IMG/VR virus record: IMGVR_UViG_3300048592_000436
Location: 1-52,646 of that record
Length of the DNA: 52,646 nucleotides
Source of the DNA: a virus
Direction: 5' to 3' (one strand)
A program made the translations under genes and the position numbers. The notes beneath the pieces are model-generated. The model worked only from the letters and a program-made list of their open reading frames with translations. It was not told the origin of the DNA and searched no databases. Of this stretch, positions 1 to 52,646 are shown in pieces (position 1 is the stretch's first letter; every line of letters begins with the position of its first letter).

Positions 1-162
1 GTCAGTCGGAATTTTATCGGGTCATACGTTACGACTGTTCGCGCGCTGCCGAACCTCCACACGATTTGCAGCGGGCCGGAGGGAGGGCTGGCGGTCGTGT
101 ATCGGGCCGATGCGAATTTGCCGGAGCCCCTGACGCTAGGTTATTGGACAGAGGGCGCCAAG
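1..162. repeat. Terminal direct repeat, left copy
   Basis: Bases 1-162 match 52485-52646 at 161 of 162 positions. The one difference is T at 36 against C at 52520, in the third position of a Thr codon, so it is silent. The repeat lies inside one reading frame that is continuous across the ends. This is what a circular or circularly permuted genome looks like when opened with an overlap. It is not evidence for true physical terminal repeats. Confidence 0.9.
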
Positions 163-450
163 CCGCCATGCGAAGCGGCGCTCACGGCGGGGCATTACAT
201 CCTGCAAACCTGCGTCACGATCAACCCGGCCATCTGGTTTCTGGCGGAGCGGCAGGTTTGCCGGGACAGCCCGCCATTCGAGGTGGTGGAGCGCGCGGCT
301 GCGGCGGAGTGTGACCGCATCCGGGTTTCGCGGCGCGGGCTTTTCCATGAGCCCGGTGGGCAATGGTATGATAGCATCGGGCATCTGCTCGATTGCCTCG
401 ACACGGTGCGGGATGCGCGGGGCGCAGGTTACAGGAGGGCCGGAGAGTGA
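1..450 (+). CDS. 3' part of membrane-anchored lysis-region protein (gene crosses the ends)
   Basis: This is the C-terminal part of the gene that starts at 52278; joined at the repeat, the full protein is 218 residues. The start of the protein carries one N-terminal hydrophobic segment, and this part is a soluble domain with several cysteines (in TICSG, LQTCVT, QVCRD and LDCLD) that could form disulfides outside the cytoplasm. It lies directly before the endolysin, whose GTG start overlaps this stop (GTGA at 447-450). The position between a small membrane protein and the endolysin suggests a role in lysis, perhaps an inner-membrane spanin or anchored accessory protein. No family was recognised. 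Confidence 0.75.
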   Translation, partial: VSRNFIGSYVTTVRALPNLHTICSGPEGGLAVVYRADANLPEPLTLGYWTEGAKPPCEAALTAGHYILQTCVTINPAIWFLAERQVCRDSPPFEVVERAAAAECDRIRVSRRGLFHEPGGQWYDSIGHLLDCLDTVRDARGAGYRRAGE

Positions 451-1115
451 GGAAGTTCAGCCAGCGCAGCCTCGATAGCCTGAAGGGCGTGCATCCAGAT
501 TTGGTGCGCGTGATCGCCATGGCGTTGCATACGAGCCCGGTGGATTTCGTTGTGATCGAGGGCACCCGCACCAAGGCGCGGCAGGAGCAGCTATTCAAGG
601 AAGGCGCGACCCGCACGATGAACAGTCGCCACCTTTATGGGCTGGCGGTTGACCTGATGCCGATCGACCCGAAAACCGGCAAAGGCTCATTCGACTGGCC
701 GCTCTATCACAAGATGGCCCCGGCGGTTCTGGATGCAGCGCGTTCGCTCGGCATCTCGATAGAGTGGGGCGGCAACTGGACCACGTTCAAGGACGGGCCG
801 CACTTCGAGCTTACGCGGGCGATGTACCCCGACAATGTGCAATTCGTCCCAATTGACCCGATGTCCATAGCGCCCCCAGAGAAGCCCTCAGAACCGCAGG
901 AGGTAGCGCCCATGCCCGACACCGTGAAGATTGAGGAAGGGCCGCAGAAGGCGTTCGCAGGCGGCGCTGCGGTCTATGTTCTGGAAATGCTCCGCGAGAT
1001 GGGCATCGACCTCGGCCCGCTCGCGCCGATCCTCGAAAGCAACACCGGCATGGCCCTGATTGTCGGGGGCGTCGTGTGGTACATTGCCAACAGCAAGCGA
1101 AAGGTGATCGAATGA
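447..1115 (+). CDS. M15-family endolysin (L-alanyl-D-glutamate type peptidase) with C-terminal membrane segment
   Basis: This is probably the peptidoglycan-cleaving endolysin. Residues 1-135 resemble the peptidase M15/VanY fold of T5-type endolysins. The zinc-site motif SRHLYGLAVD gives the usual His and Asp ligands, and DGPHFEL gives the last His. The GTG at 447 was chosen because it overlaps the previous stop (GTGA) and sits behind an AGGAGG-like site. The 222-residue protein is longer than a bare M15 domain. The last 60 residues hold an amphipathic stretch and then a hydrophobic run (MALIVGGVVWYIAN) ending in basic residues, which looks like a membrane anchor. Export by a holin or through this tail segment are both possible. 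Class confidence is high; the exact bond cut is inferred. Confidence 0.88.
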   Translation: MRKFSQRSLDSLKGVHPDLVRVIAMALHTSPVDFVVIEGTRTKARQEQLFKEGATRTMNSRHLYGLAVDLMPIDPKTGKGSFDWPLYHKMAPAVLDAARSLGISIEWGGNWTTFKDGPHFELTRAMYPDNVQFVPIDPMSIAPPEKPSEPQEVAPMPDTVKIEEGPQKAFAGGAAVYVLEMLREMGIDLGPLAPILESNTGMALIVGGVVWYIANSKRKVIE

Positions 1116-1333
1116 AACGCCATCTCCCCCTCGCCCTGATCCCCCTGCTCGCCGCGTGTGCTGGCATCGGAGACGGTCGCGTATCCCCCGAAGAGTGCGC
1201 TGCGGCTCAGGCGGCGGCCATGACGGCCCGGGCGGAGTATGAGGCCGGGAAGGTCTCCGACGACACAGTGCGCCGTCTGGAAACCGCCGCGGCTCTGGCT
1301 TGCGCATTTGTGACGCCGGAGCCCGCGCAATGA
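1112..1333 (+). CDS. Small lipoprotein, candidate outer-membrane spanin (Rz1-like)
   Basis: The 73-residue protein begins with a lipoprotein signal peptide: Lys-Arg, a hydrophobic core and the lipobox LLAAC, placing the lipidated Cys near residue 17. The mature part is short and Ala/Glu-rich with two further cysteines (EECAAA and ALACAF). A small lipoprotein directly after the endolysin is the usual place for an Rz1-type o-spanin, which links to an inner-membrane partner to fuse the two membranes at the last step of lysis. The start overlaps the endolysin stop (ATGA). The spanin role is inferred from the lipobox and location only. Confidence 0.72.
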   Translation: MKRHLPLALIPLLAACAGIGDGRVSPEECAAAQAAAMTARAEYEAGKVSDDTVRRLETAAALACAFVTPEPAQ

Positions 1334-1518
1334 GCAGCATCCTCGACACCCCCAGCCGCAGCCCGCGGAACACTGTGCACAGCGGTGTTGATTTCGGCCC
1401 GGCCTGGGTCAATTCGACGGGCTGGATTTGTCCGCGCTGCAATCAGGTCAATTCGCCGATTGCGACGCAGTGCCCATGCTCGCCGAAAGCGGGAGTGCGC
1501 GGGCCATGGCAAACGTGA
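1330..1518 (+). CDS. Small zinc-ribbon-like protein
   Basis: This 62-residue protein starts in an ATGA overlap with the lipoprotein gene. Near the middle it carries CPRCNQVNSPIATQCPC, four cysteines in two close pairs that would suit a zinc ribbon. The preceding WVNSTGWI segment is typical of short single-ribbon phage proteins. It belongs to the end of the late operon. The function is unknown; binding nucleic acid or protein through the ribbon is only a possibility. Confidence 0.65.
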   Translation: MSSILDTPSRSPRNTVHSGVDFGPAWVNSTGWICPRCNQVNSPIATQCPCSPKAGVRGPWQT

Positions 1519-1592
1519 ACCTCTGGGCCTTCTGGCATCCCGATCACTGGATCGCCGTGTGGGCGAGGTTCTGGCGGGACTACTGGGGATGA
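1506..1592 (+). CDS. 28-residue tryptophan-rich peptide
   Basis: This very short frame overlaps the previous gene by 13 bases and the next by the ATGA at 1589-1592. The peptide contains five Trp and several other aromatic residues (for example NLWAFWHPDHW and ARFWRDYWG), which suggests an amphipathic membrane-interface helix. The only strong support is the chain of overlaps on both sides, the same style as the rest of the genome. Confidence 0.5.
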   Translation: MANVNLWAFWHPDHWIAVWARFWRDYWG

Positions 1593-1840
1593 TCGCCGCA
1601 CTCTGGCTCGCCTCCGCCCTATGCGCGCCATACGACGCAACGGCGAAAGTTCTGGCGGAGCAGTGCGGCGAGGAACGGCACGGAAGCGGGTATCAGGAGA
1701 CCAATTCGGCCATTGTCGAGATATGGGTCAACCGCCGCACCGGCTCCTGGACGATCCTGCGCATTACCTTGGACGGTCAGGCGTGCATGATCGGGAGCGG
1801 GCAGCACTTCCGGGCGTGGCCTATGGGCGTTCCGGCTTGA
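1589..1840 (+). CDS. Small exported protein
   Basis: The 83-residue protein starts with a hydrophobic signal-like segment (MIAALWLASALCAPYDA). It continues with a soluble part holding cysteines near residues 27 and 68, so a disulfide in the periplasm is possible. The start lies in an ATGA overlap with the tiny upstream gene. The position after the lysis genes suggests a late accessory or host-envelope role. The family was not recognised. Confidence 0.65.
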   Translation: MIAALWLASALCAPYDATAKVLAEQCGEERHGSGYQETNSAIVEIWVNRRTGSWTILRITLDGQACMIGSGQHFRAWPMGVPA

Positions 1841-1851
1841 TGGGCTGCGGG

Positions 1852-1874
1852 GTGGGGCCTGCACCGAACCCCAC
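1852..1874 (+). other. Hairpin after the lysis genes, possible late-operon transcript end
   Basis: GTGGGG at 1852-1857 pairs with CCCCAC at 1869-1874 around an 11-base loop. There is no following T-run, so factor-independent termination is doubtful. The surrounding stretch 1841-1993 holds no gene that can be supported. Confidence 0.3.
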
Positions 1875-1993
1875 AAATCGCTCCGGTTTCCCGTGCTACG
1901 GCATGCAGAATATCACCGTGTCACCCGCTTGCGTAACATATACCGCCCCGCCGCTACACGCAACCGCAGTTGTGCTTCATCGGTGCACCACAA

Positions 1994-2230
1994 ATGATCG
2001 TGCCCTGGCGTGACCTCTCCCGTCTTATCTCCCGCGCCACCTGCGGCCCGGATGGCTTGATGTGCTGTTCCCGTGCCTTCGAGTATCGGCGCCGTCCATG
2101 GTGGCGGGTCATAGCGGCGGTGCTGAACCGGGCGATGCGGGAGACAGAGCATTGCGCGCGGTGCCATGGCGAAGAGACGGGCTTCGGCGTCACCGATCCT
2201 CTGGCGGAGTGGAGACGGCGGGGGATGTGA
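1994..2230 (+). CDS. Small basic protein with CxxC-His motif
   Basis: This 78-residue protein is rich in Arg and Trp and contains HCARCHGEE, a possible zinc-binding knuckle in its C-terminal half. It is the last plus-strand gene before the leftward operon, and its 3' end overlaps the end of the minus-strand gene 2190-2597 by 41 bases. No convincing ribosome binding site was seen, and an in-frame ATG upstream at 1970 is an alternative start. Function unknown. Confidence 0.55.
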   Translation: MIVPWRDLSRLISRATCGPDGLMCCSRAFEYRRRPWWRVIAAVLNRAMRETEHCARCHGEETGFGVTDPLAEWRRRGM

Positions 2231-2597
2231 GGGCGGCTAGGACAGTTTCAGCTTCCGTAGACGGCCATGGCTTTTGAGCGTCGTCCCCGATAGCGTCTGC
2301 AAAAGCATCCCGCATTTGGCTCCACCACTCCTCCGAAACGAGTTGCGGGTCATTTGGGCAGGCTGCGCGAGGGGCGCCGTCCCGTGCCGAGATGGCGTTG
2401 AACTCGGCCCACGCGAACCACAGAAGGCCCCGCAGCCGTTCGATCTCCGCCTCGGCCGCTTCGAGGGCGTCGGCGGCTTTCATCGCCAAGTTGGCGTTCA
2501 GGCTGCATTCAAGTCCTCCATCCAGTCGGCGCCATGCAGTTCCACTAAGCATTTCTGCGGCTTCGTTGAGTTCCGCAATCAGTTCCTTGTTCGTCAC
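2190..2597 (-). CDS. Hypothetical early protein, 135 residues
   Basis: This is the last gene of the leftward operon. It starts with GTG in a GTGA overlap with the small membrane protein gene upstream. The first 60 residues are helical and acidic, with Leu/Ala/Glu heptad character (AADALEAAEAEIERLR), so a coiled coil is likely. A WWSQMRDAFADAIG segment follows, then a Pro/Ala-rich tail. No family was recognised. Confidence 0.7.
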   Translation of the reverse strand: MTNKELIAELNEAAEMLSGTAWRRLDGGLECSLNANLAMKAADALEAAEAEIERLRGLLWFAWAEFNAISARDGAPRAACPNDPQLVSEEWWSQMRDAFADAIGDDAQKPWPSTEAETVLAALTSPAVSTPPEDR

Positions 2598-2683
2598 GGT
2601 TCACCATCTCCCATCAGGTCGAACACCCACCATCCCAGATAGGCGAGGATGGCAAGGGCGGCGAGGGTTTCAGCGGGGGTCAT
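2594..2683 (-). CDS. 29-residue single-pass membrane peptide
   Basis: The peptide is mostly one hydrophobic segment (LAALAILAYLGWWVFDLM) with a short acidic C-terminus. It overlaps the upstream Lar-like gene by 14 bases and the downstream GTG start by GTGA. Short membrane peptides are common in early phage operons; nothing more can be said about its role. Confidence 0.6.
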   Translation of the reverse strand: MTPAETLAALAILAYLGWWVFDLMGDGEP

Positions 2684-2852
2684 GGCGCGTGTTCCACGCC
2701 GTCTGTGCGTCCGAAAATCTCTCGCGCGCGACAGAGGGTCCAACCGGGCACCCAAGGCCGTTAGCGGAGCACTCGATTATAGCCCATTGCATTGTCAGGC
2801 GGAACACGGCAAACGCTCCGCAGAACGGGCACGGCTTCATTTCGTTGCTCAT
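2670..2852 (-). CDS. Lar-like zinc-ribbon protein (restriction-alleviation family)
   Basis: The 60-residue protein follows the Lar pattern: MKPCPFCG at the start, a central pair (IECSANGLGC), and a C-terminal A-x-x-x-W-N-x-R (AQTAWNTR). Lar of the Rac prophage relieves type I restriction by boosting host modification, and many phages carry similar ribbons whose function is untested. The start at 2852 overlaps the previous stop by 4 bases. Function is inferred from pattern only. Confidence 0.75.
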   Translation of the reverse strand: MSNEMKPCPFCGAFAVFRLTMQWAIIECSANGLGCPVGPSVARERFSDAQTAWNTRHDPR

Positions 2853-3067
2853 CGGCCCGCAGCCTCCTTCATGATCGTAGCAACATGCGCTCCCGGCGGC
2901 GGGACATAATCCTCGCAGTCCGTCGAGTGGTCCCAGAACGCAACCGGCGCCCCCGGCTTGCCCCACCATTTCAGCGCGGCGGCTTCCTGATCTGGGCCAA
3001 AGCGCAGCTTGCAAGCCGTATTGCCGCAGTCGCTCGCGCAGAAGGTTATGTCTCGGAAGCAGAGCAT
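2849..3067 (-). CDS. Cysteine-rich early protein, 72 residues
   Basis: The protein begins MLCFRDITFCASDCGNTAC, five cysteines in the first 19 residues and possibly a metal site. A segment with Trp pairs and a DHSTDCEDYVPP tail follow. The ribosome binding site AGGAGG lies 6 bases before the ATG. It overlaps its neighbours at both ends (4 bases at its 3' end, 22 at its 5' end). Similar Cys-rich N-termini occur in other phage early genes of unknown role. Confidence 0.7.
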   Translation of the reverse strand: MLCFRDITFCASDCGNTACKLRFGPDQEAAALKWWGKPGAPVAFWDHSTDCEDYVPPPGAHVATIMKEAAGR

Positions 3068-3237
3068 GACGCCTCCTGTATGATCTTGGCGACGCGGAGA
3101 TATTCGGCGGCGGTTTCGAGGGCCGCAATGCGGGCCGGTAGGTATCCGCTCCACCGCTCCTCGGATGCGTTGTTGGAGGCGGCGATCAGCACATCCACCA
3201 CCAGCGCGACTTGTTCAGGGGTTAGGGGGAGGGTCAT
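3046..3237 (-). CDS. Hypothetical helical protein, 63 residues
   Basis: The protein is Ala/Leu-rich and predicted mostly helical by eye (EQVALVVDVLIAASNN and RIAALETAAEYLRVAKII). It has no recognised motif. It is kept as a gene because both ends overlap neighbours in the same strand and frame order as the rest of the operon. Confidence 0.65.
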   Translation of the reverse strand: MTLPLTPEQVALVVDVLIAASNNASEERWSGYLPARIAALETAAEYLRVAKIIQEASCSASET

Positions 3238-3400
3238 CTCTCATCCAATCCTCAATATCATCATTGGCGTTAACGGCTACGAAGCCGGCACCTTTGCATC
3301 GTTGGCAGGTCGCTTCGTATAGACCAGGACCAAGCCGCGGGTTGCGCCGCAAAACCCAGCCATCGCCATGGCATGCCCTGCACTCTTTCTCCACAATCAT
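3215..3400 (-). CDS. DnaJ-type double CxxCxGxG zinc-finger protein
   Basis: Two copies of the CxxCxGxG knuckle, CRACHGDG near residue 7 and CQRCKGAG near residue 32, are the spacing used by the DnaJ cysteine-rich domain to hold one zinc. The protein is only 61 residues and has no J domain, so it is a free-standing ribbon. Such small ribbons may act in protein or nucleic-acid binding. It overlaps the previous gene by ATGA. Confidence 0.72.
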   Translation of the reverse strand: MIVEKECRACHGDGWVLRRNPRLGPGLYEATCQRCKGAGFVAVNANDDIEDWMRDDPPPNP

Positions 3401-3591
3401 GCATCGTCTCCAGGGTGGTAACTTTCGCCACGCGCCAAGTCGTCTAGGCTATGACCGCTGTAGGGTGCGCCGTTCTCGACTAGACGGATAATTGCTAGCG
3501 TAGCCTCGTTTGCCTCGTGTACGGTGGCACAACTGAATGTGCGAATTGCGGTAAAGATTTCTTCTCGCAATCGGCTGGCCATTAATGTCAT
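3397..3591 (-). CDS. Hypothetical early protein, 64 residues
   Basis: The protein is a small mixed-charge helical protein ending in GESYHPGDDA. Two in-frame ATGs exist (3591 and 3582); 3591 follows a short AGG site. It is the first gene after the hairpin that separates it from the exported protein gene 3643-4161. Function not recognised. Confidence 0.65.
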   Translation of the reverse strand: MTLMASRLREEIFTAIRTFSCATVHEANEATLAIIRLVENGAPYSGHSLDDLARGESYHPGDDA

Positions 3592-3604
3592 CCTGTCACC
3601 GGGA

Positions 3605-3620
3605 GCGGGTTATACCCCGC
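3605..3620 (-). other. Intercistronic hairpin after the exported-protein gene
   Basis: GCGGG (3605-3609) pairs with CCCGC (3616-3620) around a 6-base loop. It lies in one of the few gaps in the leftward operon (3592-3642). It has no U-run on the minus-strand transcript, so RNA processing or stability is as likely as termination. Confidence 0.35.
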
Positions 3621-3642
3621 CCCCGCCTTTCGTGGTTGAGGT

Positions 3643-4161
3643 TCAGTTCGGCGCTCGGACCAAGCCCATGGCGTTGAGAACGCGCCATGCGTGCTGATCC
3701 ATCGTCGCGAGGGAAATGATCGCGGCGCGGCGCAGTTCCGGCGTCGGCTGGTTGAGCGCGTCGAGGATCATGTAATGCGTCTCGCGGTTGAGGCAGTTCT
3801 GGTCGATCGGGGAGACGTGGAAGCCTGCGCCGCCGAGGGGAACGGACAGGGACAGGCCCTGCGGCTTGATGCAGGGCGCGGTGCCCTGAGCTGCACCGAC
3901 GCCAAAGCCCGGAGCCTGATTGCGGTCCTCGATGTTGACGCTCTGCGTGTTGGTCTGCCGGTTCGCCTGCGACTGGCCCTGGATTTGGCCCTGCCCCTGA
4001 TGCTGCCCGGCCACGGCGGTAGCGGAGTTGCTGTTCAGGTTGGTGTTCCGATTGTCGACGCTGGCGCTGGACTGCGGGCCGTTGTTGTTGCCGTTGCCCC
4101 TGTCGGTGGCGAATGCCGGGGCGGCGAGGGCGAGGATCAGTGCGGTGGTCATCAGTTTCAT
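3643..4161 (-). CDS. Exported Asn/Gln-rich early protein
   Basis: This 172-residue protein has a clear signal peptide (MKLMTTALILALAAPAFA, cleavage near residue 18). A low-complexity region follows, rich in Asn, Gln, Ser and Gly (for example GNGNNNGPQSS and GQGQIQGQSQANRQ). The C-terminal 80-residue segment is more ordered, with two cysteines (APCIKPQG and QNCLNRET). The start at 4161 is set by an AGGAGG site. An exported protein in an early operon is unusual; altering the host envelope or excluding other phages is a reasonable guess. The gene is bounded by two hairpins (3605-3620 and 4180-4196), so it may be a separately acquired unit. Confidence 0.78.
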   Translation of the reverse strand: MKLMTTALILALAAPAFATDRGNGNNNGPQSSASVDNRNTNLNSNSATAVAGQHQGQGQIQGQSQANRQTNTQSVNIEDRNQAPGFGVGAAQGTAPCIKPQGLSLSVPLGGAGFHVSPIDQNCLNRETHYMILDALNQPTPELRRAAIISLATMDQHAWRVLNAMGLVRAPN

Positions 4162-4179
4162 CGTGTCAGTCCTCCTAGA

Positions 4180-4196
4180 GCCCGGAACCGCCGGGC
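4180..4196 (-). other. Hairpin upstream of the exported-protein gene
   Basis: GCCCGG (4180-4185) pairs perfectly with CCGGGC (4191-4196) around a 5-base loop, in the 61-base gap before the start at 4161. It could be a processing site or weak terminator. No promoter was recognised beside it. Confidence 0.35.
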
Positions 4197-4222
4197 GCGG
4201 GTAGCCAAAGCGTGGAAATAGG

Positions 4223-4396
4223 TCATTCGGATGTGTCCATAATGGCCCAGCATACCGCGACGGGCATGACAACAGGCCAAGAAACGGCGAGCAATAGCAT
4301 ATCGGCCCGGCAAGGCCGTTTCGGATGCGCGGCAGCCAGAGAATACAACCCGATGCCTCCGAATACGTAGAGCCACGCCATGACAAAGATGGTCAT
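4223..4396 (-). CDS. Small two-pass membrane protein
   Basis: The 57-residue protein has two hydrophobic segments (IFVMAWLYVFGGIGLYSLAA and MLLLAVSWPVVMPVAVCW) separated by a basic loop HPKRPCR, a helical hairpin in the membrane. The ATG at 4396 is preferred because it forms an ATGA overlap with the upstream gene. It is similar in architecture to small holin-like or superinfection-exclusion proteins, but there is no family match. Confidence 0.68.
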   Translation of the reverse strand: MTIFVMAWLYVFGGIGLYSLAAAHPKRPCRADMLLLAVSWPVVMPVAVCWAIMDTSE

Positions 4397-4674
4397 CCCG
4401 CCCACCCCGTCATCTGCGCCGCATCCCCTATCAGCTTCGCTGCTGCGACCACGTAGGACCGCGCGCCCTCGAACACGAGGATGGCAACGATCACGTAGAA
4501 CGTGCCCTCCCGCGCGAACCGGCGAAGCCTGCGCCAGTCAAACGGCTCGGGCGCAAGGATGGAAACCCGTTGCCGCTTACGCACGGGCAGGGGAACCACG
4601 TTGCCGAATGCCTCGGCGTCCGGCGCCTGCGCACGGGCAAGCTCTAGGTCTGCTATCTCACGATAGTGGCTCAT
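4393..4674 (-). CDS. Membrane-associated early protein, 93 residues
   Basis: The N-terminal 45 residues are charged (SHYREIADLELARAQ, then RKRQRVS) and one hydrophobic segment follows near residues 64-85 (FYVIVAILVFEGARSYVVAA). The N-terminus therefore probably faces the cytoplasm. ATGA overlaps at both ends join it to 4223-4396 and 4671-5024. No function recognised. Confidence 0.65.
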   Translation of the reverse strand: MSHYREIADLELARAQAPDAEAFGNVVPLPVRKRQRVSILAPEPFDWRRLRRFAREGTFYVIVAILVFEGARSYVVAAAKLIGDAAQMTGWAG

Positions 4675-5024
4675 TCCAGCGGCTCCGCTTTCAGGGTGTC
4701 CCATTGGGGGACGCCGGCGTGGGTCTGGAAGGTGAGGCGGACGTTGGGGCGGTGCCTGTCATCGTAGTATACCGCCCATTCGCCGCGGTAGTCAAAGTCG
4801 ATGCAAGCTAGCGCCGTCACCGTCTCCACCTTCGGCTTGATCTCGTAGCGATACCGGAGCACTTCGCTCCAACGCCAGTCACGGGCAGGAGTGTTCTTGT
4901 TCTCGCCCAAAAGTACCGCCCCCTTGAGAGGGCAAGTCGCCCAGATAATGCACTTCGCATCATCCGGCACATGCGCTGGCTTCTCTCCGCTATTGTGCCG
5001 GGTCCATTCGCTCCATTGGGTCAT
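4671..5024 (-). CDS. Hypothetical early protein, 117 residues
   Basis: The protein is soluble with many aromatic residues, including a WAVYYDDRHRPNVRL segment. The first 40 bases of this gene and its upstream region are partly duplicated at 5421-5458. It overlaps the next gene by ATGA at 4671-4674. No recognised domain. Confidence 0.68.
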   Translation of the reverse strand: MTQWSEWTRHNSGEKPAHVPDDAKCIIWATCPLKGAVLLGENKNTPARDWRWSEVLRYRYEIKPKVETVTALACIDFDYRGEWAVYYDDRHRPNVRLTFQTHAGVPQWDTLKAEPLE

Positions 5025-5048
5025 GCGGTCAGCCTCCCTTGTGATCTG
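5009..5048 (-). repeat. Source copy of a short duplicated gene start
   Basis: CGCTCCATTGGGTCATG at 5009-5025 recurs at 5421-5437, and CTCCCTTGTGATCTGG recurs just beyond each, with a 3-base length difference between the two blocks. The copy covers the start codon, ribosome binding site and upstream bases of gene 4671-5024. It suggests a local duplication or recombination that left a decapitated start region. Confidence 0.65.
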
Positions 5049-5060
5049 GTGGCGGGGCCG

Positions 5061-5333
5061 TTAGGCCGCCGCCTCTAGCTGGTTGCGCTGAACGAAGTAA
5101 CGGGCGCTGGGGCGATCATCCGGGCCATCAATCATCCGCCACGGGTCAAGGCCCATGCGGTGCGCCTCGTCGCTGACCCACGCCCAAAGCTGCATGTCGT
5201 GATCAAGACCGACAGTCATGTACCAGTCTGCTGTGACTTCCTGCCGATTGCAGCGTTCCGCGACGCTCTGAGCGTAGTCGGTAACTTCGCGGAAACCGCT
5301 GGGCCAGATTTTCGTGCTGTGCTGGATCATCAT
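5061..5333 (-). CDS. Hypothetical early protein under repeat promoter
   Basis: This 90-residue soluble protein is the first gene after the leftward promoter at 5357-5385. Its ATG at 5333 follows a GGGAGAG site. A second in-frame ATG is the next codon. The sequence is rich in Trp, Arg and Asp (WAWVSDEAHRMGLDPWRM) and shows no recognised motif. A separate promoter suggests it and the genes below need a higher dose. Confidence 0.7.
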   Translation of the reverse strand: MMIQHSTKIWPSGFREVTDYAQSVAERCNRQEVTADWYMTVGLDHDMQLWAWVSDEAHRMGLDPWRMIDGPDDRPSARYFVQRNQLEAAA

Positions 5334-5356
5334 CGTCTCTCCCTTGCTACACCCCA

Positions 5357-5385
5357 AACATAACCGCACGGCGCACGCATTGCAA
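5357..5385 (-). promoter_or_regulatory. Leftward early promoter 2 with operator-like repeat
   Basis: Read on the minus strand: -35 TTGCAA (5385-5380), a 17-base spacer and -10 TATGTT (5362-5357). It lies about 24 bases before the start at 5333. The surrounding 60 bases match those at 5815-5865 nearly base for base. A palindrome TGCGCCG-CA-CGGCGCA overlaps the upstream side (5394-5409), a plausible repressor site. Confidence 0.7.
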
Positions 5386-5387
5386 GC
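5364..5387. repeat. 24-bp direct repeat, copy 1
   Basis: The 24 bases are identical to 5398-5421, have one mismatch with 5828-5851 and align with 10917-10940. The element spans the spacer and -35 of the leftward promoters, so it is part of a shared control sequence rather than a coding repeat. Confidence 0.8.
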
Positions 5388-5397
5388 AGAAAATGCG

Positions 5398-5421
5398 CCG
5401 CACGGCGCACGCATTGCAAGC
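5398..5421. repeat. 24-bp direct repeat, copy 2
   Basis: This is an exact second copy 34 bases from the first. It carries the TTGCAA box, but at the right spacing only GCATTT as a -10, so it is probably a spare operator or dead promoter. It joins directly onto the duplicated gene-start fragment at 5421-5458. Confidence 0.8.
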
Positions 5422-5458
5422 GCTCCATTGGGTCATGTCTGTCTCCCTTGTGATCTGG
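5421..5458 (-). repeat. Orphan duplicate of the 5009-5048 gene start
   Basis: The fragment has a start codon and ribosome binding site copied from gene 4671-5024, now running into the promoter repeat. The resulting frame encodes only 29 codons (MTQWSACNACAV and so on) made from operator sequence and is probably not a functional protein. Confidence 0.6.
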
Positions 5459-5499
5459 CGCATTGCGGAACCGCCCCGAAGGGCGGCTCTGGCAATGGG

Positions 5500-5796
5500 T
5501 CAGGCCCGCATTTCGGTCGGGTCATCAGCATAGCGATAGGCAAACGCGGCCTCGCCGTTCCGCGAACGCTCCCAGATCAGCAGGGCGTCAGTCGTGGCGC
5601 CAAGAAGGCCGAGGCGGCCGATGCTGATAGGCTTGCGCATACCGCGAACGTGGATTTCCGCACCTTCGTGGTCGATCCAACAATCGTTTGCGGCGTCGAA
5701 GCTCTCGCCACGCAGCGCCGAAAGCGCATCGAGCGAAAGATGTCCGTGATCATCGCGAAAGCGGGCCTGAAAGTCGTTGGTGCGGAAAGTTGTCAT
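5500..5796 (-). CDS. Hypothetical early protein under repeat promoter, 98 residues
   Basis: This is the first gene after the leftward promoter at 5821-5849; its ATG at 5796 follows AGGGAG. The protein is soluble and of mixed composition (FRTNDFQARFRDDHGH, then IHVRGMRKPISIGRLGLLG). No domain was recognised. Between this gene and 5333 lies the duplicated promoter region only. Confidence 0.7.
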   Translation of the reverse strand: MTTFRTNDFQARFRDDHGHLSLDALSALRGESFDAANDCWIDHEGAEIHVRGMRKPISIGRLGLLGATTDALLIWERSRNGEAAFAYRYADDPTEMRA

Positions 5797-5820
5797 CTCA
5801 ATCTCCCTTGCTACGCCCCA

Positions 5821-5849
5821 AACATAACCGCCCGGCGCACGCATTGCAA
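5821..5849 (-). promoter_or_regulatory. Leftward early promoter 1
   Basis: On the minus strand: -35 TTGCAA (5849-5844), a 17-base spacer and -10 TATGTT (5826-5821). It is the same promoter as at 5357-5385 with one change in the spacer. It sits between the HNH gene end (5874) and the gene starting at 5796. Confidence 0.7.
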
Positions 5850-5873
5850 GCGGAAAATGCGCCGCATGGCAAA

Positions 5874-6221
5874 TCATCGCGGCACGGTGGTTCCGTCCAA
5901 CTTCCGTTTCCACGGCGTCCCCTTGCTGCCGGGAATAGGCGAGCGGGAACGCTTGGCGCCGAGGTGCTTGGCCTCGACGCGCTTGGCCTTGGCGAGGGCT
6001 CCGAGGTCAGTCGCGGTCTTGCCGCGGTGGCAGGAGGCGCAAGCCGGTTGCAGGTTGTCCGAGCCGGTGTCCTCGTCCCCACCCATGGCGAGGGGGATCA
6101 CGTGCTCGATGTCCCAGCGGTCGCGGGTGCCGTCTATCTTGACCCCGCAAATGTGACACATCCCCCCGGCCGCGGCGAAGATCGCCAGACGCTCGCGGGG
6201 GCCTATGTGGCGGCGGGTCAT
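5874..6221 (-). CDS. HNH endonuclease
   Basis: The 115-residue protein carries a complete HNH site: CHICG near residue 22, then DIEHVIPLAMGGDE with the His that binds metal, and NLQPACASCHRGKT with the second cysteine pair and final Asn/His residues. The C-terminal 30 residues are basic (KRKLDGT). Free-standing HNH nucleases are often homing enzymes or packaging/recombination helpers; this one is far from terminase, so its target is unclear. It starts in an ATGA overlap with 6218-6544. Confidence 0.85.
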   Translation of the reverse strand: MTRRHIGPRERLAIFAAAGGMCHICGVKIDGTRDRWDIEHVIPLAMGGDEDTGSDNLQPACASCHRGKTATDLGALAKAKRVEAKHLGAKRSRSPIPGSKGTPWKRKLDGTTVPR

Positions 6222-6544
6222 TCACACGGCTCGCTCGGTCGAAGGGCATCCGGGGCAACACCGCCAATCACAGGGCATTTGCCAGCGGCGGCAAGATCGA
6301 TCACATATTGCAGCGCGGCAAGGCATACCGGCCCCATGCCGCTATGGCGCATCAGTTCACGCCGACCCAAGTCGGAGACCTCGCCAAGGGTCATGTTCTT
6401 CCACGCGCCTTCGGCATACGGTCGGGGCGGATCGCTCTCCTTGTAGCCGAGAGAGTACCGTTTCAACTGCCACGCGCTGCGGCCCAGGTGCGAATGCAGG
6501 GACCGCCAGTTGATTTCCTTCATGGGGATTTCGCGCCAGTTCAT
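6218..6544 (-). CDS. Protein with RNA-polymerase-alpha-CTD-like helix-hairpin-helix
   Basis: The 108-residue protein ends with a segment (MTLGEVSDLGRRELMRHSGMG near residues 51-71, then VCLAALQYVIDL) that resembles the C-terminal domain of bacterial RpoA, with a helix, a turn containing G-M-G and another helix. That domain binds UP-element DNA and activators, so a host-transcription role is conceivable. The N-terminal 45 residues are basic and unrecognised. The match is by eye and modest; a plain HhH DNA-binding protein is the alternative. Confidence 0.6.
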   Translation of the reverse strand: MNWREIPMKEINWRSLHSHLGRSAWQLKRYSLGYKESDPPRPYAEGAWKNMTLGEVSDLGRRELMRHSGMGPVCLAALQYVIDLAAAGKCPVIGGVAPDALRPSEPCE

Positions 6545-6894
6545 CGCACCCTCACCAGCAAGCCCATACGATAGGCATTGACGATAGCGGCGGTGCGCAG
6601 GGCGTCCCATTTTGCATCCGCCGGATAGTCGGAAAACTCCGCGACGATCGAGCCGCGAACCTCGTCGGTGATCAGATGCCAGTCGTCGCCATCCTCGCCA
6701 CTGTTCCCGAAAGAACAGACGAGCCAGCCAGAACCGGCGTCCGTCGTTGCGCGCACAGGCATGACGCTCGCCGGGTCCGGGAGCAATTCCAGCGCCTCGT
6801 TTTCCTGCGCCTTCTGGTCGCGGAATGCGCGCCCGGTGCCGAAGCCGGGCATATTGGCTATGGCGGTCAGTCGCTCGCGTTCGGCAGGGGTCAT
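6541..6894 (-). CDS. Hypothetical early protein, 117 residues
   Basis: The start at 6894 (MTPAERERLTAIANMPG) was chosen for its ATGA overlap with 6891-7082. The protein has an acidic middle (SGEDGDDWHLITDEV) and a C-terminal helical part (KWDALRTAAIVNAYRMG). No recognised family. Confidence 0.68.
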   Translation of the reverse strand: MTPAERERLTAIANMPGFGTGRAFRDQKAQENEALELLPDPASVMPVRATTDAGSGWLVCSFGNSGEDGDDWHLITDEVRGSIVAEFSDYPADAKWDALRTAAIVNAYRMGLLVRVR

Positions 6895-7082
6895 GGCATA
6901 TCCATCGCGATCTTGATGCCTTCCCGATCGGCCCATTCTGCCATGGCGCGGCATTGCGCCTTGGTCCTACCAAAGGTCGTGAAGGCGTAGTTGCCGTCAT
7001 CATCAACGGCGATGATGAGCATTCGCGTGGCGTCGGTTTCGTTCGCCAAGCGCCGGCATTCAGGGATTGAGACGTTTTTCAT
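6891..7082 (-). CDS. Hypothetical early protein, 63 residues
   Basis: This is a small alpha/beta protein (MLIIAVDDDGNYAFTTFG, then AMAEWADREG). Overlaps of four bases at both ends place it firmly in the operon. No function recognised. Confidence 0.65.
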   Translation of the reverse strand: MKNVSIPECRRLANETDATRMLIIAVDDDGNYAFTTFGRTKAQCRAMAEWADREGIKIAMDMP

Positions 7083-7474
7083 GCCTGCACCGCCTTTCCT
7101 GCTGTCACTCGGCCCACGATCTTGACATCTGCCACCACGTCGCCGGGGTGCGCGACGTATCCCGCGTGGATGCGCCTGGCCTTCCCCGGCCGCCCGTTTT
7201 TCAGGACCGACCGATAATGGATGCGCCGCCACCAGCGATCCTTTGACGACCAGTGAATTTCGGTGCCTTCGTAGATGCCGCAATCCCAGCGCCCGATCTG
7301 GATCAGCGTTTCGCCGCGTTTCAGACCAGCCTTGCGAATGGCGATCTTTGCGACGCGGCGGGCCTCCTTGTTGATGCGGGCAAACTCGGCTTCCTGTTTG
7401 GCGTGAAGGGCCTGGATTTGTGCCGATATGCGATCAACCCGGCGCAGGGCGGGGGCAATGTCTTTCATCCGCAT
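7079..7474 (-). CDS. Basic coiled-coil early protein, 131 residues
   Basis: The start at 7474 uses a TGATG overlap with the zinc-ribbon gene. Residues 1-50 are a helical, probably coiled-coil segment (RRVDRISAQIQALHAKQ, RINKEARRVAKIA). The rest is beta-rich, with SSKDRWWRRIHYRSV and a GYVAHPGDVV loop. The high positive charge suggests nucleic-acid contact. Family not recognised. Confidence 0.68.
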   Translation of the reverse strand: MRMKDIAPALRRVDRISAQIQALHAKQEAEFARINKEARRVAKIAIRKAGLKRGETLIQIGRWDCGIYEGTEIHWSSKDRWWRRIHYRSVLKNGRPGKARRIHAGYVAHPGDVVADVKIVGRVTAGKAVQA

Positions 7475-7689
7475 CACTCCATCATCATCCAGCCGCACGC
7501 GCGGCAGTTCAGGTGCAAATGCTTGCGCGGCCCGGCGAGGCGGGCGATAGCGGCGCCCTTCTCATTGCAGTGAGGGCAGCGGCATTTGGCGGCCTTTAGC
7601 CCGCGCGCCTTGAGCTTGTCCTTGATGCCCATGGCGGCGCCCATCTCGGCCATGATCGCGTCCATGTCTGGAATGTCGTCGTCGGTCAT
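7474..7689 (-). CDS. Zinc-ribbon protein, 71 residues
   Basis: The acidic, Met-rich N-terminus (MTDDDIPDMDAIMAEMGAAM) is followed by a basic linker and a ribbon, CRCPHCNEKG with CRACGW 20 residues later. A single four-cysteine ribbon next to the ninB gene suggests a DNA-related role, which is unproven. Confidence 0.7.
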   Translation of the reverse strand: MTDDDIPDMDAIMAEMGAAMGIKDKLKARGLKAAKCRCPHCNEKGAAIARLAGPRKHLHLNCRACGWMMME

Positions 7690-8081
7690 GCGCGTTCCTC
7701 GTATGGGTTAGGTTCCGACCATGGGACATGGTTTTCATCGCCCCAGGCTTGAATGAACGTGATAAGGTCCGCCATCTGGCGCACCGTCATGCGCGACGAA
7801 CGGAACCCGGCGGGAAACGGTCGCCCGTCCAAACCTGGAAGGAACTGAACTTCCCAGCCGCAAGCATTCATGAATATGCACTTCCATTCCTCGGCGGTGT
7901 AGCGCAGGCCCTGCGGCTCGGCCTTGGATACGTCGCCGAGCATGGCCCAGAGGCGGGCGTTCTGCTCCGTGGTCCGCGTCGGCTCGCGCAGGGTGACGAT
8001 CCATCCATCCTGCGCGGCCATGACTTGCTCGCAGGCGTAGCGGCGCTGGGCATGGCCGACAAGGCGGATGGTTTCGGTCAT
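7686..8081 (-). CDS. ninB: NinB-like recombination protein
   Basis: The 131-residue protein follows the NinB (Orf of lambda) layout. An N-terminal beta part contains IVTLREPTRTTEQNARLWAM, where the R-T-x-x-Q-N-x-x-L-W motif is typical. The WK of EEWKCIFMNAC and the phrase FLPGLDGRP follow, then the SSRMTVRQMADLI helix and a closing VPWSEPN. Lambda Orf binds single-stranded DNA and SSB and helps load the annealing protein. That fits its place in the same operon as the Rad52-like gene. Confidence 0.85.
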   Translation of the reverse strand: MTETIRLVGHAQRRYACEQVMAAQDGWIVTLREPTRTTEQNARLWAMLGDVSKAEPQGLRYTAEEWKCIFMNACGWEVQFLPGLDGRPFPAGFRSSRMTVRQMADLITFIQAWGDENHVPWSEPNPYEERA

Positions 8082-8713
8082 GCGTCGACGTTCCTTTCCT
8101 CAGCGGTGAAGGTAAGGGCGGCCACCCAATCGTTGCGGTCCCATGCGTCGGGGCCGTGGCTGGCGTTCCAGTAGTCGGCAAACTCCTCGATCAGCCCCTC
8201 GCAGCCCCATGGCCCGGAGGCGTTGCCGCGAATGCCTTCCGCTCGCGCATCGTCCTCGCGGATCTCCTGCACCCTCTGAACCCGTACATCCGTCACGGTC
8301 AGGGTGATCCTAGACGCCCAGCGGGGCATGATGGCGGGGGAGCGCCATGGAATGTTGTCGCGCCATGCGTCGTCGTCGCAGCCCGGCGTGCCGTCAGTCT
8401 TGTAAAACGTTCGCGCCGCAGCGATGGGCTTGCCGTCCCCGTCGAGCAGCCAGCCGTTCGCCCACGTCTCCCGCACCCATATCCGGTCGCCGGGGGCGAA
8501 GGGGAATGACTGCGCACAACGGAACCCGTCCGGGAACGTGCCGGTGTAAATGCGATCCCAATGATCCTGCGTGAAGCCACTTTGCGTCGGACGGGGAATG
8601 TCCCGCCATAAGCCGCCTTCGTCTGGCTGCGGCTTCAGGATCAACCGATGCTGCGTTTTCGTTCCTGCGAGAACCGCGCGGACCTCGGGGCCGGTGAGGG
8701 TGAGGTAGGTCAT
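8078..8713 (-). CDS. ASCH-domain (PUA-like) protein
   Basis: The 211-residue protein starts TYLTLTGPEVRAVLAGTKTQH with RLILKPQP, the opening strand and helix of phage ASCH proteins. It ends with the matching strand ITLTVTDVRVQRVQEIRED, DARAEGI and a Trp-rich tail (FADYWNASHGPDAWDRNDWV). GDRIWVRETWA in the middle is the conserved G-D-x-x-W-V-R-E motif. ASCH folds bind RNA or modified bases; the phage versions lack an established role. The start at 8713 lies just before the coiled-coil gene stop at 8715. Confidence 0.8.
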   Translation of the reverse strand: MTYLTLTGPEVRAVLAGTKTQHRLILKPQPDEGGLWRDIPRPTQSGFTQDHWDRIYTGTFPDGFRCAQSFPFAPGDRIWVRETWANGWLLDGDGKPIAAARTFYKTDGTPGCDDDAWRDNIPWRSPAIMPRWASRITLTVTDVRVQRVQEIREDDARAEGIRGNASGPWGCEGLIEEFADYWNASHGPDAWDRNDWVAALTFTAEERNVDA

Positions 8714-8714
8714 G

Positions 8715-9407
8715 CTAGAATGCCTCCTTCTCATGCCAGACGCGAACCCCGCCGATCTGCGCGGCCTTGTGGTTCCGCCGGACGTATTCCTCAATGAATG
8801 CGGTGACGGCCTCGCGGTCATTCGCTGCGATCCAGTGCAACGTGGCGCGGTGGTCCTCGATGGCGTAGCGCGTCACGGTGCGCAGGCCCTTCACGGTGTC
8901 TTTGGACGCGGCGGCGGCTTTTGCCAGCGCTTCCTCGGCTTCCCGCTGCGCGTCGGCTGCGGCGCGCTGCGCGTCGATGTTGGCAGCGTCGGCAGCCATG
9001 GCCGCTTCCCGTGCGGCGCGCATGGCAGCCTCGGCCTCGGCTCGGGCCTTGCGCTCGGCTTCCGCTTTCTCGGCTGCCAGTTTGCGCTTGAATGCGTCGA
9101 GGATAGCGAGCAGCCCCTTGCGGATGCGCTCCAAGTCCTCGCGCGTCGGGGCAAACCGCGCCTTGGCAGCCTTCCATGCGTCGTAATAGGGCTTGGCCTC
9201 GCTGTCCTCGGCGGTGGCAACAGCCTTCTCGGCGGCCTTGATGCCCTTGAGCAGGGCATCAACCGCCTTCATCTGGCCCTCGTTCTCGACGGCAGTTCCG
9301 TCTAGCCAAGTCTCGGCCTCGGAGATCACGTCGCCATAAGGGGCGAGGGCGTCGTCTAGCGGATCGGGCGGGTTATTGTGGCCCTTGGCGGCAAGCGTCA
9401 TCGTCAT
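8715..9407 (-). CDS. Long coiled-coil protein of the recombination operon
   Basis: Of its 230 residues, about 100-170 are an almost unbroken Ala/Glu/Arg/Lys coiled coil (KAEAERKARAEAEAAMRAA and similar). Before it lies a helical part with APYGDVISEAETWLDG; after it comes a short globular end with DHRATLHWIAANDREAV. Of the ATGs at 9428, 9407 and 9401, the one at 9407 has the ribosome binding site TAGGGAG at good distance. Similar proteins sit beside annealing proteins in other phages and may be helpers; this is inference. Confidence 0.7.
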   Translation of the reverse strand: MTMTLAAKGHNNPPDPLDDALAPYGDVISEAETWLDGTAVENEGQMKAVDALLKGIKAAEKAVATAEDSEAKPYYDAWKAAKARFAPTREDLERIRKGLLAILDAFKRKLAAEKAEAERKARAEAEAAMRAAREAAMAADAANIDAQRAAADAQREAEEALAKAAAASKDTVKGLRTVTRYAIEDHRATLHWIAANDREAVTAFIEEYVRRNHKAAQIGGVRVWHEKEAF

Positions 9408-9411
9408 CTCC

Positions 9412-10152
9412 CTAATAGGGTATGTCATCGCCGAGAATTTCCTTGAACTCTGCCTTGCGCCGATCCTTGGCCTTGATAACGCCGGGCGTCGCCTTGACGC
9501 TTGTTGGCAGGTCGGCCCATATCGCGGCGAGAGCGGCGAGGTTGTCCGTCGCGTTCAGCGCGTTGATCGCGTGCTCTGTCGGGATGGGCGCCGTGGTTTC
9601 GAGCGGCTCCCGCGCGGCCTTGTGATCCGGCGCTGGCGTCGGGTCAGTTACGGCCTTGTCCGTCTCTTCGTCGTGCGCCGGCCCGTGAAGGTCGCCCTTG
9701 TGCCAGAGGTCGAGCGCCGCGCCGAAGCGCATCGCGGCATTCCGCAGCGCGTCGCCGATGCATTCCTTGATCGCGTCGCCGCCGGTCTTGCCGTCCGGGT
9801 GCCCATAGCCAAGGCGCGTCTGCCCGCAGACGGTTAGCTTGATCCACATGCCGCCATTCGCATCGAAAGCCGGGGTGCCGTCCTCGCGTGTGGCGACGGG
9901 CTCCCAGTTCCACGCAAGATCGCAATCAAGCAGCCGATCAGTCAGGGCGGCATGGCCAACATAGTCCAGATGAACCGCGTCCGGGTGATGCCACTGGCCG
10001 CAAAGCTGGCAGCGAATGCCTTTCTTGAAGTCGGCGCGGACCTCGTCGGTTTGCCGCTTCGTCGCCTTGGGCAGCTTGGAAATCTGGTTAGCCGGGAATG
10101 GCTCGCGCAGAAGCGCAAGGCCAGTCGGCTTTGTGGGCGCCTTGTCGGTCAT
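9412..10152 (-). CDS. Rad52-like single-strand annealing protein
   Basis: The 246-residue protein shows the Rad52/22 core: IRCQLCGQWHHPDAVHLDYVG near residue 50, ALTDRLLDCDLAWNWEPVA, then GGMWIKLTVCG, GYGHPDGKTGGDAIKECIGDALRNAAMRFG, the usual run of glycines and basic residues that closes the DNA-binding fold. The C-terminal 90 residues are Pro/Thr-rich and then helical. The annealase would pair homologous strands during replication and recombination, helped by NinB and RusA. The start at 10152 is in an ATGA overlap with 10149-10325. Confidence 0.85.
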   Translation of the reverse strand: MTDKAPTKPTGLALLREPFPANQISKLPKATKRQTDEVRADFKKGIRCQLCGQWHHPDAVHLDYVGHAALTDRLLDCDLAWNWEPVATREDGTPAFDANGGMWIKLTVCGQTRLGYGHPDGKTGGDAIKECIGDALRNAAMRFGAALDLWHKGDLHGPAHDEETDKAVTDPTPAPDHKAAREPLETTAPIPTEHAINALNATDNLAALAAIWADLPTSVKATPGVIKAKDRRKAEFKEILGDDIPY

Positions 10153-10325
10153 TCCCCTTCCTCCAGCTTTGCGAGGGCGGCGCGGATGCGAACGATGGAC
10201 ACAAAGGTGTCGTCGGCAGCGGCAGAGCCGGCCTGTCGCCGCATCTCCAGCCAATTTGAGCCCGTCACCAGCGCCCACGTCAGCGCCTCGATCAGTTCCT
10301 CGCGGGTGAGATCGACGGGGGTCAT
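10149..10325 (-). CDS. Small helical early protein, 58 residues
   Basis: The protein begins MTPVDLTREELIEALTWALV and ends in a helix with many acidic residues (RAALAKLEEGE). It overlaps both neighbours by ATGA. It is probably a small regulatory or structural helper of the annealing protein, but no family is recognised. Confidence 0.65.
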   Translation of the reverse strand: MTPVDLTREELIEALTWALVTGSNWLEMRRQAGSAAADDTFVSIVRIRAALAKLEEGE

Positions 10326-10408
10326 TCGGTCGGCTCCTTGACGTTGGCGCGAAGGCGATCAAGAGCGGCCGTGACGGCGCGGAGAAGGCCGGGGTTGATG
10401 CAGTTCAT
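10322..10408 (-). CDS. 28-residue early peptide
   Basis: MNCINPGLLRAVTAALDRLR and a short charged tail form one amphipathic helix. Overlaps of ATGA at both ends are the main support. Confidence 0.5.
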   Translation of the reverse strand: MNCINPGLLRAVTAALDRLRANVKEPTE

Positions 10409-10641
10409 CCCAGCAACTCCTTGATCCGGGCACAGAGGATTGCTTCTTCGTTACCCTCGGGCCGACCGTGTTCTCCGGCGTCGATTTCGGCGCGCCTCTC
10501 AAAGTATTCCTCACACTGGCCGAGGACTTCTTCCATTTCGGCAATAAGGCGTACCGCCTCGCGAAGGAGGCGCTCCGACGTTAACCGTCCGCTTGCAGAC
10601 AAAGCGAATGCGAGGCCGGACAATTCGGATTTGAGCCCCAT
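10405..10641 (-). CDS. Helical early protein, 78 residues
   Basis: The start at 10641 uses a TGATG overlap with the first gene of the operon. The protein is strongly helical (LTSERLLREAVRLIAEMEEV, CEEYFERRAEID), probably a coiled coil or helical bundle. Function unknown. Confidence 0.68.
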   Translation of the reverse strand: MGLKSELSGLAFALSASGRLTSERLLREAVRLIAEMEEVLGQCEEYFERRAEIDAGEHGRPEGNEEAILCARIKELLG

Positions 10642-10883
10642 CACAGCGCTCCTGCCGGCCACGTCCGCGAGGGCCCGCTGGTGTGCGCTTCCTCATACTC
10701 ACGGTCCCGCAGTTCGTTGATGACGGACCATGTTGCATCCGTGCAGGACTTGGCGGACGGGTCGCATTTCCAGACCTGAGCCGGATTGCGCTCGGTCTCC
10801 TGACACATGTCGACGCACTCGGACACGGTATCGCAGTGATACCATTCGACGGGGTAGCCTTCGAGGTTTAGCAGGAAATACAT
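10641..10883 (-). CDS. First gene of the leftward early operon, 80 residues
   Basis: It lies 27 bases from the -10 box of the main leftward promoter, which makes it the first gene expressed leftward. ATGs at 10889 and 10883 are both in frame; 10883 has better spacing from AAGGGAG. The small soluble protein has cysteines in HCDTVSECVDMC, KCDPSA and KSCTD, which could bind metal or be redox active. Position suggests host takeover, but no motif proves it. Confidence 0.7.
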   Translation of the reverse strand: MYFLLNLEGYPVEWYHCDTVSECVDMCQETERNPAQVWKCDPSAKSCTDATWSVINELRDREYEEAHTSGPSRTWPAGAL

Positions 10884-10909
10884 TGTCATTCTCCCTTTGC
10901 TCCCCCGCA

Positions 10910-10938
10910 CATTAAACCGCTCGGCGTACCCGGCGCAA
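10910..10938 (-). promoter_or_regulatory. Main leftward early promoter (PL-like)
   Basis: On the minus strand: -35 TTGCGC (10938-10933), a 17-base spacer and -10 TTAATG (10915-10910). The element aligns with the two promoters near 5370 and 5835, with the conserved AACCGC, CGGCG and GCAAGC-AAAATGCGC blocks. It is divergent from the rightward promoter starting at 10972. Confidence 0.65.
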
Positions 10939-10971
10939 GCGAAAAATGCGCACGCCGGCAAAAAATATCGC

Positions 10972-11000
10972 TTGACGCCCGATAGCCGCCCGGTTTACCA
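10972..11000 (+). promoter_or_regulatory. Rightward promoter for the Cro/CI-like gene, leaderless
   Basis: -35 TTGACG (10972-10977) and -10 TTACCA (10995-11000) lie 17 bases apart (or TTTACC with 16). The expected transcription start falls at 11006-11008, on the A of the ATG at 11008, so the message appears to lack a 5' leader and ribosome binding site, as in lambda cI from PRM. Confidence 0.6.
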
Positions 11001-11007
11001 ATGACGC

Positions 11008-11244
11008 ATGGCACACGAAAGACCCTTCCAGGAACAAGGCGCCCGGCTCAAGGCGATGCTTCGCGAGCGGCGCATCAAGGCCAACGATCTGGCCGCTCAG
11101 GCCGGCATTCACCACGGCTCGATAAGCCGCTACGTCGGCGGTTTCCGGCGCCCGGATGCCGAGCACGCGATCAGGATTGCGGAGGCGCTGGGCATCTCGC
11201 CGGCAGAGCTTCGGCCTGATCTGGCGGAGGCGTTCAGGAAATGA
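11008..11244 (+). CDS. Cro/CI-type helix-turn-helix regulator
   Basis: The 78-residue protein is essentially one XRE-family domain: ARLKAMLRERRIKANDLAAQ leads into the HTH AAQAGIHHGSISRYVGGFRR, then AIRIAEALGISPAEL closes the fold. With no C-terminal dimer or protease domain it resembles Cro more than a full CI repressor. It lies between the divergent early promoters and presumably binds the palindromes near 10941-10955 and 5394-5409 (inference). An alternative ATG at 11001 is in another frame. Confidence 0.85.
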   Translation: MAHERPFQEQGARLKAMLRERRIKANDLAAQAGIHHGSISRYVGGFRRPDAEHAIRIAEALGISPAELRPDLAEAFRK

Positions 11245-11250
11245 CGAGAC

Positions 11251-11298
11251 CTGCCGAGGCATCGAGGCGACCTGTCCTCCCTCTGCCCGCCTCGGCAG
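11251..11298 (+). ncRNA. First long inverted repeat of the control region
   Basis: CTGCCGAGGC (11251-11260) is the exact reverse complement of GCCTCGGCAG (11289-11298), with 28 bases between. It lies directly after the regulator gene, where no convincing gene is seen. It could fold as an RNA stem or serve as a DNA operator. Confidence 0.4.
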
Positions 11299-11303
11299 TT
11301 ACT

Positions 11304-11384
11304 ACCGGGACCGCGTTTGATGGTTGCGCGTCATGTTCACACACATCGACTGCCCCCGTCTCGACCGGCGCGGTCCCGGTTTTT
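11304..11384 (+). terminator. Large terminator-like stem with T5 tail
   Basis: ACCGGGACCGCG (11304-11315) pairs perfectly with CGCGGTCCCGGT (11369-11380), a 12-bp GC-rich stem, and TTTTT follows (11380-11384). The 53-base loop is much longer than in a normal terminator, so a structured RNA or attenuator between the regulator and the rightward early genes is also possible. The gap 11245-11490 holds nothing else that can be supported. Confidence 0.5.
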
Positions 11385-11490
11385 CCCATTCCCATCCCGT
11401 GCTGGCGCCTCCCTCGCCGCCGGGTCAGCCGCCGCCGGGCGCTCCCCCGTCACATGCCCGGCGGCGGCGTTAATTCCTGAGGGCAAGCCA

Positions 11491-12147
11491 ATGACGCCGA
11501 TCACCAGCCTATCCCCCCGTATGCGCCCCATGTCCGACGCTGAGCGCGCAGCGGATGAGCGCGACGCGGCGCTGATCGAGGCCGCCCTGCGCAAGGTCCG
11601 TATCACCGCAGCCCAGCGCCGGGAGATGGACAAGGCCCACGCCGATGGCAAGCCGTACAAGGTCGGCGTGCTCACGATCTGCCCGCCAAAGGCATACAGC
11701 CCCGGCGCATGGGACATTACCCCGCTCCGCCAGCAGATCAAGGAAGAACACGCGGCCAGGAACCGCAAGCGCCCGGCGCACCTACGGGCCGAGGCGCGGC
11801 GGGGTTACGTCAAGAAGTTCCTCGATGGCAATTGGACCGGCCCGGAGATTATCGAAAAGGTCAAGGTCTACCACGAGATAAACATGGACATCCTGCATCG
11901 GGACATAAAGACACTGCGCGCGGAAGGCTTCGACGCCAAGCTGTCCAAGAGGCGCGGTCAGAAACCGATCGATCCCGTCATGGCGAAGCGGAACGCGGCA
12001 CTCCGGCGACTGTGCGACGGCACGCGATCCTATGACGAAATCGCCGCCATGCTCAAGCTGTCCGATGCCGTCGTCCGCTCGGCGGTCAAGCGACTGCGGG
12101 TGCGGGATCGGCGGCCGTACAAAGTGCTGGGGTCACCGGATGTATAG
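11491..12147 (+). CDS. Helix-turn-helix DNA-binding protein, 218 residues
   Basis: The first gene right of the control region starts at 11491 after GAGGG. Residues 1-60 are charged and helical. The second half has two HTH-like parts: YVKKFLDGNWTGPEIIEKVK near residue 110 and, at the C-terminus, RSYDEIAAMLKLSDAVVRSA with VKRLRVRDRRPYKV, typical of phage regulators that recognise DNA with a terminal basic arm. It may control the rightward early genes; the family was not identified. Confidence 0.72.
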   Translation: MTPITSLSPRMRPMSDAERAADERDAALIEAALRKVRITAAQRREMDKAHADGKPYKVGVLTICPPKAYSPGAWDITPLRQQIKEEHAARNRKRPAHLRAEARRGYVKKFLDGNWTGPEIIEKVKVYHEINMDILHRDIKTLRAEGFDAKLSKRRGQKPIDPVMAKRNAALRRLCDGTRSYDEIAAMLKLSDAVVRSAVKRLRVRDRRPYKVLGSPDV

Positions 12148-12361
12148 CGACCTGCGCGAGCGCGAGATGGCTGCCCTCACGGCGCTGGCGCATGGCGACT
12201 GGCATTTGCCAGAGACGCCCGCGATGGCCCGCAAGATGGCCGAGTTGACCGCCATGGGCCTTGCTGAGGGCGGGAAAGGGCCGCGGCGCCATCGCCGCAG
12301 GCGCGCGGTCTACCGGATCACGGAATATGGCGCGAAGCATCTGGAGGGCGCAGAGCCATGA
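12140..12361 (+). CDS. Small winged-helix-like protein
   Basis: The 73-residue protein overlaps the previous stop by 8 bases. Its C-terminus (RRAVYRITEYGAKHLEG) is the beta-wing and helix seen at the end of small winged-helix domains (Y-R-x-T-x-x-G-x-x-x-L). A basic loop GPRRHRRRR precedes it. Probably a DNA-binding regulator. Confidence 0.65.
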   Translation: MYSDLREREMAALTALAHGDWHLPETPAMARKMAELTAMGLAEGGKGPRRHRRRRAVYRITEYGAKHLEGAEP

Positions 12362-13029
12362 CCCCCTCCGAGCGCATGGCCGCCGCATCCCTCGCCGTTG
12401 GCGTGGTCATGGGCTGGGATGCGCTCTGGGCTTCGGAGCCGTGTCGGCTGGCGCTGTCCCTCGGCCTCGATAGCTCGCAGAGCGTCGATGCAACGGAATG
12501 GCGCTTGCAGGTTGAGGGCGTGGCGGCGGCCTTGCGCGACGACTGGCTTGCGGAAAAGTTGGTCGCGGCCCGGATGAAGCTGCACGTCTACGAATGGTCC
12601 CATGCCCAGTGGGTGATCCTGCCCGCGACGGCGATCGAAAGCCGCGCCGACCTCGAGCGCGCCGCGACGGCGGTCCTGCGGCACACGCGGCGAGGCAATG
12701 CCGGGACCGGGACGGGCGCGGCGATCCTGTTCGGCGCCCAGGCCATCGCCGAGGCGGGGTGCTGGGAAGGCGTGCTGGACATATCCGGCGATGAGGACCA
12801 GAGCCTGAACCCCGGTCCGCGCGCGGCACGCGAGGCGATTGACCCCGAGATCACGATCAACGGGCTTGTCGTCGGAGCGCCTGAGCATGTCATCACTTGG
12901 TATCAGGAAAACGTCATCCAAGGCCCCTTTGCGTTCGTGGAATATGCCGAGGACTTCACGCAATTTGCCGAGGCGATGAGGCGGAAGATGGCGCGGGAAG
13001 TCGCGGCGGCGGTGGCGAAAACCCCTTGA
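12358..13029 (+). CDS. Exported DUF1194 (von Willebrand A-like) protein
   Basis: The 223-residue protein begins with a signal-like hydrophobic stretch (ASLAVGVVMGWDALWASE). It then has GLDSSQSVD, the D-x-S-x-S metal-site motif of VWA domains. The later segments VLDISGDEDQ, PEITINGLVVG, WYQENVIQGPFAFVEYAEDF and AEAMRRKMARE follow DUF1194, a family common in alphaproteobacterial genomes as exported proteins. Its presence among phage early genes is odd: it could change the host surface or have been taken from the host. It starts in an ATGA overlap with the winged-helix gene. Confidence 0.78.
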   Translation: MTPSERMAAASLAVGVVMGWDALWASEPCRLALSLGLDSSQSVDATEWRLQVEGVAAALRDDWLAEKLVAARMKLHVYEWSHAQWVILPATAIESRADLERAATAVLRHTRRGNAGTGTGAAILFGAQAIAEAGCWEGVLDISGDEDQSLNPGPRAAREAIDPEITINGLVVGAPEHVITWYQENVIQGPFAFVEYAEDFTQFAEAMRRKMAREVAAAVAKTP

Positions 13030-13053
13030 CATAATGCGCCGTCCGGCTAAGGT
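13026..13053 (+). promoter_or_regulatory. Rightward promoter before the SNF2-like helicase
   Basis: TTGACA (13026-13031) and TAAGGT (13048-13053) are 16 bases apart. The expected start near 13060 gives a short leader with the ribosome binding site GGGGAGGAG before the ATG at 13083. Confidence 0.55.
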
Positions 13054-13082
13054 GGCGCATGTGCAAAAGCGGGGAGGAGCTT

Positions 13083-14477
13083 ATGTCTTTCGACTATCAG
13101 CAATATCGCGACTTCATTTCCAGCAAGGGAGCTGCGGTCAAGGCCGTTGGCTTTGATCCGTCGAAGGACTGGCCGTCGCTTTTCGAGCATCAGCGCAGGA
13201 CACTGCAATTTGCCTGCGAGAAGGGCCGAGCGGCGGCGTTTCTGGATACCGGCCTCGGCAAGTCTCGCGTCGAGGCGGCCTTTGCCGAAGAGGCCCGGAC
13301 AAAGAGCAACCGCCCGACGCTGATCCTGACCCCGCTTGCCGTCGCCCGCCAAATGCAGCGCGAATGCGAGGCGGTCGGCGTAGAGGCGCGGGTGATCCGC
13401 GAGGATGCCGAAGTGTGGGCTGGCGTCAACATCGCCAATTACGAGCGCGTGCCGAAACTGGACCTATCCCGGTTTGGCGGGGTGGTTCTGGACGAAAGCA
13501 GTATCCTCAAGAGCTTCACCGGACCGACAAAGCGGATGCTTGTCGATGCGTTCAAGGATACGCCGTATCGGCTGGCAGCGACAGCTACGCCTGCGCCGAA
13601 CGATCATATGGAGATCGGGCAGCACTCGGAATTCCTCGGCGTCATGCCGGGGCCGGAGATGTTGTCACGGTGGTTCATTTCGGATCAGACGACAATGGGC
13701 GGCTATCGGCTAAAGGGGCACGCGGTCACTCCGTTTTGGGAGTGGGTTGCCTCGTGGGCGCGAGCCGCAAGTATGCCGAGCGATCTGGGCGGCGTCGATG
13801 ACGGATTCCGGCTCCCTCCGCTTCGGTATGTGCTGCATCAGGTTGCGGCCGATCTGTGCATTGATACGCAAGGCTTGCTCTTCCGTGTGCCGGATCAGTC
13901 GGCTACTTCTCTGCATCACGAAAAGCGCATAACCCTAGCCGAACGCGTCGGATTGGCAGCAGAGATCGCCAATCGAGAATCCGGCGCGGTGGTCGTGTGG
14001 TGCGAAACAAACGCTGAAAGCGCGGCTCTCGCCAAGGCGATCCCGGACGCGATCGAGGTGCACGGCAGCATGTCGCCAGAGGCGAAAGAGGCCGCTCTTG
14101 ATGCGTTTACCTTTGGCGAGCGCCGGGTGATCGTTACCAAGCCGAAGCTTGCCGGGTTCGGCCTGAACTGGCAACATGCCCGGACGGTCGTGTTCTCGTC
14201 AATCTCGCATTCCTATGAGCAGCACTATCAGGCCGTCCGGCGTCTCTGGCGCTACGGCCAGAAGGAAGAAGTGACCGCCCACATCGTTATTGCCGACACG
14301 GAGCGGCCAATTTGGGCGAACGTCCGGCGCAAAGCCGAAGATCACGAGCGTATGAAGAGGGCAATGACGCGGGCCATGGTGACGGCGCAGAAGGAAGCCG
14401 AGCTTCGCGTAAAGTACACTCGGCCGCCAGCTATAACCTTGCCAAGCTTCATGAGGGAGAAGACAGATGCAGCCTGA
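13083..14477 (+). CDS. SNF2/SF2-family DNA helicase
   Basis: The 464-residue helicase has Walker A in LDTGLGKSRV near residue 50, the DEXX box VVLDESSILKSF near 140, motif III in AATATPAPNDH and the closing motif VI in YQAVRRLWRYGQKEE near 395. These match the Snf2-like helicases of phages, which drive ATP-dependent remodelling, annealing or fork movement on DNA. The start at 13083 is chosen for GGGGAGGAG just upstream; an ATG at 13059 is also in frame. The gene overlaps the methyltransferase by 11 bases, suggesting joint work on phage DNA. Confidence 0.88.
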   Translation: MSFDYQQYRDFISSKGAAVKAVGFDPSKDWPSLFEHQRRTLQFACEKGRAAAFLDTGLGKSRVEAAFAEEARTKSNRPTLILTPLAVARQMQRECEAVGVEARVIREDAEVWAGVNIANYERVPKLDLSRFGGVVLDESSILKSFTGPTKRMLVDAFKDTPYRLAATATPAPNDHMEIGQHSEFLGVMPGPEMLSRWFISDQTTMGGYRLKGHAVTPFWEWVASWARAASMPSDLGGVDDGFRLPPLRYVLHQVAADLCIDTQGLLFRVPDQSATSLHHEKRITLAERVGLAAEIANRESGAVVVWCETNAESAALAKAIPDAIEVHGSMSPEAKEAALDAFTFGERRVIVTKPKLAGFGLNWQHARTVVFSSISHSYEQHYQAVRRLWRYGQKEEVTAHIVIADTERPIWANVRRKAEDHERMKRAMTRAMVTAQKEAELRVKYTRPPAITLPSFMREKTDAA

Positions 14478-15357
14478 TTACGAAGGAGCCAACTGGGGGC
14501 TATATAACGCCGATTGCGTCGAAGTGCTGGCCGGGATGCCGGATGACTGCATCGACGTGGCGGTTTTTTCGTCGCCGTTTTCGTCGCTCTATATTTACAG
14601 CGACAGCGAGCGAGACATGGGAAATTCCGGGTCGCATGACGAGTTCCTGGAGCATCATGCATATATGGCTCGTGAACTGTTCAGGGCCATGAAGCCGGGT
14701 GCCGTGATCTGCGACCATGTAAAGGATACGGTTTTCTACCAAAATTCGAGCGACACCGGAGAGGGCGGACTGTTCCCGTTCTCAGATGAAGCCTCTCGGA
14801 ACTATCGGGCAGCTGGTTTCTGCCTTCGCGCTCGCGTGACCGTGTGGCGTGACCCGGTTCGCGAAATGCAGAAGACCAAACATGAAAGATTGCTTTACAA
14901 GAACATCCGGGGCAACTCTCGCGTATCCGCGATGGGAATGCCTGAATATATCCTTGTGATGCGCAAGGAGTCGAAGGGGATCAATGTCGGCGAGCCGGTG
15001 ACCCACACGCGCGAGGATTTCCCGCTTGACCAGTGGCAGGAATGGGCTTCGCCAGTGTGGATGAACACTCAACAGACGAAGGTTCTTAACGCTCGGTTCA
15101 AAGCCGGTGGCGACGAAAAGCACATCTGCCCGATGCCGCTGGACCTGATCGAACGCTGCCTGACCCTCTACAGCAACCCCGGCGATCTGGTGCTTGACCC
15201 GTTCAACGGCATCGGCTCGACTGGCTATCAGGCCCTGAAGATGGGCCGGAAATACCTCGGCGTCGAGCTTAAGCCAGAATATGCGCGGCAGGCCGACAAG
15301 TTCCTGAAGGAAGCCGAGGCGTCCCGTTTCACGCTGTTCGATATGGCCGCCGAATGA
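14467..15357 (+). CDS. Beta-class DNA methyltransferase (N6-adenine or N4-cytosine)
   Basis: The 296-residue enzyme shows the beta-class order. The catalytic motif IV comes first (VAVFSSPFSSLY, an S-S-P-F variant of S/D-P-P-Y/F, near residue 35). The AdoMet-binding motif I comes last (LVLDPFNGIGSTGYQAL with FxGxG near residue 240). LGVELKPEYARQA follows as usual. It probably marks phage DNA against host restriction or has its own target. The SSPF rather than DPPY motif fits N4-cytosine or adenine classes equally. Base specificity cannot be read by eye. Confidence 0.87.
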   Translation: MQPDYEGANWGLYNADCVEVLAGMPDDCIDVAVFSSPFSSLYIYSDSERDMGNSGSHDEFLEHHAYMARELFRAMKPGAVICDHVKDTVFYQNSSDTGEGGLFPFSDEASRNYRAAGFCLRARVTVWRDPVREMQKTKHERLLYKNIRGNSRVSAMGMPEYILVMRKESKGINVGEPVTHTREDFPLDQWQEWASPVWMNTQQTKVLNARFKAGGDEKHICPMPLDLIERCLTLYSNPGDLVLDPFNGIGSTGYQALKMGRKYLGVELKPEYARQADKFLKEAEASRFTLFDMAAE

Positions 15358-15701
15358 TCCTCCGCTTCCCCCGCCCTTTCAGCCTAAACAACATGCACGC
15401 CAACGTGCCGGGCAAAGGGCGGGTCCGATCTGGCGACTACAGGACATGGTGTCGACATGCGGACGATCTGGCGATGACGCAGAAGCGCCCGCGCTTCATC
15501 GGTCCTGTGGCGCTGCACATTCGTTTGGGGGAAATAGGCGTCCGCGAAACGTTTGACGGAAGCAACGCCATTAAAACGATAGAGGATCGCCTCGTGGCCT
15601 GGGGCGTGATCGAGGACGACAACCGGACAATCGTCAAGCGGTCGACATTCGAGTGGGTGCCCGATCTGGACGGCTGCGAGGTGGAGGTGGTGCCGCTATG
15701 A
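15354..15701 (+). CDS. rusA: RusA-like Holliday junction resolvase
   Basis: The 115-residue protein has the RusA features: ILRFPRPFSLNNMHAN at the start, the acidic cluster in TFDGSNAIKTIEDRLVAWG and the D-D pair in VIEDDNRTI. These carboxylates bind the catalytic metal. RusA cuts four-way junctions made by annealing and replication, so it would act with the Rad52-like protein. The start overlaps the methyltransferase stop (ATGA). Confidence 0.85.
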   Translation: MILRFPRPFSLNNMHANVPGKGRVRSGDYRTWCRHADDLAMTQKRPRFIGPVALHIRLGEIGVRETFDGSNAIKTIEDRLVAWGVIEDDNRTIVKRSTFEWVPDLDGCEVEVVPL

Positions 15702-15970
15702 AGCTGCTATGGAACGGCATGGATAACCCATTCGAGAAATGCTTGAACCCGCACTGCTTGAACGCAGTTCGGAGCCGTTTGGGGCCTGACGTGGACCCGT
15801 GGCAATTCTGGCGCGAGGTGCGGGAAATGGTAGAGCGAGGCGATGCCGTCGACTGTGATACGCGCGTGCGGGGGCGCAAGCGGAGCATCTATCGCGTCGC
15901 GTGGGGCGGCAGTGCGTGGCGCGTAGTTCTTGCGGACAATGGGACGCCCGTCACTGTCATGTCGCTGTGA
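15698..15970 (+). CDS. Hypothetical protein, 90 residues
   Basis: The protein starts in an ATGA overlap with the rusA-like gene. It has a helical part (PWQFWREVREMVERGD) and a beta-rich end (RSIYRVAWGGSAWRVVLAD) resembling a small barrel. No family recognised; it is followed by a promoter and hairpin. Confidence 0.65.
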   Translation: MKLLWNGMDNPFEKCLNPHCLNAVRSRLGPDVDPWQFWREVREMVERGDAVDCDTRVRGRKRSIYRVAWGGSAWRVVLADNGTPVTVMSL

Positions 15971-15973
15971 CCG

Positions 15974-16002
15974 TTGCCCGCCCCGTCATTCTCGGCTAGG
16001 GT
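15974..16002 (+). promoter_or_regulatory. Rightward promoter before the replication genes
   Basis: TTGCCC (15974-15979), 17 bases, TAGGGT (15997-16002). The -10 region GGCTA is similar to those near 13048 and 23890. A hairpin lies just after the expected transcript start. Confidence 0.5.
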
Positions 16003-16007
16003 AGGGC

Positions 16008-16040
16008 GGCGGGGAGCGAACTGCAATCGCTCAACCCGCC
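16008..16040 (+). other. Strong hairpin at the 5' end of the replication operon
   Basis: GGCGGG-GAGCGA (16008-16019) pairs with TCGCTC (16027-16032) and CCCGCC (16035-16040), with a two-base bulge and a 7-base loop. It lies between the promoter at 15974 and a 16-codon frame. It could be an attenuator, a protein-binding RNA site or part of the replication origin. Confidence 0.5.
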
Positions 16041-16066
16041 AGAGCAGCGAAAGAGGAGTTCGCCAC

Positions 16067-16117
16067 ATGCCGCATGACTACCACGGTTTGAACCGTTCGC
16101 GCAAGAGGCGCGAATGA
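16067..16117 (+). CDS. 16-residue leader peptide
   Basis: ATG at 16067 has a strong ribosome binding site (AAGAGGAG, 8 bases upstream) and encodes MPHDYHGLNRSRKRRE. Its stop overlaps the next start (ATGA at 16114-16117). The strong site may exist to feed ribosomes to the next gene, which has no clear site of its own, so this looks like a translational leader rather than a working protein. Confidence 0.55.
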   Translation: MPHDYHGLNRSRKRRE

Positions 16118-16614
16118 AATTTGATGACAGCCAAGAGGCCGCATTCAGGCGGCTCGTTCGATCGGCAATTCGCAAGGGTCCATTCACCAAAGGCCAGCGC
16201 GATGTGACGTTAGCCTTAGTGGATCATTGGTTCCACCATAAGGGCGGGCCAAAGCCGTATATCCACCCAGGGCGCGCCAAGCTGGCCAAGAGGGCCGGGG
16301 TCACTGTCAAAACCGTTTCCCGATGCCTCGGAATGCTTCGTGCTTGTGGGGCGATAACGTCAATTGGCGCCCTCAACGGCAACCGTTACAAGGCGACGGA
16401 ATACAGGATTAACATAGGCGCTGTCTTGTCCCTTTGCGGCTGCGATTGGCTCGACCAAGTGACGCGAAATGTCCCGTCTAGAAATCCAGAAATGTCCCAT
16501 CTATGGCGGGACAAAATGTCCCACCGTCTTAATGACGTAAGACCCGACCTTCACCAGCGTCGGAAAGAACCATCGCCAAGAAAGGAAAACGAAGGGGGCG
16601 AAGGCGATGCTTGA
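16114..16614 (+). CDS. Winged-helix replication-region protein
   Basis: The 166-residue protein contains an HTH (AKLAKRAGVTVKTVSRCLGM near residue 53) with a wing (AITSIGALNGNRYKATEYRI), the arrangement of phage replication initiators and regulators. The C-terminal 50 residues are Arg/Pro-rich and charged. It is directly before the intein-containing helicase and the primase, so an origin-binding or helicase-loading role is likely by position. Confidence 0.72.
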   Translation: MKFDDSQEAAFRRLVRSAIRKGPFTKGQRDVTLALVDHWFHHKGGPKPYIHPGRAKLAKRAGVTVKTVSRCLGMLRACGAITSIGALNGNRYKATEYRINIGAVLSLCGCDWLDQVTRNVPSRNPEMSHLWRDKMSHRLNDVRPDLHQRRKEPSPRKENEGGEGDA

Positions 16615-19099
16615 TCGGGTCCGGAGGAAGGAGCTTAGACCGCATCAGGTCAAGGCTATCGAGATGATCCGTCAATCCATTGGCAAGGGCAATAGGCGCG
16701 TGGTCTGCGGAATGCCGACAGGCGCGGGAAAGTGCCTAGGGCTTGGAACGCCCGTGATCTTGGCGAACGGTGAAATTGTACCCGTGCAGGATGTCAAGGT
16801 CGGAGACCGGCTTGCGTCGCCAACCGGGGAGCCTGTGACGGTCCTATCGTTGGCAAGGGGGAGAGAGGCGATGTTTCGCGTGACCCCGGTGAAGGGCGAC
16901 CCGTGGACCTGCAATGCGTCCCATCTGCTTTCGTTGAAGGCGACCGGCGTCGGCCGTGGAAGGACGTTCTTTTCTGATGGGCAGTTCTTCAGCGGAAATA
17001 AGGGAGAAACCATCACGATCCGGGCGGATGCACTCTACGCGAGCAACAAGACTGCAAAGCATGTTGCGAAGCAGTGGCGCCCGCAGGCCGTGAAATTCGA
17101 CAGCGTCGGGGAATTGGAATTGCCACCGTACATTCTCGGCGTTTGGCTAGGCGACGGCACGGCAACCGGACCGAGCATGAGCAAGCCAGATGGGCAGGTT
17201 TCGCAAGCGTGGGTGGAATACTGCGGGAGCCTGGGGTGTCATACAAGGGTTTCTTACGGATCGACAGGCTGCCCGACGTGGCACGCTGCGACGGCGGCGG
17301 GGCTTGCGAACCCGGTCCTAGACAAGTTGCGCAGCGTTGGAGTTCTACGAAATCGCCACATCCCGGTTACTTACAAGACATCTTCGATCAAGGACAGGCT
17401 TGCGCTTTTGGCCGGGCTTTTTGACACGGACGGGCATCAGTCGCAAAATGGGGTTGATTTCATCAGCAAGTCGGAAACCCTCGCCCGCGACGTTGCCTTT
17501 GTATGCCGGTCTGTCGGTTTGGCCGCTTACGTTCGAAAGTGCCGGAAGGGCATAGCTTCCACGGGCTTTTCGGCAGATTACTGGCGGGTTTACGTCAGTG
17601 GTGATTGCGAGAGGGTGCCTTGCAAGCGGCTGCAATTCAGGCCACGCCGTCAGATCAAGGATCACCTGGTGACAGGGTTCCGGATAGAACCGATCGGGGA
17701 AGGGGATTATTTCGGGTTTGAGTTGACGGGCGATCGGCTGTTTATGCTTGGCGATTTCACGGTGACGCATAACACCGTAACAGCGGCGAAGTTGATCGAA
17801 GGCGCCTTGGCCAAGGGAAACCGGGTGATCTTCACCGCGCCCGCGATCAGCCTGATTGACCAGACCGTGACGGCATTCGAGGACGAGGGCATCCACGGCA
17901 TTGGCGTGATGCAGGCGAGCCACCCGAGGACGGACCCGAGCGCGCGTGTTCAGGTGGCATCCCTTCAAACCCTGGCAAGGCGGGACATTCCGAGCGCTGC
18001 GCTGGTGATAGTTGACGAGTGCCACATTCGATCCGAGGTTATCGAAGGCCTGATGGCCGATCGTCCGGACGTGTTCTTCATCGGGCTATCGGCTACGCCA
18101 TGGGCGCGCGGAATGGGGCTGCATTGGCAGGATTTGGTGGTTCCGGTGACGATCTCGGAACTGATCGAGGCGGGGCTGTTGTCGCGGTTCACGGCCTTTG
18201 CGCCGGATGTTCCGGACCTGCGCGGGGTAAAGGTCCGGGGCGGGGATTACGTCGAGGAAGCGCTGGCGAAGGTGATGGGCGAGGCGAAGCTGGTTGGGTC
18301 GGTGGTCGGGACATGGCTGGAACGGGCCGGTGACAGGCCGACGCTTTGCTTTGCCGTCAACCGTGCGCACGCGGCGCAGCTTCAGGCCGAATTTCAGCGA
18401 TGCGGCGTCTCGGCGGCCTATGTGGACGCCATGACGGATCGCGTCGAGCGGCTGCGGATCAACCGGCAATTCCGATCCGGTGACGTGCGGGTGATATGTT
18501 CCGTGCGGACCATGACAACGGGCGTCGACCTGCCGGTGTCGTGCATCGTGGATGCGGCACCGACGAAAAGCGAGATGCTGCACGTTCAGAAGATCGGCCG
18601 CGGCTTGCGGGTCAATCCTGGGTCCGAGGATTGCCTGATCCTGGACCACGCCGGAAACAGCCTGCGCCTCGGCTTGGTTACGGACATAGGCCGCACCGCT
18701 CTGGACTGCACCCCACCGGGCGCGAAGCAGGAACGGAAGGCGGCGGCGGAGAAACTGCCGAAGCCGTGCGCGTCCTGCGGGGGGCTGCACACGGGGGCCA
18801 AGTGCCCGGCCTGCGGGCATGAGCGGAAGCCGGCGCGTATCGAGGCGACAACGGGCGAACTGGTCGAGTTGACCGGGAGGGCGCAGAAATGGGACAAACA
18901 ACTTTTCTGGTCGATGGCCCTGCATGTGGACATGGCGCGGGGAAAGGGCGGGAAACTGGCCAAGGCGCTTTACAAGGGGTGTTTCGGCGTGTGGCCGCGG
19001 GGGCTTGTGGACATTGCCACGCCACCGGATGAGCGGTTCCGGTCATACGAGACCAGCCGCAGAATTGCTTACGCGAAGCGCATGTGTAAGGCGGCCTGA
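16607..19099 (+). CDS. SF2 DNA helicase interrupted by an intein
   Basis: The 830-residue precursor becomes a 483-residue helicase once the 347-residue intein (residues 43-389) is removed. The extein starts RPHQVKAIEMI, has Walker A split as PTGAGK/T around the intein, DECH at residues 470-473, GLSATPW as motif III and VQKIGRGLRV as motif VI. A C-terminal ribbon (CASCGG, then CPACGH) follows motif VI. The fold is that of Res-subunit type phage helicases, the likely replicative or repair helicase. The active site cannot form until splicing occurs. It overlaps neighbours by 8 bases at the start and shares TGATG with the primase. Confidence 0.92.
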   Translation: MLDRVRRKELRPHQVKAIEMIRQSIGKGNRRVVCGMPTGAGKCLGLGTPVILANGEIVPVQDVKVGDRLASPTGEPVTVLSLARGREAMFRVTPVKGDPWTCNASHLLSLKATGVGRGRTFFSDGQFFSGNKGETITIRADALYASNKTAKHVAKQWRPQAVKFDSVGELELPPYILGVWLGDGTATGPSMSKPDGQVSQAWVEYCGSLGCHTRVSYGSTGCPTWHAATAAGLANPVLDKLRSVGVLRNRHIPVTYKTSSIKDRLALLAGLFDTDGHQSQNGVDFISKSETLARDVAFVCRSVGLAAYVRKCRKGIASTGFSADYWRVYVSGDCERVPCKRLQFRPRRQIKDHLVTGFRIEPIGEGDYFGFELTGDRLFMLGDFTVTHNTVTAAKLIEGALAKGNRVIFTAPAISLIDQTVTAFEDEGIHGIGVMQASHPRTDPSARVQVASLQTLARRDIPSAALVIVDECHIRSEVIEGLMADRPDVFFIGLSATPWARGMGLHWQDLVVPVTISELIEAGLLSRFTAFAPDVPDLRGVKVRGGDYVEEALAKVMGEAKLVGSVVGTWLERAGDRPTLCFAVNRAHAAQLQAEFQRCGVSAAYVDAMTDRVERLRINRQFRSGDVRVICSVRTMTTGVDLPVSCIVDAAPTKSEMLHVQKIGRGLRVNPGSEDCLILDHAGNSLRLGLVTDIGRTALDCTPPGAKQERKAAAEKLPKPCASCGGLHTGAKCPACGHERKPARIEATTGELVELTGRAQKWDKQLFWSMALHVDMARGKGGKLAKALYKGCFGVWPRGLVDIATPPDERFRSYETSRRIAYAKRMCKAA
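16733..17773 (+). mobile_element. Intein with LAGLIDADG homing endonuclease
   Basis: It starts at Cys43 (block A: CLGLGTPVILANGEIVPVQD) and ends at His388-Asn389 (block G: LFMLGDFTVTHN) before Thr390. All residues needed for protein splicing are visible; block B is NASH where TxxH is usual. Two LAGLIDADG-type motifs lie between (PPYILGVWLGDG near 173-184, and LLAGLFDTDG near 267-276), so the homing endonuclease looks intact. Insertion in the Walker A P-loop is a known favoured site in phage and archaeal ATPases. Confidence 0.93.
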
Positions 19100-20028
19100 T
19101 GTTTCACCAGCGGACCACGGATGCGACAACAGGGAAATGGCGTGGCGTGCTGTTGGAACTTGGCGTTCCTGATGCGGCGCTCAACGGTAAGCATGGGCCG
19201 TGCCCGTTCTGCGGTGGAAAGGATCGGTTCCGGTTTGATAACCGTGAGGGGCGGGGTACATGGATTTGCAATTCTTGCGGCGCTGGCGATGGAATGGAGT
19301 TCGCCACCCGCTTCACTGGGTTGCCTTTCAAGGATGCGGCCTCGCGGATTGATGAGATCATCGGCAACCTGAAGCCCGACACCATCCGGCGCCAGATGAG
19401 CGACGAGGAGGTGAGAGCTGCCATTCGGGAAGTAGCTGCGGCATCGGTCCCGATTACGCCGGGCGACCCGGTAGACCGCTATCTGACGAGCCGGGGGCTT
19501 AGGGATAGCCTTTACCCGTCGAGCCTGCGCTATGCCGCCGCTATCCGTGACGGCGAGGGCGGGGTAAGGCCGGCAATGATCGCCTCGGTAAAGGATGCGG
19601 ACGGCAAGTCCGTGACGCTGCACCGCACGTTCCTGGACCCTAGCGGGCGCAAGGCCGAAATGGCGTCGCCCCGCAAGATGATGCCCGGCACGGTGCCGGA
19701 GGGCGCATGTGTGAGGCTATGCGACGGGCACCCTGGCAGCGTGCTCGGCATCGCCGAGGGCATCGAGACGGCGCTTGCCGCATCGCGGCTTTTTGAAATC
19801 CCGGTATGGTCCGCGATCAGTTCCAGCCTGTTGACGAAATGGCAACCGCCTGAAGGCGTCGAGGAGGTGGTGATCTTCGCGGATAGCGACCCGAAGTTCG
19901 GCGGCCAGGCGGCGGCATATCATCTGGCCTATCGGCTGGCGCGAACGCTGCAAGTCTCGGTGAAGATGCCCCCGCGGGAGGGGATGGATTTTGCCGACGT
20001 GTTGTTTGAAACGGCTTGTTCGCCGTAA
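19099..20028 (+). CDS. Zinc-ribbon and Toprim primase
   Basis: The 309-residue protein starts with the primase zinc ribbon: GPCPFCGGKDRFRF near residue 34 and WICNSCGAGDG near 57. The Toprim fold follows: LGIAEGIETALAAS with the catalytic Glu near 220, VVIFADSDPKFGG with the D-x-D metal site near 260, and a final MDFADVL. It lacks an attached helicase, so the helicase at 16607 may supply that activity. Start shares TGATG with the helicase stop. Confidence 0.88.
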   Translation: MFHQRTTDATTGKWRGVLLELGVPDAALNGKHGPCPFCGGKDRFRFDNREGRGTWICNSCGAGDGMEFATRFTGLPFKDAASRIDEIIGNLKPDTIRRQMSDEEVRAAIREVAAASVPITPGDPVDRYLTSRGLRDSLYPSSLRYAAAIRDGEGGVRPAMIASVKDADGKSVTLHRTFLDPSGRKAEMASPRKMMPGTVPEGACVRLCDGHPGSVLGIAEGIETALAASRLFEIPVWSAISSSLLTKWQPPEGVEEVVIFADSDPKFGGQAAAYHLAYRLARTLQVSVKMPPREGMDFADVLFETACSP

Positions 20029-20044
20029 CGAAACGCGCTATGCT
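20016..20044 (+). promoter_or_regulatory. Promoter inside the primase 3' end
   Basis: TTGTTC (20016-20021), 17 bases and TATGCT (20039-20044) overlap the last codons of the primase gene. A start about 20051 would serve the gene at 20076, which has its own GGGGAGAGG site. Confidence 0.55.
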
Positions 20045-20075
20045 GACGGTCTATCGGAAGGGGAGAGGCTTTGCG

Positions 20076-20252
20076 ATGTTGGAGCTAGCCGAGGCCAGAA
20101 TGGCGGAGCGGGACGCTGAGGCAGAACGGATTTACGACGCCGTAGCCGGGAGGGCCGTGGATCGGGAATACGAAAATCTCCGGCGGAAAAATTCGGTGCT
20201 AGCTATAGGCCGGAGACGTGAATCAGCGGCCCGCCGTGTGATTTGGTGCTGA
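20076..20252 (+). CDS. Small charged helical protein, 58 residues
   Basis: The protein is helical with alternating Glu/Arg (AEARMAERDAEAERIYDAVA and then a basic C-terminus RRRESAARRV). The start is set by GGGGAGAGG 7 bases upstream; a longer frame from 20016 overlaps the primase. Function not recognised. Confidence 0.65.
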   Translation: MLELAEARMAERDAEAERIYDAVAGRAVDREYENLRRKNSVLAIGRRRESAARRVIWC

Positions 20253-20253
20253 C

Positions 20254-20466
20254 ATGACCCCCGCCGAACGCATGGCCCGTCTTCGCAAGCTCCGCCCCCT
20301 CGGATACGTGTCCGTTTCCCTCGGCTCTGGCCATCGCGCGGATACTGGTTGGGTTCCCACCGCCTTCGCAGACCGCATCCGCCGTGAGATCGCGGAACAC
20401 CGTGCAAGCGTAGACGCGGCACTGGCGCAAGGGCCGGTGAAGCAGTCCGAGGGGTGGGAAGGATGA
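20254..20466 (+). CDS. Small basic protein, 70 residues
   Basis: MTPAERMARLRKLRPLGYVS opens a helical N-terminus, then RADTGWVPTAFADRIRRE and a helical tail. It overlaps the next small gene by 4 bases (ATGA at 20463). No family recognised. Confidence 0.62.
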   Translation: MTPAERMARLRKLRPLGYVSVSLGSGHRADTGWVPTAFADRIRREIAEHRASVDAALAQGPVKQSEGWEG

Positions 20467-20555
20467 CCATGCATCAGCCGGTACCCGCCACAGAGCGCAG
20501 CCACAAGGCCCCGTGCCTGCGGATCGGCTACATCGCCCGGCCTTGTGACTCGTGA
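20463..20555 (+). CDS. 30-residue peptide
   Basis: The frame has ATG overlapping the previous stop (ATGA) and a stop overlapping the next GTG (GTGA). The product (TMHQPVPATERSHKAPCLRI and so on) has no recognised feature; the double overlap is the support. Confidence 0.5.
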   Translation: MTMHQPVPATERSHKAPCLRIGYIARPCDS

Positions 20556-20707
20556 CCGTCGACGGTGAAACCCTCACAGATGACGAGAGCCTCGTTGAAT
20601 ACCTGCCGAAGTCGTTCATGTGCCAGCGCGCGGCAGAGGAAGCCCTGATCGCCGCCCGCTTTGCCGAGGCGGACCTGCACCGGATCATGATGGGGGGGCG
20701 GGGGTGA
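20552..20707 (+). CDS. Small helical protein, 51 residues, GTG start
   Basis: GTG at 20552 overlaps the upstream stop. The protein has an acidic start (DGETLTDDESLVEYLP) and a helix (CQRAAEEALIAARFAEADLH). It ends one base before the ATG of the methyltransferase-like gene. Confidence 0.55.
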   Translation: MTVDGETLTDDESLVEYLPKSFMCQRAAEEALIAARFAEADLHRIMMGGRG

Positions 20708-20708
20708 C

Positions 20709-21239
20709 ATGGTGCTACGCCCCCGGAACGGACTCTCCCTCTGCGCAGGAGGTGGTGGCCTCGATATGGGCCTCATGCTTGCCGAGCCCGGCTTCCACAG
20801 CCGCGCCTTCGTCGAGTGGGAGGAATACCCCCGCAGCGTCCTCATCGCCGCCCAGCGGGCCGGATACTTCGCCCCTGCCCCGATCTGGGACGATCTCACC
20901 AGCTTCGACGCCAGCCCCCTCGCCGGGGCCATCGACACCCTGCTCGCCGGATACCCCTGCCAGCCGTTCAGCATGGCGGGACAGCGGCGCGGAGAGGATG
21001 ACGAGCGGCACCTCTGGCCCCACGTCGCCCGTGTCGCCCGCGAGCTCGGCGACGGGCTGCGCTGGATCTTCCTCGAAAACGTCGCCGGTCACGTCATGCA
21101 GCACCCGAAGGTCAAGACGTGTTCGGTTTGCGGGGAGACCTTCACTCCACACCCCGACACGAGGTCGCGCGTCAAGACGTGTTCGAAGGTGTGTCGGTAT
21201 CAGTCTCAGGCGCAGGCGATGCGCGCAAGGCATTCTTGA
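20709..21239 (+). CDS. Truncated C5-cytosine methyltransferase with fused zinc ribbon
   Basis: The first 125 residues are the N-terminal half of a C5 methyltransferase: GLSLCAGGGGLDMGL (AdoMet motif I), AGYPCQPFSMAGQRRGE (motif IV with the catalytic Cys) and FLENVAGH (motif VI). The remaining motifs VIII to X and the target recognition domain are absent. Instead there are 45 residues with a four-cysteine ribbon (KTCSVCGETF and VKTCSKVCRY) built on a 15-base direct repeat (21111-21125, 21171-21185). Full enzymes are over 300 residues, so this 176-residue form is probably inactive, a decoy, or a recombined relic. Confidence 0.75.
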   Translation: MVLRPRNGLSLCAGGGGLDMGLMLAEPGFHSRAFVEWEEYPRSVLIAAQRAGYFAPAPIWDDLTSFDASPLAGAIDTLLAGYPCQPFSMAGQRRGEDDERHLWPHVARVARELGDGLRWIFLENVAGHVMQHPKVKTCSVCGETFTPHPDTRSRVKTCSKVCRYQSQAQAMRARHS

Positions 21240-21404
21240 TATGGCAGCAGGACATGCGTGGCGCTCTCTCGCGGCTGCCCACGGCCTATGCCCCCTGGAT
21301 ATGGCAGGAGCCGGCGACTATCGCGCAACCGGAGCAGGCGGCGCTGGACCTGCGATGCACGGCGGACGGATAGATCGCATGGAATGCAAGCAGGGAGAGG
21401 GCGC

Positions 21405-21566
21405 ATGACTTGGAGAACGATAGCCGTCGATTGCGTGCACATGGCGCTGTTGGCCTTCGCTTGGTACATGGCCTTCTTCGTTCTGGGCGACCTGTTCGGA
21501 CTGACGTGGGCGTATACAATCGCGGCGGCGTGGATCGCATCGGCAAAAGTGGGAGAGGGCGCATGA
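21405..21566 (+). CDS. Small two-pass membrane protein, 53 residues
   Basis: The protein is nearly all hydrophobic: HMALLAFAWYMAFFVLGDLF and LTWAYTIAAAWIASA, likely two membrane helices. The start follows GGGAGAGG; its stop overlaps the next ATG (ATGA). The gap 21240-21404 before it has frames but no gene that can be supported. Role unknown. Confidence 0.62.
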   Translation: MTWRTIAVDCVHMALLAFAWYMAFFVLGDLFGLTWAYTIAAAWIASAKVGEGA

Positions 21567-22165
21567 AGACCACCGAATATCTCAGAGGATACGAGGATGC
21601 GACGCGAGCGGCGGCGGAAACCGCGAGGGGCTGGGATGAAGAGGTCGTCGCCCGGTCGATCGAGTTGGAGGCCAAGAAGCACGTCGCGACCCTGACCGCC
21701 GAGATCGAAGCCCGCGCCGAAGCCACGCGGGAAATGTCACGGCTAGGGCAGGAGTGCGATGGCGCGATCGTTCGAGAGGCTGGGCGCGATTGGTCAGCCG
21801 AGCCTGTGTGGAGCCGCAACATCAGCATCAATGACCCGTTGCCGCAAAGCGCAGGCGGGACGTGGAAGGCCTTGTCTGAATTCGAGGTGATCCCGGACGG
21901 CCCGGTCTTGCTCTACTTCGGCGCCCGCCAATGGCGGACGGCGGATGGGGCCGCGGCACAACTGGACACGGTCAGGGATTATGTGGAGCGCGCCGGGGCG
22001 GCCTTCGCGGAAGCCGGCGACATCTTCGAGGCCGGCACCGCGCATAGTGTGTGGGAAGACTGGCGTTTCCCTTGCAACGTGCCAACGCATTGGATGCCGA
22101 TGCCGGCGGCCCCTGAAAATGCCAAGTGGACCGCTACCGACAGCGGCGCGGAGGGTGGGCTATGA
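21563..22165 (+). CDS. DUF551-like protein with coiled coil
   Basis: The 200-residue protein has an N-terminal helical region with Ala/Glu heptads (residues 1-60). A C-terminal part ends in WEDWRFPCNVPTHWMPMPAAP, the closing phrase of DUF551-type phage domains (T-H-W-M-P-x-P). Such domains are common in early phage genes of unknown role. Overlaps both neighbours by ATGA. Confidence 0.7.
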   Translation: MKTTEYLRGYEDATRAAAETARGWDEEVVARSIELEAKKHVATLTAEIEARAEATREMSRLGQECDGAIVREAGRDWSAEPVWSRNISINDPLPQSAGGTWKALSEFEVIPDGPVLLYFGARQWRTADGAAAQLDTVRDYVERAGAAFAEAGDIFEAGTAHSVWEDWRFPCNVPTHWMPMPAAPENAKWTATDSGAEGGL

Positions 22166-22533
22166 AGCCTCTCGGACACAAGGCATATGGGTCAATCCCG
22201 CACCTGCCAATGTCTCGGCTGGGACCGGGTGATTATCACTGCCACGAGGGCCAGGCGCGGATCGCGACCGAAACTCTGCGGGACAGGCACGATCGGGTCA
22301 TTGTCACCGAGAAACTCGACGGCTCGAATGTAGCGGTTGCGAACGTCGGCGGCGAGATTTTTCCGCTCACGCGCGCAGCGATCGACCCGGTAGAGGGCGC
22401 GGTGTGGCGCGTAGAGAGGCGCGGCAAGTTCGATTTCATGGCGAAGTTCGTCCGGCACGACAAGTCGGATGGCAAGTACCTCGCCAGCGTGACGGGCGGC
22501 GATCCGGTTCCTCTGGCGGTGGTGTGGAAATAA
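22162..22533 (+). CDS. RNA-ligase-like protein lacking its middle
   Basis: The first part, with VIVTEKLDGSNVAVA near residues 45-60, is the nucleotidyltransferase motif I (K-x-D-G) of an RNA/DNA ligase. The last 55 residues (VERRGKFDFMAKFVRHDKSD then GKYLASVTGGD) resemble the end of phage RNA ligases. The usual middle, with motifs III to V, is absent, so the 123-residue product is about half the expected length. The joint falls after LTRAAIDP. It may have lost ligation but keep the lysine that takes AMP. The family call is by motif; the deletion call is inference. Confidence 0.6.
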   Translation: MKPLGHKAYGSIPHLPMSRLGPGDYHCHEGQARIATETLRDRHDRVIVTEKLDGSNVAVANVGGEIFPLTRAAIDPVEGAVWRVERRGKFDFMAKFVRHDKSDGKYLASVTGGDPVPLAVVWK

Positions 22534-22537
22534 AACG

Positions 22538-23050
22538 ATGCCTAAAGCTCGCCGCCGCCCCGCCCCTCTTCCACCGCTGATGCCCCCTACGCCACAAGCG
22601 GCGGCCAAGGGCGCATACGAGGTGACGCGCCTGGAAAAGAACGGCGACCGCATCGCCATCAACGCCCATGTCTCGCCCCTCCGCTATCTGGCCGGGAAAA
22701 AGACCATCACACAATGGGAACGCGAGGCGGGCGAGCATTTCGAGGCAGCGCACAGGCTGGCGTGGGGCGGCGGTGGAACAAATGTCATAGCCAAGATGAT
22801 GGTGCTCGGCGTAGGCGGCATTCGCGGCGGCGGCATAGACGAGGGCCTGCACGTCAAGCAGTGGGCGGAGGGCAGGATTGACCAGATACGCCAGCTTGCG
22901 GGCTTCTCGGCTTATTCCATCCTTCTGGACGTAGCCGTCCACCAGCTATCATTCGGGCGCGGGCGTGGCAAACGGGCGTTGTCCAACCTGGAGCTACTGC
23001 GGGCGGGGCTTGGCGCGGCGGCGGACGTGTTCGGGGTTGAGCGGCGGTAA
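22538..23050 (+). CDS. DUF6456-like protein, candidate regulator
   Basis: The 170-residue protein has a pattern like DUF6456: INAHVSPLRYLAGKKTITQW, EREAGEHFEAAHRLAW, a Gly-rich loop, then LDVAVHQLSFGRGRGKR and a final helix. This family often sits late in early operons of alphaproteobacterial phages and is linked with gene regulation by position. Its location just upstream of the late promoter makes it the best candidate for a late activator or antiterminator in this genome, an inference only. Confidence 0.6.
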   Translation: MPKARRRPAPLPPLMPPTPQAAAKGAYEVTRLEKNGDRIAINAHVSPLRYLAGKKTITQWEREAGEHFEAAHRLAWGGGGTNVIAKMMVLGVGGIRGGGIDEGLHVKQWAEGRIDQIRQLAGFSAYSILLDVAVHQLSFGRGRGKRALSNLELLRAGLGAAADVFGVERR

Positions 23051-23080
23051 AATAATTCCGCACAATGCCGGAAAACCCCC

Positions 23081-23109
23081 TTGCATGTGCGGCAGGTGCC
23101 GGATATATA
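23081..23109 (+). promoter_or_regulatory. Promoter before 23136 gene
   Basis: TTGCAT (23081-23086), 17 bases, TATATA (23104-23109), close to the bacterial consensus. A transcript starting near 23116 would carry the gene at 23136 with its AAGGGAGAC site. Confidence 0.68.
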
Positions 23110-23135
23110 TAGGGCATCAGCAAGGGAGACGACAG

Positions 23136-23378
23136 ATGAGCGCAGCAACAGAAGCAATGGTGGCGGAAATGGCCGAAATCGTTCGCGCCGAGGGCATACT
23201 GTACCCGGCATTCCTTCAGCCCCGTCGCGGCGGGATCAGCGCGACGGTATCGGCAGCGGTTCGGATCGCCAAGAAGCGCGGCTTGATCGTCGAAGGCGGC
23301 AAGGACGGCTGGGGGAAACGGTACTACGTGGCGCCAGTCCCGCCCGCGACGCACCCGGCGCCCGGCAACATCAACTGA
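23136..23378 (+). CDS. Hypothetical protein, 80 residues
   Basis: The start at 23136 follows AAGGGAG. The N-terminal half is helical (ATEAMVAEMAEIVRAEG). The second half contains SATVSAAVRIAKKRGLIVEG with GWGKRYYVA, which looks like a winged-helix end. It has its own promoter, so it may be a middle-class regulator. No family confirmed. Confidence 0.65.
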   Translation: MSAATEAMVAEMAEIVRAEGILYPAFLQPRRGGISATVSAAVRIAKKRGLIVEGGKDGWGKRYYVAPVPPATHPAPGNIN

Positions 23379-23422
23379 AGGCGGCGGCCTAACGGCCCCG
23401 CCCATACAGAGGGAGAGACGAG

Positions 23423-23656
23423 ATGAATATCGACTTTGAATCCGCCGCCCGAAAGGCCCTGCCAGACATGGCCGATGGCGATTACTACATGCGGTTCACC
23501 GGCTACTGCCATGACCTGATCTGTACGCACGACACCAAGGCGGAGGCGGAGAGGCAGGCGCAGGCAACGCACAGCCAGACCGGCGAACGCACGGCCGCGG
23601 GGCCCTACTACAGCAACGGAAAATGGACGTGGGCGTCCGTATCCGTCGCGCCGTGA
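23423..23656 (+). CDS. Hypothetical protein, 77 residues
   Basis: A GAGGGAGAG site precedes the ATG. The protein has a helical start, YCHDLICTHDTKAEAERQAQ in the middle and an aromatic end (PYYSNGKWTWASVSV). No recognised function; it overlaps the next GTG by GTGA. Confidence 0.65.
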   Translation: MNIDFESAARKALPDMADGDYYMRFTGYCHDLICTHDTKAEAERQAQATHSQTGERTAAGPYYSNGKWTWASVSVAP

Positions 23657-23841
23657 CCACCCCCCCATCCACCCGCGCCGAACGTCTCACAAAGGCCGGC
23701 TTCGTCTGGATTGAAGGCTGGGTCCGCGAAGCCGACGCCCCCGCATTTCAGCGCGCAATCGCCAAGTGCCTGCCGCGTGTCGAGGAACTGGCTGCGCAGC
23801 CCCGAAAGCGAGGGGCGCCGAGAAGGGGAGAACGGAAGTGA
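23653..23841 (+). CDS. Small basic protein, 62 residues
   Basis: GTG at 23653 in the GTGA overlap is preferred to the upstream in-frame ATG at 23623. The protein has a WIEGWVREADAPAFQRAIAK helix and a very basic tail (KRGAPRRGERK), suggesting nucleic-acid contact. It is the last gene before the late promoter. Confidence 0.6.
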   Translation: MTTPPSTRAERLTKAGFVWIEGWVREADAPAFQRAIAKCLPRVEELAAQPRKRGAPRRGERK

Positions 23842-23866
23842 CGGAAGGGAGCACGCAAATACCCCC

Positions 23867-23895
23867 TTGACGACTTGCCGCTTGCTCGCTAACCT
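23867..23895 (+). promoter_or_regulatory. Candidate late promoter
   Basis: TTGACG (23867-23872), 17 bases, TAACCT (23890-23895). The expected start is near 23902, about 15 bases before a terminator stem. It is the only promoter seen before the terminase and structural genes. Confidence 0.72.
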
Positions 23896-23916
23896 TTCGG
23901 CAAGATGAAGTGTTGC

Positions 23917-23946
23917 GCCCGGGGGGAACCTCGGGCTTTGTTGTTT
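23917..23946 (+). terminator. Leader terminator of the late transcript
   Basis: GCCCGGGG (23917-23924), loop GGAA, CCTCGGGC (23929-23936) form an 8-bp stem with one G-U pair and a GNRA-type tetraloop, followed by TTTGTTGTTT. This is a strong factor-independent terminator only about 15 bases downstream of the predicted start, giving a 45-base leader RNA. Full late expression would need antitermination. Confidence 0.8.
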
Positions 23947-23987
23947 CCGGGCAGTGAAAAAGTTTCACCACATTCAGGATCGGGGAT

Positions 23988-24332
23988 ATGGGCAAGGTCG
24001 GCGGAGCAAGGCCGGGGGCTGGACGAAAGCCGGGCAAGGTAAGCGCCGCGAAGCGCGCACTGGCGGAAATGGCGAAGGACTACGCCGAGACGGCGCTGGC
24101 GACCCTTGTCGAGGTCTGCACCAGCAAGGAGGCGGCGGACAGCGCGCGGGTAGCGGCGGCGAACGCATTGCTTGACCGGGGCTACGGCCGACCGCCGCAG
24201 GCCATCCAGCACACCGGCACAATCCAGACCGAGGACGTGACCAAGCGCGATGCGGAGTTGTTCGCCAGCAGAATGGCTAGCCTCGCAGCCGTTGGAGTTT
24301 CGGAAGAGGGAACTGAGCCGGTTAAGCACTGA
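23988..24332 (+). CDS. terS: Terminase small subunit
   Basis: The 114-residue protein starts GKVGGARPGAGRKPGK, the usual basic Gly-rich N-terminus of phage small terminases. A helical HTH-like part (KRALAEMAKDYAETALATL and SARVAAANALLDRGYGRPP) follows. It would recognise the packaging start and hand DNA to the large subunit, whose gene overlaps it by 83 bases. Identity is supported by the neighbour. Confidence 0.85.
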   Translation: MGKVGGARPGAGRKPGKVSAAKRALAEMAKDYAETALATLVEVCTSKEAADSARVAAANALLDRGYGRPPQAIQHTGTIQTEDVTKRDAELFASRMASLAAVGVSEEGTEPVKH

Positions 24333-25569
24333 GGCGCAAGCCGAACTGCTCTGGCGCTGGCGCGGCTGGTGGGCAAGGCCGAACCAGCTCGCCCCGGGCG
24401 GCGACTGGTCAACGTGGCTGGTGCTCGCGGGCAGGGGCTTCGGCAAGACGCGCGCCGGCACGGAATGGCTTCGGGAGCAGTGGAAAGCCGGGGCAAGCCG
24501 GATTGCCATCGTGGCGGAAACCGCGGCCGACGCGCGCGAGGTTCTGGTTGAGGGTCCGAGCGGCATCATGGCCGTCTCGCCGGAGCACGAACGGCCGACA
24601 TACGAGCCGTCCAAGCGGCGCCTGACCTGGCCCAACGGCGCGGTGGCGACGACCTACAACGGGACGGAACCGGATCAGCTTCGCGGCCCGGAGCACGACA
24701 CGGCGCTCGTCGACGAGCTTGCGAAATACACCTACGCGCAAGAGACCTGGGACAATCTGCAATTCGGTATGCGCCGAGGCGTTCCGCGCGTGATGGTCAC
24801 GACTACCCCGCGACCCATTCCGATCATCCGGGCTCTGATGAAAGACCCCTCATGCGTGGTGACGCGGGGTAGCACGTTCGACAACGCGGCGAACCTCCCC
24901 GCGCAGTTCCTGGCGCAGATACGGGCGAAGTACGAAGGAACCCGGATAGGCCGGCAAGAGCTATTCGCGGAAATCCTCGATGACGTTCCCGGGGCGCTCT
25001 GGACGCGCGACATGCTGGAACAGGCCCGTGTCAAAGCGGCGCCGGAACTGCGGCGGGTCGTGGTTGCTATCGACCCCTCAGGCACGCGGGGCGGGGATGA
25101 AGGCGCCGACGACGTGGGCATAATTGCGGCTGGCGTCGGAATTGATGGCCGCGGCTATGTTATGGCGGATCGCACGTGCAACCTGTCCCCGGCGGGCTGG
25201 GGGCGGCGCGCGGTTGATCTGTATCACGAGCTAAAGGCCGACAGGCTGGTGGCGGAACGGAACTTCGGAGGGGCGATGGTCGAGCATGTGATCCGCACCA
25301 CCGATCCGAAGGTGGCATATCGGGAAGTCACGGCCAGCCGCGGCAAGATCGCCCGGGCCGAGCCGGTCGCGGCGCTCTTCGAGCAGGGCAAGGTCTCGCT
25401 TGTCGGCGGGTTCGCCCCGCTCGAAGATCAGCTCTGTATGATGGCCCCGGACGGCTACATGGGCGAGGGATCGCCTGACCGCGCCGACGCGATGGTCTGG
25501 GCTCTGACGGACCTGATGCTCGAAGCGCAGTCCTCGACGGCCTCCGGTCGCGTTGTCGGGCTGATCTGA
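24250..25569 (+). CDS. terL: Terminase large subunit
   Basis: The 439-residue motor protein has Walker A LAGRGFGKTRAG near residue 60 and an acidic motif TALVDELAKY (DE) near 155. The C-terminal nuclease domain carries VVVAIDPSGTRG near 272, with the metal-binding Asp, and SPDRADAMVWAL near 410. It pumps DNA into the procapsid and cuts it. Start at 24250 is the ATG found in frame, overlapping the small subunit by 83 bases. P22-like coat and scaffold genes follow. Confidence 0.93.
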   Translation: MRSCSPAEWLASQPLEFRKRELSRLSTEAQAELLWRWRGWWARPNQLAPGGDWSTWLVLAGRGFGKTRAGTEWLREQWKAGASRIAIVAETAADAREVLVEGPSGIMAVSPEHERPTYEPSKRRLTWPNGAVATTYNGTEPDQLRGPEHDTALVDELAKYTYAQETWDNLQFGMRRGVPRVMVTTTPRPIPIIRALMKDPSCVVTRGSTFDNAANLPAQFLAQIRAKYEGTRIGRQELFAEILDDVPGALWTRDMLEQARVKAAPELRRVVVAIDPSGTRGGDEGADDVGIIAAGVGIDGRGYVMADRTCNLSPAGWGRRAVDLYHELKADRLVAERNFGGAMVEHVIRTTDPKVAYREVTASRGKIARAEPVAALFEQGKVSLVGGFAPLEDQLCMMAPDGYMGEGSPDRADAMVWALTDLMLEAQSSTASGRVVGLI

Positions 25570-26951
25570 TGGACGTGACAACCAAGCATCCGCATTGGCT
25601 CGACCGGGCCGATGAATGGATGCTTATGCGCGACAGCGACCGGGGGGAGATCGCGGTCAAGAAGCGCGGCGAGACGTATCTCCGGAAGCCGCCGGGGTTC
25701 GGTTCTTCGCAGGAGGGCAGGGACCTCTACGACGCCTATCGGCACCGGGCGCAGTTCTCCGAAGCGGTCGGCCCCACGGTTCAGGGCATGGTCGGCGTTA
25801 TCCACCGCACGGAGGCGCAGATCGAACTGCCGGCCGCAATGGAATGGGTCTGGGAGACCGCAACACGGGACGGCCTGCCACTCGAAGCGTTCCACCGCCG
25901 GATCACGTCGGAAATCCTGCTGACCGGGCGCTACGGCATTCTCGCCGACGCGAACGCCGCTGGCCGGTCCTTCCTGGCGGGCTACACCGCCGAGAGCCTG
26001 ATCAACTGGAGCGAGGACCGCGACTTCTACGTCCTCGACGAATGCGGGCTGGTGCGCGACGGCTTCGTCTGGAACCAGCATGACGCCTATCGCGTGCTGG
26101 AACTGATAGAAGGGCGTTACGTGCAGCGGGTCTACGAGGGCGACCTCAAGATCGCCGGCGAGGAACTGCAGCCCTCGGCGCGCGGGGGCGTGGGGCTGAC
26201 GGAAATCCCCTTCGTCGTCGTCGGGCCGATAGACCTGACGATCCCGCCGCAAGACCCGCCGCTGATCGGCGTGGCGCGTGCGGCGCTGGCGGAATACCAG
26301 CTGTCGGCCGACTACCGCTGGCAGTTGTTCATGTCGGGGCAGGAGACGCTTTTCGTGATCAACGGCACGAAGCCCGACATGGTCGGTGCCGGCGTGGTCG
26401 TCGAGTTGCAAGGCGGGAGCGGGCCGGCCCCGGACGCGAAGTACGTAGGCCCCGCGGGAACCGGGATCGAAGCGCACCGGGTCGCGATGGCAGACCAGCG
26501 CGAGAAGGCGATCAGCATGGGCGCCCGCCTCTTCGACATGGGCAAGAAGGCGGCCGAAAGCGGCGAGGCGCTCAAGATCAGGAGTTCGGCGCAGACGGCG
26601 ACGCTCACAAGCGTTTCCATGGCCTCGGCGCAGGCGCTGGAACGCTCGCTGCGCTATCTGGCGATCCTCGAAGGCTTCCGGCCCGAAGAGGTCACCGTCA
26701 AGCCGAACCTCGACTTCCACGGTCAGCCCATGACGGCGCAGGACGCCGAGGCGCTGGTCAGGACATGGCAGCAAGGCGCGATCAGCTATCAGACGCTCTA
26801 CGAAAACCTGCAACGCGGCGAGATCGCCAGCGCCGAGCGGGACTTCGAGGCGGAACTGGCGCTGATCGATGCAGAGGAACCAAGCCCGGCCGAAAGCGGG
26901 CTGATCATTCCGCCCCGTGAGGCGGATAGCGGGCTGGCGACGTCGGCCTAA
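25569..26951 (+). CDS. Portal protein (DUF4055 type)
   Basis: The 460-residue portal starts in a TGATG overlap with terL. The pattern (YLRKPPGFGSSQEGRDLYDA, HRAQFSEAVGPTVQGMVGVI, FHRRITSEILLTGRYGIL) is that of DUF4055 portals. The mid-region EAHRVAMADQREKAISMG with RSSAQTATLTSVS is the crown-proximal helix. It forms the ring at one vertex where DNA enters. Its place between terminase and scaffold agrees. Confidence 0.9.
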   Translation: MDVTTKHPHWLDRADEWMLMRDSDRGEIAVKKRGETYLRKPPGFGSSQEGRDLYDAYRHRAQFSEAVGPTVQGMVGVIHRTEAQIELPAAMEWVWETATRDGLPLEAFHRRITSEILLTGRYGILADANAAGRSFLAGYTAESLINWSEDRDFYVLDECGLVRDGFVWNQHDAYRVLELIEGRYVQRVYEGDLKIAGEELQPSARGGVGLTEIPFVVVGPIDLTIPPQDPPLIGVARAALAEYQLSADYRWQLFMSGQETLFVINGTKPDMVGAGVVVELQGGSGPAPDAKYVGPAGTGIEAHRVAMADQREKAISMGARLFDMGKKAAESGEALKIRSSAQTATLTSVSMASAQALERSLRYLAILEGFRPEEVTVKPNLDFHGQPMTAQDAEALVRTWQQGAISYQTLYENLQRGEIASAERDFEAELALIDAEEPSPAESGLIIPPREADSGLATSA

Positions 26952-26965
26952 AGCAGGAGGACCCG

Positions 26966-27712
26966 ATGGGTCTCAAAGCCATCCTCGAAGCCCTGGACGA
27001 TGTTCCGGAGGGTGTTCGGGAAGTGTACAAGAACGTCGATGGCAAATTCGTGCTGGACATCGAGGGCATCGACCAGCACCCGGCCGTCGCAAACCTGAAA
27101 TCGGCGCACGAACGGCAGAAGGCGGCGACGGCGGAAGCCAAGGCGGCGGCAGCGGAGGCGCGGGCGCGTCTCGAAGGCCTGCCCGACGACTTCACGCCGG
27201 AGACATTCGCGGAACTGCGCGCCAAGGCGGAAGCCGCGGGCAATGTCAAGCCTGATGATCAGATCGCGAAAATCCGTGAGACGCTGGAAAAGAAGCACGC
27301 GGCGGAACTGGCCAAGTACAAGGCCGACCTGGAGAAAGAGCGCGGCATTGCCACCAAGCTCCTGGTTGATGACGGCCTGACCGCGGCCCTCGCGGCGGTG
27401 CGCGTCAAGCCGGAATTGATGGACGGGGCCAAAGCCTATCTGCGCGGCCTCGTGAAGGTCGCGGACGAAGGCGGCGACCGCAAGGCAATCGTTGAGACCG
27501 ACATGGGTCCGATGGCGCTGCAAAGCTACATCGCCGAATGGGCCGGGTCGGAAAAGGGGCGGGCCTATCTCGCTCCGCCTTCCGGGGGCGATGCCCGCGG
27601 GAGCAGCTCGGGCGGCAAGGGCAAGACGATCCCGCGCGCAGAGTTCGACAAGATGGATCACCGGGCGCAGGCGCAGACGGTTCGCTCGGGCGTGAAGGTG
27701 ATCGAAGACTGA
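26966..27712 (+). CDS. Scaffold protein
   Basis: The 248-residue protein is helical: residues 36-130 are a coiled coil rich in Lys/Ala/Glu (RQKAATAEAKAAAAEARAR). It has a Gly/Ser-rich linker (GSSSGGKGKT) near 226 and a basic C-terminal helix (VKVIED end). Scaffold proteins of this family guide coat assembly and then leave. It lies directly before the coat gene. Ribosome binding site AGGAGG is 6 bases upstream. Confidence 0.8.
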   Translation: MGLKAILEALDDVPEGVREVYKNVDGKFVLDIEGIDQHPAVANLKSAHERQKAATAEAKAAAAEARARLEGLPDDFTPETFAELRAKAEAAGNVKPDDQIAKIRETLEKKHAAELAKYKADLEKERGIATKLLVDDGLTAALAAVRVKPELMDGAKAYLRGLVKVADEGGDRKAIVETDMGPMALQSYIAEWAGSEKGRAYLAPPSGGDARGSSSGGKGKTIPRAEFDKMDHRAQAQTVRSGVKVIED

Positions 27713-27725
27713 CAAGTCCCGCCTC

Positions 27726-27758
27726 CGATGGGGGCCGGCAATTCTTAAACCCCCATCG
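27726..27758 (+). other. Hairpin between scaffold and coat genes
   Basis: CGATGGGGG (27726-27734) pairs fully with CCCCCATCG (27750-27758) over a 15-base loop. It sits just before the coat ribosome binding site and could set mRNA stability or the high coat-to-scaffold ratio. Confidence 0.6.
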
Positions 27759-27771
27759 CAGGAGAAACACG

Positions 27772-28938
27772 ATGGCCAATACGCTGACCAACCTCATCCC
27801 CGACATGTACGAGGCCCTCGATCAGGTCTCGCGCGAACTGACTGGGTTCATTCCCGCCGTATCGCGGGACAGCCGCGTCGATCGCGCCGCCCTTGGGCAG
27901 AGCGTTCGCGTGCCCGTCACCCGCGCCGCGAGCACGGGGGAGAACACCCCTGCCGTTACCGCGCCCAACACTGGCGATACCACGGTGGATAACGTCGAGA
28001 TCACGATCTCGAAGTCGAAGCATGTACCCGTCCGGTTCAACGGCGAGGAAACCCGCGGCCTCACCAATGCCGGCACGTTCTCGACCATCATGGCGGATCG
28101 CCTCTATCAGGGCATGCGCACGCTGGTGAACGAGATCGAGGCGGACCTTTGGGAGGAAGCCCGGACCAATGCCTCGCGCGGCTTCGGCGCCACCGCCGGC
28201 ACGGCGCCCTTCGCCACGGCGAACGACCTGTCGGATTTCGCGGGCGTCCGTCGCATCCTCGAAGAGAACGGCGCCCCTCTGGCCGACCTGCAGCTCGTCC
28301 TCGGCCATGCGGCCATGGCGAACCTGCGCGGCAAGCAGTCGGTGCTCTTCAAGGTCAACGAGGCCGGTTCCTCGGATATGCTGCGCGACGGCATGACCGA
28401 GCGGATCATGGGCATGGCGATCCGTCATTCCCACGCGGTCGGCGTGCACACCGCGGGCGCGGGCACGGGCTACGACGTGAACAACGCCCCGGGCTACGAT
28501 ATCGGGGATGCGTCGATCATCCTGCATGACGGCACGGTGAACGTGACCGGCATCAAGGCGGGCGATCTGGTGACTTTCGCCGGGGATACCAACAAGTATT
28601 CCATCAAGACGGGCACCACGGAGACCGGCGCAACCGTCGTGATTGGCGGCCCCGGCCTGCGGCAGACGCTGGCCACCGCAGTCGAAATGACCACCATCGC
28701 GAGCCACACGCAGAACGTCGCATTCTCGCGCGACGCGATCGTGCTGGCGACCCGCGCCCCGGCGATGCCGGAAGGCGGCGATGCGGCGTCCGATATGGTG
28801 ACGGTGGTTGATGACCGTTCCGGCCTCGCCTTCGAGGTGGCGCAGTACAAGCAGTTCCTCCAGAACGTGCTGCACGTCCGCATTGCCTGGGGATTCCGGG
28901 CCATCGCGGATCGTCACATCGCGATCCTGCACGGCTGA
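27772..28938 (+). CDS. Major capsid protein (P22 coat-like)
   Basis: The 388-residue protein starts MANTLTNLIPDMYEALDQVS and contains the P22-coat N-terminal pattern (RELTGFIPAVSRDSR, GQSVRVPVTRA, ITISKSKHVPVRFNGEE). It would fold as an HK97-type subunit with the inserted domain region near residues 240-300. AGGAG 7 bases upstream supports the start. This is probably the most strongly expressed gene of the genome; hairpins lie on both sides. Confidence 0.9.
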   Translation: MANTLTNLIPDMYEALDQVSRELTGFIPAVSRDSRVDRAALGQSVRVPVTRAASTGENTPAVTAPNTGDTTVDNVEITISKSKHVPVRFNGEETRGLTNAGTFSTIMADRLYQGMRTLVNEIEADLWEEARTNASRGFGATAGTAPFATANDLSDFAGVRRILEENGAPLADLQLVLGHAAMANLRGKQSVLFKVNEAGSSDMLRDGMTERIMGMAIRHSHAVGVHTAGAGTGYDVNNAPGYDIGDASIILHDGTVNVTGIKAGDLVTFAGDTNKYSIKTGTTETGATVVIGGPGLRQTLATAVEMTTIASHTQNVAFSRDAIVLATRAPAMPEGGDAASDMVTVVDDRSGLAFEVAQYKQFLQNVLHVRIAWGFRAIADRHIAILHG

Positions 28939-28949
28939 TCTTTGCCAGA

Positions 28950-28971
28950 GGGGGCGGGATAGCTCGCCCCC
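28950..28971 (+). terminator. Hairpin after the coat gene
   Basis: GGGGGCG (28950-28956) and CGCCCCC (28965-28971) pair with an 8-base loop, followed only by TTC. It could be a weak terminator or a 3' stability element lowering expression of later genes. Confidence 0.45.
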
Positions 28972-28995
28972 TTCGCCAAGCTCAGGAGAATGCAA

Positions 28996-29745
28996 ATGGC
29001 AACGATTTATGAAGTCCCGCCCGGCAGCACCCTGACCGCGACGGTATTCGACGGGACTGGATACGTTCGGCAGGTGGAAAACCCAGCGATTGCGGGGCTT
29101 GTCACGAATGCCGCGCCGCTGGTGTTCGGCCCGTATATCCAGCCTCGGCAATTCCGGGTGTCTGGCGACGTAGCTGTCAGCATTGCGGAGGTCGCGGCGT
29201 TTTCGGTGCCGGGTGTCGGGCTGCCGGCGAATGTGGTCGACATGTTCGGAGAAGGCGCCCCGGTCGCCCCGGTGCAGGCATCGCTGCTCGTCAACCCGGC
29301 GGGCGATGATAACGCGATCCTCTACACCGCGGCGGCCTATGGCGCGGCGGGCAATGCGATCAGCGTCGAATATATCGACCCGGGCGTTGATGACGCCGTG
29401 CTTGCGGTAACGGCTGAAAGCAACGCCCTGAAGGTTTACCTGGAGACGGACGAAAACGGGGATATCGTGACCACGGCGGCGGATATCGTGACTGCGGTCG
29501 AGGCGAGCGACGCTGCCATGGGCTTTCTGACGCTGGCAATTGACGCGACCGACGAGGACAGTGGCGGCGGCGTTGGCGTTGTGGCGGCGGCAGCGGCGGC
29601 CGTCCTCGAAGGCGGCGTCGGAACGGGCATCGGAACGGCGGGGGCTGGATCGCGGTACACCGCGACCGGGGAAACTCCCGCGGTCTACATGCAGACCGGG
29701 CCGATCGGCCAGCCGGCGTGGGTGCAGTTGGCGGAGGTGTCCTGA
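28996..29745 (+). CDS. Candidate capsid decoration or head fibre protein
   Basis: The 249-residue protein is beta-rich with the segments YTAAAYGAAGNAISVEYIDP and ALKVYLETDENGDIVTTAAD. These resemble repeated immunoglobulin-like units found in sheath and head-decorating proteins. It ends with a Gly/Ala-rich GGVGTGIGTAGAG stretch. Start at 28996 has AGGAG 7 bases before; 28990 is too close. Position right after the coat gene supports a capsid surface role. Confidence 0.65.
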   Translation: MATIYEVPPGSTLTATVFDGTGYVRQVENPAIAGLVTNAAPLVFGPYIQPRQFRVSGDVAVSIAEVAAFSVPGVGLPANVVDMFGEGAPVAPVQASLLVNPAGDDNAILYTAAAYGAAGNAISVEYIDPGVDDAVLAVTAESNALKVYLETDENGDIVTTAADIVTAVEASDAAMGFLTLAIDATDEDSGGGVGVVAAAAAAVLEGGVGTGIGTAGAGSRYTATGETPAVYMQTGPIGQPAWVQLAEVS

Positions 29746-29948
29746 TGCCTGATCCCTACGCGGGCCTTCTGAAGGTTGCCAAGCCGGGCAGCCTGCTCGG
29801 GTTTCACTACATCGACCCCGCGAACTTCGATCCGTCGCGGCATGTTCTGTTCGATAATGCGCCGGCCGCGACTGTGGTGACGGGCAATGAGTTCGTGCTG
29901 CCGCCGGCAGCCAAGCCGCGCGGACGGCCGCGGAAGATTGCCGAATGA
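29745..29948 (+). CDS. Small late protein, 67 residues
   Basis: The protein begins MPDPYAGLLKVAKPGSLLGF and ends with basic PRGRPRKIAE, an AT-hook-like motif. It is in TGATG and ATGA overlaps. Possibly a small head or connector component; no family known. Confidence 0.6.
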   Translation: MPDPYAGLLKVAKPGSLLGFHYIDPANFDPSRHVLFDNAPAATVVTGNEFVLPPAAKPRGRPRKIAE

Positions 29949-30460
29949 CCCTGACTGTCGCCCCGGCCTCTGGCGCCAATTCCTACGCCTCGCTCGCGGC
30001 GACGGACGCATATCACGCGGTCCGCGCCAATGCGACATGGACGGGCACGGACGAGGCCAAGGAATCCGCGCTGATCCGGGCGACGCAGTGGCTTGACGGG
30101 CGCTATCGCAGCCGCTGGCCGGGGCTCAGGACGGGCGGGCGCTCGCAGGCGCTGGAATGGCCCCGCTCCGGCGTTGTGGACATGGAAGGCAACGGCATTA
30201 CAGAAGACGAGGTGCCCGTCGAAGTGGTGAACGCGACGATGGAAGCGGCGTTGCGGGAACTGGTTGCGCCCGGCAGCCTTGCGCCGGACTATGTGGCGAA
30301 CACGGGCGTGAAGCGCGAGCGCGTCGGCCCGCTGGAAGTCGAATATCTCGGCGTTTCGGGGGCATCGTCGGTGCAGCCTGTGCTGACCGCGGTGGATGAA
30401 ATCCTCGCGAGCCTGATCGGGCCTTCGTCCGGGGTCGTCGGGCGTCTGGTGCGCGCGTGA
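29945..30460 (+). CDS. Head-tail connector (DnaT-like family)
   Basis: The 171-residue protein follows the DnaT-like phage connector pattern: MTLTVAPASGANSYASLAAT, ESALIRATQWLDGRYRSRWP, QALEWPRSGV and a long helical middle with EVPVEVVNATMEAALRELV. The end contains VKRERVGPLEVEYLG. These proteins line the portal exit (adaptor). Located after coat and before closure genes, as expected. Confidence 0.8.
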   Translation: MTLTVAPASGANSYASLAATDAYHAVRANATWTGTDEAKESALIRATQWLDGRYRSRWPGLRTGGRSQALEWPRSGVVDMEGNGITEDEVPVEVVNATMEAALRELVAPGSLAPDYVANTGVKRERVGPLEVEYLGVSGASSVQPVLTAVDEILASLIGPSSGVVGRLVRA

Positions 30461-30705
30461 ACAAGGTTACACCGCTGTTCGGTGGTGAGGTGGCGGCCAC
30501 GGCAGAGCCGCGCGAGAGCGTGGTGGCGGTGGCGGAAGAACTACTGGAAATGGCACGGTCCGGACAGGCGCAAATGCTCGCGGTGGTCTACATGGGCCCG
30601 GATAACCTGTGCGGCTATCGTATAGCCGGGCTCACGGGGGCCTATAGCGCCATAGGGGCGGCGCAGATGGTGCTCTACAGGCTGATCGAGGAGGCAAAGC
30701 AGTGA
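30457..30705 (+). CDS. Hypothetical late protein, 82 residues, GTG start
   Basis: GTG at 30457 overlaps the upstream stop (GTGA). The protein has a helical middle (SVVAVAEELLEMARSGQAQM) and a C-terminal helix (AAQMVLYRLIEEAKQ), with CGYRIAGLTGAYS between. Small proteins in this slot are often head or neck helpers. No family match. Confidence 0.62.
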   Translation: MNKVTPLFGGEVAATAEPRESVVAVAEELLEMARSGQAQMLAVVYMGPDNLCGYRIAGLTGAYSAIGAAQMVLYRLIEEAKQ

Positions 30706-31145
30706 CCTTCGACTACGCCAAGTCGGGCCGCACGGCTGCGGGCCTGATCGCCAAGTTCGGCGAGTTCGCGGTCCTGCGTAAGGCAAACTTCACCGGCCCG
30801 GACTACGACCCGACGCCGGGGGAGCCGCTGTATGTGCAGGTCATGGCTGTCGATGTGGGCCGGAAGGACCGTGCCGTGGGTTCGGTGACGCAGACCATGC
30901 GCGAGGTCATCATCTCGACGGACGGCGTTCCGGCGCTTCCGGGGGGCAACTTGCTGGCTCCGGAGCGGGGCGACCGGCTACTCATGGACGCGCCGGAGGT
31001 GAGCCTGTACGATGCGCAGGTCTATCTGTCCGGGGCGATCCTGGACGATGGCGCCTTCGTGGGGCGGTCGCACGAGATCGCCGAGGTTCGGCCGCTGGCC
31101 CCTGCGGGCGTGGTGGTCATGTGGGAAGTGAGCTTGGTGATATGA
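30702..31145 (+). CDS. Head closure-like protein
   Basis: The 147-residue beta-rich protein (GEFAVLRKANFTGPDYDP, VDVGRKDRAVGSVTQTMREV, GDRLLMDAPEVSLYD) looks like a phage head-closure or stopper. It has a GTG start at 30702 overlapping the upstream stop by GTGA. Its place between adaptor and minor head genes supports this. Confidence 0.65.
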   Translation: MTFDYAKSGRTAAGLIAKFGEFAVLRKANFTGPDYDPTPGEPLYVQVMAVDVGRKDRAVGSVTQTMREVIISTDGVPALPGGNLLAPERGDRLLMDAPEVSLYDAQVYLSGAILDDGAFVGRSHEIAEVRPLAPAGVVVMWEVSLVI

Positions 31146-31444
31146 TGCCCTACACCCCTCAAATCGACTGGACCGGCGGGGAATGCCCGCTACACATCCG
31201 GCTTATCGACGGCGTGCCGGTGCTCTTCGATGACCGCGGGCGGATGGTGAAGGGGCAAGTGAGCGTCAAGGTCGAGAGCGCCGTTGATAAGATGATGGGG
31301 GTCACGGCGACGATCCTAGTCGAGCGGGAACCTTCGCTTTCGGCGGCAGAGGCGAAAGAGGAAGCCGAACGCCGCGAGATAGTGCGGCAAGCCATTCGTG
31401 ACATGACCGAAGAGGCGAAAGCCCGGGGGACAAGGCTCTTCTGA
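31142..31444 (+). CDS. Hypothetical late protein, 100 residues
   Basis: A beta-rich half (CPLHIRLIDGVPVLFDDRGR) is followed by a helical Glu/Ala-rich half (EAKEEAERREIVRQAIRDM). It is in ATGA overlap at the start and shares its last base with the next gene. Role in the neck is likely by place only. Confidence 0.6.
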   Translation: MMPYTPQIDWTGGECPLHIRLIDGVPVLFDDRGRMVKGQVSVKVESAVDKMMGVTATILVEREPSLSAAEAKEEAERREIVRQAIRDMTEEAKARGTRLF

Positions 31445-31806
31445 TGGCCCGCCGCCCCTCGCAACGCCAAATCTTCAACGCCCTCGCCGAGCAGATGGAA
31501 CCGCGCATCCGCGCCGCCTTCCTCTCCAGCATCCGCGACATTCGCAGCGAGGCGCAACTCGCCGCCATCATCGGGCATATCGAGGCCGGGCGCATCGACC
31601 TCGCCCTCGCGGCGCTCAACCTGCGGCCGGAGTTCTTCGCGCCCCTCGATGACGCATTGCGGGGGGCATACCTCGCCGGGGGAGCGGCGGCCGTCACGGC
31701 CCTGCCTCGGATAGCCGACCCTTTTCCGGTGCGCGTCTCGCGGTGCGCTTCGACGGACGAAACCCGCGGGCGGAACGATACCTCGCGGAGAGATCAAGCG
31801 GACTGA
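31444..31806 (+). CDS. Minor head protein, N-terminal part (before a -1 slip)
   Basis: The zero-frame product is 120 residues. Residues 1-94 look like the N-terminus of an SPP1 gp7-type head morphogenesis protein (RQIFNALAEQMEPRIRAAFL, RIDLALAALNLRPEFFAPL). The family continuation lies in the -1 frame. The heptamer CCCTTTT at 31719-31725, read C CCT TTT, permits slip to a 351-residue fusion. If no slip occurs, a short tail SRCASTDETRGRND is added. So the gene probably makes both short and long forms. Confidence 0.72.
   Translation: MARRPSQRQIFNALAEQMEPRIRAAFLSSIRDIRSEAQLAAIIGHIEAGRIDLALAALNLRPEFFAPLDDALRGAYLAGGAAAVTALPRIADPFPVRVSRCASTDETRGRNDTSRRDQAD
31719..31725 (+). promoter_or_regulatory. 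-1 frameshift heptamer in minor head gene
   Basis: CCCTTTT is positioned X XXY YYZ in the zero frame (C CCT TTT), with a CGCG-TCT-CGCG stem (31732-31742) six bases on. The downstream frame has no ribosome binding site before its first GTG at 31743. The slip would change ...ADPF into the frame SGARLAVRFDGRNP. Confidence 0.6.
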
Positions 31807-32498
31807 TCGTCGAGATACTGGAGGACACGCGCGACGGAATACGCGCATGGATCGCCAACGGCATGGTTGACGGCCGGAACCCGCGCAACACGGCACTGGA
31901 CATCGTGGGCCGGATCAACCGCGCCACCGGGCGCCGGGAAGGCGGGATCGTCGGCCTGACCTCGCAGCAAATGGGCTACGTCGCCAACATGCGGGCCGAT
32001 CTGGCGGACCCGGAACGGATGGCGGGGTATTTCGATCGGGCGCGCAGAGACAAGCGCTTCGACGGGCTGGTGCGCCGGGCCATGCGGGATGGCAAGCCTC
32101 TGGCGCAGGCGGACATCGACCGGATTGCGGCGCGCTATTCGGACAGGTTGCTGTCGCTGCGTGGTGAGACGATCGCGCGGACGGAAAGCATGACGGCGCT
32201 GAACGAGGCGCGATATGAAGCCGTGCAACAGCAGATCGACGCAGGAAATCTCGCGCCGGGTCAGGTAGAGTGGCAGTGGCAGGCAAACCTGGACGGTAGG
32301 GTAAGGGACAGCCATTCGGCAATGCACATGCAGACCGTTCGGCACGGCGATGCCTTCGTGAGCCCTGTGACCGGCGCGAGGATGCGTTACCCCATGGATC
32401 GGGCGCTTGGCGCAGGGGCGGGGGACATCATCAACTGCCGGTGTATCTTGGCGCCGAAAATTGACTATCTCGCCGGCTTGTCGCGACGAGTAGCCTAG
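31743..32498 (+). CDS. Minor head protein, C-terminal part (-1 frame)
   Basis: This 251-residue frame (to 32498) carries the conserved part of phage head morphogenesis proteins: FDGRNPRAERYLAERSSGLI, GGIVGLTSQQMGYV, the ARTESMTALNEARYEA helix and the closing DRVRDSH-like NLDGRVRDSHSAMH with IINCRCILAP. Such proteins join head and tail or enter with DNA. The first possible start (GTG 31743) has no visible ribosome binding site, so production by -1 slip from 31444 is preferred. Confidence 0.75.
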   Translation: MRFDGRNPRAERYLAERSSGLIVEILEDTRDGIRAWIANGMVDGRNPRNTALDIVGRINRATGRREGGIVGLTSQQMGYVANMRADLADPERMAGYFDRARRDKRFDGLVRRAMRDGKPLAQADIDRIAARYSDRLLSLRGETIARTESMTALNEARYEAVQQQIDAGNLAPGQVEWQWQANLDGRVRDSHSAMHMQTVRHGDAFVSPVTGARMRYPMDRALGAGAGDIINCRCILAPKIDYLAGLSRRVA

Positions 32499-32698
32499 TT
32501 TCGTGTCAGTCGCCCACGGGAAGCGCAGTCGTCGGCAAGCGCCTTCATGATATTCGGGTTTTCGACGCCGGTTTTGGTAGAGGCCAGCCGCGTGACGGTT
32601 TCGCAGTGCGCGATGTCTTCGGCGCGGTCTGAATAGACATGCCATCCGGCAAAGCCGGAGGCCACAACGATGGTCAGGGCGACAATGGCTTTAGTCAT
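32495..32698 (-). CDS. Reverse-strand membrane protein (moron)
   Basis: The 67-residue protein begins MTKAIVALTIVVASGFAGW, a membrane anchor or signal. The exported part has cysteines (HCETVTRL and DDCASRG). It is on the minus strand inside the plus-strand late operon, with AGGAGG 8 bases before the ATG and its own promoter (32719-32746). Its stop and that of the minor head gene are read from the two strands of one CTAG (32495-32498). This is the layout of a moron, active on its own during infection or in other states. Confidence 0.75.
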   Translation of the reverse strand: MTKAIVALTIVVASGFAGWHVYSDRAEDIAHCETVTRLASTKTGVENPNIMKALADDCASRGRLTRN

Positions 32699-32718
32699 TG
32701 GGCGATCCTCCTGCGGGA

Positions 32719-32746
32719 TATATAGGGGCGCGGACGCATGGCGCAA
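32719..32746 (-). promoter_or_regulatory. Promoter of the reverse-strand moron
   Basis: On the minus strand: TTGCGC (32746-32741), 16 bases, TATATA (32724-32719). It overlaps the first codons of the next plus-strand gene (ATG 32738). The 240-base gap between 32498 and 32738 contains only this unit. Confidence 0.6.
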
Positions 32747-33184
32747 AATTTCGCTGCGACGGTCGGTGCTTGGGTAGACGACTACAAGGACGCAGCCGAG
32801 ACGATATTCCGGGCATCGGCGCAGGAAGTGCTCAACGATGCGAACCTTTCGCGCGCAAGCGGTGGCAGCCGGCCGATCGATACGGGGTTTCTGGGCGGGT
32901 CTCTCACGGTCGGGATCAATGAGGAACCGGCAAACGTGAACGGGCTGCGGTCAAGTGGTTCCTACGCGCTAGAGATACTGCCGGCGAAACTCGGAGACGT
33001 GCTGATGGCGCGCTGGACGGCGGCATATGCCCGCCGGATGGAGTACGGCTTCAACGGGCAGGACAGCCTGGGCAGGACTTATCGCCAGCAAGGCTTCGGC
33101 TTCGTGCGGAAGGCGGCGCAGAACTGGGTCAGCATCGTCGCCAAGTACGAGGCGGCCGGAAAGCGGGTGCTGGGTGTCGATTGA
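32738..33184 (+). CDS. HK97 gp10-like neck or tail-completion protein
   Basis: The 148-residue protein follows the pattern of HK97 gp10: WVDDYKDAAETIFRASAQEV in an early helix, SRPIDTGFLGGSL (P-x-D-T-G-x-L-x-x-S) and a C-terminal part with RRMEYGFNGQDSLGRTYRQQ and FVRKAAQNW. It joins head and tail. No good ribosome binding site is seen before the ATG at 32738, since the moron has replaced the usual upstream region. Confidence 0.78.
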   Translation: MAQNFAATVGAWVDDYKDAAETIFRASAQEVLNDANLSRASGGSRPIDTGFLGGSLTVGINEEPANVNGLRSSGSYALEILPAKLGDVLMARWTAAYARRMEYGFNGQDSLGRTYRQQGFGFVRKAAQNWVSIVAKYEAAGKRVLGVD

Positions 33185-33572
33185 AGCAAGCATTCGGGCG
33201 GCGCTATCCGAGCGCCTGGACGGACTTGATACCGATCTGCCGATCCTCTGGGAGAACCGGAAGAACCTGCCGACTGCCGGCAACTGGATGCTCGCGCAAC
33301 TGATCCGAAACCGCACCGCGCGCCTCGGGATCGCCCCTATGCATCGCTGGCCCGGCATCCTGCAGGTGTCGGTGATGACCGGGCTCGGCGAAGGGCCGAT
33401 GGCCGGGGACCGCATCGCGGAACAGGTAGCGGCGCATTTCCCGGCCGATCTGAGGCTGGTGCACGGGACGACGACGGTGCGGGTGACCGAGGCGCCGTCA
33501 GTTGCGGGCGGGCTAGTCTCTGGTGGCTGGTGGGAAGTGCCGGTCAGCATTTACTTCGAGGCGCTGCAGTAG
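33174..33572 (+). CDS. Tail terminator-like protein
   Basis: GTG at 33174 overlaps the previous gene by 11 bases. The 132-residue protein has an N-terminal helix (SIEASIRAALSERLDGLDTD), LPILWENRKNLPTAGNWMLA and a C-terminal strand (SGGWWEVPVSIYFEALQ). These are like DUF4128/lambda U-type tail terminators. Order (gp10-like, terminator, tube) agrees. Confidence 0.72.
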   Translation: MSIEASIRAALSERLDGLDTDLPILWENRKNLPTAGNWMLAQLIRNRTARLGIAPMHRWPGILQVSVMTGLGEGPMAGDRIAEQVAAHFPADLRLVHGTTTVRVTEAPSVAGGLVSGGWWEVPVSIYFEALQ

Positions 33573-33629
33573 CACCTCGGCCCTTCAACGCGCCTTGGGC
33601 AAGCGGACCCTCAATCAAAGGAGGCCGCG

Positions 33630-34136
33630 ATGGCCACGCTTTTCCCCGTAGCGGGTTCCAAAATCTATATCGGCAACGCTGCTCTGGCGTCCGAAAGCGG
33701 CGATATGGTCCCCAGCGACTTCACGGCCGTCACCTGGGTCGAGATCGACGGCTGGATCAATGCAGGCGCCATCGGCGATACGTCCGAGACGATATCGACG
33801 CGGCTCATCAACCGCAACCGCACCATCAAGCAGAAAGGTTCGCGGGATGCCGGTTCGATGGAAAACGAGTTCGCGGCGCTCACTGCCGACGCCGGCCAAC
33901 TTGCCCTTATCGCGGCCGAGAAAACCAGCTCGGAATATCCGTTCAAGATCGAATGGGACGATGCCGATGTGGTTGAATTGCCCGACACTTCGACGCCGAC
34001 CACCTTCCTTTTCTGCGCCCTGGTGAACGGCGCCAGATACGGGCAGGGCACGGCGAACACAATTCACACGCTCAATTCGACGCTGGAGATCAACTCCAAC
34101 ATCGTCGTCGTGGCGAAAGCGGTCGTGGAGGGCTGA
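33630..34136 (+). CDS. Major tail tube protein
   Basis: The 168-residue protein starts MATLFPVAGSKIYIGNAALA, with SDFTAVTWVEIDGWINAG and the typical end VNGARYGQGTANTIHTLNST and ITSNIVVVAKAV-like strands. It resembles the tube family of siphophages. AGGAGG upstream. It is followed by chaperones and the tape measure, which fits a flexible tail. Confidence 0.82.
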   Translation: MATLFPVAGSKIYIGNAALASESGDMVPSDFTAVTWVEIDGWINAGAIGDTSETISTRLINRNRTIKQKGSRDAGSMENEFAALTADAGQLALIAAEKTSSEYPFKIEWDDADVVELPDTSTPTTFLFCALVNGARYGQGTANTIHTLNSTLEINSNIVVVAKAVVEG

Positions 34137-34543
34137 TGGCGTTCAACCTCGCAGAGCAGGCGGAACGATCAGCGAAGCAGGAGGACGGCATCACCGTCCG
34201 GCTGGTCGATCCCGCCGGCCACGATACCGGGGCGACGATCACGCTCGCGGGGCCGGACAGCCGCCGGGCGCTGAAGTCCCGCCGCGCGGCGTGGCGGCAT
34301 GTGGTGATGAAGCGGGGCGACAAGGAACGAGAGCGGGAGGTGACAGCCGAGGAAACGGCCGAGGCCGGGTCGCGGCTTCTCGCTGGCGCCGTCATCGCAT
34401 GGGACGGCATGTTCCGCGGGGCGGACAATGAGCCGCTGGAATGCACGATCGACAACGTGCTGGAGACCTTCCGCAAGGTGCCCTGGGTCGAGGAACTGTG
34501 CGACGTTCATTTCGGTGTCCGTGAAAATTTTACGCAGGGCTGA
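34136..34543 (+). CDS. Tail assembly chaperone (G-like)
   Basis: The 135-residue protein begins right at the tube stop (TGATG). It has VRLVDPAGHDTGATITL, a helix with RAAWRHVVMKRGDKE and an end CDVHFGVRENFTQG. In phages of this order the gene before the tape measure encodes the G chaperone, and slipping gives the GT product. AAATTTT at 34525-34531 marks the site. Confidence 0.78.
   Translation: MAFNLAEQAERSAKQEDGITVRLVDPAGHDTGATITLAGPDSRRALKSRRAAWRHVVMKRGDKEREREVTAEETAEAGSRLLAGAVIAWDGMFRGADNEPLECTIDNVLETFRKVPWVEELCDVHFGVRENFTQG
34525..34531 (+). promoter_or_regulatory. -1 frameshift heptamer between G-like and T-like parts
   Basis: AAATTTT is read A AAT TTT in the G frame; a -1 slip continues as TAC GCA GGG. 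A GCGCG/CGCGC stem follows at 34548-34564. The -1 frame has a stop just before the heptamer and stays open to 34884, as for lambda G/GT. Confidence 0.7.
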
Positions 34544-34884
34544 TCCGGCGCGCGTGCGACGCGCTGCGGGGTCAGCTTGAAAGCCAGGGGCTTGCCGGTT
34601 TTCCGGCGGACTTGGAACATCTCTCGGATTGGTTCTGGGAACTGGATTCGCAGCGCCAGAGGACTGGCCTGGATGAGAACCCGATTTCATGGGCCGATCT
34701 GGCGGGGTGGTCGCAGATGACCGGCCACCGGCCGCGGCGATGGGAACTTGCCGCGCTGCGGCGAATGGACATGATCCGGCTCGGCCGGGTCGCGCAGGTT
34801 GACCGGGTGACCGGGGATCAGGCCAAGCCCAAGATGACGCCAGGCCTGTTTCTGGCGATGTTCGGAGGCGGGAAGAAGAAATGA
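34531..34884 (+). CDS. Tail assembly chaperone, T-like extension (-1 frame)
   Basis: The slip product adds 117 residues (YAGLIRRACDALRGQLESQG to the Lys-rich end), giving a 249-residue GT-type protein. The part LSDWFWELDSQRQRTGLDEN and ISWADLAGWSQMTGHRPRRW is typical of T domains. A TTG at 34612 could start a free T protein, but there is no ribosome binding site. The end overlaps the tape-measure start (ATGA). Confidence 0.7.
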   Translation, partial: YAGLIRRACDALRGQLESQGLAGFPADLEHLSDWFWELDSQRQRTGLDENPISWADLAGWSQMTGHRPRRWELAALRRMDMIRLGRVAQVDRVTGDQAKPKMTPGLFLAMFGGGKKK

Positions 34885-36701
34885 CAGATGCCCGCCTCGG
34901 ACTGAACATCGACAGCCGTTCGGCGGTTGTCGGTGTAAACGACCTCGACAATCTTGCCGCTTCGGCGCGGCGAACCGAGCAGGCCGTCGACAGACTGGCG
35001 ACAGGCGCAACTCAAGACCTGAACCGGATCAAGACGGCGGGTACGCAGGCAGCCGCGAGCGCGGATCGCATGAGCAGTTCCTTTGCCATGGCCGGGCGCG
35101 GGCAAATCCAGAACGTAGCCTTTCAGGTGGGCGACTTCGCAACGCAGGTCGGCGCGGGGACGAGTGCCTCGGTGGCGCTTGGGCAGCAGTTGCCGCAGTT
35201 GCTCGGTGGGTTTGGCGCGCTTGGCGCGGTGCTTGGTGCCGTGGTGGCGATCGGGGTTCCGCTGGCGGCGTCCTTCTTTCGCAGCGCCGATGGCGCGGAG
35301 GCGTTTGGCGAGGCGTCGGATGACGCAGCCGGTTCGGCGCAGGGGCTATTCGATCTGATCCAGAGCCGCGCAGAGACAATCGAGGCACTGACGGCGCAAT
35401 TCGGCGGGGCGGCCGACGCCGCGCTGCGATTGGCGGATGCCCAGATCATGCTTGGCAATGCAGTTGCGCAGGCGGACCTCAACTCGGCAATCGCAGAGTT
35501 TGATCGGTTTTGGGAAAGAACGACCTTCGGCGTCTCCGCGACCACTCAGGTTGAGGAACTGACGGATGCTCTGGGTATTTCCGTATCAGAAGCCTACCGG
35601 CTGCGCGATACGTTCCAAGAGTTGGGGCAGGCTCGTGGCGTGCAGGAGCAGGCGATGCTCCTGCAGAGCATAGTCGCGCAGATCGAAAGCGCAACGGCTG
35701 AGGGCGCAGAATTCACCGAAGAAGGCGCCAGGATGGCCGCGGCGATCCTGAGTGCGGCCGAGGCTGCGACTACGCTGGCCGGGAATACCGATCAGGCGAC
35801 AACCGCGGCCATGCGGGCGAGGGATGCCTACTACGAATTTGCCGACGCGATCCGTCTTGCCAATGCGCAGCAGGCGGCACGCCTGGCGGATGCTACGGCC
35901 GGCCCGGCATCGACCGAAGACCCGCGCGTGCAAGGGGTAACAGGGCAGGACTGGCAGGAAATAAATGCATGGCGTCGCGACCAGGCCGGCAAAGCGGCGT
36001 CTAGGGGAGGTGGTGGCGGCGGCGGTGGCGGCCGATCGTCGGCAATATCCGAAGCCGAACGCGAGGCCGCCGCAATACAGCGTGTGGTCCAGTCGTTGCA
36101 GGACGAAATCGCCATGGTCGGCATGTCCGATCTGGCGCGCGAGACGCATCAGCAACTCCGCGCGGCCGGGGTCAGCATTTACAGCCAGCAAGGCCAGGAA
36201 ATCGCCGATCTGGTGGATCAACTGTACAATCTTGAGCAGGCAGAAAAGGCGGCGCAGACTTCCGGCGAAGCCCTGATGAGCGCGGCCGGCGACATCGCCA
36301 GCGCCATGGGGCAGTTTGGCGGGGAATCTTTCCGGGCGGCGAAGATATTTGGCGCGGCCATTGCGCTGATCAACACCTATCAAGGCGCGTCGGAGGCGCT
36401 AAAGTTGCCGTTCCCCGCGAACCTCGCTGCAGCGGGCTCGGTTCTCGCCGCAGGCCTCGGCTTTGTGGCGTCGATCAAGAGCGCGCAGCCCGGTGGTGGA
36501 GGCAGCGGTTCGCGGGGGCGCGGTCGCGGGGCATCCTCGGCAGCCGCAGCCCCGGCGGCGGCACCGCAGGCCCCCTTGCGCGTGTTTATACAGGACATCA
36601 GCCCGGACAGCCTCATTTCCGGGGCGGCGCTGCAAAGCCTCTTCGACAAGCTGCTATCCGAGAACAAGGATCGCGGTTACGTGCTTCAGGTGGCCCGATG
36701 A
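34881..36701 (+). CDS. Tail tape measure protein
   Basis: The 606-residue protein has helical N-terminal repeats (SARRTEQAVDRLATGATQDL), a membrane-like run (LPQLLGGFGALGAVLGAVVA near residues 105-125), more helices and a poly-Gly linker near residue 375. The end has LKLPFPANLAAAGSVLAAGL. Tail length is set by such proteins; at about 1.5 angstrom per residue this one suggests a tail near 90 nm (rule of thumb). Overlaps neighbours by ATGA at both ends. Confidence 0.85.
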   Translation: MTDARLGLNIDSRSAVVGVNDLDNLAASARRTEQAVDRLATGATQDLNRIKTAGTQAAASADRMSSSFAMAGRGQIQNVAFQVGDFATQVGAGTSASVALGQQLPQLLGGFGALGAVLGAVVAIGVPLAASFFRSADGAEAFGEASDDAAGSAQGLFDLIQSRAETIEALTAQFGGAADAALRLADAQIMLGNAVAQADLNSAIAEFDRFWERTTFGVSATTQVEELTDALGISVSEAYRLRDTFQELGQARGVQEQAMLLQSIVAQIESATAEGAEFTEEGARMAAAILSAAEAATTLAGNTDQATTAAMRARDAYYEFADAIRLANAQQAARLADATAGPASTEDPRVQGVTGQDWQEINAWRRDQAGKAASRGGGGGGGGGRSSAISEAEREAAAIQRVVQSLQDEIAMVGMSDLARETHQQLRAAGVSIYSQQGQEIADLVDQLYNLEQAEKAAQTSGEALMSAAGDIASAMGQFGGESFRAAKIFGAAIALINTYQGASEALKLPFPANLAAAGSVLAAGLGFVASIKSAQPGGGGSGSRGRGRGASSAAAAPAAAPQAPLRVFIQDISPDSLISGAALQSLFDKLLSENKDRGYVLQVAR

Positions 36702-37576
36702 TCGCCTACGGAACCGGGTACACCGGCAGCGGGCCGCTGATCCTCTGGCGGAACCTCTTCGCCATCGGCGACATGACGGCATCGAGCGGCACGGCGGACC
36801 GGCCGGCGGTCGGCGCCACGGTAGACGACACGGTGGCCCGGTGGCAGCCCACGGCGCTGCCCGCATGGATGCAAGCGGACATCGACGAGGACGATGCATG
36901 GATCGTCTCCGGTGACACGATCTTCGACGCGCCCGATCCGCCCGACGCGCCGGTCATGGATGGCGGGGTGATCTCGGGGGATTACCTCGGCCCCTTCGTC
37001 TCGGCGCTCGGGGTCGCGGCGCATAACCTCTTCTCCTGCGCCTGCACGGTCTACGCGCAGTATTGGGACGGCGAGGACTGGGTCACGGTGGCGGAGCATA
37101 CCCCGTCGCGGGATACCGAGGCGGTGCTGCTCGTCTGGGCGCCTGTGCGGGCCACACGCTGGCGGCTCTACATCGAAGGGGCGACGGCGCCGGTGATCGG
37201 CTATGCGTCCTTGGGTCTTGCTCTGGAAGTCCCGGGCGGCGTCGTGCCGGGATACCGGCCGCTCTACATGTCGCAGAAGGTGGAGAGCCGGGTTCCGCTG
37301 AGCGTCGGCGGGCAGAAGCTCGGCGCCTATGTCTCGCGCGAGGGCGTGAGCACGGCGCTTTCCTTCGCCCCGGTCGACCGGGAATGGGCGGCGACGACCT
37401 TCGACCCGTTCCGGCGGCACTTTAATGACGGCGGCGGGTTCTTTCTGGCGCCGACGCCGGTCATGTCACTGCGCGACGTGGCGCTTTGCTGGCGCGAGGG
37501 CGACGAGATCGGCCCGACGCACGACACGATCGGCGAGTGGTTCACGTTCCAGATGGGGGTTCGGGCGCATGGCTAG
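36698..37576 (+). CDS. Distal tail or baseplate protein
   Basis: The 292-residue protein is beta-rich with many Trp (NLFAIGDMTASSG, WVTVAEHTPSRDT) and a central domain like a small galactose-binding fold (VWAPVRATRWRLYIEGATAP). The C-terminus FDPFRRHFNDGGGFFLAPTP resembles distal tail proteins. It stands between tape measure and hub. Confidence 0.65.
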   Translation: MIAYGTGYTGSGPLILWRNLFAIGDMTASSGTADRPAVGATVDDTVARWQPTALPAWMQADIDEDDAWIVSGDTIFDAPDPPDAPVMDGGVISGDYLGPFVSALGVAAHNLFSCACTVYAQYWDGEDWVTVAEHTPSRDTEAVLLVWAPVRATRWRLYIEGATAPVIGYASLGLALEVPGGVVPGYRPLYMSQKVESRVPLSVGGQKLGAYVSREGVSTALSFAPVDREWAATTFDPFRRHFNDGGGFFLAPTPVMSLRDVALCWREGDEIGPTHDTIGEWFTFQMGVRAHG

Positions 37577-39329
37577 GGAGGCGGTCGAGATCGTCGAGAT
37601 CGACCTGCCGTTCTGCCAGCGGGTCTATGGCGAGGGCGAATGCACGGCGGCCCTCGGCACAACCGGAGCACACAAGTGCTATAACCTCTTCGCGACGTGC
37701 CAAGCGCAGGATGCTTTCGACCCGGACGTGAAGACGCTGAAATTCGTTTCGCGGGGCACGACCAATCTACCGCTCGATGAGACCTATATCCCGGCGGTGG
37801 TGTCGGTTTCCTCGCAGCCGGTCAGCATCAACATCGCGGGGCAAGACCCGGACCGGGGCGCGCTCGGCCGGCGCACCACCAAGACGATCACGCTCAACGA
37901 CTTCGCGTCGTCGGAGATCGGGATCGACCCCTATGCGCTGGAACGGCGGACCGGGGCGGCGCAGGCGGACGGCGTCCCGCGCTTTCCCGAGCGGCTCGGC
38001 ACGTTCATGCCGAAGTTCAAGCTGCGCCACCTCTACTACGAGGGCACCGCGCTCCGCACCACGCGGGCGTTCATCGAAGATGGCGTGATCGTAGACGCGC
38101 AGACGACGCATCATTTCTGGCGCGAGTGGTCCGGGCCGAGCGACGGGCGGGTGACGTGGATCGCCTCCGACGTGTTCGACCAGGTGACGGACGAAAAGGC
38201 GCAGTATCCCCGGCAGTCGCGCGGCGTGCTGGCGGCGGGCATCAGCAACTCGGATGGCGCGGCGACGCTCGATCCCGAGGGCATCGGGGAGGCGGAATAT
38301 CCGGCGTCCGGGTACCTGACCATCGGCTCGGAGATCGTGGCCTTCACCCGCACGGGCGATGCGCTCACGCTTTCGCAGCGGGGCGTGGGCGGCACCGTGG
38401 CGGCGGCGCACAACGAAGGCGATACGGTGCAGGTCGCGGTCCGCTGGGAGAACAAGCGGATAGACGATGCGGCGGAGGAAGTGCTGGCGGCGACGGACAT
38501 CCCGTCATCCTGGATGCCGAAGGAAGAGCAATGGGAGCCGGAGATTACCCGCTGGGCATCGTCGATCCTGCTCAACGGATGGATCGCCAAGCCGACAGGG
38601 GTGACGGGGCTGCTCAATGAAATCTCGCTGCTCGGGGTGACGTTCATTCCCGACGAGATCGCGCAGAAGATATGGCTGCGCTGCAACCGGCCGGCGGACG
38701 GCACGGAGCCGGTCTGGCGGCTCAACGACGACAACATGGTCGGGATCAGCGCGACGGACAAGCCGGAGCAGCGCATCACCGACGTGCTGATGTACTTCGC
38801 CCCGATAGACCCGACCAAGGGCCTCACGGAGCCGACCAACTATCGGATCGCGCTGATCACGCCGGATGAACGCAACCCGAACGCCTACAAGGTGCCGCGG
38901 GTGCGGACGGTGTTCTCGCGGTTTCTCGGCGCGGGCCAGATGACGGCGGCGGGGATCATATCCTCGCGGATGCTGAACCGTTTCCGGACGATCCCGACGC
39001 TGCGAAAGGTGCGGCTGACTTCGGACTTCCGGGCGATTGCGCTTGCGGACGTGGCGCGGGTCACGACGGCCGAGGCGCTGGACGTGAACGGCGACGATCT
39101 GGCGGCGGCGTTCCAGATCATCGCGCGCGAGGAAACCGAGGGCGGCGAGGCGGTCGAGATCGAGCTTCAGAGCTTCGCGTTTGATCGCAGCCGCTATGCG
39201 TTCTTCATGGCCAACGATACCCCGGCCTATTCCGCGGCGACGGAACAGCAGAAGTCGCGCGGGGCGTTCTTCATTGCGGCGGCGGAAACCGAATTTGCAG
39301 ACGGCGGTGAGCCGTACCGCTTTATCTGA
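37569..39329 (+). CDS. Tail tip hub protein with Fe-S-type cysteine set
   Basis: The 586-residue protein begins with C16, C25, C37 and C44 (FCQRVYGEGEC then KCYNLFATCQ). Spacings of 8 and 6 residues within the pairs match lambda gpL, whose four cysteines hold an iron-sulfur cluster. The rest is beta-rich, with segments like HHFWREWSGPSDGRVTW and an insert with GVLAAGISNSDGAATL. It probably forms the tail tip. It overlaps the previous stop by 8 bases. Confidence 0.72.
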   Translation: MAREAVEIVEIDLPFCQRVYGEGECTAALGTTGAHKCYNLFATCQAQDAFDPDVKTLKFVSRGTTNLPLDETYIPAVVSVSSQPVSINIAGQDPDRGALGRRTTKTITLNDFASSEIGIDPYALERRTGAAQADGVPRFPERLGTFMPKFKLRHLYYEGTALRTTRAFIEDGVIVDAQTTHHFWREWSGPSDGRVTWIASDVFDQVTDEKAQYPRQSRGVLAAGISNSDGAATLDPEGIGEAEYPASGYLTIGSEIVAFTRTGDALTLSQRGVGGTVAAAHNEGDTVQVAVRWENKRIDDAAEEVLAATDIPSSWMPKEEQWEPEITRWASSILLNGWIAKPTGVTGLLNEISLLGVTFIPDEIAQKIWLRCNRPADGTEPVWRLNDDNMVGISATDKPEQRITDVLMYFAPIDPTKGLTEPTNYRIALITPDERNPNAYKVPRVRTVFSRFLGAGQMTAAGIISSRMLNRFRTIPTLRKVRLTSDFRAIALADVARVTTAEALDVNGDDLAAAFQIIAREETEGGEAVEIELQSFAFDRSRYAFFMANDTPAYSAATEQQKSRGAFFIAAAETEFADGGEPYRFI

Positions 39330-39338
39330 GGGCCGCGC

Positions 39339-39908
39339 ATGTCGAGCTGGACCGATCCGATCACGCTGAACTACAACCCGGATGATCCTGTGACGGCCGA
39401 ATGGGGCGCGGCGGCGATCGAAAACCCGATTACCATTGCGATAGGGGACCGGGAAGTTTCTGCGGTGCCGGTGTTCGGCGGGGCGCTGGAAATCTTCGCC
39501 GGGGTGGCGGATGTTCCGACATCTGCGACCTTCCCGACGTTCACCGCGATCGGCAGCGAGACCGGGCTGGCCCGAGTGATGAAGGTCACGGTGCAGATGA
39601 CGACCAGCGCGTCGGGCACCGTGCAGGCCCGGTTCAGCGCCAACGGCGGCGTGAACTGGGGCAGCGCGCAAAGTCTGTTCGCGGTCGATGCCGACGTGTC
39701 GGGCACTGCGGTGGTTTTCGTCGACCTGGTGTCTGGCCGGGTGCTTGGGACGCGCCCGCGCGCATTGCCGCAGTCGGGCGGTGCGGCGAACAAGGTCGAA
39801 AACACCGTCACCGTCCCGGCGGACTGCAACATGATCGAACTTCGGCGAACCGGCGGCGGCCCAATGACGGCGATCGTGGAATTCGCCGGTCGCTTGGCGC
39901 TGCCGTGA
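39339..39908 (+). CDS. Tail tip-associated beta protein, 189 residues
   Basis: The protein is beta-rich (PTSATFPTFTAIGSETGLA, KVTVQMTTSASGTVQARFSA) and could be a small adhesion domain. It lies directly after the hub. No recognised family; late structural role from position. Confidence 0.62.
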   Translation: MSSWTDPITLNYNPDDPVTAEWGAAAIENPITIAIGDREVSAVPVFGGALEIFAGVADVPTSATFPTFTAIGSETGLARVMKVTVQMTTSASGTVQARFSANGGVNWGSAQSLFAVDADVSGTAVVFVDLVSGRVLGTRPRALPQSGGAANKVENTVTVPADCNMIELRRTGGGPMTAIVEFAGRLALP

Positions 39909-40570
39909 CCCACGCCCTCGTGCGGGACGGGGCGATAACCGAACTGGCTCGCGACGAAGACATTCGCAGCCCGGCGCAGGGCCGATACACCGCCGCATGG
40001 ATTGCGGGGCTGAGCCGGGCCGAAAAGCTGGCGCTGCCGGTCATCTGGCAGGGCGCGGAATTCGCCGGCCTCTGGGAGATCGTCGCGGACCCGGTGCCGG
40101 ACGGAATGCGCGCGGTGGCGTGGGAATACACGGTCGAGGGCGATCACGTGCGGGCGAGCCCGACGCTGGCGCCGGAGCCGATGACGGTCGATGCCTTGGC
40201 CGCGGTGATACTCGCCACGGTGCCGGGCGTGACGGCGGAAAGCGGGGCGCCCCTGACGCTGGGCAAGCATTACCCGGCGGGCGTGATCGTGACGGAAGGC
40301 GACCGGCGCTTCGAGGTGCTTCAGGAGTTCTGGCACTACGACCCGAACTTCGGCGCCGACGCCTATGCGTCCCGGCTGCGCGAACTGCCGCCCGAGGGCG
40401 AAGCGGACCTGACCTGGGAACAGCGGTTCCCGCCGAACCTTTACGGGGCGGAATACGTGGGCCTTGTGTTCAGCTACGGCGGCCGGCGCTGGGAACTGAA
40501 TGAGCCGGACCAGTGGGGCTATCCGCCGCCGGCCTGGCCGAGCATCTGGGACGACCTGGGGCCGGAATGA
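39905..40570 (+). CDS. Tail protein, 221 residues, GTG start
   Basis: GTG at 39905 overlaps the previous stop. The protein has a helix-rich start, an alpha/beta middle and KHYPAGVIVTEGDRRFEVLQ with the C-terminal RWELNEPDQWGYPPPAWPSI. The C-terminal repeat of aromatic residues suggests ligand or carbohydrate contact, which is a guess. No family match. Confidence 0.62.
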   Translation: MTHALVRDGAITELARDEDIRSPAQGRYTAAWIAGLSRAEKLALPVIWQGAEFAGLWEIVADPVPDGMRAVAWEYTVEGDHVRASPTLAPEPMTVDALAAVILATVPGVTAESGAPLTLGKHYPAGVIVTEGDRRFEVLQEFWHYDPNFGADAYASRLRELPPEGEADLTWEQRFPPNLYGAEYVGLVFSYGGRRWELNEPDQWGYPPPAWPSIWDDLGPE

Positions 40571-40761
40571 CTGAGACGCCAGAAGAACACCGCGCCCGGG
40601 TGGCGCGCAAGCGCATGACCAAAATCAGGGCGGTTTGCCTTGTCCGAGGGCCGGACGGGCGCCCGCTTTTCGACGGCGATCCGAGGGCACTGCCGGAGGA
40701 TGAGAAGGCCGCATATCGCGCGGTCATGACCCAATCCGAACAAAAGGAGTTTTTCGGATGA
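40567..40761 (+). CDS. Small late protein, 64 residues
   Basis: The protein is basic and helical with RARVARKRMTKIRAVCLVRG and LPEDEKAAYRAVM. ATGA overlaps at both ends. Perhaps an assembly helper for the fibres; nothing recognised. Confidence 0.58.
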   Translation: MTETPEEHRARVARKRMTKIRAVCLVRGPDGRPLFDGDPRALPEDEKAAYRAVMTQSEQKEFFG

Positions 40762-41114
40762 TCCTGGAAACCAATGCCCGCAATGCTGCGGTGGATGCCG
40801 TTGGAACGCTTCTCGATGGCGGCACGATGGAATTCGAGACGAGCGGAGACGTGGAGGTCGCCACCTTGACCTTTGACGCAACGGCCTTCGGAGCCCCATC
40901 CACCGGCACCATCACCGCCGCGGCGATCACGTCCGATACCGATGCGACCGGCGGCACGGCCGCGCAGGTCAGCCTTTACACCAGCGCGGCCGCCAAAGTG
41001 GCGGAACTGACGCTCGGGACTTCGGGGCAGGAGGTCAATATCTCGACGCTTACGATCCCGGCGGGCTCTACCGTCTCGGTTTCGTCCTTCACCCTGACGA
41101 TGCCCGCCTCCTGA
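40758..41114 (+). CDS. Tail fibre-associated beta protein, 118 residues
   Basis: The protein is a Ser/Thr/Gly-rich beta sheet type (VATLTFDATAFGAPSTGTIT, EVNISTLTIPAGSTVSVSSF). It matches small tail-fibre or baseplate units in similar phages by style. Overlaps the upstream gene by ATGA. Confidence 0.6.
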   Translation: MILETNARNAAVDAVGTLLDGGTMEFETSGDVEVATLTFDATAFGAPSTGTITAAAITSDTDATGGTAAQVSLYTSAAAKVAELTLGTSGQEVNISTLTIPAGSTVSVSSFTLTMPAS

Positions 41115-41115
41115 C

Positions 41116-41457
41116 GTGCGACCGCTGCTAATCCCGGCGACCGTCCCGCTGCGGTTGCTGATCACGATCACGGACGGCGACCCGATGCCCGGCATGATTT
41201 GTGCCGCGGCATTGGGCGACGGCACGGCAACGCCGGCCGGGACCGACCTGTCTGGTCGGGTCGATCTGCTGTTGCCCGGCGTCGATCATGGGGATTGGGA
41301 TTTGCAGGTGCGCGCTGATGATGGAACCGACGCGCAGTCTTTCAACTTCGTGGTGGTCGCGCTTCCTACCGCGCTTGACGAAGTGGCGCCGCCGCCCGCG
41401 ACGGAAGTGGCGTTGACCCTGGACTGGCGCGAGCCTGTAGCAGTTGCGGTGACCTGA
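41116..41457 (+). CDS. Tail fibre-associated beta protein, 113 residues
   Basis: GTG start one base after the previous stop. Beta strands (VPLRLLITITDGDPMPGMI, SFNFVVVALPTALDE) form an Ig-like shape. Probably part of the fibre set. The stop shares TGATG with the long fibre gene. Confidence 0.6.
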   Translation: MRPLLIPATVPLRLLITITDGDPMPGMICAAALGDGTATPAGTDLSGRVDLLLPGVDHGDWDLQVRADDGTDAQSFNFVVVALPTALDEVAPPPATEVALTLDWREPVAVAVT

Positions 41458-43106
41458 TGCGCGTCTTCAATTCCCTGCGCCTTGCGGTCACCTCGGCGAG
41501 CCCGATCACGGGCGGAACCGTCGAGGTAATTGCCAAAGGGCCGGCGGAATACGAGGCGGATAGCGTCGAGATCACCGGGGCCAATTCGGCCACGGCGTTC
41601 TTTGCGCCCAACACCATTTCCGAACCGGGTCGGTATCAGATCGAGGTCCGCATCACCGCGGGCGACCACGTGCAGACTGGCCGGGTTTTGGTAGCGGTGC
41701 TGCCGGACAACGGGCTGGGCGAAGTGATCCTCGGCAACCGCGGGGCGGGCACCCTTCCGGCGATGGCCGGGGCCGGTTCCGGAACAGTCGTCGCCCCGGT
41801 CTTCGTGGCTTCCGGGGCCGCTATCCTTCCGGCGCTTGGCGGTTCTGGCGCGGGCAACGTCCTGCCGTTCCTCATTGCCGATGGCGGGGCTACGCTGCCG
41901 ATGCTCACGGGGTCCGGTGCGGCCGTCTACACCCCGCCCGGTGTTGCGGGGTCCGGTGCGGCGAACTTGCCCACAATGGCCGTCAGCGGCGCGGGCACGG
42001 TCACTGCGCCGGGCTATGAGGCGATTGGCAACGCGGATTTGCCGCCGATGGAAGGCGCCGGGGCGGGAACGGTCACGCTTACCGGCAGCGGCGCGGCGGA
42101 ACTGCCCGGCATGACCGGCAGCGGTACGGGTGTGGTCGCAGTGCCGGGGACAGGTGCCGCCACGCTGCCCGGCATGGAAGGCGCCGGCGCGGGGCTGGTG
42201 GTTATCGCAGGTTCCGGCGCAGCCGATCTGCCGATGCTCGAAGCCTCTGCGGCGGCCGGATTGGGGATATTCGGGACAGGTGCCGCCACGCTGCCCGGCA
42301 TGACGGCATCCGGCACGGCCGGGGCGATCCCGACCAACACCGCCGCCCCGGCAATCACCGGCTCGGGCAAGATCGGCGACGAGCACACGACATCGGACGG
42401 CACCTGGACGGGCGCGCCGAGCGCCTACGAATACCGCTGGAAGTTCGACGACGGCGAGATCAGCGGCGCCACGCTGGCGGACTATACCGTCGCCGAGGCT
42501 GGCGATCTGACCGACCTTACCGCCGAGGTTCGGGCACAGAACGCGCAGGGCTGGAGCGCGTGGGCTTCCTCGGCCGCGGTGGCGATCACCTATACCGCCC
42601 CGGTCGCGAGCGGCACCCCGGGCGACTGGGACGAGACGGAGAACACGGGCGAGCAGACCTTCGACGCGAAGACGCTGTTCACTGTGTCGGGCGATGCGGA
42701 CCTGTCCGGCTGCACATTCTCGCTGATCGACATGGAAGGCGGGGCCTTCGAGGAAGGTATCTTCGAGGAAGGCGTATTCGAGGCGGCGGGCGAAGGCGGC
42801 CCGGAAGTCACGATCAACAGCGCGACCGGCGTCGTCACCGCGGATACCGATACTATCGGCCTGATCACAGATGGCGAGATCGGCGTTCGGGCGACCAACT
42901 CGGGCGGCTTTGATGACGCGACGATACTGCTGACGATCGCGGAGGACGTGGCGGAAGCCGAGGGCGCGACCTTTGACAGCACCGTGATCCGCTTCGACAG
43001 CACAGCCCGCACCATGGATGAGGACATCCCAGAAGATGCAACCTTCGACAGCACGTATTTCACTTTTGACCGCACCACGCGCACATTCGATGAGGAGGCC
43101 GCCTAA
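41457..43106 (+). CDS. Repetitive tail fibre protein, 549 residues
   Basis: An Ig-like N-terminus (residues 1-90) is followed by nine repeats of about 21-24 residues with the core GA-x-LP-x-M and a GSGAG-type linker (residues 96-290). A C-terminal part has Ig-like units (GAPSAYEYRWKFDDGEISGA) and an acidic end with FDST repeats. The form is that of a long, stiff fibre whose repeat count could vary by recombination. Confidence 0.7.
   Translation: MRVFNSLRLAVTSASPITGGTVEVIAKGPAEYEADSVEITGANSATAFFAPNTISEPGRYQIEVRITAGDHVQTGRVLVAVLPDNGLGEVILGNRGAGTLPAMAGAGSGTVVAPVFVASGAAILPALGGSGAGNVLPFLIADGGATLPMLTGSGAAVYTPPGVAGSGAANLPTMAVSGAGTVTAPGYEAIGNADLPPMEGAGAGTVTLTGSGAAELPGMTGSGTGVVAVPGTGAATLPGMEGAGAGLVVIAGSGAADLPMLEASAAAGLGIFGTGAATLPGMTASGTAGAIPTNTAAPAITGSGKIGDEHTTSDGTWTGAPSAYEYRWKFDDGEISGATLADYTVAEAGDLTDLTAEVRAQNAQGWSAWASSAAVAITYTAPVASGTPGDWDETENTGEQTFDAKTLFTVSGDADLSGCTFSLIDMEGGAFEEGIFEEGVFEAAGEGGPEVTINSATGVVTADTDTIGLITDGEIGVRATNSGGFDDATILLTIAEDVAEAEGATFDSTVIRFDSTARTMDEDIPEDATFDSTYFTFDRTTRTFDEEAA
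41742..42327 (+). repeat. Nine tandem repeats in fibre gene
   Basis: The repeats encode GAGTLPAM, GAAILPAL, GATLPML, GAANLPTM, GNADLPPM, GAAELPGM, GAATLPGM, GAADLPML and GAATLPGM. Two nearby units are identical over 30 bases (42147-42176 and 42273-42302), a likely site of recombination. Confidence 0.75.
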
Positions 43107-44209
43107 TGGCTAAGCAAACGATCGGCCTCGGCACCGAGGCGAATGATGGCACGGGGGATACCCTCCGCGTCGCAGGCGACAAGATCAACGACAACTTCGA
43201 TGAACTTTATGCGGTCATCAGCCCGGCCAGCGCGTCCGGGCCGGCATCGGTCGCGCTGGCCGAGGACACCGACAACGGGACGAACAAGATCACAATCAGT
43301 CCGCCCGCGTCCATCGCGTCGGACCGGGCGGTGACGCTGCCGGATGCGGCGGGCGAGATCATAATCGCTACGATCACATCCCTTGCGGCGAAGCACTCGC
43401 TGGAATACAACGGCTCCGCATGGGTCAACCGCCTTGGCGGGGAATACAAGACCGTCTGGAACGCCACTGGCAGCACGATCACGGCCGGGACGCTTGTCAC
43501 CATCAACGGCACGGCGGGCGCGGTTCCGACCGTCATCACGGCGGACAAGGACGACCACGACGCGGTGGCCGGCATCGTCGTAGCGAATATCTCGGCGGGC
43601 ACGGCTGGCGTCATCGAGAGCCAAGGCACGATCCAAGAGAGTTTCATCAACACCAACGGCATGACCTCGGCGGCGCTCCTGTACCTCGGGGATGCCGGGG
43701 CATACACGACGACCAAGCCGACATCTGGCAATATCGTGGTGGTCGGTATCGTGGGTGTGGCGGCATCGTCCAGCGGGTCAATCATCCTGAACTGCCCCGG
43801 CGTTGTGGAAGGGCCGTATTCAACAACGGCAGCGCTGCGAACCGGAACGGCGGTCACAGGGTCGCCGGCACCCGCAACAATCTATGCCGCCGGGGCGCTC
43901 GTCACCGTCACTTATGGCGCGACGGTGGCGCTCGACTTCGCCACCTTCAACTGCGCGAAGATCACCTTGACCGGCGATCTGGAACTGACGGCGCCAAGCA
44001 ATCTCGTCGTCGGCAAGATGGGCGTGATCCAGCTTATCCAAGATGGCACTGGCGGCCATGAACTGACCGCCGTCAACTCCGCCTTTCAGTGGGCCGGCGG
44101 CGATCCTCCGGTGCTCAGTACCGCAGCCAACGCCAAGGATGAAATTGCCTACTGGATCAGCGAGTCCGGCGTGGTGTCCTGCCGCTTTGTCGGGGATGTG
44201 AAGACATGA
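43106..44209 (+). CDS. Tail fibre protein
   Basis: The 367-residue protein starts GLGTEANDGTGDTLRVAGDK with INDNFDELYAVI, a motif found at the start of many phage tail fibre genes. Beta-rich repeats follow (TTINGTAG-type strands), and a C-terminal part with VTVTYGATVALDFATFN. It is likely the trimeric fibre stem. TGATG overlap with the repetitive fibre gene. Confidence 0.75.
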   Translation: MAKQTIGLGTEANDGTGDTLRVAGDKINDNFDELYAVISPASASGPASVALAEDTDNGTNKITISPPASIASDRAVTLPDAAGEIIIATITSLAAKHSLEYNGSAWVNRLGGEYKTVWNATGSTITAGTLVTINGTAGAVPTVITADKDDHDAVAGIVVANISAGTAGVIESQGTIQESFINTNGMTSAALLYLGDAGAYTTTKPTSGNIVVVGIVGVAASSSGSIILNCPGVVEGPYSTTAALRTGTAVTGSPAPATIYAAGALVTVTYGATVALDFATFNCAKITLTGDLELTAPSNLVVGKMGVIQLIQDGTGGHELTAVNSAFQWAGGDPPVLSTAANAKDEIAYWISESGVVSCRFVGDVKT

Positions 44210-44691
44210 GACACGTAATCCTTGAGAACGACGTTCCGCGCGTGATGCACCTTCGGGAGGGCATCCTGGTCGGGGATCGCTACATCACGGCGGCGGGGCT
44301 GGCGAAGGCAAGCCGGGCGCAGAAGGCGCCGCTCAACATCTTCGAATTGCTGGAACCCACGATCGACAATTCGACCGGCCCGGATACGGTGTCGACGGTT
44401 TCGCCGCTGACGCTGAACGGCGACCACTACACCCGCACCACCACCATCCGCGACATGACGGCGCAGGAGATCGAGGACCGGAACACGGCCGAAATCGAGG
44501 GGCAGTTCTCCGAGGCGCAGATGGAAGGCATCTGGCTCCTGTTCAATGCGGCATTCTACGCAATCAAGAATCCAGCGGTCGGCGGCCTGACGCCACAGAG
44601 CTTCAAGGCAGCGATGAACGATCCGGACAACATGGTCATACCAAAGGAGAACCTTGTAACCTGGCTCCGTGAGCGGGTGAAGGGCGCATGA
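44206..44691 (+). CDS. Fibre-region protein, 161 residues
   Basis: The protein has a beta start (HVILENDVPRVMHLREGILV) and a helical C-terminus (MEGIWLLFNAAFYAIKN). It could be a fibre chaperone or small fibre part. Starts and stops within ATGA overlaps. Confidence 0.6.
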   Translation: MRHVILENDVPRVMHLREGILVGDRYITAAGLAKASRAQKAPLNIFELLEPTIDNSTGPDTVSTVSPLTLNGDHYTRTTTIRDMTAQEIEDRNTAEIEGQFSEAQMEGIWLLFNAAFYAIKNPAVGGLTPQSFKAAMNDPDNMVIPKENLVTWLRERVKGA

Positions 44692-45614
44692 CCATCTTCG
44701 GCGGATACATGATGATGGCCAGGCCCCCAGTCGCTGCTGGGTTCTCCTATGACTTTACTACGTTCGACCAGAGCGAAGCGAATGCGGTGGTCGGCGGGAC
44801 GCTTCCGGTTGGCACCACGTTCAACTCGTCCGGGACACTCGTCACGTCCACGTCGGGCGATCCAAGGCTTCAGCATACAGCGGCCGGGGCGCGGCAGGGG
44901 CTGCTGATCGAGCCGGAATTTACGAACAAGTGCCTGCGGTCCAGTGCATTCGGAACAGGCCCGTGGGCCGGCAGTTCCCAAGGTTCGGGCCAAGTGCCGG
45001 TATCTAACGGGACCGTTACCGGGCCGGATGGGGTTTCGGACTCCGCACAGCGCTGGACGTTCAGGCCGACAGGGACTGGCGGCGGTGATCGCAGTTTCCT
45101 TCAGCAGACCATTTCCTCGCATCCAGCATCGACAAGCGCAACCTTTACGATATGGGCGCGCGTCGCGTCTGGCACGCAGACCATGCGGTTCGCGATAAAC
45201 ATGGCGAGCACCGGAACGGGCTTTTCGAGCGGAGACAGCGAAACGACGCTGACCACAAGCTGGCAGCGCATAACCAGAACGGGAACCGGCGGCAGTTCTG
45301 GTGGGCAAATAACCCCGCAAATCTACATCCACGGCAGCTATACGGGCGGGGCAAACGTCGACATCGAGCTTTTCGGAGCGCAGGTAACGAATGGCACGAC
45401 GGTTCGTTCCTATGTGCCCACGACATCCGTGGCTGTCACGCGCAGCGCGGACGATCCCGCGCTCGATGCACTGGGGGTGGCCACGCTCGACGTGACTGTG
45501 ACCTATCTCGACGACACGACGACGGAACTGAACGGCGAGACGGTCGGCCCGACATACTGGCCGAGCGGGCTGTCGGACAAGATCATCAAGAGCATCGTGG
45601 GAGTGCCGGCATGA
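44688..45614 (+). CDS. Tail fibre or lectin-like protein, 308 residues
   Basis: The protein has a carbohydrate-binding module look: a jelly-roll of beta strands (TFTIWARVASGTQTMRFAIN, TTSWQRITRTGTGG) and a short C-terminal domain. It likely binds host surface glycans. Its last 4 bases overlap the first tailspike (ATGA). Confidence 0.65.
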   Translation: MTIFGGYMMMARPPVAAGFSYDFTTFDQSEANAVVGGTLPVGTTFNSSGTLVTSTSGDPRLQHTAAGARQGLLIEPEFTNKCLRSSAFGTGPWAGSSQGSGQVPVSNGTVTGPDGVSDSAQRWTFRPTGTGGGDRSFLQQTISSHPASTSATFTIWARVASGTQTMRFAINMASTGTGFSSGDSETTLTTSWQRITRTGTGGSSGGQITPQIYIHGSYTGGANVDIELFGAQVTNGTTVRSYVPTTSVAVTRSADDPALDALGVATLDVTVTYLDDTTTELNGETVGPTYWPSGLSDKIIKSIVGVPA

Positions 45615-47674
45615 CGTTGTTTCGCAGGTCCGTGAAGGGTTCGCCCGGCAACGCCGCCGATCATGACGGGAACGTCGATCACTTCGACAACCGCACTCGC
45701 CACCTGATCAACGTAGCCGATTATGGCGCGGTCGGGGACGGCGTCGAGGACGACACCGCCGCAATTCAGGCTGCGATCGACGCGGCGTGGTCGGCCACCG
45801 TCGCGAACAAGGGCTCTTATCGTGTCCAGCTTCCGCCAGGGACCTACAAGATCACTGACTCGATTCGGCTGTTCCAGAACAACGGCACGACTTTCACGTT
45901 CACCAGCTTCAGCTTCGGCGGCGACGCTCGAGGCTATGTCAACAACCGCAAGACCGTCATCAAACCGACCTTCACCGACAAGCCCGCCATCATCGTGCAG
46001 GCGGCGCGCGGAACCAAGCTGAGTTATTTTTCTGTTCAGGGATCGGCAAACAACTTCACTCTACCGAGTTATGCCAATCTTCTGGATGACGAGAGCGATC
46101 CGTGGTGGAACACGGGTGCGGCGCGGGATCAGACATACTCGCCTTACTGTGGAATTGCGATCGACCCGTTCGGGGTGTCCGAGGATGAGAACAACCAGTA
46201 TCCTGGTCTGGACTACTACAACAAGGGCACGCAGGGCTCGACGGAAGTCTTCATCGAAGAGGTCGAGTGCCAGGGCTTCATCGTCGGAATCTGCATAAAT
46301 CCATCGGAGGCAACACAGCTTGGCGACAGCATCACCCTCCGCCACTGCAATCTTTCCTATAACCGGGTAGCGTGCTCGGTCGGTCAGTCGCAGAACCGAG
46401 GTGTGGTTCTGGAGAATTGCCATGTGAAGGCAGCTCAGGTCGCGATCGACACAACGCTGTACGGGCAAGGAAATGGCCCGTTCCCGAACGTGATCGGCGG
46501 CGTCTGGGTATTCATCAAGTGGCTGATCAGCGGCAACTCGGGCTGGGGGCAGGGCGCGATCACCAATCTCTATACCGAAAGCCTGTGGTCGCTCGGGTTC
46601 TGGGGACAGGCCAGCGGAGGCTTTCCGTTCTCGTTCAACGAATGTCACATAAAATTCGTTACGCCGGATGATGGTGGTGGCGGCAAACAGTCGGACGCGC
46701 ACCTGAACGCAGGCGGGCCGGTCATCTTCAATGGCGGGTATGTAGGGTATTACAAGAACAATTATCGCCGGCTGAGCATGTTCAATTCGGCAAAATTGGT
46801 CTTCAATAATGTTTGTCTGGACGGTGAACCTGTCGTGCACAGCCGCGAATTGTTGTCTATGAATGACTGCACCCTGCGGTATTCCGGCCAGGGGACGGCC
46901 TACGGCATCCAAATGCTCGTCAGGGGCTCCGATGTGGCCGTTCCCGGCAATGCTTACATTCCATTGCCGCCGGACGCGAGAGTCGTGACTTTGGGAATGG
47001 ATGAATGGACTGCCGGGGCATGGGATGTCGTGGCAGGCGACAGCAGCCTGACGATCACGGCGAACGGCGACGGCACGGGGTCGTTCACATCGTCAAATCC
47101 GGGGCGCTACTTTGTTGGGGCCTATGTAGCCCCGCTGGAGGCTTGGACTGGGGCAGGCCCGGCCGGCGCGCTTGGCCACAGCTACCGGCGAATGTCCATC
47201 GGCCGTGTCGCCAGCATCAGCGGCAGTACCATCAACCTAGCTGAGATGCCCATTTCTTTCACTACCGGCAGCTACACGCCGTACCTTTGGCGGCTGCCAA
47301 CCTACAAGCCGCGTTCGATCGGCACTACAACCAGCGGTTCGGCAGATATCACCAATGTGAGCCCGGTAGCGTCTTGGAACGTGGGCGACCGTATCAACGG
47401 CAATGGCATTCCGGTGGGGGCAACCATAGCCGCCAAGTCGGGCACCACGCTGACGATGAACGTCAACGCGACGGCCAGCGGGACCGTGGCGATCTGGGAT
47501 GCATCGATGACGCTGACGCGATCCTTCAAGTCCGCCGCGCCAACAACGGGCGTTTGGTTCCGAGGGGACAGGGTGCTGAACTCAGCTCCGTCAGCTGGCG
47601 GCGTCGAAGGCTGGGTCTGCACGGCGACCGGCGAGCCGGGGACGTGGAAGGCCTTTGGCGAGATAGCGCCCTGA
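45611..47674 (+). CDS. Tailspike, right-handed beta-helix (pectate-lyase-like)
   Basis: The 687-residue protein shows NVADYGAVGDGVEDDTAAIQ at residues 35-55, the starting motif of pectate-lyase-3-like spikes. Repeated beta-helix coils follow (GIAIDPFGVSEDENNQYPG, LENCHVKAAQVAID). The C-terminal part (DITNVSPVASWNVGDRINGN) is a capping or binding domain. It probably cuts a host polysaccharide, giving early attachment. Active-site residues cannot be named by eye. Confidence 0.8.
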   Translation: MTLFRRSVKGSPGNAADHDGNVDHFDNRTRHLINVADYGAVGDGVEDDTAAIQAAIDAAWSATVANKGSYRVQLPPGTYKITDSIRLFQNNGTTFTFTSFSFGGDARGYVNNRKTVIKPTFTDKPAIIVQAARGTKLSYFSVQGSANNFTLPSYANLLDDESDPWWNTGAARDQTYSPYCGIAIDPFGVSEDENNQYPGLDYYNKGTQGSTEVFIEEVECQGFIVGICINPSEATQLGDSITLRHCNLSYNRVACSVGQSQNRGVVLENCHVKAAQVAIDTTLYGQGNGPFPNVIGGVWVFIKWLISGNSGWGQGAITNLYTESLWSLGFWGQASGGFPFSFNECHIKFVTPDDGGGGKQSDAHLNAGGPVIFNGGYVGYYKNNYRRLSMFNSAKLVFNNVCLDGEPVVHSRELLSMNDCTLRYSGQGTAYGIQMLVRGSDVAVPGNAYIPLPPDARVVTLGMDEWTAGAWDVVAGDSSLTITANGDGTGSFTSSNPGRYFVGAYVAPLEAWTGAGPAGALGHSYRRMSIGRVASISGSTINLAEMPISFTTGSYTPYLWRLPTYKPRSIGTTTSGSADITNVSPVASWNVGDRINGNGIPVGATIAAKSGTTLTMNVNATASGTVAIWDASMTLTRSFKSAAPTTGVWFRGDRVLNSAPSAGGVEGWVCTATGEPGTWKAFGEIAP

Positions 47675-47689
47675 CGCACCCGACCCTGA

Positions 47690-47707
47690 CCCCCGCCTCC
47701 GCGGGGG
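47690..47707 (+). terminator. Hairpin between the two tailspike genes
   Basis: CCCCCGC (47690-47696), loop CTCC, GCGGGGG (47701-47707). A strong 7-bp stem with no T-run, 31 bases before the next start. It may adjust relative amounts of the two spikes or partly terminate. Confidence 0.45.
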
Positions 47708-47737
47708 CAAGCCTGACGGACTGAAGGACACCCCCAC

Positions 47738-50650
47738 ATGCTTCTTTTCCACAACCCCGATTCCGGGGGCGTGATGACCTTTGCCGAGGCGGTCGATCCA
47801 CAGGCCGCCCTGACGGCCGGCACGTGGGTGCCGTACACGGTCGGCAACAAGCTGCCCGGCACGATGACGGTCCCGGCGGGCGACGCGCTGGCTCTTGTCG
47901 AGCCGGGGCGGTGGTTCTGGTATCGCGATCCGGTGCTGGAAATCGACGTGGTGCTGGAAGGCGCGCTGCCGGTCCGGGCGCGGGGCCACATGCCGCCGCT
48001 GACGGCGGAGGTGCACGTCCTGAGCGCGCCGGGGGCGGAGATCGTCGTCGCGCCGTCCGCGCCAGGGGTGGCGTGGTCGCAAGGCTTCGCTGGCGCGATC
48101 CTGGTGTCCGAGGTGCCGGACGAGGACATGACGCCGCCCGCGCCGGACGACTGGAACACGCTCGACCCGGTCGGTGAGGGCCTGCGCGTCGAGGTGCGGT
48201 CCGTCCGGCGCGACGTGACGCCCTATGTCATCGACCGGGTAGAGGTGGCCGACGAGGACGACCTGGAGACGGCCTACACTGTCGCCGAGGCGCCCGACGA
48301 CCTGGAAGGCATCTTCACCGTCGCGGTCGGCACGCCGCGGACCACCATCTGGCGGCTGCGCTTCGTTGCGAACGGGTTGGCCGGGCCGTGGAGCGCCGGC
48401 GAGGTCGGCACCGCGGCCGGCGAGGAAGACCCGCCCGCCCCGGTGTCGTGGAGCCCGGGTTTCGACGGGGAAATCCTGGTCACCGAGCGTGTCGAGGAAC
48501 CGGAGGAACCGGGAGTCGGCGATCCGCCCCCACCGCCCCCGCCCCCGCCGCCGCTGCCGGACCTGACGGTCATCTGGGTCGACCCGACGCAGCTGGCGGG
48601 CGGCGACGGCCTGACCGCGGCCACGGCGCGGAGCACGCTGCCCACGGGGCCGTTCACCGCCGGCACCCGGATCAAGGTCCGAGGCGGCACCACGGTGCAA
48701 CTGCCCGACGCCGGGTTCCTGATCAACACATCCGGCACGGCGGAGCAGCCGATAACGCTGGACCTGAACTACTTCGACGACTGGGGCGACGGCCCGGCGA
48801 TCCTGAGCGGCAGCCGGCCGATCCCGAGCGGGTGGTCGAGCCACACCGTCAACGGCGCGACCGTCTGGCGCGTGGCGATGAACCCGCAGGAAATCGAGGA
48901 AGGGCTGATCGACCTCTACCAGGGCGCGGACAAGTTCTACGAATGCCGCTTCCCGACGCCTGCGAACATCCGCTTCCCGGCGGACTGGGGCCGGGCTGGC
49001 GAGTTCTGGGAAGTGCCGCGGTCGAGCCGCGTCAACTCGACCACGATCCAGATCCCCGAGGGCGCGATCCGAACTTGGCTGAACGCGGCCCACGCGGTCG
49101 AGGCGCTGAACGTGCGCTCCGCGATCATGATGCAGGGGGAGCACAATTCGACGCAGGTCCGGAATATCGTGTCCTACGACCCGGGCACGGGCATCCTGAC
49201 GCACGACGTGAACAATACGAACCCGGTGGCCGGAACGGTCTGGCGGCTCGGCCTGCGCAACCACCCTTCGGCGATGATCGTGGAGGGCCAGTACCTGCGC
49301 GACCCGCTGGCGGGGACGGTCGATGTCCTGACCTTCGACGGGGCGGACCCGACCACGGTCGAGATGGAGCGGAACGGCTTCATCCAGTGGGGCGTGCGGC
49401 TGACCGGGAACCACAACCGCCTGCTCGGCGGGATCATCCGGCGCCTGAACCCGACCGGCGCGGCGAACCCGAACCGGGAGCGCAGCGTGATCAGCTGCTA
49501 CGTCAGCAACACCGCAGAGCGGACCGGAGTGCACATCGTCGGGACGATCGTCGAGGATACGGGCGTCTGCGCCACGGCCACGATCCATATCGTGCGCTAC
49601 ATCGACACGATCATCCGGGACATCGTGGTTCGACGGGTGCGGGCCTACGGAATGCTGGCATCGGATTGCACGCGGCTGTTCGTCGTCGGGTCGACTTTCC
49701 TCCAAACCGGCTCGACATGCCTTTCGATGCGCCGCGGCATCGACAGCGGGGTCATCGGATGCACGACCCGCGACCCGGAAGGCAACAGCCATGCCAACGC
49801 GGTATCGATCTATAACGGCAACGCGAATTGCCTGTTCCTGTTTAACGATTTCAGGATCGTGGAACCGGAGGTGGGGAACAACGTCTTCACCAATCATTCG
49901 CTGGCCCAGTGCCTGGTCGCGTTCAACATCACGATGAGCGAGCGCCAGCCGGACGGGTCGAGCCTGCGCCGCAGTTCCTATGTCCAGTGGAACCAGGAGA
50001 GCAACTTCCGGCTCGGCGGGTCATCTGGCGCCGACGGCATCGACAACCGCTATTCGAACAACGTCTTCATGTGCCGCCGGAACCGCGAGGGCTTTTCGTG
50101 GCGGCAGAATGGCAACCCGGGCGCGTGGTGCACCAACAATATTGCGCACGGGCTGCTGGACACCGTGCGGGCGCCGGTCGGCGGCGCTTGGGTCGATCAC
50201 CTCGACAAGTACACCTGGACCGGCACGACGACGACGACGACAGCGACCAGCGGAGAGGCGGCGGTGTTCCTCGCCCCGCGGCAGGTCACGCGGAACGTCA
50301 TGACCGGCTATCCGGACCACCTGCAGTCAAATCGCAGGGCCACGCTGGCGGACCTGGTATCCTGGGGCAACATCGACCGCGTCGACGGGCTGAACGACGA
50401 CGCCAACCGGCGCGCGATCTTCCGAGACTGGGACGCGCGCGACTTCCGCCCTTCGCTGAGCTTCGCCACGCAGGAGATGGTGACCTCCGGCGAGCCGTGG
50501 ACCTTCGACAATGCGCTGGTGCCGGGCGTCAGCCTGACAGTCAACTGGATCGGCCGCTATCGCCCCGACGGCACGGAGGCCTTCGACTGGCGCCTGATCA
50601 ACTTCGCGAACCTGCCGATGAGCCAATACGGAGCGCTGCAGAATGTCTAG
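47738..50650 (+). CDS. Second tailspike, modular with poly-proline linker
   Basis: The 970-residue protein has a beta-rich N-terminal part with GDALALVEPGRWFWYRDPVL, Ig-like units to about residue 260, a ten-proline linker (GDPPPPPPPPPP), then the beta-helix part. The latter contains GGTTVQLPDAGFLINTSGTA, IQWGVRLTGNHNRLLGGIIR, AYGMLASDCTRLFVVGST and repeated N-rich coils. Such modules separate the virion anchor from the enzyme. A (ACG)5 run lies at 50225-50239. It overlaps the next gene by 8 bases. Confidence 0.78.
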   Translation: MLLFHNPDSGGVMTFAEAVDPQAALTAGTWVPYTVGNKLPGTMTVPAGDALALVEPGRWFWYRDPVLEIDVVLEGALPVRARGHMPPLTAEVHVLSAPGAEIVVAPSAPGVAWSQGFAGAILVSEVPDEDMTPPAPDDWNTLDPVGEGLRVEVRSVRRDVTPYVIDRVEVADEDDLETAYTVAEAPDDLEGIFTVAVGTPRTTIWRLRFVANGLAGPWSAGEVGTAAGEEDPPAPVSWSPGFDGEILVTERVEEPEEPGVGDPPPPPPPPPPLPDLTVIWVDPTQLAGGDGLTAATARSTLPTGPFTAGTRIKVRGGTTVQLPDAGFLINTSGTAEQPITLDLNYFDDWGDGPAILSGSRPIPSGWSSHTVNGATVWRVAMNPQEIEEGLIDLYQGADKFYECRFPTPANIRFPADWGRAGEFWEVPRSSRVNSTTIQIPEGAIRTWLNAAHAVEALNVRSAIMMQGEHNSTQVRNIVSYDPGTGILTHDVNNTNPVAGTVWRLGLRNHPSAMIVEGQYLRDPLAGTVDVLTFDGADPTTVEMERNGFIQWGVRLTGNHNRLLGGIIRRLNPTGAANPNRERSVISCYVSNTAERTGVHIVGTIVEDTGVCATATIHIVRYIDTIIRDIVVRRVRAYGMLASDCTRLFVVGSTFLQTGSTCLSMRRGIDSGVIGCTTRDPEGNSHANAVSIYNGNANCLFLFNDFRIVEPEVGNNVFTNHSLAQCLVAFNITMSERQPDGSSLRRSSYVQWNQESNFRLGGSSGADGIDNRYSNNVFMCRRNREGFSWRQNGNPGAWCTNNIAHGLLDTVRAPVGGAWVDHLDKYTWTGTTTTTTATSGEAAVFLAPRQVTRNVMTGYPDHLQSNRRATLADLVSWGNIDRVDGLNDDANRRAIFRDWDARDFRPSLSFATQEMVTSGEPWTFDNALVPGVSLTVNWIGRYRPDGTEAFDWRLINFANLPMSQYGALQNV

Positions 50651-51944
50651 CATCGAGGTCGGCCAGGAATATGAGATTTTCTGGGACCCTACTGGCGGGG
50701 TCAATTCGACAGCGCATCGCAGGATCGTCCGCGTCGACATGGGCGAGGGGCTGGTCGAGCCCGACGACGCAAGGAACCTGACCATCGGTCCGGGGTTCTT
50801 CTTTGCCGACGAGGCCTATGCCGGGGGGGAGCTGGTTCTCGACGAGGAGATCGACGGGCTCGATGGTGGTGACGACCCCGTCACCCTTACCCGGCCGCAG
50901 ACGAGATACGACATCATCGGCACCGGCAGCACGGTCGCGCCGGTGATCACGGCGGCGCCGGTCATCAGCGTCGTCGGCGGCGGCGACCCGGCCGTTGGCA
51001 AGACCCTGCGCGTCACCACGCCCCCGACCGTGACCGGCGACCCGACGCCGACCGTCACCTACCAGTGGCGGCGGGACACCGGCAGCGGCTATGCCAACAT
51101 CGCCTCGGCGACCGGGACGGACTACGTGCTGACCGAGGCGGACGCGGGGGCGGATATTCTGGTCCGGCCGTCCGCGACCAACTCGGCCGGAACCGATGAC
51201 GGGTCGACCGACGAGAGCAACGAAATCGGCCCGATCGTGGTCGCGGCGGACTTCCTGTTCTACCGGGGCGAGCAGTTCCAAGCGGCGGGCTCGACCGCGA
51301 CCAGCGTCGATCTGGACATCGCCTATGCGGATGTGACCGGCGACACGCTCGGGGTTATCTCGATCCTGCGGCGCGCTTCGAGCGGCAATCCGACGCTTGA
51401 CGGCCCGGTGTTCCAGCCGCTCGACGGATCGAACGCGCCGCTCGGCTCGCCCGTCACGCCGGAGATCATCACCAGCAACATTCGCACCGCCAGCCGCGGC
51501 AAGGTCGGCGTGTGGTTCCTGAACAAGGCCGACCTGCCGTCCGGGCAGATCAAGTTGCGTGTGACCTATACCACCGACGCGGACGTGGACAACCGCGTCG
51601 CCGGCTTCGACATCGGCGGGGCATTCGACGACCTGAGCTTCGAGAGCGTGGTGACCACCTTCAACTCCGCGACCTCGTCCGCGATCAGCGTGACGCACCT
51701 GCCGACGACGGCGGTGGCGCCGGAATGGTCCGCGGCGCTGGTCGGCATGGGGATGCGCAACGGCACCCCGGTGACGACCGTCACCGACGGGGGCGACGTG
51801 AGCATCCGCATCGACCCGGAATCGAGCAGCCGCTGGGTGCTCGGCGCGGGCGACAACGTCGACGAGACGCGGATCGCCGTCGCGGCAAGTTCGTCAAACA
51901 CCGGCGTGATCAACACCGTCTTCATCTGGCGCGAGGCGCCGTAA
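50643..51944 (+). CDS. Ig-like tail or fibre protein, 433 residues
   Basis: The protein has an N-terminal part with SSIEVGQEYEIFWDPTGGVN. Two Ig-like domains follow (VGKTLRVTTPPTVTG with VTYQWRRDTGSGYANIASAT), then a long beta-rich domain with FKQAAGSTATS-like units. Ig domains help attach to carbohydrates on the host. It is last in the structural set before the membrane proteins. Confidence 0.7.
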   Translation: MSSIEVGQEYEIFWDPTGGVNSTAHRRIVRVDMGEGLVEPDDARNLTIGPGFFFADEAYAGGELVLDEEIDGLDGGDDPVTLTRPQTRYDIIGTGSTVAPVITAAPVISVVGGGDPAVGKTLRVTTPPTVTGDPTPTVTYQWRRDTGSGYANIASATGTDYVLTEADAGADILVRPSATNSAGTDDGSTDESNEIGPIVVAADFLFYRGEQFQAAGSTATSVDLDIAYADVTGDTLGVISILRRASSGNPTLDGPVFQPLDGSNAPLGSPVTPEIITSNIRTASRGKVGVWFLNKADLPSGQIKLRVTYTTDADVDNRVAGFDIGGAFDDLSFESVVTTFNSATSSAISVTHLPTTAVAPEWSAALVGMGMRNGTPVTTVTDGGDVSIRIDPESSSRWVLGAGDNVDETRIAVAASSSNTGVINTVFIWREAP

Positions 51945-51978
51945 GCCGCGTTGATAATTAGCCGCAAGGGGTCGCGAT

Positions 51979-52281
51979 GTGTCTGATGAGGATAACCTGC
52001 ACGAGTACCTGCGAGCCCTCAGCAAACTTGGGCCGCCGAACGACATCGTTGCAGACATCGAAATCATGCGGGCGTATCTTGCGGCGTTCAAGGAACTGGG
52101 CCGCCCGCATGAGTTGAAAGAAGATATAGCGCTTGTGAAGGAGATGCGGCGCGGGGCCGAAAACCGGAGGTGGCTGGTGTCGCTGACAAAGACAACGGCG
52201 GTCTATTTTTCATCCATCATGCTGGCGTGGCTCTTGTTCAGGGACAACATTCTGGAGTGGTTCCGCGGAGGATCAAAATGA
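51979..52281 (+). CDS. Membrane protein, holin candidate
   Basis: The GTG start (GTG TCT GAT) has AAGGGG before it. The 100-residue protein has an N-terminal helical, charged part (EYLRALSKLGPPNDIVADIE) and one hydrophobic C-terminal segment near residues 70-88 (TTAVYFSSIMLAWLLF), then a basic end. It overlaps the next gene by ATGA. Its place before the anchored protein and the endolysin fits a holin, though a single C-terminal membrane helix is unusual. Confidence 0.6.
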   Translation: MSDEDNLHEYLRALSKLGPPNDIVADIEIMRAYLAAFKELGRPHELKEDIALVKEMRRGAENRRWLVSLTKTTAVYFSSIMLAWLLFRDNILEWFRGGSK

Positions 52282-52646
52282 CCGCGACCAAGGCGAAGAC
52301 ACATTTCATCGGGATGTTCCTCGCGACGGCTCTTTTCCTCGTGGTCGGGGCCGGCGGCTATGCGTTGGTGGACCGGCAATTCCCGGCAAGCTACTGGTAT
52401 TCCCTGGACAGCGTGATCGTCACCGGCCCGGACGGAGGTGCGGTGGTGCGAGGCGAGCCGGTCTTCGTGGCTGTGCAGCGGACGGTCAGTCGGAATTTTA
52501 TCGGGTCATACGTTACGACCGTTCGCGCGCTGCCGAACCTCCACACGATTTGCAGCGGGCCGGAGGGAGGGCTGGCGGTCGTGTATCGGGCCGATGCGAA
52601 TTTGCCGGAGCCCCTGACGCTAGGTTATTGGACAGAGGGCGCCAAG
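52278..52646 (+). CDS. 5' part of membrane-anchored lysis-region protein (continues at base 1)
   Basis: ATG at 52278 in an ATGA overlap starts KAKTHFIGMFLATALFLVVG and GAGGYALVDRQFPASYW, an N-terminal anchor of about 20 hydrophobic residues. The frame is open to the end and joins base 1 after the 162-base overlap, ending at 450. The outer part is probably exposed to the periplasm. See the entry at 1-450 for the rest. Confidence 0.75.
   Translation, partial: MTATKAKTHFIGMFLATALFLVVGAGGYALVDRQFPASYWYSLDSVIVTGPDGGAVVRGEPVFVAVQRTVSRNFIGSYVTTVRALPNLHTICSGPEGGLAVVYRADANLPEPLTLGYWTEGAK
52485..52646. repeat. Terminal direct repeat, right copy
   Basis: Matches 1-162 with one silent difference (C at 52520, T at 36). 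A difference in the overlap means that two template molecules vary at this base, or that one copy has an error. Confidence 0.9.

Follow-up and report, generated by a model that had tools for sequence, protein, structure and literature searches.

The region between the early genes and the packaging genes of this phage carries a promoter-like sequence, a pause-like motif, and an intrinsic terminator in a row, with a putative regulator gene upstream. The window (the whole 52,646-nt virus record IMGVR_UViG_3300048592_000436) has 64% GC and a 162-nt terminal direct repeat (1–162 and 52485–52646, 99% identical), indicating that the record is probably a complete, circular or terminally redundant genome. 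Its large terminase is closest to those of viral contigs and of prophages in rhizobia and other Alphaproteobacteria, from which we infer an alphaproteobacterial host. The features considered here are:

22538–23050, + strand: DUF6456/phrog_21451-family protein (170 aa), proposed GafZ-like antiterminator (‘Q’)
23867–23872, + strand: −35 hexamer TTGACG of the late promoter
23873–23889, + strand: 17-nt spacer, a candidate antiterminator-binding element with direct repeats CTTGCCG (23874–23880) and CTTGCTC (23881–23887)
23890–23895, + strand: −10 hexamer TAACCT (weak)
23901–23906, + strand: −10-like element CAAGAT at −1 to +5 (putative sigma-dependent pause element)
23902–23946, + strand: predicted 45-nt leader RNA, from 7 nt after the −10 to the end of the T-run
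23913–23919, + strand: TTGCGCC, pause-like motif, with the RNA 3′ end predicted at C23916 (+15)
23917–23936, + strand: intrinsic terminator hairpin, 8-bp stem with GGAA loop
23937–23946, + strand: T-rich tail TTTGTTGTTT
23988–24332, + strand: first late gene, probable small terminase subunit
24250–25569, + strand: large terminase subunit (terL), of the same family as GTA terL

The terminase assignments rest on profile matches and position. The first late gene matches phrog_15261 (E 8e-18, function unknown) and, weakly, the small terminase family phrog_2538 (E 0.008). The large subunit matches PF03237 (E 2e-21) and PF17289 (E 2e-10), and tblastn aligns it to terL genes upstream of GTA_TIM hits with E 1e-84 to 1e-122.

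The promoter and terminator proposed in the original prediction are present. The hairpin GCCCGGGG-GGAA-CCUCGGGC forms eight pairs, seven of them G-C, and is followed by the TTTGTTGTTT tail. It is the only hairpin of ≥7 pairs/6 GC with a T-tail on either strand of the window, where 0.3 of this strength are expected per strand in Markov copies. The 45-nt leader from the predicted start at A23902 folds at −17.6 kcal/mol (z −2.9; 1 of 200 shuffles as good). In contrast, the promoter alone is not above chance; its −10 retains only T1, A2, and T6, and a consensus scan did not list it. What makes the promoter significant is the recurrence of the whole array at a fixed spacing in relatives. The original prediction missed two elements of this array, the −10-like CAAGAT and the pause-like TTGCGCC.

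To determine whether the layout recurs, we collected 80 viral and 55 genomic loci with related terL (referred to below by L numbers). A −35-like hexamer followed within 110 bp by a strong hairpin occurs in 6 independent cases in the 147 kb just upstream of terL, 11 times in 1208 kb elsewhere on the strand, and 19 times in 1355 kb on the other strand. The distance from −35 to stem was 48–59 bp each time.

The 170-aa protein could be placed in a family only by iterative profile searches. Single-sequence Pfam, PHROG, and NCBIfam scans gave no hit for it, including to the curated PF20057 and phrog_21451 models and, in a Pfam-A scan up to E 1, to the lambdoid Q families (PF06530, PF03589, and PF06323). 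Likewise, tblastn in phages and a close search of viral contigs found no relatives, blastn of the region found nothing, and tblastn with three relatives in phages found nothing. However, a gene upstream of the array in L007, L008, and L018 matched DUF6456 and/or phrog_21451; these were the only three of 50 records to match phrog_21451. Using these and genomic phrog_21451 members as seeds, an iterative profile reached the window protein at E 1.9e-10 before it had entered the profile. A rebuilt profile of 54 members without it gives E 3.9e-10 (40.4 bits over residues 5–170), as compared to 14.0 bits for the best of 1000 shuffles and 7.8 bits for the next window ORF. The members are very divergent, and 6 of 15 aligned relatives match PF20057 (best 1.6e-7). 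In every terL locus where a member was found, it lies upstream of terL on the same strand, 0.3–2.7 kb away. Some genomic family members (including L145, L167, and L190) are listed with one in-frame stop in the aligned stretch, as if decaying prophage genes.

The family includes the C-terminal domain of GafA-type GTA activators. The alignment of phage members finds matches in 35 of 245 Rhodobacterales genomes, mostly proteins of 350–400 aa (370–400 aa for the GafA-type proteins). Two of these were scanned; both have DUF6456 at their C-terminus (E 3e-55 and 6e-52) and an N-terminal helix-turn-helix, the make-up of GafA. GafA hits are annotated as DUF6456 or helix-turn-helix proteins (PMC9638019). 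Caulobacter crescentus GafZ corresponds to the C-terminal part of GafA and was shown in 2024 to be an antiterminator. A binding element between −35 and −10 and antitermination with NusA, NusE, and NusG were shown or supported for GafZ, which reads through terminators including E. coli rrnB T1 (PMC11150451). Of the candidates named in the original prediction, the DUF6456-like protein is the best one, but the antiterminator is not wholly new because the same domain in GafZ was shown to act as one. The small ORFs at 23136–23841, also put forward as candidates, are not constant in relatives and are not needed. The small protein at 23136–23378 (MSAATEAMVAEM...) resembles by eye an ORF (MNTATEAKLNEIL..., about 3570–3870) at a similar place before the same promoter array in L056, which lacks a recognised DUF6456 gene.

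Directly after the family gene, we found TTG-N17-(−10)-N17/18-(T/A)TGCGCC in Acetobacteraceae, rhizobial, and viral loci. This element lies 24–93 nt after the stop of the family gene in about eight independent loci, and 0.7–0.9 kb after it in the window and L046. We aligned 16 sites from alphaproteobacterial phage or prophage loci on TGCG, keeping one per group of close relatives (L007/L090, L127/L133, and L125/L135 share lineage and were grouped). The sites show the −35 at 45–48 nt before TGCG, a −10-like hexamer with A at −14 and T at −10 from the pause base (7 of 16 exactly, 5 at a shift of one; binomial p 1e-6), G at the −10 position of the pause consensus in 10 of 16, and TGCG with the break after the C. 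A hairpin and T-run usually follow. A matrix built without the group of the window scores its site at 21.8 bits, reached by 8 other places in 3.14 million positions; four of these (L121, L124, L112, and L168) are themselves correctly placed elements, lying after a family gene or shortly before terL. Among 64 family loci not used to build the matrix, 6 have a site of ≥14 bits within 120 nt after the gene where 0.3 are expected, and L168, L159, L192, and L188 continue into a hairpin and T-run. L188 is the annotated Bradyrhizobium elkanii USDA 76 prophage ppBeUSDA76-2, in which the family gene is 555 bp before terL. The sites were first found by eye and by a loose pattern, which the leave-out and held-out tests offset only in part.

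The association between gene and element is not universal. About a third of terL loci with a family gene lack a clear TTGCGCC element (e.g., L048, L092, L094, and L134), L056 has the element without a recognised family gene, and L090 has the element but no hairpin. In the window, the family gene lies 817 nt before the promoter with small ORFs between, whereas in most relatives it is adjacent. Most chromosomal copies in the rhizobial sample lack the element, as does a copy in a 1.5-Mb, 40% GC genome of the same order (L150). GTA terL promoters did not show TTGCGCC at this spacing. Roseobacter phage RDJL Phi 1 (HM151342) encodes a DUF6456 protein (gp38 by length, 22762–23694) far from terL, beside a CtrA-like gene and without the element; its role may differ.

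These data bear on two rival readings of the array. The hairpin might be the ordinary terminator of the early operon, which needs no antiterminator, and the promoter-like sequence beside it might be chance or a constitutive late promoter that tolerates an inefficient terminator. This is unlikely, as it would not explain the fixed-distance −35, −10-like, and TTGCGCC elements in unrelated phages, nor the constant presence of the DUF6456 gene upstream. Alternatively, the array might make a stable 45-nt small RNA with its own regulatory role, protected by the hairpin, while another promoter serves the late genes. We consider this more doubtful still. The leader has no Rfam match, and leader sequences in relatives share no more than the pause motif and the hairpin shape, so no conserved small-RNA function is visible. 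Moreover, the only strong terminator in the window would still block late genes.

The −10-like and pause-like elements resemble the cis-signals of known antitermination systems. In Q systems, a −10-like element and a binding element between −35 and −10 are the two required sites (PMC6606751). In the AlpA-regulated alpB promoter of Pseudomonas aeruginosa, the −10-like CACGAT lies at exactly −1 to +5, the position of CAAGAT here, and is needed for antitermination (PMC9371919). By analogy with these systems and with the ZBE of GafZ (PMC11150451), we conjecture that the direct repeats in the window's spacer may bind the antiterminator. Inverted repeats occur in the L007/L090 and ppBeUSDA76-2 spacers, although no sequence is shared. 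Notably, L090 (6359–6500) and L007 (509–600) keep the spacer inverted repeat TTCTGnCAGAA, the −10-like CATGGT, and TTTGCGCC while the −35 and the hairpin diverge, which suggests that the spacer repeat is a binding element.

Predicted structures give a tentative link to phage-21 Q (21Q). The window protein models as six helices with a disordered N-terminus (mean pLDDT 77.7, core above 90). Against a viral structure library, its best match is a phage DUF6456 protein (E 0.003, probability 1.00). Foldseek searches of the PDB gave no significant E-value for this model or for that of the L008 relative. A second comparison with the PDB places 21Q first for the window protein, but weakly (Z 4.1). The L008 model gives 21Q in the first five rows (Z 7.4–7.7, 99–108 residues), then sigma region 4 domains, then AlpA (Z 5.8), and nearly all rows at Z 5 or more are of these kinds. 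A Z below 8 is not proof of homology and can reflect a common arrangement, but the two models agree and the match spans more than the helix-turn-helix. The authors of the GafZ study saw no structural similarity of GafZ to known antiterminators beyond a sigma-like helix-turn-helix (PMC11150451).

Taken together, comparative sequence evidence supports the Q-type switch of the original prediction, and we propose that this is a GafZ-like, Q-style late control switch of an alphaproteobacterial phage (probability roughly 0.8, in the absence of transcription data or proof of read-through). In this model, polymerase with sigma-70 starts at about 23902. Sigma region 2 re-binds CAAGAT and, with the TTGCG pause sequence, holds polymerase at about +15. 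There, the DUF6456-family protein, bound to the spacer between −35 and −10, loads on polymerase near the RNA exit channel. Loaded polymerase runs through the hairpin and T-run at 23917–23946 and on through the packaging and structural genes; without the protein, it stops after the 45-nt leader. Promoter use, pausing, loading, and read-through are inferred from lambda/21 Q, AlpA, and GafZ.

The DUF6456 protein could instead be a transcriptional activator that recruits polymerase to this weak promoter, as proposed for GafA through RpoZ, with the hairpin a side feature or an attenuator. GafA was shown to act through the omega subunit (PMC9638019), and the predicted fold contains a sigma-region-4-like part. 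However, activation alone leaves a hairpin and T-run directly after the start unexplained, the pause-like motif and −10-like hexamer match antiterminator loading sites, and GafZ reads through terminators. We therefore regard this reading as improbable.

The switch differs in several respects from its closest known counterparts. GafZ, of the same sequence family, serves a GTA together with GafY and IHF, and its tested terminator lies after the first gene, whereas here the terminator follows the start directly. Q of phage 21 and lambda Q likewise have a late promoter, a sigma-dependent pause element, a terminator close behind, and a regulator gene upstream of the late genes, but their sequences are unrelated to the window protein and the host here is inferred to be an alphaproteobacterium. 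The alpBCDE promoter shares the −10-like position and a downstream intrinsic terminator; AlpA serves a cell-lysis operon and has no known sequence relation to this protein. The title of a study of a Bartonella GTA (Korotaev et al., eLife 2025, RP105142, as cited in PMC13236601) describes antitermination joining loci of phage origin, which may lower the novelty of a phage–GTA link.

Late control of alphaproteobacterial phages is poorly known, and the proteins described here are annotated as unknown function. The array (−35, −10-like, TTGCGCC, and hairpin) offers a DNA signature for late promoters across several orders. It is tempting to speculate that DUF6456 proteins are the general late antiterminators of alphaproteobacterial temperate phages, with the 21Q/AlpA fold and loading at a conserved −10-like plus TTGCG pause, and that GafA and GafZ are domesticated descendants of this phage switch. 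One fold would then link 21Q, AlpA, and GTA control; the GafZ authors left open a structural link from GafZ-type proteins to phage-21 Q. We consider this broader reading about as likely as not.

Other features of the window are also of note. The gene at 22126–22533 encodes a short protein with the KLDGSN motif of RNA ligases (PF09414 E 4e-4, phrog_38169 E 1e-28) but is only 135 aa, possibly a truncated or split ligase. A 31-nt inverted copy, 90% complementary, links 5051–5081 and 23372–23402, 18 kb apart, at the end of a small ORF near the late switch. Finally, three related 69-nt repeats (5338–5406, 5802–5870, and 10891–10959; 94% and 67% to the first) read on the minus strand like TTGCAA-N17-TATGTT promoters and may drive leftward early genes.
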